Shown here: positions 1-39,883 of the stretch, piece after piece
Layout: every line of letters begins with the position of its first letter
Numbering within the stretch: position 1 is the stretch's first letter
Assembly (NCBI GenBank): GCA_947461635.1
Contig: CANHMH010000008.1
Span: 1 to 39,883, forward strand
Length of the DNA: 39,883 nt
Origin: Flavobacteriales bacterium
GTDB taxonomy: Bacteria > Bacteroidota > Bacteroidia > Flavobacteriales_D > Crocinitomicaceae
Reading direction: 5' to 3'
Translations under genes and position numbers: made by a program
The notes under the pieces: generated by a model
What the model was told of the DNA's origin: nothing
The model's input: only the letters and a program-made list of their open reading frames with translations
The model's database searches: none

Positions 1-1
1 A

Positions 2-34
2 ATAGAGGAAGTGGTTCGCGCCGTTTTCGCCTAA
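2..34 (+). CDS. 3' end of an upstream gene, cut by window edge (tentative)
   Basis: Reading from base 2 gives ten in-frame codons (IEEVVRAVFA) followed by TAA at 32-34, 12 bases before the rsmI start. It is the only short open frame entering from the left edge that closes neatly before rsmI, so it could be the C-terminus of the preceding gene. Ten residues are too few to name a family, and the frame could be accidental. Confidence 0.3.
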   Translation: MEEVVRAVFA

Positions 35-46
35 TATTATTTAGTT

Positions 47-721
47 ATGTCAAGACTTGTACTTGTTCCCACGCCAATTGGAAACCTCGAGGATATTACT
101 CTTCGAAGTTTACGCTATTTAAAGGAAGCAGATTTATTATTTGCAGAAGATACCCGTGTCACGCACAAACTTTTAAAGCACTACGACATTTCAAAAAAAG
201 TCATGGCTTTTCACGCGCACAATGAACATCGATTCTTAGAAAAAAGCATCGAAATCATTGAGCAACAAAATTGCACCGTGTTGGTTTCAGATGCTGGAAC
301 ACCAGGGATTTCTGATCCAGGTTTTTTGTTGGTTCGCGCCTGCGTTGAACGTGGCATTGAAGTAGAATGTCTACCGGGACCAACAGCATTTGTTCCTGCG
401 CTTGTTTCTAGTGGTTTTCCCTGTGATAAATTTATTTTTGAAGGATTCCTCCCCCACAAAAAAGGACGTCAAACCAGGTTGAAAATTTTAGCACAGGAGT
501 CGAGGACAATGGTTTTGTATGAATCTCCACATCGATTAGTGAAAACCTTGGAGCAAATGTTAGATTTCTTTGAACCAGATCGCCAAGTTGTCGTAGCTAG
601 AGAGATCACCAAGCATTTCGAAACATACCATCGAGGAAATGTTGTCGAACAACTTGCCTATTTCAAAGCAAATCCACCAAAAGGAGAAATCGTTTTATTA
701 ATTAAAGGATTTGACGACTAA
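47..721 (+). CDS. rsmI: 16S rRNA (cytidine(1402)-2'-O)-methyltransferase RsmI
   Basis: This SAM-dependent tetrapyrrole-methylase-fold enzyme 2'-O-methylates C1402 of 16S rRNA in the ribosomal P site. The 224-residue protein carries the family landmarks: VPTPIGNLEDITLR at residues 7-20, AEDTR at 33-37, SDAGTPGISDPG at 81-92 and PGPTA at 110-114. It ends at about residue 224, while E. coli RsmI is near 286, so the C-terminal extension is absent; this is common in shorter homologues. The ATG start directly precedes the conserved N-terminus. It is followed 29 bases later by holB and then ricT. The same three genes are close neighbours in Bacillus (yabC, holB, yaaT), which supports the call. Confidence 0.95.
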   Translation: MSRLVLVPTPIGNLEDITLRSLRYLKEADLLFAEDTRVTHKLLKHYDISKKVMAFHAHNEHRFLEKSIEIIEQQNCTVLVSDAGTPGISDPGFLLVRACVERGIEVECLPGPTAFVPALVSSGFPCDKFIFEGFLPHKKGRQTRLKILAQESRTMVLYESPHRLVKTLEQMLDFFEPDRQVVVAREITKHFETYHRGNVVEQLAYFKANPPKGEIVLLIKGFDD

Positions 722-738
722 AATCGCTCAAATTCCAT

Positions 739-746
739 TATTTTTG
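739..746 (+). promoter_or_regulatory. Candidate -7 box for holB (TATTTTTG)
   Basis: The octamer matches the Bacteroidota -7 consensus TAnnTTTG exactly and ends four bases before the GTG start of holB. A TTTG at 710-713 could be the -33 element, but its 25-base spacer is longer than the usual 17-23. If it is used, the transcript would begin at or next to the GTG codon. Such AT-rich octamers also occur by chance. Confidence 0.35.
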
Positions 747-750
747 AGGA

Positions 751-1869
751 GTGCAATTTAAAGACGTCATAGGGCAAAGTGAATTAAAAAAGGATTTTAT
801 TCGAGAAATAAAGCAAGGTAAAATCGCGCACGCTCAACTTTTCATGGGTCCACTTGGAAATGGCGGTCTCCCACTCGCATTAGCTTTTACTCAATATTTA
901 TTTTGTAAAAATCCAAGTGATACAGATAGTTGTGGTGTTTGTCCATCTTGTTTAAAAGTACAAGATTTACAGCATCCTGATGTTCATTTCGTATATCCCG
1001 TAGTTCAAATAATTAGCAAAGTTTCTGGTTCGTTTTCTTCGGATTGGCGCGCACAAATTAAGGAAGAACCTTATTTTGATGCTTATAGTTGGACCAAACG
1101 AATCGATCCAAAGGAGCGTAAACCAATCATCGGCACTGAAGAAAGCAATGAAATCATTCGGAAGTTAAACCTAAAATCTTACGAAGGTGGATACAAAGTG
1201 ATGCTGATTTGGCTACCTGAGGAGATGAATTCCACCTGTTCCAATAAATTATTGAAGATTTTAGAAGAGCCTCCAAAGGACACCTTGTTTTTGCTTATAT
1301 CAGAAGATCCTTCAAAGCTTTTGGTCACTATTCAATCTCGCACACAGTTTATCCGTATACCCAAAATTGAAAGTGAACAATTGACACAGGAATTGATGAC
1401 AAGCTTTCAGTTGGAAAAAACCCAAGCGGAATCTATCACAGCATTTTCTGAAGGAAATTACATTCAAGCGCGCGAATTTCTGAAAGAATCCGACGACAAA
1501 GGTATCTATCGAGAACAATTCATACAGCTCATGCGGACATCATATAAAAAAGATGTCCTCGGAATGATGAACTGGGCAGATGAACTATCCACAACTGGTA
1601 AGGAACGGCAAAAGTTATTTATTCAATATGCTTTGCACATGTTCCGACAAAGTTTACTGTCTAATTACATGGGCGATGTGTTATTGCGTATTTCTAGTGA
1701 GGAAGAACAATTTTTAAAAAATTTCGCACCATTTATATCCGGAAATAACATTCGAGAATTCATTGAAACATTTGATGACGCTTACTATCACATTGATCGC
1801 AATGCAAATGCACGCATTCTTTTCACACAGATGTGTTTTCAAACCATGCGTTTCATCCATCAAGCATAA
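751..1869 (+). CDS. holB: DNA polymerase III subunit delta' (clamp-loader stator)
   Basis: Delta' is part of the clamp loader that places the beta sliding clamp on primed DNA. The 372-residue protein has a degenerate P-loop (MGPLGNGG, residues 32-39), expected because delta' does not hydrolyse ATP. It has a four-cysteine zinc module at C52, C61, C64 and C67. The segment near residues 165-200 (NKLLKILEEPP followed by TIQSRT) corresponds to the sensor and SRC region, with SRT in place of SRC while the arginine is kept. The start is GTG at 751; the next in-frame ATG (residue 32) would remove the conserved N-terminus. The GAGGA just upstream touches the start codon and is too close to act as a normal ribosome binding site. 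Position between rsmI and ricT fits conserved synteny. Confidence 0.92.
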   Translation: MQFKDVIGQSELKKDFIREIKQGKIAHAQLFMGPLGNGGLPLALAFTQYLFCKNPSDTDSCGVCPSCLKVQDLQHPDVHFVYPVVQIISKVSGSFSSDWRAQIKEEPYFDAYSWTKRIDPKERKPIIGTEESNEIIRKLNLKSYEGGYKVMLIWLPEEMNSTCSNKLLKILEEPPKDTLFLLISEDPSKLLVTIQSRTQFIRIPKIESEQLTQELMTSFQLEKTQAESITAFSEGNYIQAREFLKESDDKGIYREQFIQLMRTSYKKDVLGMMNWADELSTTGKERQKLFIQYALHMFRQSLLSNYMGDVLLRISSEEEQFLKNFAPFISGNNIREFIETFDDAYYHIDRNANARILFTQMCFQTMRFIHQA

Positions 1870-1910
1870 TTCATTTAACTGAAATGATTAACTTTACCTA
1901 AAATTAAATT

Positions 1911-3212
1911 ATGGGTTGCTCATCATGCAGTAGTGGCGGTGGAACACCGAAAGGATGTAAGAATAATGGTACATGCAGCAGCGGTGGTTGTAATAAGTTG
2001 GAAGTATATGACTGGTTGGCAAATATTGCTTTACCAGCAGGACAAGCCCCTTACGATATTGTTGAAGTACGATTTAAAAATGCGAGAAAAGCATTTTACA
2101 GAAATGCCTCTAACTTAACCTTACAAATTGGGGACTTAGTTATTGTTGATACAGCACCTGGATATGATGTAGGAGTTGTTTCTGTCGTTGGAGAACTCGC
2201 GAGGGTACAAGTCAAGAAAAAAGCGCCAAATTTTAAAGCGATGGAAGCACGCAAAATTATGCGCATCGCGAATCAAGAAGAAATCGATAAATGGATTAAG
2301 GGAAGATCGCTCGAAAAAGACCTCATGACGCAATCTAGGGTTTTGGCGATGAATCTGAATCTTGACATGAAAATATCTGATGTGGAATACCAAGGAGACT
2401 TGAGTAAAGCCACGTTTTACTATACTGCAGAAGGGCGTGTTGATTTCCGTCAGTTAATCAAAGACATGGCTGATAAATTCAGGGTTCGAATTGAAATGCG
2501 TCAAATCGGAAGCCGTCAAGAGTCTTCGAGATTGGGTGGTATTGGTTCATGTGGGCGTGAATTGTGTTGTTCGACCTGGTTAACAGATTTCAGGTCTGTC
2601 TCTACATCAGCAGCACGTTACCAACAACTATCATTGAATCCACAGAAATTAGCAGGTCAATGTGGGAAATTAAAATGTTGTTTGAATTACGAATTGGACA
2701 TGTATTTGGATGCGATTAAGTCTTTTCCAAAAACAGACACCAAACTTCATACTGAAAAAGGAGATGCCTTTCACATTAAAACGGATGTATTCAAACGCAT
2801 TATTTGGTATGCATATCCCGGTGAAATGGGCACCATCGCTTTAAGTCCGGAACGAGTTGCAGAAATTAAAAAACTCAACAAAGATGGTGTGAAGCCAAAA
2901 GACTTGCTGGAATTCGTGAAAGTTGAGAAGGTTGTCGAAATCGGTTACCAGAACGTTGTAGGACAAGACAGTGTCAATCGTTTTGAGAAAAGTTTTGTCA
3001 AGAAAAAACGTCCAAACAACAAAAAACGCAATCCAAATAGCCCTAGTGCTAATGCTGAAGTGAATGCTCCAAAAGGAAACAGACCTCCAAATCCAGGACA
3101 AGCTAAAGGACCTAATCCAGCAAACAAGCCGGATAACGCTTCAAACACCAATCAAAATAAAGGAAACAGCCGAAACAATAATCCACAAGGAAATACGAAT
3201 GCGCAGAGCTAG
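1911..3212 (+). CDS. ricT: PSP1-domain protein RicT/YaaT
   Basis: This is the PSP1/YaaT family. In B. subtilis, RicT works with RicA and RicF in an iron-sulfur-carrying complex that assists RNase Y-dependent mRNA maturation; its role in Bacteroidota is not established. The 433-residue protein begins with a Cys/Gly/Ser-rich stretch with cysteines at 3, 6, 16, 22 and 27, then the PSP1 domain, and carries conserved pairs GSCGRELCC (C214, C219, C220) and GQCGKLKCC (C251, C256, C257). From about residue 370 the tail is a low-complexity Asn/Pro/Lys-rich, probably disordered extension. Its last 14 bases overlap the start of gldH. Neighbouring holB supports the assignment. No ricA or ricF candidate lies in the window. 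Confidence 0.9.
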   Translation: MGCSSCSSGGGTPKGCKNNGTCSSGGCNKLEVYDWLANIALPAGQAPYDIVEVRFKNARKAFYRNASNLTLQIGDLVIVDTAPGYDVGVVSVVGELARVQVKKKAPNFKAMEARKIMRIANQEEIDKWIKGRSLEKDLMTQSRVLAMNLNLDMKISDVEYQGDLSKATFYYTAEGRVDFRQLIKDMADKFRVRIEMRQIGSRQESSRLGGIGSCGRELCCSTWLTDFRSVSTSAARYQQLSLNPQKLAGQCGKLKCCLNYELDMYLDAIKSFPKTDTKLHTEKGDAFHIKTDVFKRIIWYAYPGEMGTIALSPERVAEIKKLNKDGVKPKDLLEFVKVEKVVEIGYQNVVGQDSVNRFEKSFVKKKRPNNKKRNPNSPSANAEVNAPKGNRPPNPGQAKGPNPANKPDNASNTNQNKGNSRNNNPQGNTNAQS

Positions 3213-3660
3213 TTTATTTTTAGGTTTATGTCTCATCCTATTTTCGTGTAAGGATGATTCTTTTTACACGAAATCCTTCACGTTTTCTCATAATACATGG
3301 AAACAGGATGTGAAACCTGTATTCAAAGTTGATATTCAAGATACCAGTATTTTGTACGATTTTGTAGTAACTGTTCGAACGACAACGGACTACGCCTACA
3401 ATAATCTTTGGTTGTTTTTAAACACGAAACCACCTCATGGAAAGGAAGTAAGAGAACCTTATGAAATAAAAACTACCTATGCTGATGGAAATTGGATTGG
3501 GAAGAAAACAGGTACGATCGTAGAGCATGAACTCATCTTTAAAAGAAGAAAAGTTCCATACAAAGGAATTTATACCTTTATGTTTGAGCAAGCAATTACG
3601 CAAAAAACCGTAGATGAGGTCTTAGATATTTCCATGGAAGTAAAACGAGCTATCGATTAA
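3199..3660 (+). CDS. gldH: Gliding motility lipoprotein GldH
   Basis: GldH is a lipoprotein required for gliding motility in Flavobacterium johnsoniae. The open frame extends upstream to 3064 inside ricT, but ATG 3199 is chosen because it gives a proper type II signal peptide, MRRASLFLGLCLILFSC, with the lipobox cysteine at residue 17. The mature part (153 residues in total, close to the roughly 160 of known GldH) has the family features: aromatic N-terminal segment, DYAYNNLWLF near the middle and YTFMFEQA near the C-terminus. The start overlaps the end of ricT by 14 bases, so the two are probably translated from one message. Its presence suggests a gliding relative with a type IX secretion system, although no other gld or spr gene is in the window. 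Confidence 0.85.
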   Translation: MRRASLFLGLCLILFSCKDDSFYTKSFTFSHNTWKQDVKPVFKVDIQDTSILYDFVVTVRTTTDYAYNNLWLFLNTKPPHGKEVREPYEIKTTYADGNWIGKKTGTIVEHELIFKRRKVPYKGIYTFMFEQAITQKTVDEVLDISMEVKRAID

Positions 3661-3661
3661 A

Positions 3662-4132
3662 ATGCGGTTCAGACGATTGAACTCAGAGGAGTTATTTGCT
3701 CTTGAAACAGAATTCAAACAATTCTTGGTCGTTCATGAACAATATGATGAAGAGTGGCGTGTTCTTGCCGAAAGCAATCCAGAAAAAGCGGAGCAATTTA
3801 TTGTGCTATTTAGTGATCTTATTCTGCAAAAAGTTTATAATCAAGTATCCTTTTTAGTGCATTTTAGTGAGGGAATGGTGTCGTTTTTTGACATGAGAAA
3901 TAACCCACTTAAAGCTTACCAAATCAAGTGTCCAAATCATCTATCTTTAAAAAATGAAATGGAATTACACCTCCTTGTAAATACGCATTTTGATGAACTT
4001 CAGTTTTACTTGGGTGAGAAACAATTGATGAAAGAGAAAGCTGACGAAGTATTCGATTTAATCATGAAAGGCAGTGAAGTTTGTGAGGATATCTATTTCC
4101 AGAAATATACCCAACTTTTTAGTGGAATTTAA
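3662..4132 (+). CDS. DUF6495-like conserved protein
   Basis: This 156-residue protein is soluble and acidic with no signal peptide or membrane segment. Its N-terminus (MRFRRLNSEELFALETEFKQ) and the segment around FSDLILQKVY resemble the Bacteroidota-restricted DUF6495 family as I remember it; the family call is from memory, not a search. The function is unknown. It starts one base after the gldH stop, so it probably closes the ricT-gldH transcript. The next gene has its own promoter. Confidence 0.7.
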   Translation: MRFRRLNSEELFALETEFKQFLVVHEQYDEEWRVLAESNPEKAEQFIVLFSDLILQKVYNQVSFLVHFSEGMVSFFDMRNNPLKAYQIKCPNHLSLKNEMELHLLVNTHFDELQFYLGEKQLMKEKADEVFDLIMKGSEVCEDIYFQKYTQLFSGI

Positions 4133-4158
4133 AAAAATCAACGGTGGGGACATCTTTT

Positions 4159-4190
4159 TTTGTTTTTCTCCGTTTATAAACATAAATTTG
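4159..4190 (+). promoter_or_regulatory. Bacteroidota-type promoter (TTTG-N20-TAAATTTG)
   Basis: TTTG at 4159-4162 and TAAATTTG at 4183-4190 match the -33 and -7 consensus elements with a 20-base spacer, in the 87-base gap before the lipoprotein gene at 4220. The expected transcription start near 4195 gives a leader of about 25 bases. This is among the clearest promoters in the window. Confidence 0.7.
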
Positions 4191-4219
4191 ACTATTAATT
4201 GCCTAAACTATTGTAATCT

Positions 4220-4870
4220 ATGAAAACATTCAAGTTCGCTATTATTGGCTTCGCGCTTGTGTCCTTATTCAGTGCATGTATTGAACACGAGGTTATTCCA
4301 CCGCCAACGAACAAAGTAGATTTAAATGCGAGTATCGTTGGATATGTGAATGGTACTCAATTTGAATTGACACAAAACGTTAATGGGTATAATGCAAAAA
4401 CAGAAGATACAGCAGTAGTTGTCGCATCTCCAGCTTTATCAAAAGTTATTTACACGTCAACTATATTCTCCAACCAAAACGCTCAATCGTTGAGTTTGAT
4501 GTTTGGAACTCTTGACTATGATGCTTCCGCTAACACTGAACCTACCTTAAGTATGTTTAATGATTGGGCTATGACGAACTCAGGAATTCCAATTTTATTC
4601 AAGGATAAAGCAACTATGGTGAGTCAGAGTGTTGACGGTGTTCAAGTAACGTACACAGATAACACTGGTAAGGTTTGGTATTCTAGAGAAACAGACCCAG
4701 GTCAGGTTGCTAGCTTTACTATTTTAAAACAAGCATCCGATGGAACTGGAGATTATTCTTTATTTGAAGCAACATTTTCTTGTAAAGTTTGGTTCGTCGA
4801 CCCGCAAACTAGCGTAGAGTCATCCCTAAATATTACCAATGCCAAGTATCGTGCTTGGTTTAAAAGGTAA
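4220..4870 (+). CDS. Hypothetical lipoprotein
   Basis: I do not recognise the family. The 216-residue protein begins with a type II signal peptide ending LFSAC, with the acylated cysteine at residue 20, so it is probably anchored in the outer or inner membrane. The mature region is rich in Ser, Thr, Asn and aromatic residues with alternating polar/hydrophobic patterning (for example SLSLMFGTLDYDA), consistent with an all-beta fold. It has its own promoter at 4159-4190. The next gene follows 8 bases after the stop and may be co-transcribed, but nothing links their functions. Confidence 0.75.
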   Translation: MKTFKFAIIGFALVSLFSACIEHEVIPPPTNKVDLNASIVGYVNGTQFELTQNVNGYNAKTEDTAVVVASPALSKVIYTSTIFSNQNAQSLSLMFGTLDYDASANTEPTLSMFNDWAMTNSGIPILFKDKATMVSQSVDGVQVTYTDNTGKVWYSRETDPGQVASFTILKQASDGTGDYSLFEATFSCKVWFVDPQTSVESSLNITNAKYRAWFKR

Positions 4871-4878
4871 TTTTATTT

Positions 4879-5577
4879 ATGAGTGAAGTCCTCAAAATAG
4901 CTATTATTGGCGATTATAACTTCACCTACAACGCGCATCACGCGACCAATTTATCTTTGGACCACGCATCTGATTTTTTAGAAACAGAAGTAAATTACTA
5001 CTGGATAAAAATCAATGAAGCAATTCAACACAAACGCGTATATTTTGAGCAATTTGATGGCGTATGGATTGCACCAGGTCCTTTTCTTAATCACTTCTTT
5101 TTAAATGGTGTATTCAAATTAATTGTAGAGTCCAAAGTCCCCGTTTTTTTAACAGGAGAAGGATATAAATACTTTTTCGAATACCTTATCTCCATTAATC
5201 AATTGAATCCTTTCGGAGAGAAGTTGATTTCTGATAATTTAATTGAAGGAAACCAATTTGAACGCGTAACGATTTACCCAAAAACAAAGGACATTGTTAA
5301 ATTGTATGAGAATTGCAATCATACTGAACTTAGTTCATCTCGCTTCAGTTTATATCCTCAACTCATGGATCAATTAAATGGAAGTTTGATTGATATTGAA
5401 GCGACGAATCAGTTCGATGATCCGGAGATTGTTACCTTGAGAAATCATCCATTTTTTATGGCTTGTAGTTTTTGTCCACAGATTTCTTCGACAAGAGACC
5501 TACCCCACCCATTGATTTATACTTTTTTGAAAATGGCACGGGAACTATCGCCCTCAAAGTTCAGTCAATTGGTTTAG
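4879..5577 (+). CDS. Degenerate CTP-synthase-like class I glutaminase-domain protein
   Basis: The 232-residue protein looks like a free-standing version of the C-terminal glutaminase domain of CTP synthase. It has an N-terminal IAIIGDYNF strand, FDGVWIAPGPF where CTP synthase has its IVPGGFG-like segment, and HPFFMACSFCPQ followed by PHPLIYTFLKMA, matching the HPFF-QFHPE-PHPLF region. The catalytic residues appear lost: the nucleophile loop GICLG reads TGEGY (Glu94 in place of Cys), and the His and Glu of FHPE are Cys199 and Gln201. It is therefore unlikely to hydrolyse glutamine; a binding or regulatory role is an inference. Related stand-alone CTP-synthase C-terminal-like proteins exist. 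The 3' end overlaps the convergent helicase gene by 24 bases. Confidence 0.7.
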   Translation: MSEVLKIAIIGDYNFTYNAHHATNLSLDHASDFLETEVNYYWIKINEAIQHKRVYFEQFDGVWIAPGPFLNHFFLNGVFKLIVESKVPVFLTGEGYKYFFEYLISINQLNPFGEKLISDNLIEGNQFERVTIYPKTKDIVKLYENCNHTELSSSRFSLYPQLMDQLNGSLIDIEATNQFDDPEIVTLRNHPFFMACSFCPQISSTRDLPHPLIYTFLKMARELSPSKFSQLV

Positions 5578-8500
5578 GGCTGAATAGTAAAGTAAACACC
5601 TTACAGGTTTTTTAAATATTTCTTCAAGTAATTTAGCATAGGCAACAATTTGTTCCATATGACTTTGATTTATTTTACCCGTTTTAAAGTCAATAACGAT
5701 GATCTCATCCGATTTCACTAAAACTTTATCCGGTTTTTTCACGTCATTTTCGCCAGCCAATACGACCTGTTCATTCAGTGACTTTTCAATGTTTGATAAA
5801 TAATCACCTTCCTCCATTTTCTGCCAAAAAGAAAGAGCGCATTCCCGCAAACGAATTTCATTTTTCTGCTCGATTTGTCCGTCATTCAGTAAGTTCATTA
5901 ATACTGGGTCTGTATCAACTTTCGATTGACAAAGAGACATTACTAAGTGGAAATCATTTCCAAATCGTTGTTCTTCCTGTTGAATTTCCGTTTCTTCCTG
6001 AAACACTTTTCGAAAGACAATATCAGGGTACCATAATCGCTGACTAAAGTCGACTGGAATGTAAAGATTTTCAGAAGGATCCTCCTTTTCCGAAATTGGT
6101 GTGGTCTGTCCAATTTGCAACAATCCATCTTCTGTCATTCCGAGGTTCAATCCTTCCAATTGATCATGAATCATTGCTCCAAACTTTCCTTTTTCAAAAT
6201 CATTTATCGCGTATAACCTCAATTCTGGACGCGTCATTCCAACGTAAAAAAGATTCATTTTATCCAAAAGAATCAAGTTATTTTCTTCTTTTGCAAAAGC
6301 ATCCAATTCGGGTATTTGTTGGTTTTTTCCTGGAAACGCATACAAAATTTTATCACGTACTTCCATTAAATACCTTCCGTTTGTATTCATCGAAATAGTA
6401 AAATCCATGTTAGGGATTATCACTACTGGGAACTCTAATCCTTTCGATTTATGAATCGTCATAATTTTCAGTGCGGATTGCGTATCCGGCATTTGTAAAG
6501 CGATTTTGTCTTTTTGAGCATCAAAGTAGTCAAGGAAATGATGAATATCTGTTTGTCGCGCTAGTTGAAATCCATAAATCACATCCATAAAATGATGAAG
6601 GTATGGTTCTTCTGTTTCTTTCCAATCCATTAATTTCATGAATTTCTGAACCAAATCATAGACACTTTCATAGGTTTCAAAGAAGTTCGATGTGCCGCCG
6701 AAATGATCAATTAGGAACCGTGTGTCATTAAAAACCCGAATAGACTTGCCGTCCTTTTGAATGACTTCGAAATATGCGAGGTAATCAGCGGCAGAATAAG
6801 TCCCTTGAATTCTGAAGTACAATTCGGCAAAGCGCTTTGTCTCCGTCGTTTTCTTGGGGGACGCGCGTCTTCTTAAATAGGAGAGGATCAATTGGACCTG
6901 CGCATCTTTATAGATCAGAAGAGAGTCTTGAGAAACTACTTGATATTTTCTTTCAGTCAAGCCAATCGCGAGTGCATTTCCAAGTTTGTTTGTTTCTGTT
7001 AAAATGCAAATGTCACCAGGTTCAAAACCGGCATGCAAAGATTCCTCTATAAAGCCAATCACTTTTTCTAACCGTTCATCAAACGTTATTTTTTGTTGGA
7101 TAGATTCGATGTGAATATATCCGCTTTTTTGTTGGGTAGGCTCTTGTTTCAAGTCTTGATAGAAATGAGCCATGTTCGCAGGTAAGCACTTTGCTAGTCC
7201 TTCAAAAAGCTGGTTGTTAAATTCAACGATTTCCTTTGCAGAACGGAAATTGGATGGAAGTACACGTTTTGCTCCTCGACTTGCAAAGGTGGCACTTTTA
7301 GCTGCAATTTGGCGGTCATTTTCAGGATTGTAAATTGCTGGTAAACTTACAAATTGTTCAGCGAGTCCATTATTGAATCGATAAATCGATTGCTTTGCAT
7401 CACCTACGATTAAATTCCATCGGTTGTGTGCCAACGATTCCAACATTAACGGAATTAAATTTAACCATTGAAGGCGAGAGGTGTCTTGAAATTCATCTAG
7501 TAGAAAATGTTCAAACCGGACTCCTAATCTTTCGTAGATATACGGTGCTTCTTCGTCTCTAACGAGTTTACTAATTAACTTATTGAATTCAGATATCCGT
7601 ATCAGTTGCTCATCGTTCATCATGAGCTGTAGTTGCTTTCCTACATGCTGTAACAACGCCATGTTAAAGAAATTCTTTCGGTACAGTTCAATCAAATTAA
7701 ACGCTGCTAAATCCTTCAAGTAACGGTCATTCAATCGTATTACATCCTGTTTCAAGGACAATGGAATGGCTAATTTCGAATTTGCCTCCATAAGATTCAT
7801 CAGCGTAGCAGAGAATAATCCGTCATTATTTGAATTAATCTTTGGGAAAGCATTCTGCACATTTAGTTTTTCAAAATTCTTGACAGTCGTCCCTTTACCT
7901 GGAATGTCAGATAGGTTTAAATCTAAGTTGAAAAATTCATCGTGAACGTGCTTAGCATCGGCAAGAAACGATGTTAAAATTTGATTTCGATCTTCGAATA
8001 AACGTTTATAGTTACCCTTGGTGAGTTCAAGTTGTAAAAGTTGTTGGATTTTTTCAGTATTTTTTTCCTTTCCAAGCATGGATGAAAACTCGATTAATTG
8101 CCTACGGAAATTCCAGCTATTTCCTTCCTCTAAATTAGCCTTTGCATATTGATACATCCAATCCGTTAGGTCTTCTGCTCCTGGAGTACCTAATTGATTC
8201 ATGAGCAAATCAACGACATCTTCTGTTACTTGTTTTTCATTCAAAACAACTTCAAAATCTGCTGGCAAGTCTAAGTCTCTTGAGAAAGAACGAATCAGTC
8301 TCAGGTTAAATTTATCAATCGTGGATACATGAAAATCTTCATATGCATGTAAAATTCCTTCTAAAGCAAGTTTACTTCGTTTTGTTAATTCTTGAGCCGA
8401 AAGTCCAGTCTGTTTTTCTAAATCAGACCTCATATTCTCTACTTTTTTATTTTCAGGGTCCACGTAAGCAATACCAAATAAAGTAGTCAATATTCTTTCC

Positions 8501-8682
8501 TTCATTTCACTTGCCGCCTTATTGGTAAAGGTCATGGCAACAATGCTCTTATATTTTCTTTTATACTGAGCATCTTTCAATAAAATAGTGAGGTATTCAA
8601 GTACCAATTGATGCGTTTTTCCCGATCCAGCTGAGGCACTTAAAACACTGAGAGGATGTATGTTTCGATCAATACTTTGCAT
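5554..8682 (-). CDS. UvrD/RecB-family helicase-nuclease (AddA-like)
   Basis: This superfamily 1A helicase with a C-terminal RecB-type nuclease is probably the AddA-like subunit of a double-strand-break end-processing enzyme. The motifs appear in order: Walker A SASAGSGKT (residues 15-23), TFTNKAASEM (Ia), LLDEFQDTS (II, Walker B), VGDAKQSIYRF (III), LPSNFRS (IV), TIHKSKGLEFP (V) and LFYVGMTRP (VI). The nuclease core shows IDFKTG near residues 997-1002 and QIVAYAKLL shortly after. The frame is open up to 8811, but ATG 8682 is chosen: it begins MQSIDRN just before the Walker A, and an upstream start would overlap the divergent MbnP gene and its promoter. The protein is 1042 residues. An AddB-like partner, often adjacent in Bacteroidota, is not present here. 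Confidence 0.9.
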   Translation of the reverse strand: MQSIDRNIHPLSVLSASAGSGKTHQLVLEYLTILLKDAQYKRKYKSIVAMTFTNKAASEMKERILTTLFGIAYVDPENKKVENMRSDLEKQTGLSAQELTKRSKLALEGILHAYEDFHVSTIDKFNLRLIRSFSRDLDLPADFEVVLNEKQVTEDVVDLLMNQLGTPGAEDLTDWMYQYAKANLEEGNSWNFRRQLIEFSSMLGKEKNTEKIQQLLQLELTKGNYKRLFEDRNQILTSFLADAKHVHDEFFNLDLNLSDIPGKGTTVKNFEKLNVQNAFPKINSNNDGLFSATLMNLMEANSKLAIPLSLKQDVIRLNDRYLKDLAAFNLIELYRKNFFNMALLQHVGKQLQLMMNDEQLIRISEFNKLISKLVRDEEAPYIYERLGVRFEHFLLDEFQDTSRLQWLNLIPLMLESLAHNRWNLIVGDAKQSIYRFNNGLAEQFVSLPAIYNPENDRQIAAKSATFASRGAKRVLPSNFRSAKEIVEFNNQLFEGLAKCLPANMAHFYQDLKQEPTQQKSGYIHIESIQQKITFDERLEKVIGFIEESLHAGFEPGDICILTETNKLGNALAIGLTERKYQVVSQDSLLIYKDAQVQLILSYLRRRASPKKTTETKRFAELYFRIQGTYSAADYLAYFEVIQKDGKSIRVFNDTRFLIDHFGGTSNFFETYESVYDLVQKFMKLMDWKETEEPYLHHFMDVIYGFQLARQTDIHHFLDYFDAQKDKIALQMPDTQSALKIMTIHKSKGLEFPVVIIPNMDFTISMNTNGRYLMEVRDKILYAFPGKNQQIPELDAFAKEENNLILLDKMNLFYVGMTRPELRLYAINDFEKGKFGAMIHDQLEGLNLGMTEDGLLQIGQTTPISEKEDPSENLYIPVDFSQRLWYPDIVFRKVFQEETEIQQEEQRFGNDFHLVMSLCQSKVDTDPVLMNLLNDGQIEQKNEIRLRECALSFWQKMEEGDYLSNIEKSLNEQVVLAGENDVKKPDKVLVKSDEIIVIDFKTGKINQSHMEQIVAYAKLLEEIFKKPVRCLLYYSALNQLTEL

Positions 8683-8762
8683 ATTTTTTACTGAAATTGA
8701 ATGGGTTAAAGAATGTTCAGAGGATTTTTTAAAATTAACAACAAAATTTGATTGTTTTAAGG

Positions 8763-8770
8763 TAAATTTG
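8763..8770 (+). promoter_or_regulatory. Candidate -7 box for the MbnP operon (TAAATTTG)
   Basis: This is an exact TAnnTTTG octamer ending four bases before the ATG of the MbnP-like gene, in the 92-base gap between it and the divergent helicase. No convincing TTG lies 17-23 bases upstream, so support is partial. Use of this box would give an mRNA with almost no 5' leader. Confidence 0.4.
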
Positions 8771-8774
8771 TTAC

Positions 8775-9521
8775 ATGAAGAAATTACTTTATTTGGTAGT
8801 CTTATCGCCATTACTTTGGAGTTGTGATCCAGATGACCCGAAGCCTGTTGATCCAGTAGTGGAAACAGTGAAGGTAAGCATCAATCCGACCTACGGAACG
8901 CAACCTTTCTATATGGATTCAGTGTATACAACCGCTGATGGATACAAAGTGAAATTCACAGAATTGACGTGTTATTTCACGTTAATGGGTAATGGGACTA
9001 ATCAATTAATTGAGGCTGCCTTGTTTAACTTTCGTGAAACAGGTTCGCTTTTGGTGTCAAAACCTGCAAATCATTTAAACTATTCGAATCTTACCGGTAA
9101 AATCGGGGTTGACTCCAGTTTAAACCACCTAGATCCTTCTGCTTTTCCGAATGAAAGTTCTTTGAATATTAGTAATGCGGGGCCAATGCATTGGGGTTGG
9201 AATCCCGGCTACATCTTCATGAATATTGAAGGAAAAGTGGATACAATTATTGACGCAACAAATAATCTTGACTTGAGTTTTAGTTTTCATGTGGGAACAG
9301 ATACGTATTTGCAATCCTTTAATTTTGAGAATGTCACTTGGCAAGACAAGGGAAATAACCTTTGGGAATTGCCATTGAAATTAGATTTGGCTAGCTTTTT
9401 ATCAAATCCTGTTAGTCCAATTAACTTAAAAGATGAACATTTAACGCACACCGCAGCAGGACAAGAAAGCTTAACACAAAAAGTGATACAAAACTTCAAA
9501 AATGCGCTAACATTAAACTAA
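8775..9521 (+). CDS. MbnP-like lipoprotein (putative copper-binding partner)
   Basis: This is the MbnP family (formerly a DUF), known as the periplasmic partner of the di-heme enzyme MbnH; in methanotrophs MbnH oxidises a tryptophan of MbnP to kynurenine, giving a copper-binding protein. The 248-residue protein starts with a lipoprotein signal ending LWSC (Cys17). It carries the family stretch MHWGWNPGYIF (H139, W140, W142, N143) and TDLxxSF-like beta segments around residues 160-175. The stop overlaps the start of the peroxidase gene by one base (TAATG), indicating translational coupling. Copper binding and tryptophan modification here are inferred from the family and the gene pairing; methanobactin genes are not seen. 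Confidence 0.85.
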   Translation: MKKLLYLVVLSPLLWSCDPDDPKPVDPVVETVKVSINPTYGTQPFYMDSVYTTADGYKVKFTELTCYFTLMGNGTNQLIEAALFNFRETGSLLVSKPANHLNYSNLTGKIGVDSSLNHLDPSAFPNESSLNISNAGPMHWGWNPGYIFMNIEGKVDTIIDATNNLDLSFSFHVGTDTYLQSFNFENVTWQDKGNNLWELPLKLDLASFLSNPVSPINLKDEHLTHTAAGQESLTQKVIQNFKNALTLN

Positions 9522-10591
9522 TGAAATTCGTCATTGTTTTCTCTTTTTTGTTCCTTTTCGTAGCCTGTCGTAAAGACAAAGCTGATTATACGCCTACTCC
9601 TTTTCAATTAAAAATTCCAGCGCATTTTCCCGACATGATTATTCCATCGGGAAATCCTATGACTGTTGAAGGAGTTGAACTTGGGCGCTTTCTTTTTTAC
9701 GAGAAACAACTGAGTGGAGACAATTCCATGAATTGCGCATCGTGTCATATGCCACAAAATTCCTTTTCGGATCCCAATCAATATTCTGTTGGGATTGATG
9801 GAGTTTTTGGGAATCGTCAATCCATGGCCTTAATTAACATTGGGTGGGAGAACTTCTTTTTTTGGGACGGTAGAAAAACAACCTTGGAATCTCAAATCCT
9901 TGAACCGGTTTCAAATCCAATTGAAATGCATCAATCATGGAAAGATGCTATTCATAAACTAAATGCTGATGTAACATACCGAAATCGCTTTTTTAGAGCA
10001 TTCGGGGAAGAAGGCGTTGATTCAATTAAAGCGGCAAAAGCAATTGCTCAATTCATTCGTACCATGATTTCTAGTGAGTCGAAATATGACGTTATGTACA
10101 AATTTGAAAACAATTTGACGTTGAATTCATCCGAGCAAGCACTACTTTCAACCGTCGATTTAGATGAATGGGCTGGCTACGATTTATTCAAAAGTTTAAA
10201 TGGTGCAGATTGTTTTCATTGCCATAATGGTCCATTAATGCGGGTGAAAAAATTTAGTAACAATGGACTCGATGCGACGTTTGGTGATTTAGGGAGAGGC
10301 GGCGTCACACAAAATCCAGAAGAAAATGGCAAATTTAAAGTCACAACCCTCCGCAACATTGCTTTTACTGCACCTTATATGCACGATGGACGATTTGCCA
10401 CATTAGATGAAGTTATAGAACATTACTCCAGTGGGGTTCATATGAGTGCAACAATTGATCCATTGATCGAATATGCCAACCAAGGTGGTGTACAGCTAGA
10501 CGCGCAAGAAAAATATTTATTGAAGAAATTTTTACTCACGTTAAGTGATTACAATTTCATCAATAATCCATCATTTAAAGATCCGAATTAA
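9521..10591 (+). CDS. MbnH/MauG-like di-heme cytochrome c peroxidase (lipoprotein)
   Basis: This di-heme protein of the bacterial cytochrome c peroxidase/MauG superfamily acts in the periplasm. There are two heme-binding motifs: CASCH at residues 72-76 and CFHCH at 231-235. The N-terminus (LFLFVAC, Cys16) is a lipoprotein signal, so the enzyme is probably membrane-anchored. FDGRK-like WDGRKTTLE follows the first heme, and TAPYMHDGRFATLDEV is typical of the C-terminal domain. Pairing with an MbnP-like gene through a one-base TAATG overlap favours an MbnH-type protein-modifying enzyme over a plain peroxidase, but the two cannot be separated by sequence alone here. Its own stop overlaps the next gene in the same way. 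Confidence 0.9.
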   Translation: MKFVIVFSFLFLFVACRKDKADYTPTPFQLKIPAHFPDMIIPSGNPMTVEGVELGRFLFYEKQLSGDNSMNCASCHMPQNSFSDPNQYSVGIDGVFGNRQSMALINIGWENFFFWDGRKTTLESQILEPVSNPIEMHQSWKDAIHKLNADVTYRNRFFRAFGEEGVDSIKAAKAIAQFIRTMISSESKYDVMYKFENNLTLNSSEQALLSTVDLDEWAGYDLFKSLNGADCFHCHNGPLMRVKKFSNNGLDATFGDLGRGGVTQNPEENGKFKVTTLRNIAFTAPYMHDGRFATLDEVIEHYSSGVHMSATIDPLIEYANQGGVQLDAQEKYLLKKFLLTLSDYNFINNPSFKDPN

Positions 10592-12009
10592 TGGGAGAAA
10601 ATACAAGACTAACGACAGAGGAAAAGGCATTAAAAATCAATTTAACGCCAGATATTTATGGGTGTTTTGCGGAAATTGGTGCTGGTCAAGAGGTCGCAGC
10701 AAACTTTTTCAAAGCTGGTGGTAGTTCCGGTACAATTGCTTACACACAGTCGGCATATGACATGAAAGTTTCCGACTCCATGTATGGTGAAACAATCCGG
10801 TACGTGTGTGAGGAACGTCTAACAACCATGTTGGAAACAGAGTTCTTGCACCTTCAAGATATTCTGCCCGTTAAAAACAGAGAAGCCCGTTTCTTTGCAT
10901 TCTGTAACACAGTTGAGTCATTAAATTACCACAAAACAAATCAAGGTCAAGGTTGGGTTGGAATGCGCTTCCAATTAGGAATTGATAAAAAACCTAACAA
11001 TGTCATATTGCACATCAAAATGCATGACAATAGCCACAAAGCACAGCAAGAAGCACTTGGTATATTGGGGGTAAACCTGGTCTATGCTTGTTATTTCCAA
11101 TCTGCTTCAATTGATGAATTTATTGACGGAATCGTTCAGCGACTTCCGAGAGACCGCATGGAAATCGACATGTTGCGCATTTCGGGACCGGACTTTGAGG
11201 AAATGGATAATCGAATCATCGCATTAAATTTAGTTCGTCGTGGAATAACCAATGCAACGATGTTCGATTTAGCGAAGAATGTGATGCAGCCTTCAACAGC
11301 CTTGTACAAGAAAAATATACTGTTGATGCGTGGACGTTTTCGTCCAGTCACGAAGGTGCATATCGATATGATTGAGAAAGCTCGAAAAGAGTTTTTGAAA
11401 GAGAACCGAGTAAAGGAAGAGAACTTGGAAGTTGTTTTCGAGTTAACCTTAAAAGATTTAACTGCTGATGGGAAAATCTCAGATAAGGACTTTTTAGATC
11501 GCGCTGAATTATTGGGCTCTCTTGGATATACTGTAATGATTTCAAATTATTTGAAACACTACAAAATGCTAGAATATTTGTCCGCTATTGCTAAAGGAAA
11601 TCTTGTTGGAGTGATTATGGGAGTATACAACCTGCATATCATATTCGATGAAAAATATTACGACAATTTACCGGGTGGATTATTAGAAGCTTTCGGCAGA
11701 GGATTTGGACACAATGTTAAATTGTATGTGTATCCAGCCATCAACGTTGATACCGGGGACCTTTATGGACTGAACAACATTAAACTACCAGAAAACCTCA
11801 CTGGACTTCTTACCTACATGCAAGCGAATGATAAAATTGCTGCTATTCCTGAGTACAATGAAAGACTATTACACATCCTTTCAGACGATGTATTGAGTAA
11901 GATTAAGTCTGGTGGTGTCAGTTGGGAAGAGGACGTACCATACGAAGTAGTTCAAGCAATCAAGTTTTTTGAATTGTTTGGTTACCAGAAAAAAGTAGTC
12001 TTGAACTAA
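10591..12009 (+). CDS. Conserved protein with nucleotidyltransferase-like motif
   Basis: The 472-residue protein belongs to a family I recognise as widespread in Bacteroidota (N-terminal DIYGCFAEIGAGQEVA) but without an experimentally assigned function. Public records label relatives inconsistently, including as TonB-dependent receptors or nicotinate-nucleotide adenylyltransferases. It is soluble-looking: no signal peptide or beta-barrel pattern, so a TonB receptor is excluded. At residues 246-257, MRGRFRPVTKVH resembles the GRFxPxHxGH site of nucleotidyltransferases, but with Lys-Val-His in place of the usual HxGH, so activity is uncertain. The gene is coupled by one-base TAATG overlaps to the peroxidase before it and the WYL regulator after it. 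Confidence 0.65.
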   Translation: MGENTRLTTEEKALKINLTPDIYGCFAEIGAGQEVAANFFKAGGSSGTIAYTQSAYDMKVSDSMYGETIRYVCEERLTTMLETEFLHLQDILPVKNREARFFAFCNTVESLNYHKTNQGQGWVGMRFQLGIDKKPNNVILHIKMHDNSHKAQQEALGILGVNLVYACYFQSASIDEFIDGIVQRLPRDRMEIDMLRISGPDFEEMDNRIIALNLVRRGITNATMFDLAKNVMQPSTALYKKNILLMRGRFRPVTKVHIDMIEKARKEFLKENRVKEENLEVVFELTLKDLTADGKISDKDFLDRAELLGSLGYTVMISNYLKHYKMLEYLSAIAKGNLVGVIMGVYNLHIIFDEKYYDNLPGGLLEAFGRGFGHNVKLYVYPAINVDTGDLYGLNNIKLPENLTGLLTYMQANDKIAAIPEYNERLLHILSDDVLSKIKSGGVSWEEDVPYEVVQAIKFFELFGYQKKVVLN

Positions 12010-13025
12010 TGCCGCATATTAAAAATGCCTTGATTCGTTTTCGCATTATCGATCGGATGCTGCGCAATAAATACAAGCCATACCCGAGTAAACTAGAGCT
12101 TCGGTCCGCTTGTGAAGAATCGCTTTATGGTTCAGATCATGGAAATAATATTTGTGATTCAACCATTGAAAAGGACATGTTCAATATGAAGATGGAACAT
12201 GATGCGCCCATCAAATACAGTAAACTGCACAAAGGATATTATTACGAGGATCCAAATTTTAGCATCAATGACATTCCTTTATCGGAAGATGAATTAAGCT
12301 CGATAAAATTCGCAGTTAAAACATTGCAGCAATTTAAGGAAGTTCCCTTTTTTCAGCAGTTTGGAAATGCCATTGATAAAATTGTAGACCGCGTTTCCAT
12401 TGGTGGAAATCCGGAAGATGAAGACATTCAGAAATATGTTCAATTCGAGTCTGTCGTTTCGAGTGGTGGAAATGAACACTTGCCGATGATTCTCGAAGCA
12501 ATCCGCGGTAAGAAAATGCTGTGGTTTATCTATGCAAGTTTCGTAAAAGGTGTAGAAAAACCAAGAAAAGTGTCTCCGCTTTTTCTGAAAGAATATCGAA
12601 ACCGTTGGTACCTCATCTGTTTCGATAAATTGAAAAACGACATCATTACCTATGCACTAGACCGCATGCAAGATCCTAAAATTTTGGAAGATGAGTCTAG
12701 TTTGCCTGTCGATTTTCAACCGGAACTCTATTTCCAAGATACGATTGGTATTACATCATACAAAGGAAAAGCTGAGCGAATTGTATTCAAAGCCAATCCG
12801 ATTGCGGCAAAGTATATTTCTTCGCAACCTTTTCATCAATCTCAGAAACTCACGGCTGAATCCGCAGATTTTAGTATGTTTGAATTAAACGTTTTAGTTT
12901 CCGAAGAATTCATCCGAAATTTGCTGGGATATGCTGGTGAATTAGAAGTCCTTGAGCCAAAAAGTTTACGTAAATCCATGGCAGAACGCGCTAAACAGTT
13001 ACACAAATTATATCAATCGAAATAA
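12009..13025 (+). CDS. WYL-domain transcriptional regulator
   Basis: The 338-residue protein has an N-terminal winged-helix-like region (RFRIIDRMLRN through roughly residue 60) and a WYL domain whose hallmark reads RWYLI (Trp200-Tyr201-Leu202), preceded by PRKVSPLFLKEYRN. WYL regulators bind DNA and sense ligands, often nucleotides or nucleic acid fragments; the ligand here is unknown. It is translationally coupled to the preceding gene (TAATG at 12007-12011), so it most likely regulates its own operon or acts with the 10591 protein. PaaG-like follows 26 bases later with no visible terminator or promoter between. Confidence 0.85.
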   Translation: MPHIKNALIRFRIIDRMLRNKYKPYPSKLELRSACEESLYGSDHGNNICDSTIEKDMFNMKMEHDAPIKYSKLHKGYYYEDPNFSINDIPLSEDELSSIKFAVKTLQQFKEVPFFQQFGNAIDKIVDRVSIGGNPEDEDIQKYVQFESVVSSGGNEHLPMILEAIRGKKMLWFIYASFVKGVEKPRKVSPLFLKEYRNRWYLICFDKLKNDIITYALDRMQDPKILEDESSLPVDFQPELYFQDTIGITSYKGKAERIVFKANPIAAKYISSQPFHQSQKLTAESADFSMFELNVLVSEEFIRNLLGYAGELEVLEPKSLRKSMAERAKQLHKLYQSK

Positions 13026-13051
13026 GATAATCACACGATAAAAGAAAGATT

Positions 13052-13825
13052 ATGGAAATCATAAAAGAAATAATAAACGGCGTTTGTCACATTACATTCA
13101 ACCGACCAACTGTCTTCAATTCATTCAATAAGACAATGGCCTTGCAACTACAAGACGTGTTAGATGAATGCGCTGTAAATCCCGAAATCCGTGCAATATT
13201 GATTACAGGTGAGGGAAAAGCATTCTGTGCTGGACAAGATTTAGCGGAGGCGATTGATCCGGAAGGACCTGAATTAAAATCGATTGTTCGTGATCACTAC
13301 AATCCAATCATCATTAAAATCAGAGAATTGGAAAAACCAGTTATCGCAGCAGTGAATGGTGTTGCAGCAGGAGCTGGCGCTAATATTGCCTTGGCATGTG
13401 ACATCGTTGTCGCAAAAAAATCCGCCTCGTTCATTCAAGCTTTTTCCAAAATCGGATTAATTCCAGATTCAGGTGGAACGTACTTCTTACCAAGATTAGT
13501 TGGAGTCCAAAAAGCTGTGGCATTGATGATGACGGGCGATAAAGTTTCTGCAGACGATGCGGAACGAATGAACATGATTTACAAAGTGTTCGAAGATGAG
13601 TCTTTTGAAGAGGAAGTGATCAAATTAGCTGAAAACCTAGCTACGATGCCAACCTACGGACTCGGATTAACAAAAAAAGCGGTGAATTTAGGTTTATTTA
13701 ATTCATTAGAAGATCAATTAGATTTAGAAGAAAGTTTACAAACAGAGGCTGGAGAAACGGATGATTTCACTGAAGGAGTGAATGCATTTATTCAAAAGCG
13801 TCCAGCAGTATTTAAAGGAAGATGA
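13052..13825 (+). CDS. paaG: Enoyl-CoA hydratase/isomerase (PaaG-like)
   Basis: This is a crotonase-fold enzyme of 257 residues. The oxyanion-hole segments are FCAGQDL (around residues 58-64) and GVAAGAGANIAL (around 102-113). IPDSGGT places an aspartate at residue 139, equivalent to the catalytic Asp of PaaG, the 1,2-epoxyphenylacetyl-CoA isomerase, rather than the two glutamates of classical hydratases. It overlaps paaH-like by four bases (ATGA), so the pair acts together on CoA-thioesters, converting and oxidising beta-hydroxyacyl-CoA. The rest of a phenylacetate pathway (paaABCDE, paaK, paaZ) is not in the window, so the true substrate is open. Confidence 0.8.
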   Translation: MEIIKEIINGVCHITFNRPTVFNSFNKTMALQLQDVLDECAVNPEIRAILITGEGKAFCAGQDLAEAIDPEGPELKSIVRDHYNPIIIKIRELEKPVIAAVNGVAAGAGANIALACDIVVAKKSASFIQAFSKIGLIPDSGGTYFLPRLVGVQKAVALMMTGDKVSADDAERMNMIYKVFEDESFEEEVIKLAENLATMPTYGLGLTKKAVNLGLFNSLEDQLDLEESLQTEAGETDDFTEGVNAFIQKRPAVFKGR

Positions 13826-14985
13826 GTAAAGTAATTGGAGTAATTGGAGCAGGAACTATGGGTTCTGGCATCGCGCAAGTGGCTGCTCAATGTGGACATT
13901 CGGTTTATTTGATGGATGCGAATGTTGAGCAATTGGATCGTGCGAAAACGGGCGTTTCTAAATCCCTCGAGAAATTAGTGGAAAAAGGGAAATTCACTTC
14001 TGTACAAAGAATGGAGATTGAGTCAAACATAAAGTATGTAACACAATTGGAAGGGCTTTCATCTTGCGATTTGATTATCGAAGCAATCGTAGAGAAAATG
14101 GAAGTCAAACACAGTGTTTTTTCGGCTTTGGAGAAAGTTGTTTCGGCCGATTGTATTTTGGCAAGCAACACCTCTTCCCTATCCATTGCCTCCATTGGAT
14201 CTTCCTTATCAAAAGCAGATCGTGTGATTGGCATTCATTTTTTCAATCCAGCAACGATTATGCCTTTGGTTGAAATTATTCCTGCTGTACAAACCAATGC
14301 TCAGACACTTGAATCATCCGTGGAATTAATTAAAAGCTGGGGGAAAACCGTTGTTGTGTGCAAAGACACACCTGGATTCATCGTGAACCGAGTTGCACGT
14401 CCATTTTATGGTGAAGCACTTCGCATATACGAAGAAGGGATCGCAGACTTTGCAACCATCGATTGGGCGATGACCGAATTTGGTGGATTTAAAATGGGTC
14501 CATTTACCTTGATGGATTACATTGGAAACGATGTGAATTACGCTGTAACTGAATCCGTATTCCAAGCATTTTACTACGATCCGCGTTTCAAACCGTCCTT
14601 TACACAAAAACGACACAGTGAAGCAGGATTTTACGGAAGAAAAACAGGACGTGGTTTTTATACTTATGCTGAAGGAACGGTATTTCCGGAACCTGATAAA
14701 GATGAAATCATTGGAAAAATGATTTTTGAGCGCGTGCTTGTAATGCTCATCAATGAAGCCATTGATGCTGTCTTTATGCAAGTAGCATCCGTGAAAGACG
14801 TCGATTTAGCCATGACGAAAGGAGTGAATTATCCAAAAGGATTATTGGCATGGGCGGATGAAATTGGACTGGACTGGGTTTTAACAAAGTTGAACGCACT
14901 ATTTCATGAGTACGGAGAAGACCGTTACCGTCCAAATGCGCTTCTCAAACGAATGGTAGAAAATGGTGATAAATTTTATTCATAG
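13822..14985 (+). CDS. paaH: 3-hydroxyacyl-CoA dehydrogenase (PaaH-like)
   Basis: This NAD-dependent dehydrogenase oxidises 3-hydroxyacyl-CoA to 3-ketoacyl-CoA. The 387-residue protein begins with a Rossmann motif GAGTMG (residues 9-14). The catalytic histidine is His139 in IGIHFFNP, followed by the MPLVEII glutamate and the DTPGFIVNR segment. A second C-terminal 3HCDH-type helical domain is present (RVLVMLINEAID to YRPNALLKRM), as in PaaH. The start overlaps the paaG stop by ATGA. No terminator is visible after the stop; metK has its own promoter 15 bases downstream. Confidence 0.85.
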   Translation: MSKVIGVIGAGTMGSGIAQVAAQCGHSVYLMDANVEQLDRAKTGVSKSLEKLVEKGKFTSVQRMEIESNIKYVTQLEGLSSCDLIIEAIVEKMEVKHSVFSALEKVVSADCILASNTSSLSIASIGSSLSKADRVIGIHFFNPATIMPLVEIIPAVQTNAQTLESSVELIKSWGKTVVVCKDTPGFIVNRVARPFYGEALRIYEEGIADFATIDWAMTEFGGFKMGPFTLMDYIGNDVNYAVTESVFQAFYYDPRFKPSFTQKRHSEAGFYGRKTGRGFYTYAEGTVFPEPDKDEIIGKMIFERVLVMLINEAIDAVFMQVASVKDVDLAMTKGVNYPKGLLAWADEIGLDWVLTKLNALFHEYGEDRYRPNALLKRMVENGDKFYS

Positions 14986-15000
14986 TCAAGCAGTAAACAC

Positions 15001-15031
15001 TTTACATTCCCACTGAATATTCTTATTTTTG
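15001..15031 (+). promoter_or_regulatory. metK promoter (TTTA-N19-TATTTTTG)
   Basis: The -7 box TATTTTTG at 15024-15031 matches consensus exactly. TTTA at 15001-15004 is a three-of-four match to the -33 element with a 19-base spacer. The leader would be about 12-15 bases, which leaves no room for a SAM riboswitch. Confidence 0.6.
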
Positions 15032-15049
15032 CACTCTAAAATATATTAA

Positions 15050-16306
15050 ATGGCTTACTTATTTACATCAGAATCCGTTTCTGAAGGACACCCAGATAAA
15101 GTTTCAGATCAAATTTCTGATGCATTGATTGATCATTTCATGGCATTTGATCCAAGTTCAAAAGTAGCTTGTGAGACACTTGTAACAACCGGACAAGTTG
15201 TATTAGCTGGTGAAGTGAAATCAACTTCTTACTTGGATGTTCAAGCAATTGCACGTGAAACGATTCGTCAAATTGGCTATACAAAATCAGAATACATGTT
15301 TGATGCAAATTCTTGTGGAATTTTCTCTGCATTGCACGAACAATCTTCTGACATCAACCAAGGAGTTGAGCGTTCCAATCCAGAGGATCAAGGTGCTGGT
15401 GACCAAGGAATGATGTTTGGATATGCCACCATTGAAACAGATAACTACATGCCTTTGGCATTGGACCTTGCACACAAAATCTTGCAAGAACTATCTTATA
15501 TTCGCAACAATGAATCAGCATTGATTCCATATTTGCGTCCGGATGCGAAATCACAAGTAACGATTGAGTATTCTGACGACAATGTTCCTCAACGCATTGA
15601 TACCATCGTTGTTTCAACGCAACACGATGATTTTGATTCAGAAGCTACGATGTTAGCGAAAATCAAAAAAGACATCATTGAAATCGTTATTCCAAGAGTG
15701 AAAGCGAAATTGAAACCAGCGCTTCAAGCGTTATTCAATGACGCGATTACCTACCACATTAATCCAACAGGTAAATTTGTCATCGGTGGACCACACGGAG
15801 ATACAGGTTTAACTGGACGTAAAATCATCGTTGATACATACGGTGGAAAAGGAGCTCACGGTGGTGGAGCATTCTCTGGCAAAGATCCATCTAAAGTTGA
15901 CCGTTCGGCTGCATACGCAACACGACACATGGCGAAAAATGCGGTTGCTGCTGGATTGTGTGATGAGCTTTTAGTACAAGTTTCTTATGCGATTGGTGTT
16001 GCTAAACCTTGTGGATTATACGTGAACACATATGGAACAGCAAAAGTTGATATGACAGATGGTCAAATTGCAGAGAAATTGAACGAAATTTTCGACATGC
16101 GTCCATACTTTATCGAACAACGTTTGAAATTAAGAAATCCAATTTACCAAGAAACAGCTGCTTACGGACACATGGGACGTAAACACGAGAAGGTAACGAA
16201 ATCGTTTAAAGCTCCGGACGGATCAGTGATTACAAGAGAAGTAGAATTATTCACTTGGGAAGAACTAAACTACGTAGATCAAGTTAAAGCCGCTTTCGGT
16301 TTATAA
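15050..16306 (+). CDS. metK: S-adenosylmethionine synthetase
   Basis: MetK makes S-adenosylmethionine from methionine and ATP in the cytoplasm. The 418-residue protein has the signature blocks: [16 protein letters not shown] (residues 14-29), [12 protein letters not shown] (around 116-127), [13 protein letters not shown] and [14 protein letters not shown]. It is longer than the E. coli enzyme (about 384 residues) because of loops around residues 150-200, as in other Bacteroidota copies. The gene has its own promoter and is closed by a strong terminator at 16314-16345. Next downstream is mtnA, which recycles the methylthioadenosine that SAM use produces. Confidence 0.97.
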
Positions 16307-16313
16307 AACATTG

Positions 16314-16345
16314 AAATCCCGGTTCTGCGAATCGGGATTTTTTTT
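16314..16345 (+). terminator. Rho-independent terminator after metK
   Basis: AAATCCCG (16314-16321) pairs perfectly with CGGGATTT (16333-16340) around an 11-base loop, and T residues continue to 16345. It lies 8 bases after the metK stop and 18 before mtnA, so it separates the two genes or attenuates read-through into mtnA. Confidence 0.9.
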
Positions 16346-16362
16346 AGCTAATATTTTTAAAG

Positions 16363-17451
16363 ATGTCAACTTTCAGAACCATTTGGACCACAGAAGACCG
16401 CTATGTGGAAGTAATTGATCAACGTGTTTTGCCGCACGAACTGATTAACGTGAAATTAATGAATTACCGGGATGCAGATTTAGCTATTCGCAACATGACT
16501 GTTCGTGGGGCGCCACTTATAGGGGCAACCGCCGCTTATGGAATTTACTTAGCGGTGCGGGAATTAATCGAAGAACAACGCGATGGAGCATTTTTGGATG
16601 AAGCATTTGACGTGTTAAGAGCTTCGCGTCCAACTGCCATCAATTTATTTTGGGCATTGGACCGCATGCAAACTGCATTAGATGATGCGGATGATTTTCT
16701 ACAAACAGCTTGGGAAGAAGCGGGCCGCATCGTTGAAGAAGACATTGAAACTTGTCGCATGATTGGCGTGCACGGATTACCGATTATTGAAGCGCTTTCA
16801 AACGCAAAAAAAGGCGATACTGTAAATATTCTGACGCATTGTAACGCTGGAATGTTGGGTTGTATCCAATGGGGAACGATAACCTCCCCTATTTATCAAG
16901 CAAAAGAAAAAGGAATTAAAGTTCATGTCTGGGTAGATGAAACACGTCCACGTAACCAAGGTTCCAACTTGACCGCTTACGAATTAACGAAGCACGGAAT
17001 CGATCATACTTTAATCGTTGACAATACTGGGGGTCACCTCATGCAACACGGGATGGTGGACATGGTGATTGTTGGAACGGATCGTACCACAAGAAACGGT
17101 GATGTTGCCAATAAAATTGGAACCTATTTAAAAGCGTTGGCAGCGAAGGATAACGAAATCCCATTTTACGTTGCTTTGCCTTCCACAACTTTGGACATGT
17201 CTATTCGTGATGGATTGACAGAAATTCCCATTGAGGAACGCGACCAAAACGAAGTGAAATACATTCAAGGAAAGCGCAGTGATGGTCAAATTGACTCGGT
17301 GTTGATTTGTCCAGAAACCACAAATGCAGCGAATTACGGATTTGATGTGACACCTGCTCGATTAGTGACGGCACTCATCACGGAACGTGGAATTTGTCCA
17401 GCAAATGAAGCGGGAATCATTTCCTTGTTTCCTGAATTTACTAAATCATGA
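16363..17451 (+). CDS. mtnA: S-methyl-5-thioribose-1-phosphate isomerase
   Basis: MtnA converts methylthioribose-1-phosphate to methylthioribulose-1-phosphate in methionine salvage. In the 362-residue protein, RGAPLIGATAAYG lies near residue 50, the catalytic cysteine is Cys160 (THCNAGMLGC) and the catalytic aspartate is Asp240 (VGTDRTTRNGDV), the same numbers as in the Bacillus enzyme. PFYVALPSTTLD is also typical. No other mtn gene is nearby. The last four bases overlap the start of the hydrolase gene (ATGA). TATTTTTA at 16352-16359 is a one-mismatch -7 box that could let mtnA escape the metK terminator. Confidence 0.93.
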   Translation: MSTFRTIWTTEDRYVEVIDQRVLPHELINVKLMNYRDADLAIRNMTVRGAPLIGATAAYGIYLAVRELIEEQRDGAFLDEAFDVLRASRPTAINLFWALDRMQTALDDADDFLQTAWEEAGRIVEEDIETCRMIGVHGLPIIEALSNAKKGDTVNILTHCNAGMLGCIQWGTITSPIYQAKEKGIKVHVWVDETRPRNQGSNLTAYELTKHGIDHTLIVDNTGGHLMQHGMVDMVIVGTDRTTRNGDVANKIGTYLKALAAKDNEIPFYVALPSTTLDMSIRDGLTEIPIEERDQNEVKYIQGKRSDGQIDSVLICPETTNAANYGFDVTPARLVTALITERGICPANEAGIISLFPEFTKS

Positions 17452-18818
17452 AAAAGTTACTTTTCTTCCTTTTAGTATGTGCGAGTTCTGCGCAAGCACA
17501 ACTTGACGGTCTTTGGCATAGTTCATTCCAAGTAGCCGGAAAATCTCTATTAATGGACCTTGATATCAAGGGCATTGGGCGCGATGGATCTGTATCTGTA
17601 ATCATTCCAGATCAACCACAGATCAAGCCTCAAGAAATGGAAGTATATTCTCTTTTTATCGATAGTTTGTTTTTCCGTTGGGACCGTATTGGACTCAGTT
17701 TTGCCGGAAAATTAAAAAACGACAGCCTGAAAGGGATTATGAAGCAAAGCGGACTTGAATGGAACGTCGTATTTACTAAAACGGAACAAGCACGCGTGGA
17801 AGTTTCGGGTCGTCCACAGGATCCAGTTGGTCCATTTTCATACGAACAAAAGGAACTGGAAATCAAGAATAAAAAGGTCAGCATAGCCGGAACACTTACT
17901 TTACCTAAGGAAAGAGAATTTCCAATTATTATCTTAGTTTCTGGATCAGGTCAACAGGACAGAGATTGTGAACTTGTTGGACACAAACCATTTTGGATAC
18001 TCGCTGATTATTTGAGTAAAAATGGAATCGCTGTTTTTCGTTATGACGACCGAGGCATCGGAAAAAGTACAGGAGAGTTTGCTTCGTCCACGGAGACGGA
18101 TTTCACCAGTGACGTACTTGCTGTATTCTCATATTTGAAGAAAAAATATCCCGGACATCCAATTGGTATTTATGGTCACTCCGAAGGTGGAATCATTGGA
18201 CTTCGTGCAGCAGCACAACAAAAAGAAATTAGATTCCTAATTGAATCAGCATCCGTTGGAACGAATGGAAAGGATGTTTTGGTGAATCAACAATACGATA
18301 TTCCCATCGCATCTGGTATGAGTGAAGAGGAAGCAAAATGGAATTCCCGTTTATTTGAAGAGGCTGCCAACATTGTTTTAAAAACAGAAACAGCTTCCTT
18401 TCTTAAGGATTATAAAATTTGGTTAGCCACTGTATGGGAGAACATACCATCCTCTTTCAAAGAAGATAAATCGATGAATGACATGGCCTCGGAAATGAGT
18501 GTCTTTATCAACACTAACTGGGCAAAAGAATTTCTGAGTTATCAGGCCGCAGATTACCTAAAAACGGTTGATTTGCCCATGCTCATTATCAACGGAAAAA
18601 AAGACCTGCAAGTGCGTTGGGATGAAAGTCAAACTGGATTTAAGAAATATATGAATGTAAATACTTTAAGACAGTCCACATTCAAGGCATATGACGACTT
18701 GAATCACCTTTTACAACCCTGTATAAAATGTACTATCTCGGAATATGCGACGATTGAAACCAGTATGAGTCCAATTGTCATGTCGGATATTTTAACGTGG
18801 GTAAAATCATTTAAATAA
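17448..18818 (+). CDS. Secreted alpha/beta hydrolase
   Basis: The 456-residue protein has a cleavable signal peptide (MKKLLFFLLVCASSAQA, cut near residue 17-18), so it acts in the periplasm or outside. Residues from about 20 to 120 form a beta-rich N-terminal domain (DGLWHSSFQVAGKSLLMDLDIKG) seen in similar Bacteroidota hydrolases. The catalytic domain shows VSGSGQQDRD near the oxyanion site and GHSEGG with nucleophile Ser245; INGKKDLQV and DLNHLL provide plausible acid and histidine. The substrate cannot be deduced; peptidase or esterase activity is possible. It overlaps mtnA by four bases and the next gene by one. Confidence 0.85.
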   Translation: MKKLLFFLLVCASSAQAQLDGLWHSSFQVAGKSLLMDLDIKGIGRDGSVSVIIPDQPQIKPQEMEVYSLFIDSLFFRWDRIGLSFAGKLKNDSLKGIMKQSGLEWNVVFTKTEQARVEVSGRPQDPVGPFSYEQKELEIKNKKVSIAGTLTLPKEREFPIIILVSGSGQQDRDCELVGHKPFWILADYLSKNGIAVFRYDDRGIGKSTGEFASSTETDFTSDVLAVFSYLKKKYPGHPIGIYGHSEGGIIGLRAAAQQKEIRFLIESASVGTNGKDVLVNQQYDIPIASGMSEEEAKWNSRLFEEAANIVLKTETASFLKDYKIWLATVWENIPSSFKEDKSMNDMASEMSVFINTNWAKEFLSYQAADYLKTVDLPMLIINGKKDLQVRWDESQTGFKKYMNVNTLRQSTFKAYDDLNHLLQPCIKCTISEYATIETSMSPIVMSDILTWVKSFK

Positions 18819-19468
18819 TGGGGAAAACAGTCGTACTTGTTGGCGCAACAGGATTAATTGGAAATGCTTTGTTGCACGAGTTAATCCAAGAAACGAAGGT
18901 AAGTGAAATTCGAATTTTTGTTCGCCGAAAACTCGACGGACTTCCTGAAAAGGTGAAGCAAATCATAACAGATTTTAGTGATTTCTCTTCATTGAAGGAG
19001 CAAGTTCATGGAGACGTGATTTATTGCTGCGTGGGAACCACACGTAAAAAAACACCGGACTTAAACGATTATCGCAACATTGATTTTGGTATCAATATCG
19101 GCATGGCGAAGTTGGCAAAGGAGAATGGAATTCCAACGGTTCATTTAATCAGTGCCATTGGAGCTTTGACCTCATCGCGAATTTTCTATTCGAAACTTAA
19201 AGGAGAAATCGAGGAAGCGATGAAGGAATTAAAATTTGATAAGTGCTACATATATCAACCTTCCATTTTAATTGGTTCCCGCACGGAATCACGACCAATG
19301 GAATACCTTTCACAAAAACTTTGTCCATTTTTGGACTTGTTTATGCTTGGAGCATTAAAGGATTACCACAGTATTTCAGCAACATCCATTGCACAATTCA
19401 TGCATCGAAACTTAGGACAGGAAAAAGCCGGGGTGCATGTTTTGCGCTATACGCAAATGATCAAATAA
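18818..19468 (+). CDS. NAD(P)-binding Rossmann-fold protein (atypical SDR)
   Basis: The 216-residue protein opens with VVLVGATGLIGNALL, the GxTGxxG dinucleotide site of atypical short-chain dehydrogenases. It continues with DVIYCCVGTT and a YSKLKGEIEEAM segment in place of the YxxxK active-site helix, similar to oxidoreductase HTATIP2-like and complex I assembly-like proteins. The substrate is unknown. It starts in a one-base TAATG overlap with the hydrolase and ends the mtnA transcript before the hairpin at 19480-19505. Confidence 0.8.
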   Translation: MGKTVVLVGATGLIGNALLHELIQETKVSEIRIFVRRKLDGLPEKVKQIITDFSDFSSLKEQVHGDVIYCCVGTTRKKTPDLNDYRNIDFGINIGMAKLAKENGIPTVHLISAIGALTSSRIFYSKLKGEIEEAMKELKFDKCYIYQPSILIGSRTESRPMEYLSQKLCPFLDLFMLGALKDYHSISATSIAQFMHRNLGQEKAGVHVLRYTQMIK

Positions 19469-19479
19469 TTTAAAAAAAC

Positions 19480-19505
19480 AAAAGCCACTCGAAAAAGTGG
19501 CTTTT
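19480..19505. terminator. Bidirectional terminator hairpin
   Basis: AAAAGCCACT (19480-19489) pairs perfectly with AGTGGCTTTT (19496-19505) around a six-base loop. It lies 11 bases after the NAD(P)-binding gene. A run of seven A at 19472-19478 gives a U tract on the minus strand as well, so it can also stop transcripts from the convergent glycosidase gene. Confidence 0.88.
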
Positions 19506-19718
19506 ACCTACCGAATGTAAGAGGAATGAAATTGTTTACTAAACCCAAGCCTTCACTATTCCTCTTGAAATTGAATTTTCTTTTGTCGTTTGATTGGTAA
19601 GTTTTTTCAGTATCACTATTTGCTATGTTCCGTTGAACAATACAAAGGTGCAACACTGAATGATAACGTTTCATGAGGTAAGTCAAGTAAGAACATGATT
19701 GATATCAATAAAAGAGGC
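19506..19718. other. AT-rich non-coding gap with an inverted repeat
   Basis: This is one of the longer gene-free stretches. It contains AAGAGGAAT at 19519-19527 and its exact reverse complement ATTCCTCTT at 19558-19566, separated by 30 bases. There is no T tract, coding signal, tRNA or recognisable mobile element. It may be the 3' untranslated region of the glycosidase gene on the minus strand. Confidence 0.5.
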
Positions 19719-20636
19719 CTACTTTTTCTTTGGGGTCTTACTTTTAATTCCAACGACATTGGGCAAACTCCAAAAATGATTGTTTTCATCACTTTCCCAT
19801 GTGTCTGACACCCAACTTCCTACTCTTTCAATATGGTGTCCATTTACATCGATAAACAGGCTAGTTTCTGGTCCACCTTCCAAATAAATCGCATTTCGTA
19901 TACCATAAGGCATCTTCAACATAAATTCAATCATTTGATTGTGGGTGTAAGGAGATCTACAAAAAATCAAATAGAATTTATTATCTGTTCCCTCAGCTGC
20001 GATGATCATACTACATGATTGAATTTTTTTCTTCCAAAACATCGGTTTTCCATTACAATCGATCATTCTTAACCCTTGCGCATAACAATTAAATTCGTTC
20101 TTTATTTGATTGAAATTTTCACACGTTAAATCTAAAACCTCAATGTTCTCTCGATGATTCACGTTTGGACTCATTGCCATCATTAAATTGAAATCCTCAA
20201 TAATGGATGGATTGTTCACATGTTTTCCTGACGACTTAAGGAATGCCCTGCTTAACAAGGTATTCTCTTGGCTATACATTCCAGAATTAAACACGATGTT
20301 CAATTTGTGTTTATTAGCCCAATCACTCACACTTCGTGGCACGCTATCATACTCTGTTGCACTGTAAATATCAAATTCAAATGAATCTTTATCCATGCGC
20401 ACTAATGAAATTTTTGAATCTCCAATTTCAGATTTTATCGGTGCTTTTATTTCCCGGTATTGCACGCCATTAGTGAGTGTAACCCAATTAGAATAATCGA
20501 TTGGTTTCACTTTCTGTTCGTTTTCTGTTCGTTTTTTATTCGTTGAACATGACAAAAACATGCTTGCCATCAGGGACGGTAAAAGCAAACTCATAAGCCT
20601 AAGATGGGTGTTAAAATTGGGTGCTTTGTTCATCAC
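19719..20636 (-). CDS. Phosphodiester glycosidase family lipoprotein
   Basis: This is the NAGPA/DUF2233 family, related to the uncovering enzyme that removes N-acetylglucosamine from phosphodiester-linked glycans. The 305-residue protein has NSGMYS in place of the NAGMF/Y motif and YLEGGPETSLFI near the C-terminus, both typical. The N-terminus contains a hydrophobic stretch and FLSC with Cys30, so it is a predicted lipoprotein; starts at residue 1, 2 (20633) or 15 (20594) would all keep the lipobox. The bacterial substrate is unknown, perhaps teichoic-like or exopolysaccharide phosphodiesters. It stands alone, convergent and divergent to its neighbours, between AT-rich gaps, which is compatible with later insertion but does not prove it. 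Confidence 0.82.
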   Translation of the reverse strand: MMNKAPNFNTHLRLMSLLLPSLMASMFLSCSTNKKRTENEQKVKPIDYSNWVTLTNGVQYREIKAPIKSEIGDSKISLVRMDKDSFEFDIYSATEYDSVPRSVSDWANKHKLNIVFNSGMYSQENTLLSRAFLKSSGKHVNNPSIIEDFNLMMAMSPNVNHRENIEVLDLTCENFNQIKNEFNCYAQGLRMIDCNGKPMFWKKKIQSCSMIIAAEGTDNKFYLIFCRSPYTHNQMIEFMLKMPYGIRNAIYLEGGPETSLFIDVNGHHIERVGSWVSDTWESDENNHFWSLPNVVGIKSKTPKKK

Positions 20637-20772
20637 TTTTAATTATGAATTTTAAATATACTTGATAAGAAACAATGAAATGCTAAGTTTCACAAAAATT
20701 TAAGCGCACATGATCTATTGAAATTGTAGTTTTTAACAATCTTGGGCTGAGAACAAGCATAAGAATCGATCA

Positions 20773-20782
20773 GAGACGTCTC
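20773..20782. promoter_or_regulatory. Palindrome upstream of the TPR-PD40 gene (possible operator)
   Basis: GAGACGTCTC is a perfect 10-base palindrome, and AATCGA (20764-20769) with TCGATT (20781-20786) forms a second overlapping inverted repeat. It sits just before a one-mismatch -7 box (TTATTTTG, 20792-20799) of the gene starting at 20814, about where the promoter spacer would be. Operator function is an inference. Confidence 0.35.
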
Positions 20783-20813
20783 GATTTTGTTTTATTTTGT
20801 ATAAATTCATCCT

Positions 20814-22181
20814 ATGAAAATACTTGTTCTCGCCCTTTTTACAACCATAACTTCCCTGTCTATTGCGCAAAATGAAGTTAAATTAAAAGATCAATTTAAT
20901 GCTACGCGTATTCTCGAAAACGGCATTGAGCTCTACAATAATGGGTCCTCGAGTGACGCTTATATGAACTTCAAACAAGCCAATGTACTAAAACCAGGTT
21001 CCGCCAAAAATTTATATTACTTGGCAAGTGTGGAATTTGACTTTAAAAGTTTTCATGAAGCTGAAACACATGTCACGGAAGCATTGAAACTCAATGACAA
21101 AAAATTAACTAGCGATTTAGAGTTGCTTGCAGGACAGATTCATCATAATTTGAATCACTTAGATACCGCTATTGTTCACTATAGCAATTGTGCGAAAATC
21201 ATTGGGGAGAAATTAGCGAAAGAATACAATATACCTGCCCTCATTGAACAATGTAATTTTGCTAAAAAAGAACAAGAAAATGGTGTGCAGAATATTCGTC
21301 AACCAATTAAAGAAATAAACACGAATTATGATGAATATGCACCTATTCTCGCACAAAATGGCGCAGCACTTTATTTTACAGCTAAAACTCCTGATTCGAA
21401 AGGTGACAACATGAATCCAGATGACCAAAGTTATTTCGAAGATTTTTACTATTCTTTTTGGAATGATACCACGAAAACATACAAAATCACTTATTCGGAA
21501 GATCAAGATTTTAATACAGAAGGATTTGATGCCTTGAATTGTGTGCTGACAAACGGACTACATGCCTATGGTACATTGAATACATCCGCATCTAAAGAAA
21601 AAACAACGGAAAGTTCAGATATATTTGAGCAAACCGCAGAAACACCTTTTGTTTGGGATGCACCAAATGTCATAAAAATCCCAGGGGTAAACACCAGTTT
21701 CTTTGACGGTTCAGCTTGCATGTCCGATACATTTATGATTGATGAATACACCTACAAACGTGAACTTTATTTCGTGTCAGACCGTCGCGCTGAAAAAAGT
21801 TTAACGGATTTATTCGTTGCCACAGAAACCAATGGTATATGGGGTGAAAGTGTACAAGCATTGCCGGAATTTATAAATACCACCGGACGTGAAACGACAC
21901 CTTACGTCACAGAAGATGGAAAATTATTGTTCTTTAGTTCAGATGCATTGCCAGGTATGGGTGGATACGATGTCTATTTTTGTAAACGAAATGGTGATCA
22001 ATGGTCAAATCCTATCAATATAGGTGCTGCCTTCAATACGGTAAATGATGATACACACTTTCAATATTATCCAGCTCTTGATAAAGCAGTCATGGCTGGC
22101 ATCAGCGAATTAAACGGACTCTTTAATTACAATATTTTCCAAATGGATTTAAAAGGGAAGTCCTTTCCATTTATGAAATAA
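20814..22181 (+). CDS. TPR and PD40 beta-propeller protein
   Basis: The 455-residue exported protein has a short signal peptide (MKILVLALFTTITSLSIAQ). TPR-like helices cover about residues 25-130 (NLYYLASVEFDFKSFHEA and LAGQIHHNLNHLDTA). A PD40/WD40-like propeller then follows, with repeats DEYAPILAQNGAALYFTAK, LYFVSDR, TTPYVTEDGKLLFFSSD and MGGYDVYFCKRNGDQWSNP. This is the order found in type IX secretion protein PorE and many Bacteroidota OmpA-family proteins, but the C-terminal peptidoglycan-binding OmpA domain is missing. Function is unknown. The MuiA-like gene follows after 60 bases and may be co-transcribed. Confidence 0.8.
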   Translation: MKILVLALFTTITSLSIAQNEVKLKDQFNATRILENGIELYNNGSSSDAYMNFKQANVLKPGSAKNLYYLASVEFDFKSFHEAETHVTEALKLNDKKLTSDLELLAGQIHHNLNHLDTAIVHYSNCAKIIGEKLAKEYNIPALIEQCNFAKKEQENGVQNIRQPIKEINTNYDEYAPILAQNGAALYFTAKTPDSKGDNMNPDDQSYFEDFYYSFWNDTTKTYKITYSEDQDFNTEGFDALNCVLTNGLHAYGTLNTSASKEKTTESSDIFEQTAETPFVWDAPNVIKIPGVNTSFFDGSACMSDTFMIDEYTYKRELYFVSDRRAEKSLTDLFVATETNGIWGESVQALPEFINTTGRETTPYVTEDGKLLFFSSDALPGMGGYDVYFCKRNGDQWSNPINIGAAFNTVNDDTHFQYYPALDKAVMAGISELNGLFNYNIFQMDLKGKSFPFMK

Positions 22182-22241
22182 TTGAACCATGTGGAATCTG
22201 CGTTGTATGCGCATCTACCTATCAGAACAAAACATCGAATT

Positions 22242-24251
22242 ATGAAAAAAATCATTGCTAGCATTCTTCTCGGATGTAGTTTCTTTGGCCTACGCGCACA
22301 AAAAGAGATCAATTCCGTTGCACCCATTAAAAAAGTTACAGTCTTTTTCACAGGCGCACAAGTTCAACATGAAGCTAAACTTGACTTACAAGCAGGTAGA
22401 CAGGACATCGTTTTTCAAAAATTAACTGATTTTATTGATCCAAACACGGTACAGGTAAAAGCACAAGGAGATGTTACCATTCTTTCTGTTCGAACGCGTA
22501 AGAATTTTGAGGACTTGAAAATCAGCAATGAAGAAATTCACGCATTGAATGTAAAGAAAGAGTTGTTATTTAAGAAAGACCAAGCCTTACGTGATGAATA
22601 TGTCATTCTTGAAATGGACAAGAATCTATTACTGAAAAATCGCGATTTAAAAGGACAAGACCAAGGATTGAAAATAACAGAATTAAAAGAAGCGTATTTG
22701 TTTATGCATACGAAGCTCACGGAAGTCATCACACGTGAAACGGAGATTTATGCAGAATTGGAAGACCTTCAAAAGAAAATGAATCAAATTGAGCAAGAGA
22801 TTATTAGTCAACGTTCCAAACCAGTCATTAATTATTCTGAGGTAGTTGTTGAAGTGGATGTGACTAAATCTTGTACAGTTGGATTTCAATTCAATTACAT
22901 TAGTCCGAATGCAACATGGAAAGCTTATTACGATCTGCGCAGCGATGGCATTGGAAAACCCGTTCGTTTGGAAGCAAAAGCTAATGTGAGTCAAACGACA
23001 GGTATAGAGTGGAAGGATGTTGATTTAGTGCTCTCCACAAACGACCCGTATGAAAATGCGCAAGAACCAATCTTACAACCTTGGATCATTTATTACAATA
23101 ACTATCCGCAGCAAAAAACGCAATCAACGCGAACCTTACCCCAAGTTAATTACGCAGGAGAGAAATTAAGAGGAGAAGTGATTGATGCATCCACAGGTGA
23201 AGCATTGCCATTTGCACGTGTTCAATTTGCAAATAACCCAAATATAGCTGCCGTAACGAATTTCGACGGAAAGTTCGAACTGACGATTCCGAGAGGAGAA
23301 AACTACGTGAATGCAAGTTTTGTTGGTTACAATAACGCTCAACAACAAATTACTTCTACCTATTTGAAATTTTTCTTAGAACCGCAGGAAGTAGAATTAG
23401 AAGAAGTCCAGATTCGCGGATCTAGATCGGAAGACGCTGATTATTTTGTAGATGGTATTCAGGTTACTTCAGAAGCGAATAGCATCTCAAGACAAGATAT
23501 TTCACGAATGCCTGCAAGATCTGCGGATGGAATTGCGAGCTCTGTTGGAGGTATTAACATAGGAAGAAAACGTAAAATGGAATTCAAAAATGACGCAGCA
23601 CCATATAAGGCAAACGCTGTTGCAACAACAATTACAAAAAAAGACTTGCGTGTGGAGTATGCGATTCAGTCCAAAATGTCCATTCCTTCGGATGGCATGG
23701 ATCACCGTGTGAGCATTGTTACGCATGAATTACCTGCGTCATATGAATACCACGTTGTTCCGAAAATAGACCCAAGTGTTTATTTGTCCGCACAAGTTGT
23801 TGGATGGGAGAAATTGAATTTATTAAGCGGAGAATCCAATATTTACTTCGATGGTACATTCATGGGGAAATCATTTTTAGATGTGAACTCTACAAAAGAC
23901 ACGCTCTCGTTCTCATTCGGAAAGGACAGTAAAATCAGTGTGGAACGAACTCGTTTGAAAGAAAAATCGAAGATTAAAACCATCGGATCACGTCAAAAAT
24001 TCGATGTGACTTGGGAGATTAAGATTAAAAATAATGGTGGAGCGATGATTCCGTTGATTGTAAAAGATCAGTTCCCTGTGTCGAATGTAGAAGACATTAA
24101 AGTGAAACGAGGAGATGTATTAGATGCGAGAGTGGATGAAAAAACGGGAATTATTACGTGGAGTTTCTTAAAAGGAATTTCCGGATCACAGACCATCACC
24201 TTCGACTATAGCGTGGATTCACAATATGGCATTCAGCTTTACTTAGAATAA
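22242..24251 (+). CDS. MuiA/DUF4139 family protein with inserted carboxypeptidase-regulatory domain
   Basis: This is the mucoidy-inhibitor MuiA family (DUF4140 N-terminal, DUF4139 C-terminal); biochemical role unknown. The frame is open to 22182, but ATG 22242 is chosen because it gives a signal peptide, MKKIIASILLGCSFFGLRAQ. The 669-residue protein has the DUF4140 strand KKVTVFFTGAQV, a coiled-coil-like segment around residues 95-190, then TTGIEWKDVDLVLSTNDPYE opening DUF4139. At about residues 311-385 a CarboxypepD_reg-like beta-sandwich is inserted (GEVIDASTGEALPFARV, TNFDGKFELTIP), followed by a plug-like stretch DYFVDGIQV and ISRMPARSADGIAS. DUF4139 resumes near 460 (AIQSKMSIPSDG) and runs to the C-terminus. 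A stem-loop follows the stop. Confidence 0.85.
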   Translation: MKKIIASILLGCSFFGLRAQKEINSVAPIKKVTVFFTGAQVQHEAKLDLQAGRQDIVFQKLTDFIDPNTVQVKAQGDVTILSVRTRKNFEDLKISNEEIHALNVKKELLFKKDQALRDEYVILEMDKNLLLKNRDLKGQDQGLKITELKEAYLFMHTKLTEVITRETEIYAELEDLQKKMNQIEQEIISQRSKPVINYSEVVVEVDVTKSCTVGFQFNYISPNATWKAYYDLRSDGIGKPVRLEAKANVSQTTGIEWKDVDLVLSTNDPYENAQEPILQPWIIYYNNYPQQKTQSTRTLPQVNYAGEKLRGEVIDASTGEALPFARVQFANNPNIAAVTNFDGKFELTIPRGENYVNASFVGYNNAQQQITSTYLKFFLEPQEVELEEVQIRGSRSEDADYFVDGIQVTSEANSISRQDISRMPARSADGIASSVGGINIGRKRKMEFKNDAAPYKANAVATTITKKDLRVEYAIQSKMSIPSDGMDHRVSIVTHELPASYEYHVVPKIDPSVYLSAQVVGWEKLNLLSGESNIYFDGTFMGKSFLDVNSTKDTLSFSFGKDSKISVERTRLKEKSKIKTIGSRQKFDVTWEIKIKNNGGAMIPLIVKDQFPVSNVEDIKVKRGDVLDARVDEKTGIITWSFLKGISGSQTITFDYSVDSQYGIQLYLE

Positions 24252-24269
24252 ATTTGATCAAGTACCTTG

Positions 24270-24306
24270 AGGAGCCACCAATGTTTTGTAACTTGGTGGC
24301 TTCTTT
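24270..24306 (+). terminator. Stem-loop between the muiA-like gene and truA
   Basis: AGCCACCAA (24273-24281) pairs perfectly with TTGGTGGCT (24293-24301), loop 11 bases, with the outer bases extending through G-U pairs. A short T-rich tail TCTTT (24302-24306) runs directly into the truA ATG at 24307. It could terminate the upstream transcript, or control truA initiation, since the stem ends five bases before the start codon. Confidence 0.65.
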
Positions 24307-25056
24307 ATGCAACGATATTTTGTTCAAGTCGCTTACCGTGGAACAGCTTACAATGGTTGGCAGTCTCAACCGAACGCACCCAGTGTTCAGGAGACAATTG
24401 AGCGCTGTTTTTCGAAGGTTTTTGGAAATACTTCTGTTCCAATCGTGGGGTGCGGGAGAACGGATGCAGGCGTTCATGCGAAATCCTATTTTTTCCATGT
24501 AGATTTACCACACGTTTGGGACGAACAGCACATCTGTTTTAAGTTAAACCGAATGCTTCCTCCGGACATCAGTGCGATTGAGGCGATGAAAGTATCCTCT
24601 GAATTTCATGCACGTTTCCATGCGACCAAACGCACGTATCGTTATTTCCTTCACCAGCATAAAGATCCTTTTCAATTAGATCAAAGTTGGTATTTCCAAC
24701 AGCCATTAGATTTTTCGGCCATGAATGCGGCTGCTCAGCGTTTGTTGGGTACTAAAGACTTTGGTTCCTTTTCCAAATTACATACCGTTGTCAAGACAAA
24801 TATCTGTACCGTTTTTCATGCCGAATGGACTCAAACCGATGATCAATGGTATTTTGAAATCTCTGCCAATCGTTTTTTACGAAATATGGTTCGAGCGATT
24901 GTTGGAACCTTAATTGAAGTTGGATTAGGTAATCTTACCATTGATGATATCGACGCGATCATCGATGCAAAGGACCGTGGTCAAGCGGCGGTTTCCGTTC
25001 CTGCCCATGGCTTATTTCTGTGGGACATTGCTTATCCATTTTTGTCAGAAAAGTAA
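24307..25056 (+). CDS. truA: tRNA pseudouridine(38-40) synthase TruA
   Basis: TruA converts uridines 38-40 in the tRNA anticodon arm to pseudouridine. The 249-residue protein is near the standard length. The N-terminal YRGTAYNGWQ motif and the catalytic motif GCGRTDAGVHA, with nucleophile Asp53, are intact. FHARFHATKRTYRY and the C-terminal RFLRNMVRAIVGTLIEVG are also typical. The start ATG sits five bases after the hairpin at 24273-24301, and there is no Shine-Dalgarno sequence. The gene is convergent with the plug protein at 25110, and a terminator hairpin lies between. Confidence 0.96.
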   Translation: MQRYFVQVAYRGTAYNGWQSQPNAPSVQETIERCFSKVFGNTSVPIVGCGRTDAGVHAKSYFFHVDLPHVWDEQHICFKLNRMLPPDISAIEAMKVSSEFHARFHATKRTYRYFLHQHKDPFQLDQSWYFQQPLDFSAMNAAAQRLLGTKDFGSFSKLHTVVKTNICTVFHAEWTQTDDQWYFEISANRFLRNMVRAIVGTLIEVGLGNLTIDDIDAIIDAKDRGQAAVSVPAHGLFLWDIAYPFLSEK

Positions 25057-25063
25057 CCCCAAC

Positions 25064-25090
25064 AAAAAAGGCGACATTTCTGCCGCCTTT
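25064..25090 (-). terminator. Terminator for the plug-domain gene (minus strand)
   Basis: AAAGGCG (25067-25073) pairs with CGCCTTT (25084-25090). On the minus strand the stem is followed by a T run (A residues at 25064-25069 on the plus strand), as expected for a gene ending at 25110. On the plus strand no T tract follows, so it would serve truA less well. Confidence 0.75.
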
Positions 25091-25109
25091 CCAATGTTCA
25101 ATTTTGTTT

Positions 25110-25820
25110 TTATTCCTGATTGGACATGTATGCTCTGTATAGGTCAAAGTAGCTTTTTGTTTCTACAACAATTGCTCCACCAAGTGTATCTCCGTATTTT
25201 GCTGGAAGTCCACCAGTGTAGACCATCATTCTATTAATGGAACAACTTGGAACGCTAAACACTTCGTTGCTTTTGATACCATCCAAAATATAAATCATAT
25301 CGCCTTTACGGGCTCCACGGAACATCAATTGTCCATCATCATCCACCTTGATTTCAGAAGACATGGAAGTCGCTAGTGTCTTTATATCAAATTTATTTGC
25401 GTTGTGCACTAAATCCTTTGACGTTAATTCCTTTACAGGTAATTCTCCATAGATTAAGCGAATTCGCGTACCAACGGGAACCGCTTTCATTGTTTGAACG
25501 GCATTCGTGTTCATTAAAATCGTTCCTAAATTACAATAGGCTTCGATTGGAACATCTACTGGAATTCCTTTCAAGGAATCTGTTTTATACACGATGTACA
25601 TCGTGTATTTTCCTACGGGTACACTTGAGATTCGGAATCGACCATCAGCATCGGTCATGGCATAATATATTTTATCCTGATCTTCCACCACTGCGCGAGC
25701 ATTGGGCAAGGGTTTATCGTCGTTAAAATTCATCACTTTGCCGATGATGTCACCTGTTACAGACTGAGCAATTGTGTTTCCTGCAAATATTAGCATCCAC
25801 ACTGCGAACCAACTTTTCAT
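25110..25820 (-). CDS. Stand-alone TonB plug-domain protein without a barrel
   Basis: The 236-residue exported protein has a signal peptide (MKSWFAVWMLIFAGNTIAQ), a CarboxypepD_reg-like domain (GDIIGKVMNFNDDKPLPNARAVV and DADGRFRISSVPVGKYTMYI, about residues 22-105), and a TonB-receptor plug-like domain (QLMFRGARKGDMIYILDGIKS and MMVYTGGLPAKYGDTLGGAIVVETKS). A SusC-type receptor would continue for 600 or more residues as a beta-barrel; here it stops with YRAYMSNQE, and a terminator follows at once, so it is not a frameshifted fragment. It may be an adaptor that docks with another outer-membrane protein. The function is unknown. Confidence 0.78.
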   Translation of the reverse strand: MKSWFAVWMLIFAGNTIAQSVTGDIIGKVMNFNDDKPLPNARAVVEDQDKIYYAMTDADGRFRISSVPVGKYTMYIVYKTDSLKGIPVDVPIEAYCNLGTILMNTNAVQTMKAVPVGTRIRLIYGELPVKELTSKDLVHNANKFDIKTLATSMSSEIKVDDDGQLMFRGARKGDMIYILDGIKSNEVFSVPSCSINRMMVYTGGLPAKYGDTLGGAIVVETKSYFDLYRAYMSNQE

Positions 25821-25880
25821 AGATTTTTGTTTTTTGGATTTCTTTAAAGATGTTGACTACGATGAAATTCCATAAAAGAC

Positions 25881-25910
25881 AAAAAAAAGGCCCACATTGC
25901 TGTGAGCCTT
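25881..25910 (-). terminator. Terminator after fabD (minus strand)
   Basis: AAAGGCCCAC (25885-25894) pairs with GTGAGCCTTT (25901-25910) with one mismatch and a six-base loop. Read on the minus strand it is followed by seven T. It lies 20 bases past the fabD stop. Confidence 0.82.
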
Positions 25911-25929
25911 TGACTATTTTATTTCCGTA

Positions 25930-26817
25930 TTATTCAACGATTGTTGCACTGCTTGTTGTTAATTCGCGGTTTACTTTTTTGAAAAGTCCTTGTAAAACTT
26001 TTCCCGGACCAACTTCTACTACTTCGTCACAACCATCAGAAAGCATGTTATTCATGATTTGTGTCCATTTCACTGCTCCCGTTAATTGTAAAACCAAATT
26101 TTGTTTGATTTCAGCTGGATCAGAAACCGCTTTTGCATTAACATTCTGATACACGGGACATGTTGGTTGTGAAAAATGTGTTGCTTCGATAGCCGCTGCG
26201 AGTTCTTCGCGTGCGGGCTCCATCAAAGGTGAATGAAAGGCCCCGCCCACTTGTAGCATCATCGCTCTTTTCGCGCCAGCTTCTGTTAACATGACACACG
26301 CTGCTTCTACTGCTGGTATGGAACCAGATATCACTAATTGTCCAGGACAGTTATAGTTTGCCGGAACAACGATACCCTCGATTTCGGAACAGATTTTTTC
26401 CACGACGTCGTCTTCCAATCCAAGAATTGCTGCCATTGTTGAAGGTTGCATTTCGCATGCTTTTTGCATCGCGAGAGCACGTTGTGAAACCAAACGGAGT
26501 CCATCCTCGAAACTCAACGCTTTGTTTGCAACCAAAGCTGAAAACTCACCTAATGAGTGTCCTGCAACCATTGCCGGCTGAAATGACTCACCCAAACATG
26601 CTGCAAGAATTGTCGAATGTAAAAAGATCGCGGGCTGTGTCACTTTTGTTTGTTTCAACTCCTCTTCGCTTCCTTCGAACATGATTTTTTGAATATCGAA
26701 TCCAAGAATTTCATTTGCTTTTTGGAACATTGATTTGGCTAAATCTGAATGTTCATATAAATCTTTACCCATTCCGGTGAACTGTGCACCTTGCCCGGGA
26801 AATACATATGCTTTCAT
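25930..26817 (-). CDS. fabD: Malonyl-CoA:acyl carrier protein transacylase FabD
   Basis: FabD transfers malonyl groups from CoA to acyl carrier protein for fatty acid synthesis. The 295-residue protein has FPGQGAQ (residues 6-12), the nucleophile motif GHSLG with Ser88, QRALAMQ (the arginine that binds the malonyl carboxylate) and GGAFHSPLM with the catalytic histidine. All catalytic positions are present. It follows the YwqK-like gene on the same strand by 42 bases; TAATTTTA at 26835-26842 on the minus strand is a one-mismatch -7 box. A terminator lies just downstream. Confidence 0.96.
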   Translation of the reverse strand: MKAYVFPGQGAQFTGMGKDLYEHSDLAKSMFQKANEILGFDIQKIMFEGSEEELKQTKVTQPAIFLHSTILAACLGESFQPAMVAGHSLGEFSALVANKALSFEDGLRLVSQRALAMQKACEMQPSTMAAILGLEDDVVEKICSEIEGIVVPANYNCPGQLVISGSIPAVEAACVMLTEAGAKRAMMLQVGGAFHSPLMEPAREELAAAIEATHFSQPTCPVYQNVNAKAVSDPAEIKQNLVLQLTGAVKWTQIMNNMLSDGCDEVVEVGPGKVLQGLFKKVNRELTTSSATIVE

Positions 26818-26859
26818 AACGCTTAATTTTGGGGTAAAATTAATGATTCCTTTGGAATG

Positions 26860-27699
26860 TTATAATTGTCCATCGGAATGATAACGTCCGGCTTTAAAGA
26901 TTCTCACTTTTTGAAGAATCCCATCAGCGTCATAATCATAGACTTTCCCATCCCACAACTGGCCATTTTTAAAATCTCCTTCCATCCAAATTTCATCGTT
27001 GTCGTTATACACTTTGTTATAACCATTTGTGACAAATTTCAATCCTTTCATCCTTGGATTGGTGATTTTTGGCGGATATATCATTGATTCCATGCTCGAT
27101 ACAGGTGGTTGGGGCTGCGGAATAGCTGAACTATTTTTCACGTTTAAAATTGTACCTGATGCAGATACCTCAAAAGATTCTATCAGATTTCCTTGAGTAT
27201 TATAGCGATTTACCTTTCCACCTAAGGTTCCGTTTTTCATTGAATACTCCAAGGCAATTTTTCCATTCTCATGAAAATATTGAACATTCCCGGTTTCTTT
27301 TCCTTCGTTATTATAGATAGCCTTATAAGCAATGACCCCATTCTCATAATAGCGAACAAGAGTACCTTTGTATCCATTCTTTTCGAAACTTCCTTGTTCC
27401 TTGATATGTCCATTCGAGTAATAACGAGTAAATGATCCTTCAGGTCGATTATTGGAATAATTTCCTTTCAACTTTGGCGTTTTACCATCTTTGTGGTATT
27501 TCGTCCATATTCCTTCTTTTCTTCCATCAACATAGATTCCCTCCTCTACCTTTCCCGTTTTAGCGATTCCAGAATGAGGTTTATCTGCGCCAGTATAAAT
27601 CCATTTGCCTGTTCGCTTTCCATGCGCATCTTTTTTATTCTGCGCTTGAACAAGGGACGTAAGCAAAATGAACAAGAAGATTAGGTGATATTTTATCAT
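26860..27699 (-). CDS. YwqK-like/MORN-variant repeat protein
   Basis: The 279-residue exported protein has a signal peptide ending LTSLVQAQ. The body consists of tandem repeats of about 20-23 residues with the pattern Y-x-x-x-G-x-x-x-x-x-G-x-x-x (for example YHKDGKTPKLKGNYSNN, YYSNGHIKEQGSFEKN, YYENGVIAYKAIYNN), typical of the YwqK/MORN_2 group. Some such proteins are antitoxins, but this exported form is more likely a surface or periplasmic repeat protein; the role is unknown. It is transcribed divergently from the flavin reductase-like gene. Confidence 0.8.
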   Translation of the reverse strand: MIKYHLIFLFILLTSLVQAQNKKDAHGKRTGKWIYTGADKPHSGIAKTGKVEEGIYVDGRKEGIWTKYHKDGKTPKLKGNYSNNRPEGSFTRYYSNGHIKEQGSFEKNGYKGTLVRYYENGVIAYKAIYNNEGKETGNVQYFHENGKIALEYSMKNGTLGGKVNRYNTQGNLIESFEVSASGTILNVKNSSAIPQPQPPVSSMESMIYPPKITNPRMKGLKFVTNGYNKVYNDNDEIWMEGDFKNGQLWDGKVYDYDADGILQKVRIFKAGRYHSDGQL

Positions 27700-27789
27700 A
27701 ATTAAAAACTAATGTAAAAGTATGAAAAGAAGGTAGAAATCTGTGAATAACTACTGAAAAATTACCTTCAAAAAACGAGAAGAAAAAAG

Positions 27790-27797
27790 TAATTTTG
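27790..27797 (+). promoter_or_regulatory. Candidate -7 box for the flavin reductase-like gene (TAATTTTG)
   Basis: Exact TAnnTTTG match ending eight bases before the ATG at 27806. The best -33 candidate, TTC at 27767-27769 with a 20-base spacer, is weak. The leader would be only a few bases. Confidence 0.4.
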
Positions 27798-27805
27798 AAT
27801 TCATT

Positions 27806-28699
27806 ATGTTGACATTTAATCCACAGGAAATATCGGTTCAGCGACTTCATCAGTTGCTACTAGGGTCTATTGGTCCAAGGCCAATTGCATTTGCATCAAC
27901 CATGAATGCTGCTGGACAAGCAAATCTGGCACCATTTAGTTTTTTTAATGTTTTTAGTGCGAATCCCCCGATTTTAATCTTTTCTCCGGCACGATCTGGC
28001 AGAACAAATGAAACAAAGGATACTTACAAAAATGTGAAGGAGCTTCCGGAGGTAGTCATCAACGTAGTAAATTTCGATATTGTACATCAAATGAGTTTGG
28101 CGAGTTCACCTTATTCTCCAGGGATAAGTGAATTTGAAAAAGCTGGACTTACGGCTATTCCATCAGAGACAATTAAACCCTTCCGCGTTGCAGAAGCACC
28201 TGTTCAGTTTGAATGTCGTGTAAATGAAGTGAAAGAACTTGGTAACGAGGGCGGAGCTGGAAACTTAATCATTTGTGAAGTATTGCGTATGCATGTGAGA
28301 GAAGACCTCATCGATGAAAAAGGACTGATTGATCAGCACAAAATAGACTTGGTTTCACGCATGGGGGGAGATTGGTACGTTCGAGCAAATGAACAGTCTA
28401 TGTTCGAGGTTAAAAAACCAATTACGACATGTGGAATTGGCTTTGACGCACTTCCAAAGGACATCAGAAATAGTAAATTTTTAAGCGGAAATGACCTTGG
28501 TCAATTGGCTGGAATCGAAGAACTGCCAAATGAAACGGATGTGAACGAATATAAGCTGATTGAATTAAGCGAATTATTTGTATCTTTAGAAAACGACGCA
28601 GTCGAACTCGAAACACAACTTCATCAAAAAGCAAAAGCCCTTTTAAGCGAAAATAAGTTAGAAGAAGCTTGGCTCACTTTATTAGCATTTAACAATTAA
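27806..28699 (+). CDS. Flavin reductase-like (FMN-binding split barrel) protein
   Basis: The 297-residue protein has the flavin reductase-like domain at its N-terminus: LLGSIGPRPIAFASTM, NLAPFSFFNVFSANPP and an FSPA-R segment that binds FMN phosphate. The domain covers about residues 5-190. The C-terminal 100 residues hold an acidic helical extension (FVSLENDAVELETQLHQKA) not needed for flavin binding. Such proteins use or reduce FMN; the substrate is unknown. It precedes the DUF3127 gene by 11 bases and they are likely co-transcribed. Confidence 0.85.
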   Translation: MLTFNPQEISVQRLHQLLLGSIGPRPIAFASTMNAAGQANLAPFSFFNVFSANPPILIFSPARSGRTNETKDTYKNVKELPEVVINVVNFDIVHQMSLASSPYSPGISEFEKAGLTAIPSETIKPFRVAEAPVQFECRVNEVKELGNEGGAGNLIICEVLRMHVREDLIDEKGLIDQHKIDLVSRMGGDWYVRANEQSMFEVKKPITTCGIGFDALPKDIRNSKFLSGNDLGQLAGIEELPNETDVNEYKLIELSELFVSLENDAVELETQLHQKAKALLSENKLEEAWLTLLAFNN

Positions 28700-28710
28700 A
28701 TTATAATTCA

Positions 28711-29106
28711 ATGTTTAAATTCACCGGAACCATCAAGGTTATCCAACCTACGCAACAAGTCACAGAGAAATTTGCTAAAAGAGAATTTGTTGTGACAGAT
28801 ACAACTTCAATGTATCCACAAGACATTATGTTTCAAGCAACACAGGACAAATGTAGCATGTTAGACAGCTACAATGTGAATGATCAAGTGGAGGTTTCAT
28901 TTAACCTTCGTGGACGTGAGTGGACTAGTCCTCAAGGTGAAGTTAAGTACTTTAATACGATTGAAGCGTGGAGAATTGAGCGTCCAGGACAAGGAACTGG
29001 AATGCCTGCTGGCGGACCTTCTGCAATGTCTTTAGGTAATGCTCCTGCATCTACACCAAGCAGTCCAATAACGGCAGCTGAGGATGACGACGATTTACCA
29101 TTCTAA
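28711..29106 (+). CDS. DUF3127 protein with SSB-like acidic C-terminus
   Basis: The 131-residue protein belongs to DUF3127, a Bacteroidota family with a predicted OB-like beta fold (FTGTIKVIQPTQQV, KREFVVTD, VEVSFNLRGREW). A flexible Gly/Pro/Ser/Ala linker (about residues 93-122) leads to the C-terminal end EDDDDLPF. This mimics the acidic tip of single-stranded DNA-binding proteins (DDDIPF), which recruits RecQ, PriA, RecO and others. A role in DNA binding or repair is an inference from this tail and fold. A strong hairpin terminator follows 15 bases after the stop. Confidence 0.85.
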   Translation: MFKFTGTIKVIQPTQQVTEKFAKREFVVTDTTSMYPQDIMFQATQDKCSMLDSYNVNDQVEVSFNLRGREWTSPQGEVKYFNTIEAWRIERPGQGTGMPAGGPSAMSLGNAPASTPSSPITAAEDDDDLPF

Positions 29107-29120
29107 GTAACAAGAATCAT

Positions 29121-29157
29121 AAAAATGCCCCTAACGATACAGTTAGGGGCATTTTTT
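29121..29157. terminator. Bidirectional terminator between DUF3127 and ZIP genes
   Basis: AAAAATGCCCCTAAC (29121-29135) pairs perfectly over 15 bases with GTTAGGGGCATTTTT (29142-29156), loop six bases. T runs follow on both strands, so it can close both convergent genes. Confidence 0.93.
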
Positions 29158-29179
29158 ATTTGTACTCTTCGTGATTGTA

Positions 29180-29905
29180 TCAATACATTAACATCGCTAA
29201 GCCGCAACCAACAACAATGCTCATTAATTTCATGAGGTTGAATTTGTGGTTCTCGGTTGTTTCAAAAATAATAGTGGTGGAAATATGTAGAAACATTCCA
29301 ACTACAACCGCCAATATCACGTGAACATCTAGTCCAAGTTCGGCTGGAGAAACAGTAAATCCAAGTAGCACGCCTAACGGAGTCATTACTGCGAATAAAC
29401 TAAGCACTAACCACGATTGAAGTTGACTTAACTTCGTATTTATCAATAAGGTCATTAAAGCAATCGCTACCGGAACTTGGTGAAAAATAATCCCCCAGAA
29501 AAGTGATCCATGTGCGTGCTCATGCGTATTCACAATACCCATATACTCATTACCTAATGGAATTCCTTCAATGATTGAATGAACAGATAGAGAAATAAAT
29601 AAGACCCAAGGCAAGGGTTGTCCTTTGTGCACGTGCACGTGTCCATGTTCTATTCCTCCAGAAAAATACTCCAGGATTAATTGTACTAAAAATCCAAGTA
29701 GAATGAATATTCCCATTTTCGCTTGACCATCAGCATAAATATCTGGAATCAGGTGCTGAAAGATGATCGCTAATAAGAATCCACCACTAAATGCTAATGC
29801 TAATTTGATGAATTGACTTTTATTGGTCGCATTTAGGTATGTCACAACTAATCCACCTATAATTACGGAGGCAATAAGACCAATAAAAACTAGTGAGATA
29901 TTCAT
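29180..29905 (-). CDS. ZIP family metal transporter
   Basis: The 241-residue inner-membrane protein has about seven to eight hydrophobic segments. The paired ZIP motifs are present: HSIIEGIPLG in TM4 (His109, Glu113, Gly114) and FHQVPVAIAL in TM5 (His142). Between TM3 and TM4 is a His-rich loop (EHGHVHVHKG) that may bind metal. It probably imports zinc or another divalent cation. The start codon shares one base with the stop of the methyltransferase gene (TAATG), so they are translationally coupled. Confidence 0.9.
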   Translation of the reverse strand: MNISLVFIGLIASVIIGGLVVTYLNATNKSQFIKLALAFSGGFLLAIIFQHLIPDIYADGQAKMGIFILLGFLVQLILEYFSGGIEHGHVHVHKGQPLPWVLFISLSVHSIIEGIPLGNEYMGIVNTHEHAHGSLFWGIIFHQVPVAIALMTLLINTKLSQLQSWLVLSLFAVMTPLGVLLGFTVSPAELGLDVHVILAVVVGMFLHISTTIIFETTENHKFNLMKLMSIVVGCGLAMLMY

Positions 29906-30636
29906 TATTTTAACTGTGCTTGAAGGATTAAACGATCGGAATTTTCTTCGTTAAAAGATATCAAATCGTAGGACCCAAAGGTATTTACAATTTCGAATTT
30001 ATCCGCTAACAAGGAATGAAAATCAGACAATTTTAGGGCCTGTACGCGTTCCATGAAGTGATTTACTTGTCCGTTTTCGATCACCTCAATGTGTTTAAAG
30101 ATGTGTTTTCCGTCATAGTTACGTGTGATTTGAAAGGTAACTTCATCGATTACTTTCGTTTCTGAAGGAACTAAATTCTGTATGACCTTTGAAGCATTCA
30201 TGAAATCAATCAAGACAGTGGCGCCAGGTTTCAACATATTCGAAATAGACTCACAAACGCGTTTGTTTTCCGATTCGTGATCAAAGTAACCAAAACTTGT
30301 AAATAAATTGAAAACGGCGTCAAATTGTTCATTTTCTAAGGCCTCTCGCATGTCGTGCGTTTGAAAGCGCAAACGATCATTAGACCATTGACTTGCAAGA
30401 GAAATGCTGTTTGGAGATAAATCTACACCAAGGACATCGTGTCCAAATTCACTTAAATATTTGGCATGTCGCCCTTTGCCGCAGGCTAAATCCAATAATT
30501 TAGACCCCAATGGTAAGTTTAAATGGTTAATGAGATTTTGAATAAAACGTTCTGCTTCCTGTTCATCGCGATTTTGATAGAGTAAATGATAATAACCCGT
30601 ATCAAACCATTCTTCAAACCATTCTTTTTTTGACAT
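29905..30636 (-). CDS. Class I SAM-dependent methyltransferase
   Basis: The frame reaches 30651, but ATG 30636 is preferred because it begins MSKKEWFEEWF, the usual N-terminus of this Bacteroidota family, and because the candidate -7 box at 30640-30647 lies just upstream. The 243-residue protein has motif I LLDLACGKGRH (around residues 47-57), VLGVDLS (motif II acidic residue) and FNLFTSFGYF. The substrate is unknown; small molecules such as quinone precursors or toxic compounds are possible. It is coupled to the ZIP gene and divergent from the DUF4143 ATPase. Confidence 0.85.
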   Translation of the reverse strand: MSKKEWFEEWFDTGYYHLLYQNRDEQEAERFIQNLINHLNLPLGSKLLDLACGKGRHAKYLSEFGHDVLGVDLSPNSISLASQWSNDRLRFQTHDMREALENEQFDAVFNLFTSFGYFDHESENKRVCESISNMLKPGATVLIDFMNASKVIQNLVPSETKVIDEVTFQITRNYDGKHIFKHIEVIENGQVNHFMERVQALKLSDFHSLLADKFEIVNTFGSYDLISFNEENSDRLILQAQLK

Positions 30637-30639
30637 GTT

Positions 30640-30647
30640 CAAAATTA
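30640..30647 (-). promoter_or_regulatory. Candidate -7 box for the methyltransferase (TAATTTTG)
   Basis: Exact TAnnTTTG on the minus strand, ending three bases before the preferred ATG at 30636. No clear -33 element is seen. If used, the mRNA would be leaderless or nearly so. Confidence 0.35.
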
Positions 30648-30690
30648 CCATTTTGTTTTCTAAAAAGTGAAAAGAGAATTTGAATGTTTG

Positions 30691-30720
30691 TTGTTTTCAG
30701 CTGAATATTTTGTATTTTTG
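30691..30720 (+). promoter_or_regulatory. Promoter of the DUF4143 ATPase (TTG-N19-TATTTTTG)
   Basis: TTG at 30691-30693 and TATTTTTG at 30713-30720 are exact consensus elements with a 19-base spacer. The predicted start near 30725 lies upstream of ATG 30736 and downstream of the alternative GTG at 30667, which argues for the later start. Confidence 0.72.
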
Positions 30721-30735
30721 ACATTATTTTCTGTT

Positions 30736-32028
30736 ATGTCTGAATTTTTTGCGCTAATTGAAAAGTATAATTTCTGGAACAATCCAATAAAAACAGGTTG
30801 TTTAAGGGAAAAATACTTACATCAACTTTTGCTCTTCAAGGATACCCGATTAGTCAAGGTACTTGTTGGTCAACGACGAGCAGGTAAAAGTTTTGTGCTC
30901 AGACAATACATCGACCACCTCATAAAAAATGGGGTTCCGCCACAAAACACATTATACATCAACAAGGAATTTACGGACTTCGACAGTATCGAAACGTATC
31001 AAGATTTAACGAAGGTAATTAGAGAATATGAATCGCACTTTCAAATAGAAGGAAGACTTTATGTGTTTATTGATGAAATACAATACATAAAGGACTGGGA
31101 AAGGGCTGTCAACTCATTGTCTCAGGATTTCACTTTAGATATTGATCTATTCATCACCGGTTCTAATTCCGAAATGTTATCTAGTGAACTTTCAAGTTTA
31201 CTATCAGGAAGGTATGTGCAATTCCACATATTACCATTTTCCTTTGATGAATACTGTTCCTTTCACAAAAGAGAAAAAAACAGAAAAAACTACCTAAAAT
31301 TTCTCCACGAAGGAGCATTGCCAGAATTGTACCATTTACCAAACGATGAAAGTAAATTCCACTACTTGTCTTCATTAAAGGACACCATTATCCTTCGTGA
31401 CATCGTACAACGATTTTCCATAAAGGACACTTCCCTACTCTTGGATATATTTGCTTACCTCACGAATAACGTATCTAATTTATTTTCAGTGAATAATGTG
31501 GTGAACTATTTCGAGAGTAAAAAACGTAAAACGAATTATGAAACGGTTGCCAACTACATTCATTACCTAAATCAAACGTTCATCATACATCGCTGTGATC
31601 GTTATGACATCAAAGGAAAAGAGTTACTAGGAGGCAATGTAAAATACTATTTAAATGACCTTTCTTTTCGCACTTATTTATTTGGAAGTAATGCTCTCTC
31701 CTATGGGAATCTATTAGAAAACAGTGTGTTTCTTGAACTTGTACATTTTGGATTTGGAGCGCAAGTTGGTGCTTTAAGGAACAAAGAAATTGATTTTGTC
31801 GCCTATCGAAATGGAGTGACACTGTTCATTCAAGTGGCGTACACGCTCACAGATGACAAAACATTTAACCGTGAGTTTGATAATTTAATGTCCTTGAAAA
31901 ACAATCATCCCAAACTTATCGTTACGATGGATGAACTTCCCATAAAAGAAAAAGACGGCATATACCTTGTTCCTGTTTGGGAATTGACTGATTTTTTGGA
32001 AAGTTTGACTACATTCACCACGAAATAA
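30736..32028 (+). CDS. AAA-type ATPase with DUF4143 domain
   Basis: ATG 30736 is chosen over the upstream GTG at 30667 because the consensus promoter lies between them and the extra 23 residues are not family-like. The 430-residue protein has Walker A GQRRAGKS (residues 45-52), Walker B YVFIDEIQY (Asp113, Glu114) and sensor-like ITGSNSEML. The C-terminal DUF4143 region ends in KEIDFVAYRNGVTLFIQVAY, resembling a restriction-endonuclease-like core, although the usual lysine after the second acidic or glutamine position is not clear. Such proteins are common accessory genes, sometimes scattered by horizontal transfer; their function is not settled. Confidence 0.88.
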   Translation: MSEFFALIEKYNFWNNPIKTGCLREKYLHQLLLFKDTRLVKVLVGQRRAGKSFVLRQYIDHLIKNGVPPQNTLYINKEFTDFDSIETYQDLTKVIREYESHFQIEGRLYVFIDEIQYIKDWERAVNSLSQDFTLDIDLFITGSNSEMLSSELSSLLSGRYVQFHILPFSFDEYCSFHKREKNRKNYLKFLHEGALPELYHLPNDESKFHYLSSLKDTIILRDIVQRFSIKDTSLLLDIFAYLTNNVSNLFSVNNVVNYFESKKRKTNYETVANYIHYLNQTFIIHRCDRYDIKGKELLGGNVKYYLNDLSFRTYLFGSNALSYGNLLENSVFLELVHFGFGAQVGALRNKEIDFVAYRNGVTLFIQVAYTLTDDKTFNREFDNLMSLKNNHPKLIVTMDELPIKEKDGIYLVPVWELTDFLESLTTFTTK

Positions 32029-32030
32029 AC

Positions 32031-32618
32031 ATGGGTTTCATGAAGAAAATTGGACTAACAGGAGGAATTGGTTCTGGCAAAACAACAATCGCTCATATGC
32101 TAGAAGCAATGTCCTACCCTGTTTATTATTCCGATAACCGTTCTAAGGAATTATGTGACAGTGACGAAGGAATTCGCTCTCAACTCATCTTGTTATGTGG
32201 TGAAAAAGCATATGAAAACGGACACATGAATCGTCCTTACTTGAGCGAATGCATCTTCTCGAATCCTGATTTGAGAATCAAGGTCAATGAAATCATTCAT
32301 CCTGTTGTGAGAAAGGACTTTGAAATGTGGTCAGCGAAACAAACAAGCCCATTGATTTTTAATGAAGCAGCCATTTTGTTTGAAACAGGTGCTTATCAAC
32401 AGTTCGATGCCGTTGTATTGGTTTGTGCGCCGATTAAGGAACGTATCGAACGCGTCATGCTCCGGGATTTATGCGACAAAGCAAGTGTGGAAAGCCGTAT
32501 AAAAAGCCAATGGCCGGAGGAGCAAAAAAGAAAGTTAACGAATTATTGCATCGAAAACGATGGACTTCATCCGATTCTTATTCAAGTGGAGGGTATTATA
32601 ACGAGCTTATTGTCCTAG
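32031..32618 (+). CDS. coaE: Dephospho-CoA kinase
   Basis: CoaE phosphorylates dephospho-CoA in the last step of coenzyme A synthesis. The 195-residue protein has GLTGGIGSGKTT (P-loop, residues 8-19), YYSDNRSKEL and NEAAILFETGAYQQFD, as in the family. Either ATG 32031 or ATG 32040 (MKKIGLTGG) may be the start; the latter matches usual family N-termini. It begins two bases after the DUF4143 stop. Its stop codon overlaps the convergent DUF2141 stop in the four bases CTAG. Confidence 0.93.
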   Translation: MGFMKKIGLTGGIGSGKTTIAHMLEAMSYPVYYSDNRSKELCDSDEGIRSQLILLCGEKAYENGHMNRPYLSECIFSNPDLRIKVNEIIHPVVRKDFEMWSAKQTSPLIFNEAAILFETGAYQQFDAVVLVCAPIKERIERVMLRDLCDKASVESRIKSQWPEEQKRKLTNYCIENDGLHPILIQVEGIITSLLS

Positions 32619-33052
32619 TAAACCATTTTAATGGTAATGACCTTGTCTTTGTCTAATTTCACCGCACATTCCTCAAAACTTGGAGCCGATAACTTTGGAC
32701 GCATGTTATTGGAGAATGCATAAGCTTCCGTAGGGATACCAAAGAAATTTTTATCACAAATTTTATTGCTGTTGTCATCATGGTAAACGACAATGGCATA
32801 TTTCCCTGATTCCAAATCCGTAAATTCAAATTTCACTTCTGGGGCTTTTGCATCCAATCTAGCTAATCGATGTGTTTTTCCTGCTTGGGTAAACACAGCA
32901 GGATTTTTATAAAGTGCGAATTCAATTAAGCCCTTACTATGCTGAATGGCATTTACTTTTACCGTTAAATCACAAGTAGATTTTATTGTTTCCGTTTTAA
33001 AAGGAAAGAGAACATAACTTAGGGTAAAAACACCTGCGAACAACTTAAACAT
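32615..33052 (-). CDS. DUF2141 family exported protein
   Basis: The 145-residue protein has an N-terminal hydrophobic signal (MFKLFAGVFTLSYVLF) and a DUF2141 beta-sandwich: KVNAIQHSKGLIEFALY, FTDLESGKYAIVVYHDDNSN and FFGIPTEAYAFSNN are typical. The function of the family is unknown. It is last in a minus-strand run pruA, beta-barrel protein, DUF2141, nine bases after the previous gene. Confidence 0.88.
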   Translation of the reverse strand: MFKLFAGVFTLSYVLFPFKTETIKSTCDLTVKVNAIQHSKGLIEFALYKNPAVFTQAGKTHRLARLDAKAPEVKFEFTDLESGKYAIVVYHDDNSNKICDKNFFGIPTEAYAFSNNMRPKLSAPSFEECAVKLDKDKVITIKMVY

Positions 33053-33061
33053 AGAAAATGA

Positions 33062-33784
33062 TTAATTGATTTTCAAATAAACACCTAATGTCATCTGTTT
33101 GTTGTTCAAAGAAAAAATTGAATTTCCGACATTTTGAATCCACTCCTTCCATGCGCCGAATTCATATCCATTACTTAGGTCTCTTTGACCCTCATAATAA
33201 GAGATTTTACATCCAAAGCGTTTGGTGAAATTAAAAGAAGCATATGCGAAATAACCGTAGTCGAGCTTTGAATTTGTATTTTCACTTACCACTGTACCTA
33301 AATCTGTGCTATTCGATGCGAATGCTGCGATGGATGAATAATCGGTTGTCATGCTTCCTGCTACTCTGTAGCGACACTCAATCCCACCACCTACATGCAA
33401 CTTCCAGGCATTCAGTTGGAGTCCGACTGGCAATGAGATCATATCAGCTGTCGTCAATTTGTCACTTGTATAGGTTGCTTGCAAACTTCCGTCTGTATTA
33501 TAAGCATTTTGAGAAGTAACATAACGCCCATTGGTTTTCACGTATCCCAAACCGGAAAACACAGTAGCGAATTTCAACACCGTGTAACTTAATTCTACTC
33601 CACCACTTGCGGCAAACTTCCAATAAACTTTTGGGTCCAATTCATTTTGTTGAACTAAGTTTGTTACCGCGGATACATCTTGTTTATTCAACCCTGTCTC
33701 CGCGTGAAGTGTCCATTTCCATTGCGCATTCGATTGAAATCCAATAAGAAAAAAGGCACCGAAAAGTAATATAAATCGACTCAT
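33062..33784 (-). CDS. Outer membrane beta-barrel protein
   Basis: The 240-residue protein has a signal peptide (MSRFILLFGAFFLIGFQSNAQ) and then alternating amphipathic strands with aromatic ends (WKFAASGGVELSYTVL, ISLPVGLQLNAWKLHVGGG, YGYFAYASFNFTKRFGCKISYYEG), ending in MTLGVYLKIN. This resembles the small Bacteroidota PorT/OMP_b-brl type barrels; the exact role is unknown. It follows pruA by one base, so translation is probably coupled. Confidence 0.8.
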   Translation of the reverse strand: MSRFILLFGAFFLIGFQSNAQWKWTLHAETGLNKQDVSAVTNLVQQNELDPKVYWKFAASGGVELSYTVLKFATVFSGLGYVKTNGRYVTSQNAYNTDGSLQATYTSDKLTTADMISLPVGLQLNAWKLHVGGGIECRYRVAGSMTTDYSSIAAFASNSTDLGTVVSENTNSKLDYGYFAYASFNFTKRFGCKISYYEGQRDLSNGYEFGAWKEWIQNVGNSIFSLNNKQMTLGVYLKIN

Positions 33785-33785
33785 A

Positions 33786-35414
33786 TTATCCTAAAAATGG
33801 GTATTTATAATCCGTTGGCGGAACAAATGTTTCTTTAATTGTTCTCGCAGAAGACCAACGTAAAAGGTTCATCGCTGCTCCTGCTTTGTCATTTGTTCCA
33901 GAACCTCTAGCACCACCAAATGGTTGTTGTCCAACAACTGCACCTGTTGGTTTGTCATTGATGTAGAAGTTCCCTGCCGCATTCACCAATTTTTTGGTTG
34001 CTAATTGAATAGCATAGCGATCGTTCGAAATAATTGATCCTGTCAAAGCATACTCTGATGTTGAATCTAACATCTCTAACGTTTCTTCAAATTGATTTTC
34101 ATCATATACAAACACCGTTAAGACCGGACCAAAGATTTCTTCACACATTGTGCGGAATTTTGGATTGGAAGTTACGACAGTTGTTGGTTCAATGAAATAT
34201 CCTTTGGATTTATCATAAGATCCTCCAGTAATGATTTCAGCATCACTTTGTCCTTTGCAATAATCGATGAATCCTGCAATTTTATCGAAAGCTCTTTCAT
34301 CAATAACTGCATTGACAAAGTTGCTCGTATCTTCAGGTGTTCCCATTTTGAACGAATTCACTTGTTCTGTGAAGATGCGTTTCACTTCCGGCCAAATGTT
34401 TGAAGGAACATAAGCACGTGATGCTGCGGAACATTTTTGACCTTGGAATTCAAAGGCTCCACGGGACATTGCCGTTGCCACCTCTGCAGCGTTTGCTGAT
34501 TTGTGAACCATGATAAAATCCTTTCCACCTGTTTCTCCAACGATGCGTGGATATGTTCGGTAATTATCTAGGTTAGTACCAATTTCTTTCCAGAGGTGAC
34601 GGAAAACACCCGTTGATCCTGTGAAATGAAGTCCGGCAAAATCTCTGTGTTTGAAGACGATGTCTCCAGCGACTGGACCATCCACAGTTATCATGTTAAT
34701 GACGCCATCTGGAACTCCAGCTGCTTTAAATAAATCCATGATTACTTGAGCAGAATACACTTGTGAATCAGCCGGTTTCCAAACAACAACATTTCCCATC
34801 ATTGCTGGAGCAGCACACAAATTCGCTGCAATGGAAGTAAAGTTGAACGGAGTAATCGCGAAAACGAATCCTTCCAATGGACGGTATTCCAATCGATTCC
34901 ACATCCCTGGCAAGGATTCAGGTTGTTCTTTATAAATCTGCGTCATGTATTGTACATTGAAGCGGAAAAAATCAATCAACTCGCACGCCGCATCAATTTC
35001 TGCTTGCATCACATTTTTCGATTGAGCCAACATTGTTGCTGCATTCATGCGATTACGGAAAGGACCTGCTAATAAATCTGCTGCCTTTAAGAAAATCGCT
35101 GCTCGTTCTTCCCACGGAAGTTCTGCCCATGCTTTCTTTGCTTGTAAAGCGGATTCAATCGCATCAGTTACATGACTTGCATCTCCTAGATTGAAATGTC
35201 CAAGCACGTGTGCGTGGTCATGCGGAGCCGTCATCGCTTTTTTCGTGTTCGTACGAACTTCTTTTCCACCAATATACATTGGAACATCAATTGGAGCTTG
35301 ACTCCACATGCCTTTGTATGTTTGAATTAATGAATTCGTTTCTGCCGTTCCAGGTGCATAAGCTTTCACTGGTTCGTTGATGGCAATTGGGGTTTTAAAA
35401 AAAGCGTTTGACAT
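33786..35414 (-). CDS. pruA: L-glutamate gamma-semialdehyde dehydrogenase (1-pyrroline-5-carboxylate dehydrogenase)
   Basis: PruA oxidises glutamate semialdehyde to glutamate in proline catabolism, using NAD. The 542-residue protein matches the single-domain form that begins near NAFFKTPIAINEPVK. It has VVWKPADSQVYSA (cofactor loop), FTGSTGVF, the catalytic base Glu294 in VGETGGKDF, and the nucleophile Cys328 in FQGQKCSAASR. PFGGARGSGTNDKAG near the C-terminus is typical. A proline dehydrogenase gene (putA/prodh) is not in the window. It leads an operon with a beta-barrel protein and DUF2141. Confidence 0.96.
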   Translation of the reverse strand: MSNAFFKTPIAINEPVKAYAPGTAETNSLIQTYKGMWSQAPIDVPMYIGGKEVRTNTKKAMTAPHDHAHVLGHFNLGDASHVTDAIESALQAKKAWAELPWEERAAIFLKAADLLAGPFRNRMNAATMLAQSKNVMQAEIDAACELIDFFRFNVQYMTQIYKEQPESLPGMWNRLEYRPLEGFVFAITPFNFTSIAANLCAAPAMMGNVVVWKPADSQVYSAQVIMDLFKAAGVPDGVINMITVDGPVAGDIVFKHRDFAGLHFTGSTGVFRHLWKEIGTNLDNYRTYPRIVGETGGKDFIMVHKSANAAEVATAMSRGAFEFQGQKCSAASRAYVPSNIWPEVKRIFTEQVNSFKMGTPEDTSNFVNAVIDERAFDKIAGFIDYCKGQSDAEIITGGSYDKSKGYFIEPTTVVTSNPKFRTMCEEIFGPVLTVFVYDENQFEETLEMLDSTSEYALTGSIISNDRYAIQLATKKLVNAAGNFYINDKPTGAVVGQQPFGGARGSGTNDKAGAAMNLLRWSSARTIKETFVPPTDYKYPFLG

Positions 35415-35431
35415 AACTATTGAATTTTCAA

Positions 35432-35439
35432 CAAAGATA
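35432..35439 (-). promoter_or_regulatory. Candidate -7 box for pruA (TATCTTTG)
   Basis: Exact TAnnTTTG on the minus strand, 17 bases upstream of the pruA ATG. The -33 region (GTTC on the minus strand, around 35457-35460) is a poor match. Confidence 0.45.
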
Positions 35440-35511
35440 ATAGAATAGTTATTCGTGAACGTATCTCTTGATACGAAGGAAGGATTTCCGTACGAATCGC
35501 GAAATAAATAC

Positions 35512-35519
35512 TACCTTTG
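35512..35519 (+). promoter_or_regulatory. Candidate -7 box for recF (TACCTTTG)
   Basis: Exact TAnnTTTG ending six bases before ATG 35526. It overlaps the alternative TTG codon at 35517, supporting ATG 35526 as the true start. A weak TTTC at 35485-35488 with a 23-base spacer is the only -33 candidate. Confidence 0.4.
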
Positions 35520-35525
35520 ACACAC

Positions 35526-36635
35526 ATGTTTTTAGCCCAATTACACCTGATAAATTTCAAGAATTACGAAGATGTAGAAGTCGATCTATGTCCAGGAATT
35601 AATGGGCTAGTCGGTCAAAACGGAAGTGGAAAAACGAACATCCTCGATGCGGTATATTACCTCAGCATGTGCAAGTCCTATTTAAATGCGATTGACCGTC
35701 AGAACATTCGTTTCGACCAATCTTTTTTTTCCATTCAAGGTAAATGGAATTTAGACAATCAAGAACAGAATGTTCATTGTGCGTTAAAAAATGGTGGCAA
35801 AAAAACAGTAAAGCTGAATAAAAAGGAATACGAAAAGTTAGCAGATCACATTGGGAAATTCCCAGTGGTTTTTATCTCACCGTATGATGGTGATTTAATT
35901 GCAGACGGATCCGAAATGCGTCGTAAATGGATGGACGGGATTTTATCTCAATTAGACAAAGTTTATTTAGAAGAAATTCAACGATACCATAAAATCCTTG
36001 AACAGCGGAATGCCCTTTTAAAGAACATGTTTGAACACCGACTATTTGACATTGACTCAATTGAAGTATGGAACGAACAATTGATTCCTTGTGGAAATTA
36101 CATCCATCAGAAAAGAGCGGAATTTTTAGCCGAATTCATTCCTGTTTTCAAACGTTTTTACGCTGAAATCGGACTCGACTCGGAAGATGTTGAACTCGAA
36201 TACCGATCTCAACTCAATGAAAAACCTTTCGGGGAATTATTAAAGGACTATGCTAAAAAGGATGCGGCTACACAGTATTCGAATGCCGGCATTCACAAGG
36301 ATGATTTGATTTTCAGCATTAAAAATCATCCAGTAAAAAAGTTTGGTTCACAGGGGCAACAGAAGTCGTTTGTCATCGCACTACGTTTGGCACAATACGA
36401 CTGGATGAAGCAACACAAAGGATTAAAACCCGTTTTATTACTCGATGATATCTTTGACAAGTTAGATAATGACCGCGTGCAACGATTGATTGATTTGGTC
36501 ACTGCTGATTACTTCGGACAAGTAATTGTTACGGATTCGGATCCAGAGCGTATGAAGCAACTTTTTGATTCCATTCAAACAGAAAAACGTCTTTTTCAAG
36601 TGAATGAACAACAACTTTCCTTGATTTTATCCTAA
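35526..36635 (+). CDS. recF: DNA replication and repair protein RecF
   Basis: RecF is an SMC-like ATPase that helps RecO and RecR load RecA at single-strand gaps. ATG 35526 begins MFLAQLHLINFKNY, the family N-terminus; the frame is open from a TTG at 35517 that falls in the -7 box. The 369-residue protein has Walker A GQNGSGKTN (residues 30-38), signature GSQGQQKSFVIAL and Walker B PVLLLDDIFDKLD. DUF721 follows nine bases later, a common arrangement in Bacteroidota. Confidence 0.95.
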   Translation: MFLAQLHLINFKNYEDVEVDLCPGINGLVGQNGSGKTNILDAVYYLSMCKSYLNAIDRQNIRFDQSFFSIQGKWNLDNQEQNVHCALKNGGKKTVKLNKKEYEKLADHIGKFPVVFISPYDGDLIADGSEMRRKWMDGILSQLDKVYLEEIQRYHKILEQRNALLKNMFEHRLFDIDSIEVWNEQLIPCGNYIHQKRAEFLAEFIPVFKRFYAEIGLDSEDVELEYRSQLNEKPFGELLKDYAKKDAATQYSNAGIHKDDLIFSIKNHPVKKFGSQGQQKSFVIALRLAQYDWMKQHKGLKPVLLLDDIFDKLDNDRVQRLIDLVTADYFGQVIVTDSDPERMKQLFDSIQTEKRLFQVNEQQLSLILS

Positions 36636-36644
36636 CTTTAATCC

Positions 36645-36950
36645 ATGCGCGAAGACAACAGACGAAGTTCAGATGAAGAACCATTAAAAGACCTCATCGA
36701 TAAATTCTTAAAAGCCTATTCTTTAGAAGGTAAAATGAAGGAATATGATATCATTGCTGCTTGGCCAGAGTTGATGGGTCCTGCTGTCGCGCATCGCACG
36801 AAAGAAATACACATCAAACATCAAACCTTGTATTTAAAAATTGACTCTTCTGTAATGAGAGAAGAATTATTAAATGGCAAGCAAATCATTATTGAGCGCG
36901 TGAATAAAGAAGCGAAATGTCAATTAATCAATGACATTTGGTTTTCCTAA
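36645..36950 (+). CDS. DUF721 domain protein
   Basis: The 101-residue basic/acidic soluble protein has the DUF721 (DciA-related) fold: LKDLIDKFLKAYSLEGK, IIAAWPELMGPAVAHRTKEIHIK and LYLKIDSSVMREELL. DciA-type proteins help load replicative helicase in bacteria lacking DnaC; whether this short Bacteroidota form does so is unproven. It is paired with recF. Its stop TAA touches the convergent hydrolase stop with no spacer. Confidence 0.9.
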   Translation: MREDNRRSSDEEPLKDLIDKFLKAYSLEGKMKEYDIIAAWPELMGPAVAHRTKEIHIKHQTLYLKIDSSVMREELLNGKQIIIERVNKEAKCQLINDIWFS

Positions 36951-37643
36951 TTACTTCAGATCCGCTTTACTAAATTGGAATAACCAATTGTAAAGTTCAT
37001 CAGTGCGGAATGCTTTTTCTAAATCACCATGACTCGCTCCTTGACGCACCGTGTATTTCAGATTAGTACCACCATTACACGCCTTGATGGATTTCACCAT
37101 TTTTTCAGATTCGCTAATTGGAACAGCGGTATCCAAGTTTCCATGTTGAATCCAAACTGGAATTGTTGAAAGGTTACAGCCATTTTTTGGATTACCTCCA
37201 CCACACAATGCTACAGCTGCAGTGACAATCTCTGGGTATTCACCGGCAAAATTCAAGGTTCCATATCCACCTAAACTCATTCCCGTCACGTAGACACGAT
37301 TGGTATCCGTATCAAATTGTTTCTGAACGAAGCGAAGAACGGATAAAATTTTAGCGGGTTCCCAAGATTTTCCTGCGGCAACTTGAGGTGCAATAACGAT
37401 TGCTGGTATTTTTCGTCCTTTTTCAATTTCATGAATGACGCCATATCGCTTAACCAAATCTAAATTATTTCCTGATAGGCTTCTTCCGTGAAGAAAAATC
37501 AACACAGGTGGGTTGTTTTTTAGAATGCTGTCTGCAGGCAAGTGCAATAAAAATGGATAATCAGCTTGATTATGAATGGATTTAAGCTGCGCGGAGAGTT
37601 GCAGAGATAAAAATGTGATGCAAAAGAGGAGAATTTTTTTCAT
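36951..37643 (-). CDS. Exported alpha/beta hydrolase (prolyl oligopeptidase/esterase-like)
   Basis: ATG 37643 is chosen over 37649 because the -7 box at 37647-37654 overlaps the earlier codon. The 230-residue protein has a signal peptide (MKKILLFCITFLSLQLSAQ), an oxyanion strand PVLIFLHGRSLSG, the nucleophile motif GMSLGGYG, an acid candidate in HGNLDTAVPISES and a histidine in GASHGDLEKAF. It is similar to carbohydrate-esterase or dienelactone-hydrolase-like secreted enzymes; substrate unknown. Confidence 0.87.
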   Translation of the reverse strand: MKKILLFCITFLSLQLSAQLKSIHNQADYPFLLHLPADSILKNNPPVLIFLHGRSLSGNNLDLVKRYGVIHEIEKGRKIPAIVIAPQVAAGKSWEPAKILSVLRFVQKQFDTDTNRVYVTGMSLGGYGTLNFAGEYPEIVTAAVALCGGGNPKNGCNLSTIPVWIQHGNLDTAVPISESEKMVKSIKACNGGTNLKYTVRQGASHGDLEKAFRTDELYNWLFQFSKADLK

Positions 37644-37646
37644 ACA

Positions 37647-37677
37647 CAAATTTAAAGGAACGTGATTGATCCGCCAA
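37647..37677 (-). promoter_or_regulatory. Promoter of the exported hydrolase (TTG-N20-TAAATTTG)
   Basis: On the minus strand TTG (37675-37677) and TAAATTTG (37647-37654) are exact elements with a 20-base spacer. The -7 box ends three bases before ATG 37643, predicting a leaderless or near-leaderless mRNA. Confidence 0.6.
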
Positions 37678-37729
37678 GTTGATTTTTCAACACTATAAAT
37701 CTTGGTTATTCACAAGTTATGAACAAGTT

Positions 37730-38371
37730 TTACGAGTCGAATCTTGATTTTTTCATCAAGGGGACACTCCATCCGATTGCAACACCTAGCCCATAATTAA
37801 ATTCAAGAAATCCCGCTTTTCGTGTTTCAACAAATGCTTTTGTAAAAAAGCGGTCCGCAAACCAATACGAACAGCGCACCCCGGCTGAAGCCGAATATAG
37901 AAGGTAGTTCTTTCCTACGTCTGAATTAGCTGGAACGAAATCAAAGCCAAGAACATTCACATACGGAGAAATATCCCAACGATATGAAATTGGGATGTGG
38001 TAACTTATTCCATCTGGGATAGCCATAATCATTAATCCGAAAAGGATTGACGTTCCGATACCCTTTGGCGTCCATGAATTATTAATTGCCCAACCCATAA
38101 ATGCTGGACCACCAATTAAACCCATCGAACCATGCAGCTGAACAATGCTATCCATACGTGCTTGAACTTCGAAGTTCCAATTAAGTGTCCATTTTGGACG
38201 GAATTGATATTCACTCGTCCAACCATAACTTTTATAAGTGGTTTTCCCTGCAAATCCCATTGAACACTTTGGGTAATGTTGCCATTTCGAGGCCTCCATT
38301 TGACAATTACTTGAAAATGAAAATCCAAGATTGAAAAAAAAAGTGAAAAGTAACAAGCGAAATAAATGCAT
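37730..38371 (-). CDS. Hypothetical membrane or outer-membrane protein
   Basis: I do not recognise the family. The 213-residue protein has a hydrophobic N-terminus (MHLFRLLLFTFFFNLGFSFS) that looks like a signal peptide, then Gly- and aromatic-rich stretches with beta-strand alternation (WTLNWNFEVQARM, YHIPISYRWDISPYVNVLG, LLYSASAGVRCSYWF, FNYGLGVAIGWSVP). A small outer-membrane barrel is the simplest reading. It lies two bases after the DUF3078 gene and is probably co-transcribed with it. Confidence 0.65.
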   Translation of the reverse strand: MHLFRLLLFTFFFNLGFSFSSNCQMEASKWQHYPKCSMGFAGKTTYKSYGWTSEYQFRPKWTLNWNFEVQARMDSIVQLHGSMGLIGGPAFMGWAINNSWTPKGIGTSILFGLMIMAIPDGISYHIPISYRWDISPYVNVLGFDFVPANSDVGKNYLLYSASAGVRCSYWFADRFFTKAFVETRKAGFLEFNYGLGVAIGWSVPLMKKSRFDS

Positions 38372-38373
38372 GT

Positions 38374-39273
38374 TTAATGATTTTCAAGTTTGTAAGATAT
38401 TCCTATTCCGAGTACTGATTTGAATTGTGTTCGCGGACCAAAACCCCCATAAATATCTCGGATTTTTATGTCGTCATCATAGACTAAATTCCATTGCGCT
38501 GTAGCTGAAAAAAGGGAGTTTACGCGAAAAAGAAAGAGCAATTCTGCATTTACATCGATGTTTTGCGGATTATTTAAGTAATTACTAAATAATTCTAATT
38601 TTGACTTCATTTCGATGTTCTTCGCTAAATTTCGGTTCCATTTCATTTTTAAAAATGCTCCATATTCTTGACGGAAGCGGGCTCCTTTTTCCACACCAAA
38701 AGCACCGGCAGCGGAAAGGGAATCATCTAAGACAAACGTTGACTTGAAGGCAATGGAAGAAAAGAAAATGGAAAATTGATCTCCTTTACGTAAATCTGTC
38801 CCGAGTGCCAAATTTAAATATCCCGGAGCCATAAAAGTTGATACAACCACAGAGTCATTCGGATAGGAGAAGCCATTCACCATCTGCGTTTTAAATCCCG
38901 CAGCAATTGTCAAAAAGAAGTCCTTCGATAAGAGCATTCCAAAAGTACTTGCCAAATCGAGTCTGTCATCTGTTTTTTGAAGCCCAACACCTGAAATGTT
39001 ATCCAAATATTTGATGCCACCTAACGCAAAACTTGCATCATTGGTCCATTTGACATTGTTTTTCGTGTAATACGCACTTGCACCGATTGAACCAATCATA
39101 GAAATATTGTTTCGTCCACCAGCGTTCCAATTCACAAATGATGACTGCGTACCACTCAACGAATAAAGGGATTTTAATTTCCAGGATTTTAAAGAATCCA
39201 CCTTCACTTGAGCGAAATTCATCGTCCAAGAAAGCAGAAAAACAGAGAGAATGTATGTATTTTTGGGTCGCAT
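38374..39273 (-). CDS. DUF3078 family exported protein
   Basis: The frame is open to 39309, but ATG 39273 gives the signal peptide MRPKNTYILSVFLLSWTMNFAQ and avoids overlap with the divergent gene at 39296. The 299-residue protein matches the Bacteroidota DUF3078 pattern: LYSLSGTQSSFVNWNAGGRNN near the N-terminus, WTNDASFALGGIKYL and DLASTFGMLLSKDFFLT. The rest is beta-strand rich and ends GIGISYKLENH, suggesting an outer-membrane barrel. Function unknown. Confidence 0.86.
   Translation of the reverse strand: MRPKNTYILSVFLLSWTMNFAQVKVDSLKSWKLKSLYSLSGTQSSFVNWNAGGRNNISMIGSIGASAYYTKNNVKWTNDASFALGGIKYLDNISGVGLQKTDDRLDLASTFGMLLSKDFFLTIAAGFKTQMVNGFSYPNDSVVVSTFMAPGYLNLALGTDLRKGDQFSIFFSSIAFKSTFVLDDSLSAAGAFGVEKGARFRQEYGAFLKMKWNRNLAKNIEMKSKLELFSNYLNNPQNIDVNAELLFLFRVNSLFSATAQWNLVYDDDIKIRDIYGGFGPRTQFKSVLGIGISYKLENH
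39258..39265 (+). promoter_or_regulatory. Candidate -7 box for the DUF3089 gene (TATTTTTG)
   Basis: Exact TAnnTTTG lying inside the first codons of the divergent DUF3078 gene, 30 bases before ATG 39296. No TTG 17-23 bases upstream. Confidence 0.38.
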
Positions 39274-39287
39274 TGTCTTATCAAGCA

Positions 39288-39295
39288 CAAAATTA
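39288..39295 (-). promoter_or_regulatory. Candidate -7 box for DUF3078 (TAATTTTG)
   Basis: Exact TAnnTTTG on the minus strand, 14 bases upstream of the DUF3078 ATG at 39273 and immediately next to the divergent ATG at 39296. The -33 element is not evident. Confidence 0.38.
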
Positions 39296-39883
39296 ATGGA
39301 CAAAATCACGTTATCGCTTCTTTTGTTGTGGAATATTTCAACAAGTCATTGTTTTTCACAACAAATCGACTATTCTGCAAAGGAAAATTGGGCCGTATTA
39401 CCGGGGGCCTATCCAAAGGAATTAGCTAGCCAAATTCACGACACGAGTTTATGGTCGTCGGTTGATGTATTTTACGTGTATCCAACTTTAATGCTCGATA
39501 AAAAAGATACGCGTTGGAATATGGATTTAAGCGATCAAGAGCAGCAACAAAAAGTTATTGGAACCGCTGTGAAATACCAAGCAAGCGCTTGGGCAGAAGC
39601 AGGAAGAATGTTCGTCCCATATTACCGACAAGCACACATTCGTTCATACGAATTACTGGAGAAAGGTGGTCGCGAAGCTTTACTTTTAGCTTATGAAGAC
39701 ATCAAAAATGCCTTTCAATATTACCTAGATCATTACAATCATGGACGTCCAATCATTCTTGCCGGACACAGTCAAGGTAGTACACATTTGAGAATGATTC
39801 TTGAAGATTTTTTTGACAACAAAGAACTTCGAGGACAATTAGTTGCAGCATATATTCCTGGAATTGGGATATCCCATAATGAA
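39296..39883 (+). CDS. DUF3089 alpha/beta hydrolase, partial (cut by window end)
   Basis: The frame starts at ATG 39296 and stays open to the last base, giving 196 residues without a stop. It has a signal peptide (MDKITLSLLLLWNISTSHCFSQ) and DUF3089 features: VDVFYVYPTLML, YYRQAHIRSY, YYLDHYNHGRPIILAGHSQGS with the nucleophile serine in GHSQG, and the beginning of YIPGIGI. The family is a lipase/esterase-like alpha/beta hydrolase of unknown substrate. The remaining acid and histidine lie beyond the window. Confidence 0.85.
   Translation, partial: MDKITLSLLLLWNISTSHCFSQQIDYSAKENWAVLPGAYPKELASQIHDTSLWSSVDVFYVYPTLMLDKKDTRWNMDLSDQEQQQKVIGTAVKYQASAWAEAGRMFVPYYRQAHIRSYELLEKGGREALLLAYEDIKNAFQYYLDHYNHGRPIILAGHSQGSTHLRMILEDFFDNKELRGQLVAAYIPGIGISHNE

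Follow-up and report, generated by a model that had tools for sequence, protein, structure and literature searches.

A MbnP/MbnH-type pair and a CinA/PncC-NMNAT-like fusion protein with a WYL regulator in a Crocinitomicaceae genus: probable promoter sharing without a common pathway

In methanotrophs the MbnP/MbnH gene pair builds an unusual copper-binding site. CorA/CorB and MopE/SACCP are described in the excerpt of PMC3912023 as systems in which a copper protein with a Trp-derived kynurenine is co-transcribed with a di-haem peroxidase-like gene, and it was noted already in 2013 that the MbnP/MbnH pair occurs far beyond methanobactin producers (excerpt of PMC3621798). A limited literature search yielded no report on this pair in the Crocinitomicaceae lineage. 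Here we analysed a stretch of 39,883 nucleotides from a Crocinitomicaceae genome (contig CANHMH010000008.1, positions 1 to 39,883), referred to as the window.

Four genes on the forward strand of the window encode a MbnP-like lipoprotein (mbnP, 248 residues, 8775..9521), a MbnH-like di-haem lipoprotein (356 residues, 9521..10591), a 472-residue protein, termed 472 protein (10591..12009), and a WYL/WCX transcriptional regulator (338 residues, 12009..13025; PF13280, E = 1.7e-16; PF25583, E = 2.4e-10). The ORF coordinates confirm the order given in the initial annotation as well as its three one-base TAATG overlaps, the last base of each TAA being the A of the next ATG. We rejected these overlaps alone as proof of coupling as they are ordinary and recur elsewhere within the window, whose ORF list contains two further one-base junctions (18818 and 29905); it is the conservation of the gene order among relatives, not the overlaps, that exceeds chance. 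Upstream, an intergenic region (8683..8774) separates mbnP from a divergent UvrD-like helicase gene on the reverse strand, the likely start codon of which is located at 8680-8682. Downstream of the WYL gene lie genes for an enoyl-CoA hydratase (ECH) and a 3-hydroxyacyl-CoA dehydrogenase (HCDH; together 13052..14985, forward strand), and both often remain downstream of the 472-WYL genes in relatives.

The identity of the first gene product as MbnP is well supported. It matched PF20243 (E = 2.9e-19, 70.1 bits, cut-off 27) and scored 27.7 bits against the equivalog TIGR04052 (MbnP_like_WxW), below the curated cut-off of 140. Searching solved structures with the window's MbnP alone gave nothing and a 14-row profile reached 7L6G, the solved MbnP of Methylosinus trichosporium OB3b, weakly (E = 0.029), so that the fold match was settled by a structural model, which was built with 12 sequences in its alignment and superimposes on 7L6G with Z 15.0 (rmsd 3.1, 196 aligned residues, 17% identity in the structural alignment), the next entry scoring 3.9.

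The predicted modification site comprises residues 138-142, Met-His-Trp-Gly-Trp (9186..9200, forward strand), which line up with the M-x-W-x-W of 7L6G, with Trp140 as predicted kynurenine site and Met138 as candidate copper ligand. M138, W140 and W142 are found in 71/71 aligned MbnP rows. A further candidate ligand, His172 (9288..9290, forward strand), is likewise invariant (71/71 rows, and 14/14 in a wider alignment) and is aligned to a His of 7L6G, so that both the tryptophan and the candidate copper ligands on which the earlier proposal depended are present. The ligand types assigned to MbnP are presumably Met, His and kynurenine. Two more histidines are conserved, His118 in 68/71 rows and His139, directly before the first Trp of the WxW motif, in 70/71. 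The latter is specific to the clade, as the corresponding residue is Phe or Tyr in 20 of 21 other Flavobacteriales MbnPs, the remaining one having no WxW motif. A type IX secretion (T9SS) tail was suspected on a second MbnP of the window's genome, and Pfam gave no confirmation of it.

The assignment of the second gene product as MbnH is also well supported, by family match and haem motifs. It belongs to the di-haem CCP/MauG superfamily (CCP_MauG, PF03150, E = 1e-51) and contains two CxxCH motifs, CASCH (residues 72-76, 9734..9748) and CFHCH (residues 231-235, 10211..10225), both on the forward strand, whose Cys, Cys and His are each conserved in 72/73 and 73/73 rows, respectively. Its best NCBIfam match is TIGR04039, with 238.8 bits and thus below the cut-off of 362.85, and its best solved-structure match is 6E1C ('Di-heme enzyme', E = 1.5e-44), which we take to be the MbnH of Methylosinus trichosporium OB3b. 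Both proteins of the pair therefore fall short of their equivalog cut-offs, an observation that speaks against the MbnP/MbnH reading. Their annotation as lipoproteins is borne out by the lipobox cysteines, C17 of MbnP being present in 71/71 rows and C16 of MbnH in 71/73, with gaps in the other two. As the initial annotation had it, methanobactin genes were not seen: a search for MbnB (TIGR04159) gave no match in the 83% complete genome to which the window belongs, and among 20 genomes only one match, below the cut-off.

Thus, the pair resembles that of M. trichosporium OB3b in the fold of the modelled MbnP, the adjoining di-haem gene, a WxW motif with a Met two residues ahead and one conserved His, but differs in its low sequence identity, the lack of a detectable MbnB, the additional His139 and His118, and the 472-WYL genes that follow. 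By description, CorA/CorB and MopE/SACCP also share the pairing of a kynurenine-containing copper protein with a di-haem gene, copper binding and kynurenine being predicted in the case of the window, whereas the CorA/MopE copper site of two histidines, water and kynurenine (excerpt of PMC3912023) differs from that predicted for the window's MbnP. Alternatively, MbnH might act mainly as a peroxidase or on other targets, MbnP having a metal site without kynurenine or binding another metal via His118 and His139. In favour of this chemistry are the conservation of both histidines, with Phe or Tyr at the position of His139 in other Flavobacteriales, and the equivalog scores. However, the invariant Met-x-Trp-x-Trp and His172 align with 7L6G, and mbnP adjoins the MbnH gene in the loci of this clade, 65 of 69 having a spacing of -4 to 4 bases between the two, so that we regard it as rather unlikely.

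The gene order is not unique to the window's genome. All four genes were found by script in 62 of 88 fetched Crocinitomicaceae loci, a class that tolerates a WYL gene up to 2.5 kb away (up to ~2 kb in the genus Fluviicola, g5), and in 63 when L074 is counted, whose MbnP/MbnH genes the script missed owing to an over-long 472 ORF start; two loci, L104 and L114, end inside the MbnH gene at a contig end. The order is kept across several genera, and the gap between the MbnH and 472 genes often amounts to -1 to 8 bases. Contrary to the earlier claim, the four genes are not locked together. The 472-WYL genes occur without MbnP/MbnH in 12/88 loci by script, or 11/88 without the miscalled L074, comprising six loci where the two are at most 85 bases apart (L098, L109, L147, L148, L152 and L153) and five further ones with more than 1 kb in between. 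Conversely, MbnP/MbnH-472 lack a WYL gene in 7/88 loci (g6, g9 and g12). Next to the 472 gene, an MbnH gene was detected neither in the 12 loci from other families of Flavobacteriales nor in 66 distant Bacteroidota loci with 472 proteins at most 54% identical to that of the window; for L140 and several distant loci this refers to the 0.9-2 kb available upstream of the 472 gene.

A promoter box, TAAATTTG, is located on the forward strand at 8763..8770, position -12 from the mbnP ATG, and matches TAnnTTTG, the -7 box consensus of Bacteroidota (excerpts of PMC9723704 and PMC6847099). Its position predicts transcription from the A of the ATG, i.e. a leaderless mRNA. The box is found at the same place in 21 of 25 sequences of the genus, at -15 in two, and is absent in two. 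Across the loci, a box near the start codon was present for MbnP in 48/69, MbnH in 3/71, WYL in 0/75, HCDH in 1/62 and ECH in 14/63. For the 472 gene it was found in 33/100 loci, corresponding to 12/12 from other families and 21/88 from the family, and in 0/37 of the window's genus. A recheck anchored on a protein motif gave 11/11 for other families and 0/35 for the genus, with three loci unplaced. Scans for sigma-70 type promoters and for a -33/-7 pattern remained at chance level.

These data argue for two unrelated modules on one transcript, the MbnP/MbnH pair and the 472 fusion with the WYL regulator, which would share a promoter and not a common pathway; we consider this explanation probable. 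As searches for the box upstream of the 472 and WYL genes gave none in the window's genus, both modules would be expressed there from the leaderless promoter that immediately precedes mbnP. It is improbable that all four proteins belong to a single copper-handling or protein-oxidation pathway regulated by the WYL protein. The order retained in the majority of the family loci and the presence of a box before mbnP, with none before WYL, are in line with such a pathway. Against it stand the 472-WYL loci without MbnP/MbnH, both close and distant, and the loci in g6, g9 and g12 without WYL, which also undermine the earlier suggestion that the module has its own regulator. Moreover, the 472 family occurs in other Bacteroidota (56 of 296 genomes of the phylum), the distant loci analysed showing no adjoining MbnH, and the modelled folds of the 472 protein suggest nucleotide chemistry, with no obvious role for a metal.

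The AlphaFold2 model of the 472 protein (mean pLDDT 88.9, pTM 0.86) contains two domains. The N-terminal one (residues 1-172, 10591..11106, forward strand) adopts a CinA C-terminal/PncC-like fold (6L19, Z 16.1, rmsd 2.5, 152 aligned residues), the resemblance to 6L19 and 2A9S spanning residues 5-175, and the C-terminal one (residues 240-466, 11308..11988, forward strand) a NMNAT/NadD-like fold (1NUP, Z 16.8, rmsd 3.3, 200 aligned residues; 2H29, Z 16.1). Pfam contained no family matching at E ≤ 1, PF02464 included, searches of phage-protein and defence libraries returned nothing useful, and no matches were found in plasmids. A profile comparison of the N-terminal domain with CinA, for which a sequence pattern extracted just 5 of 20 CinA loci, gave no relation (E = 0.2 over 26 unrelated columns). 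The best of five pairwise alignments was a weak match equalled by 5/200 shuffles, and it is this match together with the model that suggests a relationship to CinA. For the C-terminal domain, hhalign against a NadD profile, for which 18 proteins were obtained from 20 loci, resulted in a collinear alignment over 178 columns (E = 4.7e-4, probability only 33%). In pairwise alignments with eight single NadD proteins, shuffled sequences seldom reached the score for two of them (2 and 4/200) but often did so for the other six (35 to 129/200).

Compared with PncC and NMNAT/NadD, several of the expected catalytic residues of both domains are replaced. AEIGAGQ stands where PncC has AESCTGG, and seven of the ten active-site residues listed in the excerpt of PMC3855486 could be placed on the 472 protein by one pairwise alignment, which 5/200 shuffles equal in score, S/T356, G357 and R394 being unplaced. 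In this alignment E28, S46 and Y56 are retained, but the positions of the PncC Ser, Thr, second Gly and Lys are occupied by I29, A31, Q33 and S61 in 51/51 rows, so that the protein lacks the active-site set as listed there. The first His of the HxGH motif is replaced by T254 (47/51 rows), followed by V256 (50/51), residue 257 at the second His is His in 18/51 and Asn in 27/51, and SxTxxR has no conserved Arg; the two NMNAT/NadD signatures are thus not retained in this domain, which is, moreover, fused behind a CinA-like one. The two folds, here joined in one chain, are those of enzymes that catalyse successive reactions in pyridine nucleotide cycling (pathway in the excerpt of PMC3855486), but an active two-step NMN deamidase and NaMN adenylyltransferase for NAD recycling is very improbable given these replacements and the canonical NadD and CinA already encoded in the window's genome and in its relatives (20/20 and 19/20, respectively).

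Returning to the two modules, the first would operate in the cell envelope, where the di-haem MbnH would oxidise Trp140 of the MbnP WxW motif to kynurenine. The modified MbnP would then bind a single Cu(I) close to this kynurenine, Met138 and His172, possibly for storage, delivery or scavenging of copper outside the cytoplasm. The second module would be cytoplasmic, consisting of the CinA/PncC-like and NMNAT-like fusion with rewritten catalytic sites and the WYL regulator. We infer that the two modules are not functionally linked. The conserved order and the short gaps between the MbnH and 472 genes could nevertheless reflect selection for joint expression, possibly for a functional reason. 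In the seven Fluviicola loci MbnP/MbnH precede a 472 gene that has its own promoter box, an arrangement that promoter sharing alone does not explain.

A limited literature search found no report on a CinA/PncC-NMNAT fusion of this type. The 472 protein may represent an unrecognised Bacteroidota family, an ancient fusion whose two sites were remodelled to catalyse a novel pyridine-nucleotide reaction or to sense NAD precursors and which, in Crocinitomicaceae, came under the promoter of the kynurenine-copper pair with its clade-specific MHWxW site, thereby linking copper or oxidant status to nucleotide metabolism, although we deem this scenario doubtful. As a conserved Bacteroidota gene without a Pfam match it is nonetheless turned by the model from an 'unknown' into a concrete question of enzymology. 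MbnP, with matches in 282 of the 299 genomes sampled from Flavobacteriales, looks near-universal in this order, and the Crocinitomicaceae protein constitutes a variant amenable to testing, in which the site carries an additional His. Finally, the comparison of promoters indicates that conserved gene order can mislead on shared function.

The four forward-strand genes mbnP (8775-9521), mbnH (9521-10591), the gene for a 472-residue protein (472 protein, 10591-12009) and the WYL gene (12009-13025) lie where the initial annotation had placed them, with a one-base stop/start overlap at each junction, a style of overlap seen again elsewhere in the window. The Pfam families at the locus are MbnP, CCP_MauG and WYL/WCX; the 472 protein has no Pfam family at E-values up to 1, and comparison with NCBIfam gave nucleotidyltransferase hints only, below threshold (E = 0.064). 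A lipobox Cys is conserved in both MbnP and MbnH.

Of 299 genomes sampled from the order, 232 have a match to the 472 protein, and its family is present in 56 of 296 genomes of a phylum sample. We chose 100 loci among the 472 matches listed, 88 from Crocinitomicaceae and 12 from other families, and annotated the surrounding DNA with the window's proteins, a script accepting MbnH up to 1.5 kb upstream and WYL up to 2.5 kb downstream of the 472 gene. In the family loci the script found MbnH upstream in 71 (72 with locus L074, missed by the script), MbnP together with MbnH (MbnPH) in 69 (70 with L074), WYL downstream in 75 and all four genes in 62 (63 with L074); a contig end cuts MbnH in two family loci. 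The complete set is present in 36 of the 37 loci of the window's genus by script, and in all 37 with L074. After this correction the 472 gene has WYL without MbnPH in 11 family loci, at a distance of at most 85 bases in six (three of genus g14, L098, L109 and L147) and of more than 1 kb in five (genera g2, g10 and g11, and g4 twice), and MbnPH without WYL in seven (g6, g9 and g12). Neither MbnPH nor WYL was found at the 472 gene in the 12 loci from other families. A further scan of named genomes for the 472 gene yielded 80 loci, 11 of them with MbnPH-472 and three with 472 and WYL without MbnPH (in L174 the pair is more than 1 kb apart). In the remaining 66 (L178, L179 and L181-L244), which include Cytophagales, Mucilaginibacter, Chitinophagaceae and Flavobacteriaceae and whose 472 proteins are at most 54% identical to that of the window, no MbnH adjoins the 472 gene within the stretches covered; at L201 an MbnP-like ORF lies at a distance of about 3.6 kb. 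Given the partial sets in the family and the distant loci without MbnH, the four-gene order, read initially as a lock, is not one, although it is real and has been conserved in a single family.

In 19 of the 66 distant loci the 472 gene is directly preceded, on the opposite strand, by a gene named by eye as a PhnP-like metallo-hydrolase; in one more this gene lies farther away. Three genomes of the window's genus rated 98% complete (G161, G286 and G296) have no 472 match, so that the gene may be dispensable in some genomes.

The -7 box of Bacteroidota is described as TAnnTTTG, spanning -12 to -5 relative to the start of the transcript (PMC9723704, PMC6847099). A match starts 12 bases before the mbnP ATG (TAAATTTG, window 8763-8775, box to mbnP start). 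Among 25 genus sequences (24 of the 37 genus loci and the window) the box is at this place in 21, at -15 in two and absent in two; as the 39,883 bases of the window hold 47 such boxes on both strands, the fixed place before mbnP is not chance. The position predicts a leaderless mbnP mRNA, conserved in the genus; leaderless mRNAs are put at 5.5% in Flavobacterium psychrophilum (PMC9723704). Over the 100 loci a box is near the called start codon of MbnP in 48/69, MbnH in 3/71, WYL in 0/75, the downstream enoyl-CoA hydratase and 3-hydroxyacyl-CoA dehydrogenase genes in 14/63 and 1/62, and METK in 27/30. The 472 start has one in 12/12 loci of other families and 21/88 family loci, including all seven of g5 and all three of g14, and in none of the 37 loci of the window's genus. 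Since the start was miscalled in two genus loci, we repeated the count anchored on a protein motif, which gave 11/11 for the other families (one not placed) and 0/35 for the genus (two not placed). With a box before mbnP and none before 472 or WYL, we infer that in the window's genus the latter two genes depend on the mbnP promoter. For the coupling of MbnPH to 472 and WYL that the initial annotation read into the order, promoter sharing is at least as good an explanation, although it leaves unexplained that MbnPH persists before 472 in g5, where 472 has its own box.

The MbnH sequence contains two CxxCH motifs together with a conserved YMHDG, and in a tree the 73 sequences of the locus form a clade separate from 19 others (support 0.84). 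Neither MbnP nor MbnH reached the NCBIfam equivalog cut-off. MbnPH-like genes in operons with copper genes are described for other bacteria (PMC9426467), and a spread of the pair far beyond methanobactin producers was already known by 2013 (PMC3621798).

In the MbnP alignment of the locus, made of the window's sequence and those of 70 relatives, Cys17, Met138, Trp140, Trp142, His172 and His225 are invariant in 71/71 rows, His139 is present in 70 and His118 in 68. A wider set of 14 sequences likewise shows no variation at Met138, Trp140, Trp142 and His172. The anticipated WxW tryptophan and candidate copper residues are present and conserved. According to Manesis et al. 2021, MbnH reportedly turns the first Trp of WxW into kynurenine, near which copper is said to be held by His, Met and a solvent ligand. 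The Met-x-Trp-x-Trp and His of structure 7L6G line up with the 14-row MbnP profile at a weak score (E = 0.029), and the AlphaFold2 model of the window's MbnP (pLDDT 86.3, from 12 sequences) matches 7L6G with Z 15.0 and rmsd 3.1 over 196 residues, the next entry reaching 3.9. As judged from alignment, MbnP of the window's clade keeps a conserved residue of each reported ligand kind at matching places. Among 21 other Flavobacteriales MbnPs, Phe or Tyr takes the position of this clade's His139 in 20, and one has no visible WxW. Sequence and model give good support to a variant MbnP/MbnH pair, for which the modification and the copper binding are predictions.

PF20243 matches place MbnP in 282 of 299 order genomes, many Flavobacteriales genomes having two or more copies. 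A second MbnP-MbnH pair lies on contig C126 of the window's genome (L307:958-2918). Its MbnP shows no lipobox and carries additional residues at the C-terminus; by eye these resemble a type IX secretion tail, for which Pfam gave no confirmation. The gene after the pair resembles mnmE by eye. Among 20 stretches with MbnP elsewhere in the order (L289-L308), a small protein bearing a CNGKC-type motif is near MbnPH in 12, a CDxCGC barrel-like protein in eight and a YHYH protein in four, one of which was checked with Pfam and has a type IX secretion tail.

The model of the 472 protein (pLDDT 88.9, alignment of 51 sequences) resembles CinA C-terminal domains at residues 5-175 (6l19, Z 16.1, 152 residues) and NMNAT/NadD structures at residues 240-466 (1nup, Z 16.8, 200 residues). 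Profile comparison lent no support to the CinA part; for the NMNAT part its support was modest, with E = 4.7e-4 and a probability of 33% over 178 columns. The NMNAT signatures HxGH and second-motif Arg are not retained. In a pairwise alignment with a single CinA protein, a weak match, the PncC motif AESCTGG corresponds to AEIGAGQ, with Glu28-Gln33 invariant in 51/51, and Glu28, Ser46 and Tyr56 are retained. The same weak match puts Ser61 (51/51) where Thermus CinA has the Lys that is proposed to act as general base (PMC4246079). NadD is present in 20/20 and CinA in 19/20 genomes of a set of relatives, and both are in the window's genome. The replaced motifs and the presence of separate NadD and CinA in these genomes indicate that the 472 protein is an extra, strongly conserved fusion, and that it is probably neither a simple NMN deamidase nor a simple NaMN adenylyltransferase; the 472 family itself is the most novel object of the locus.
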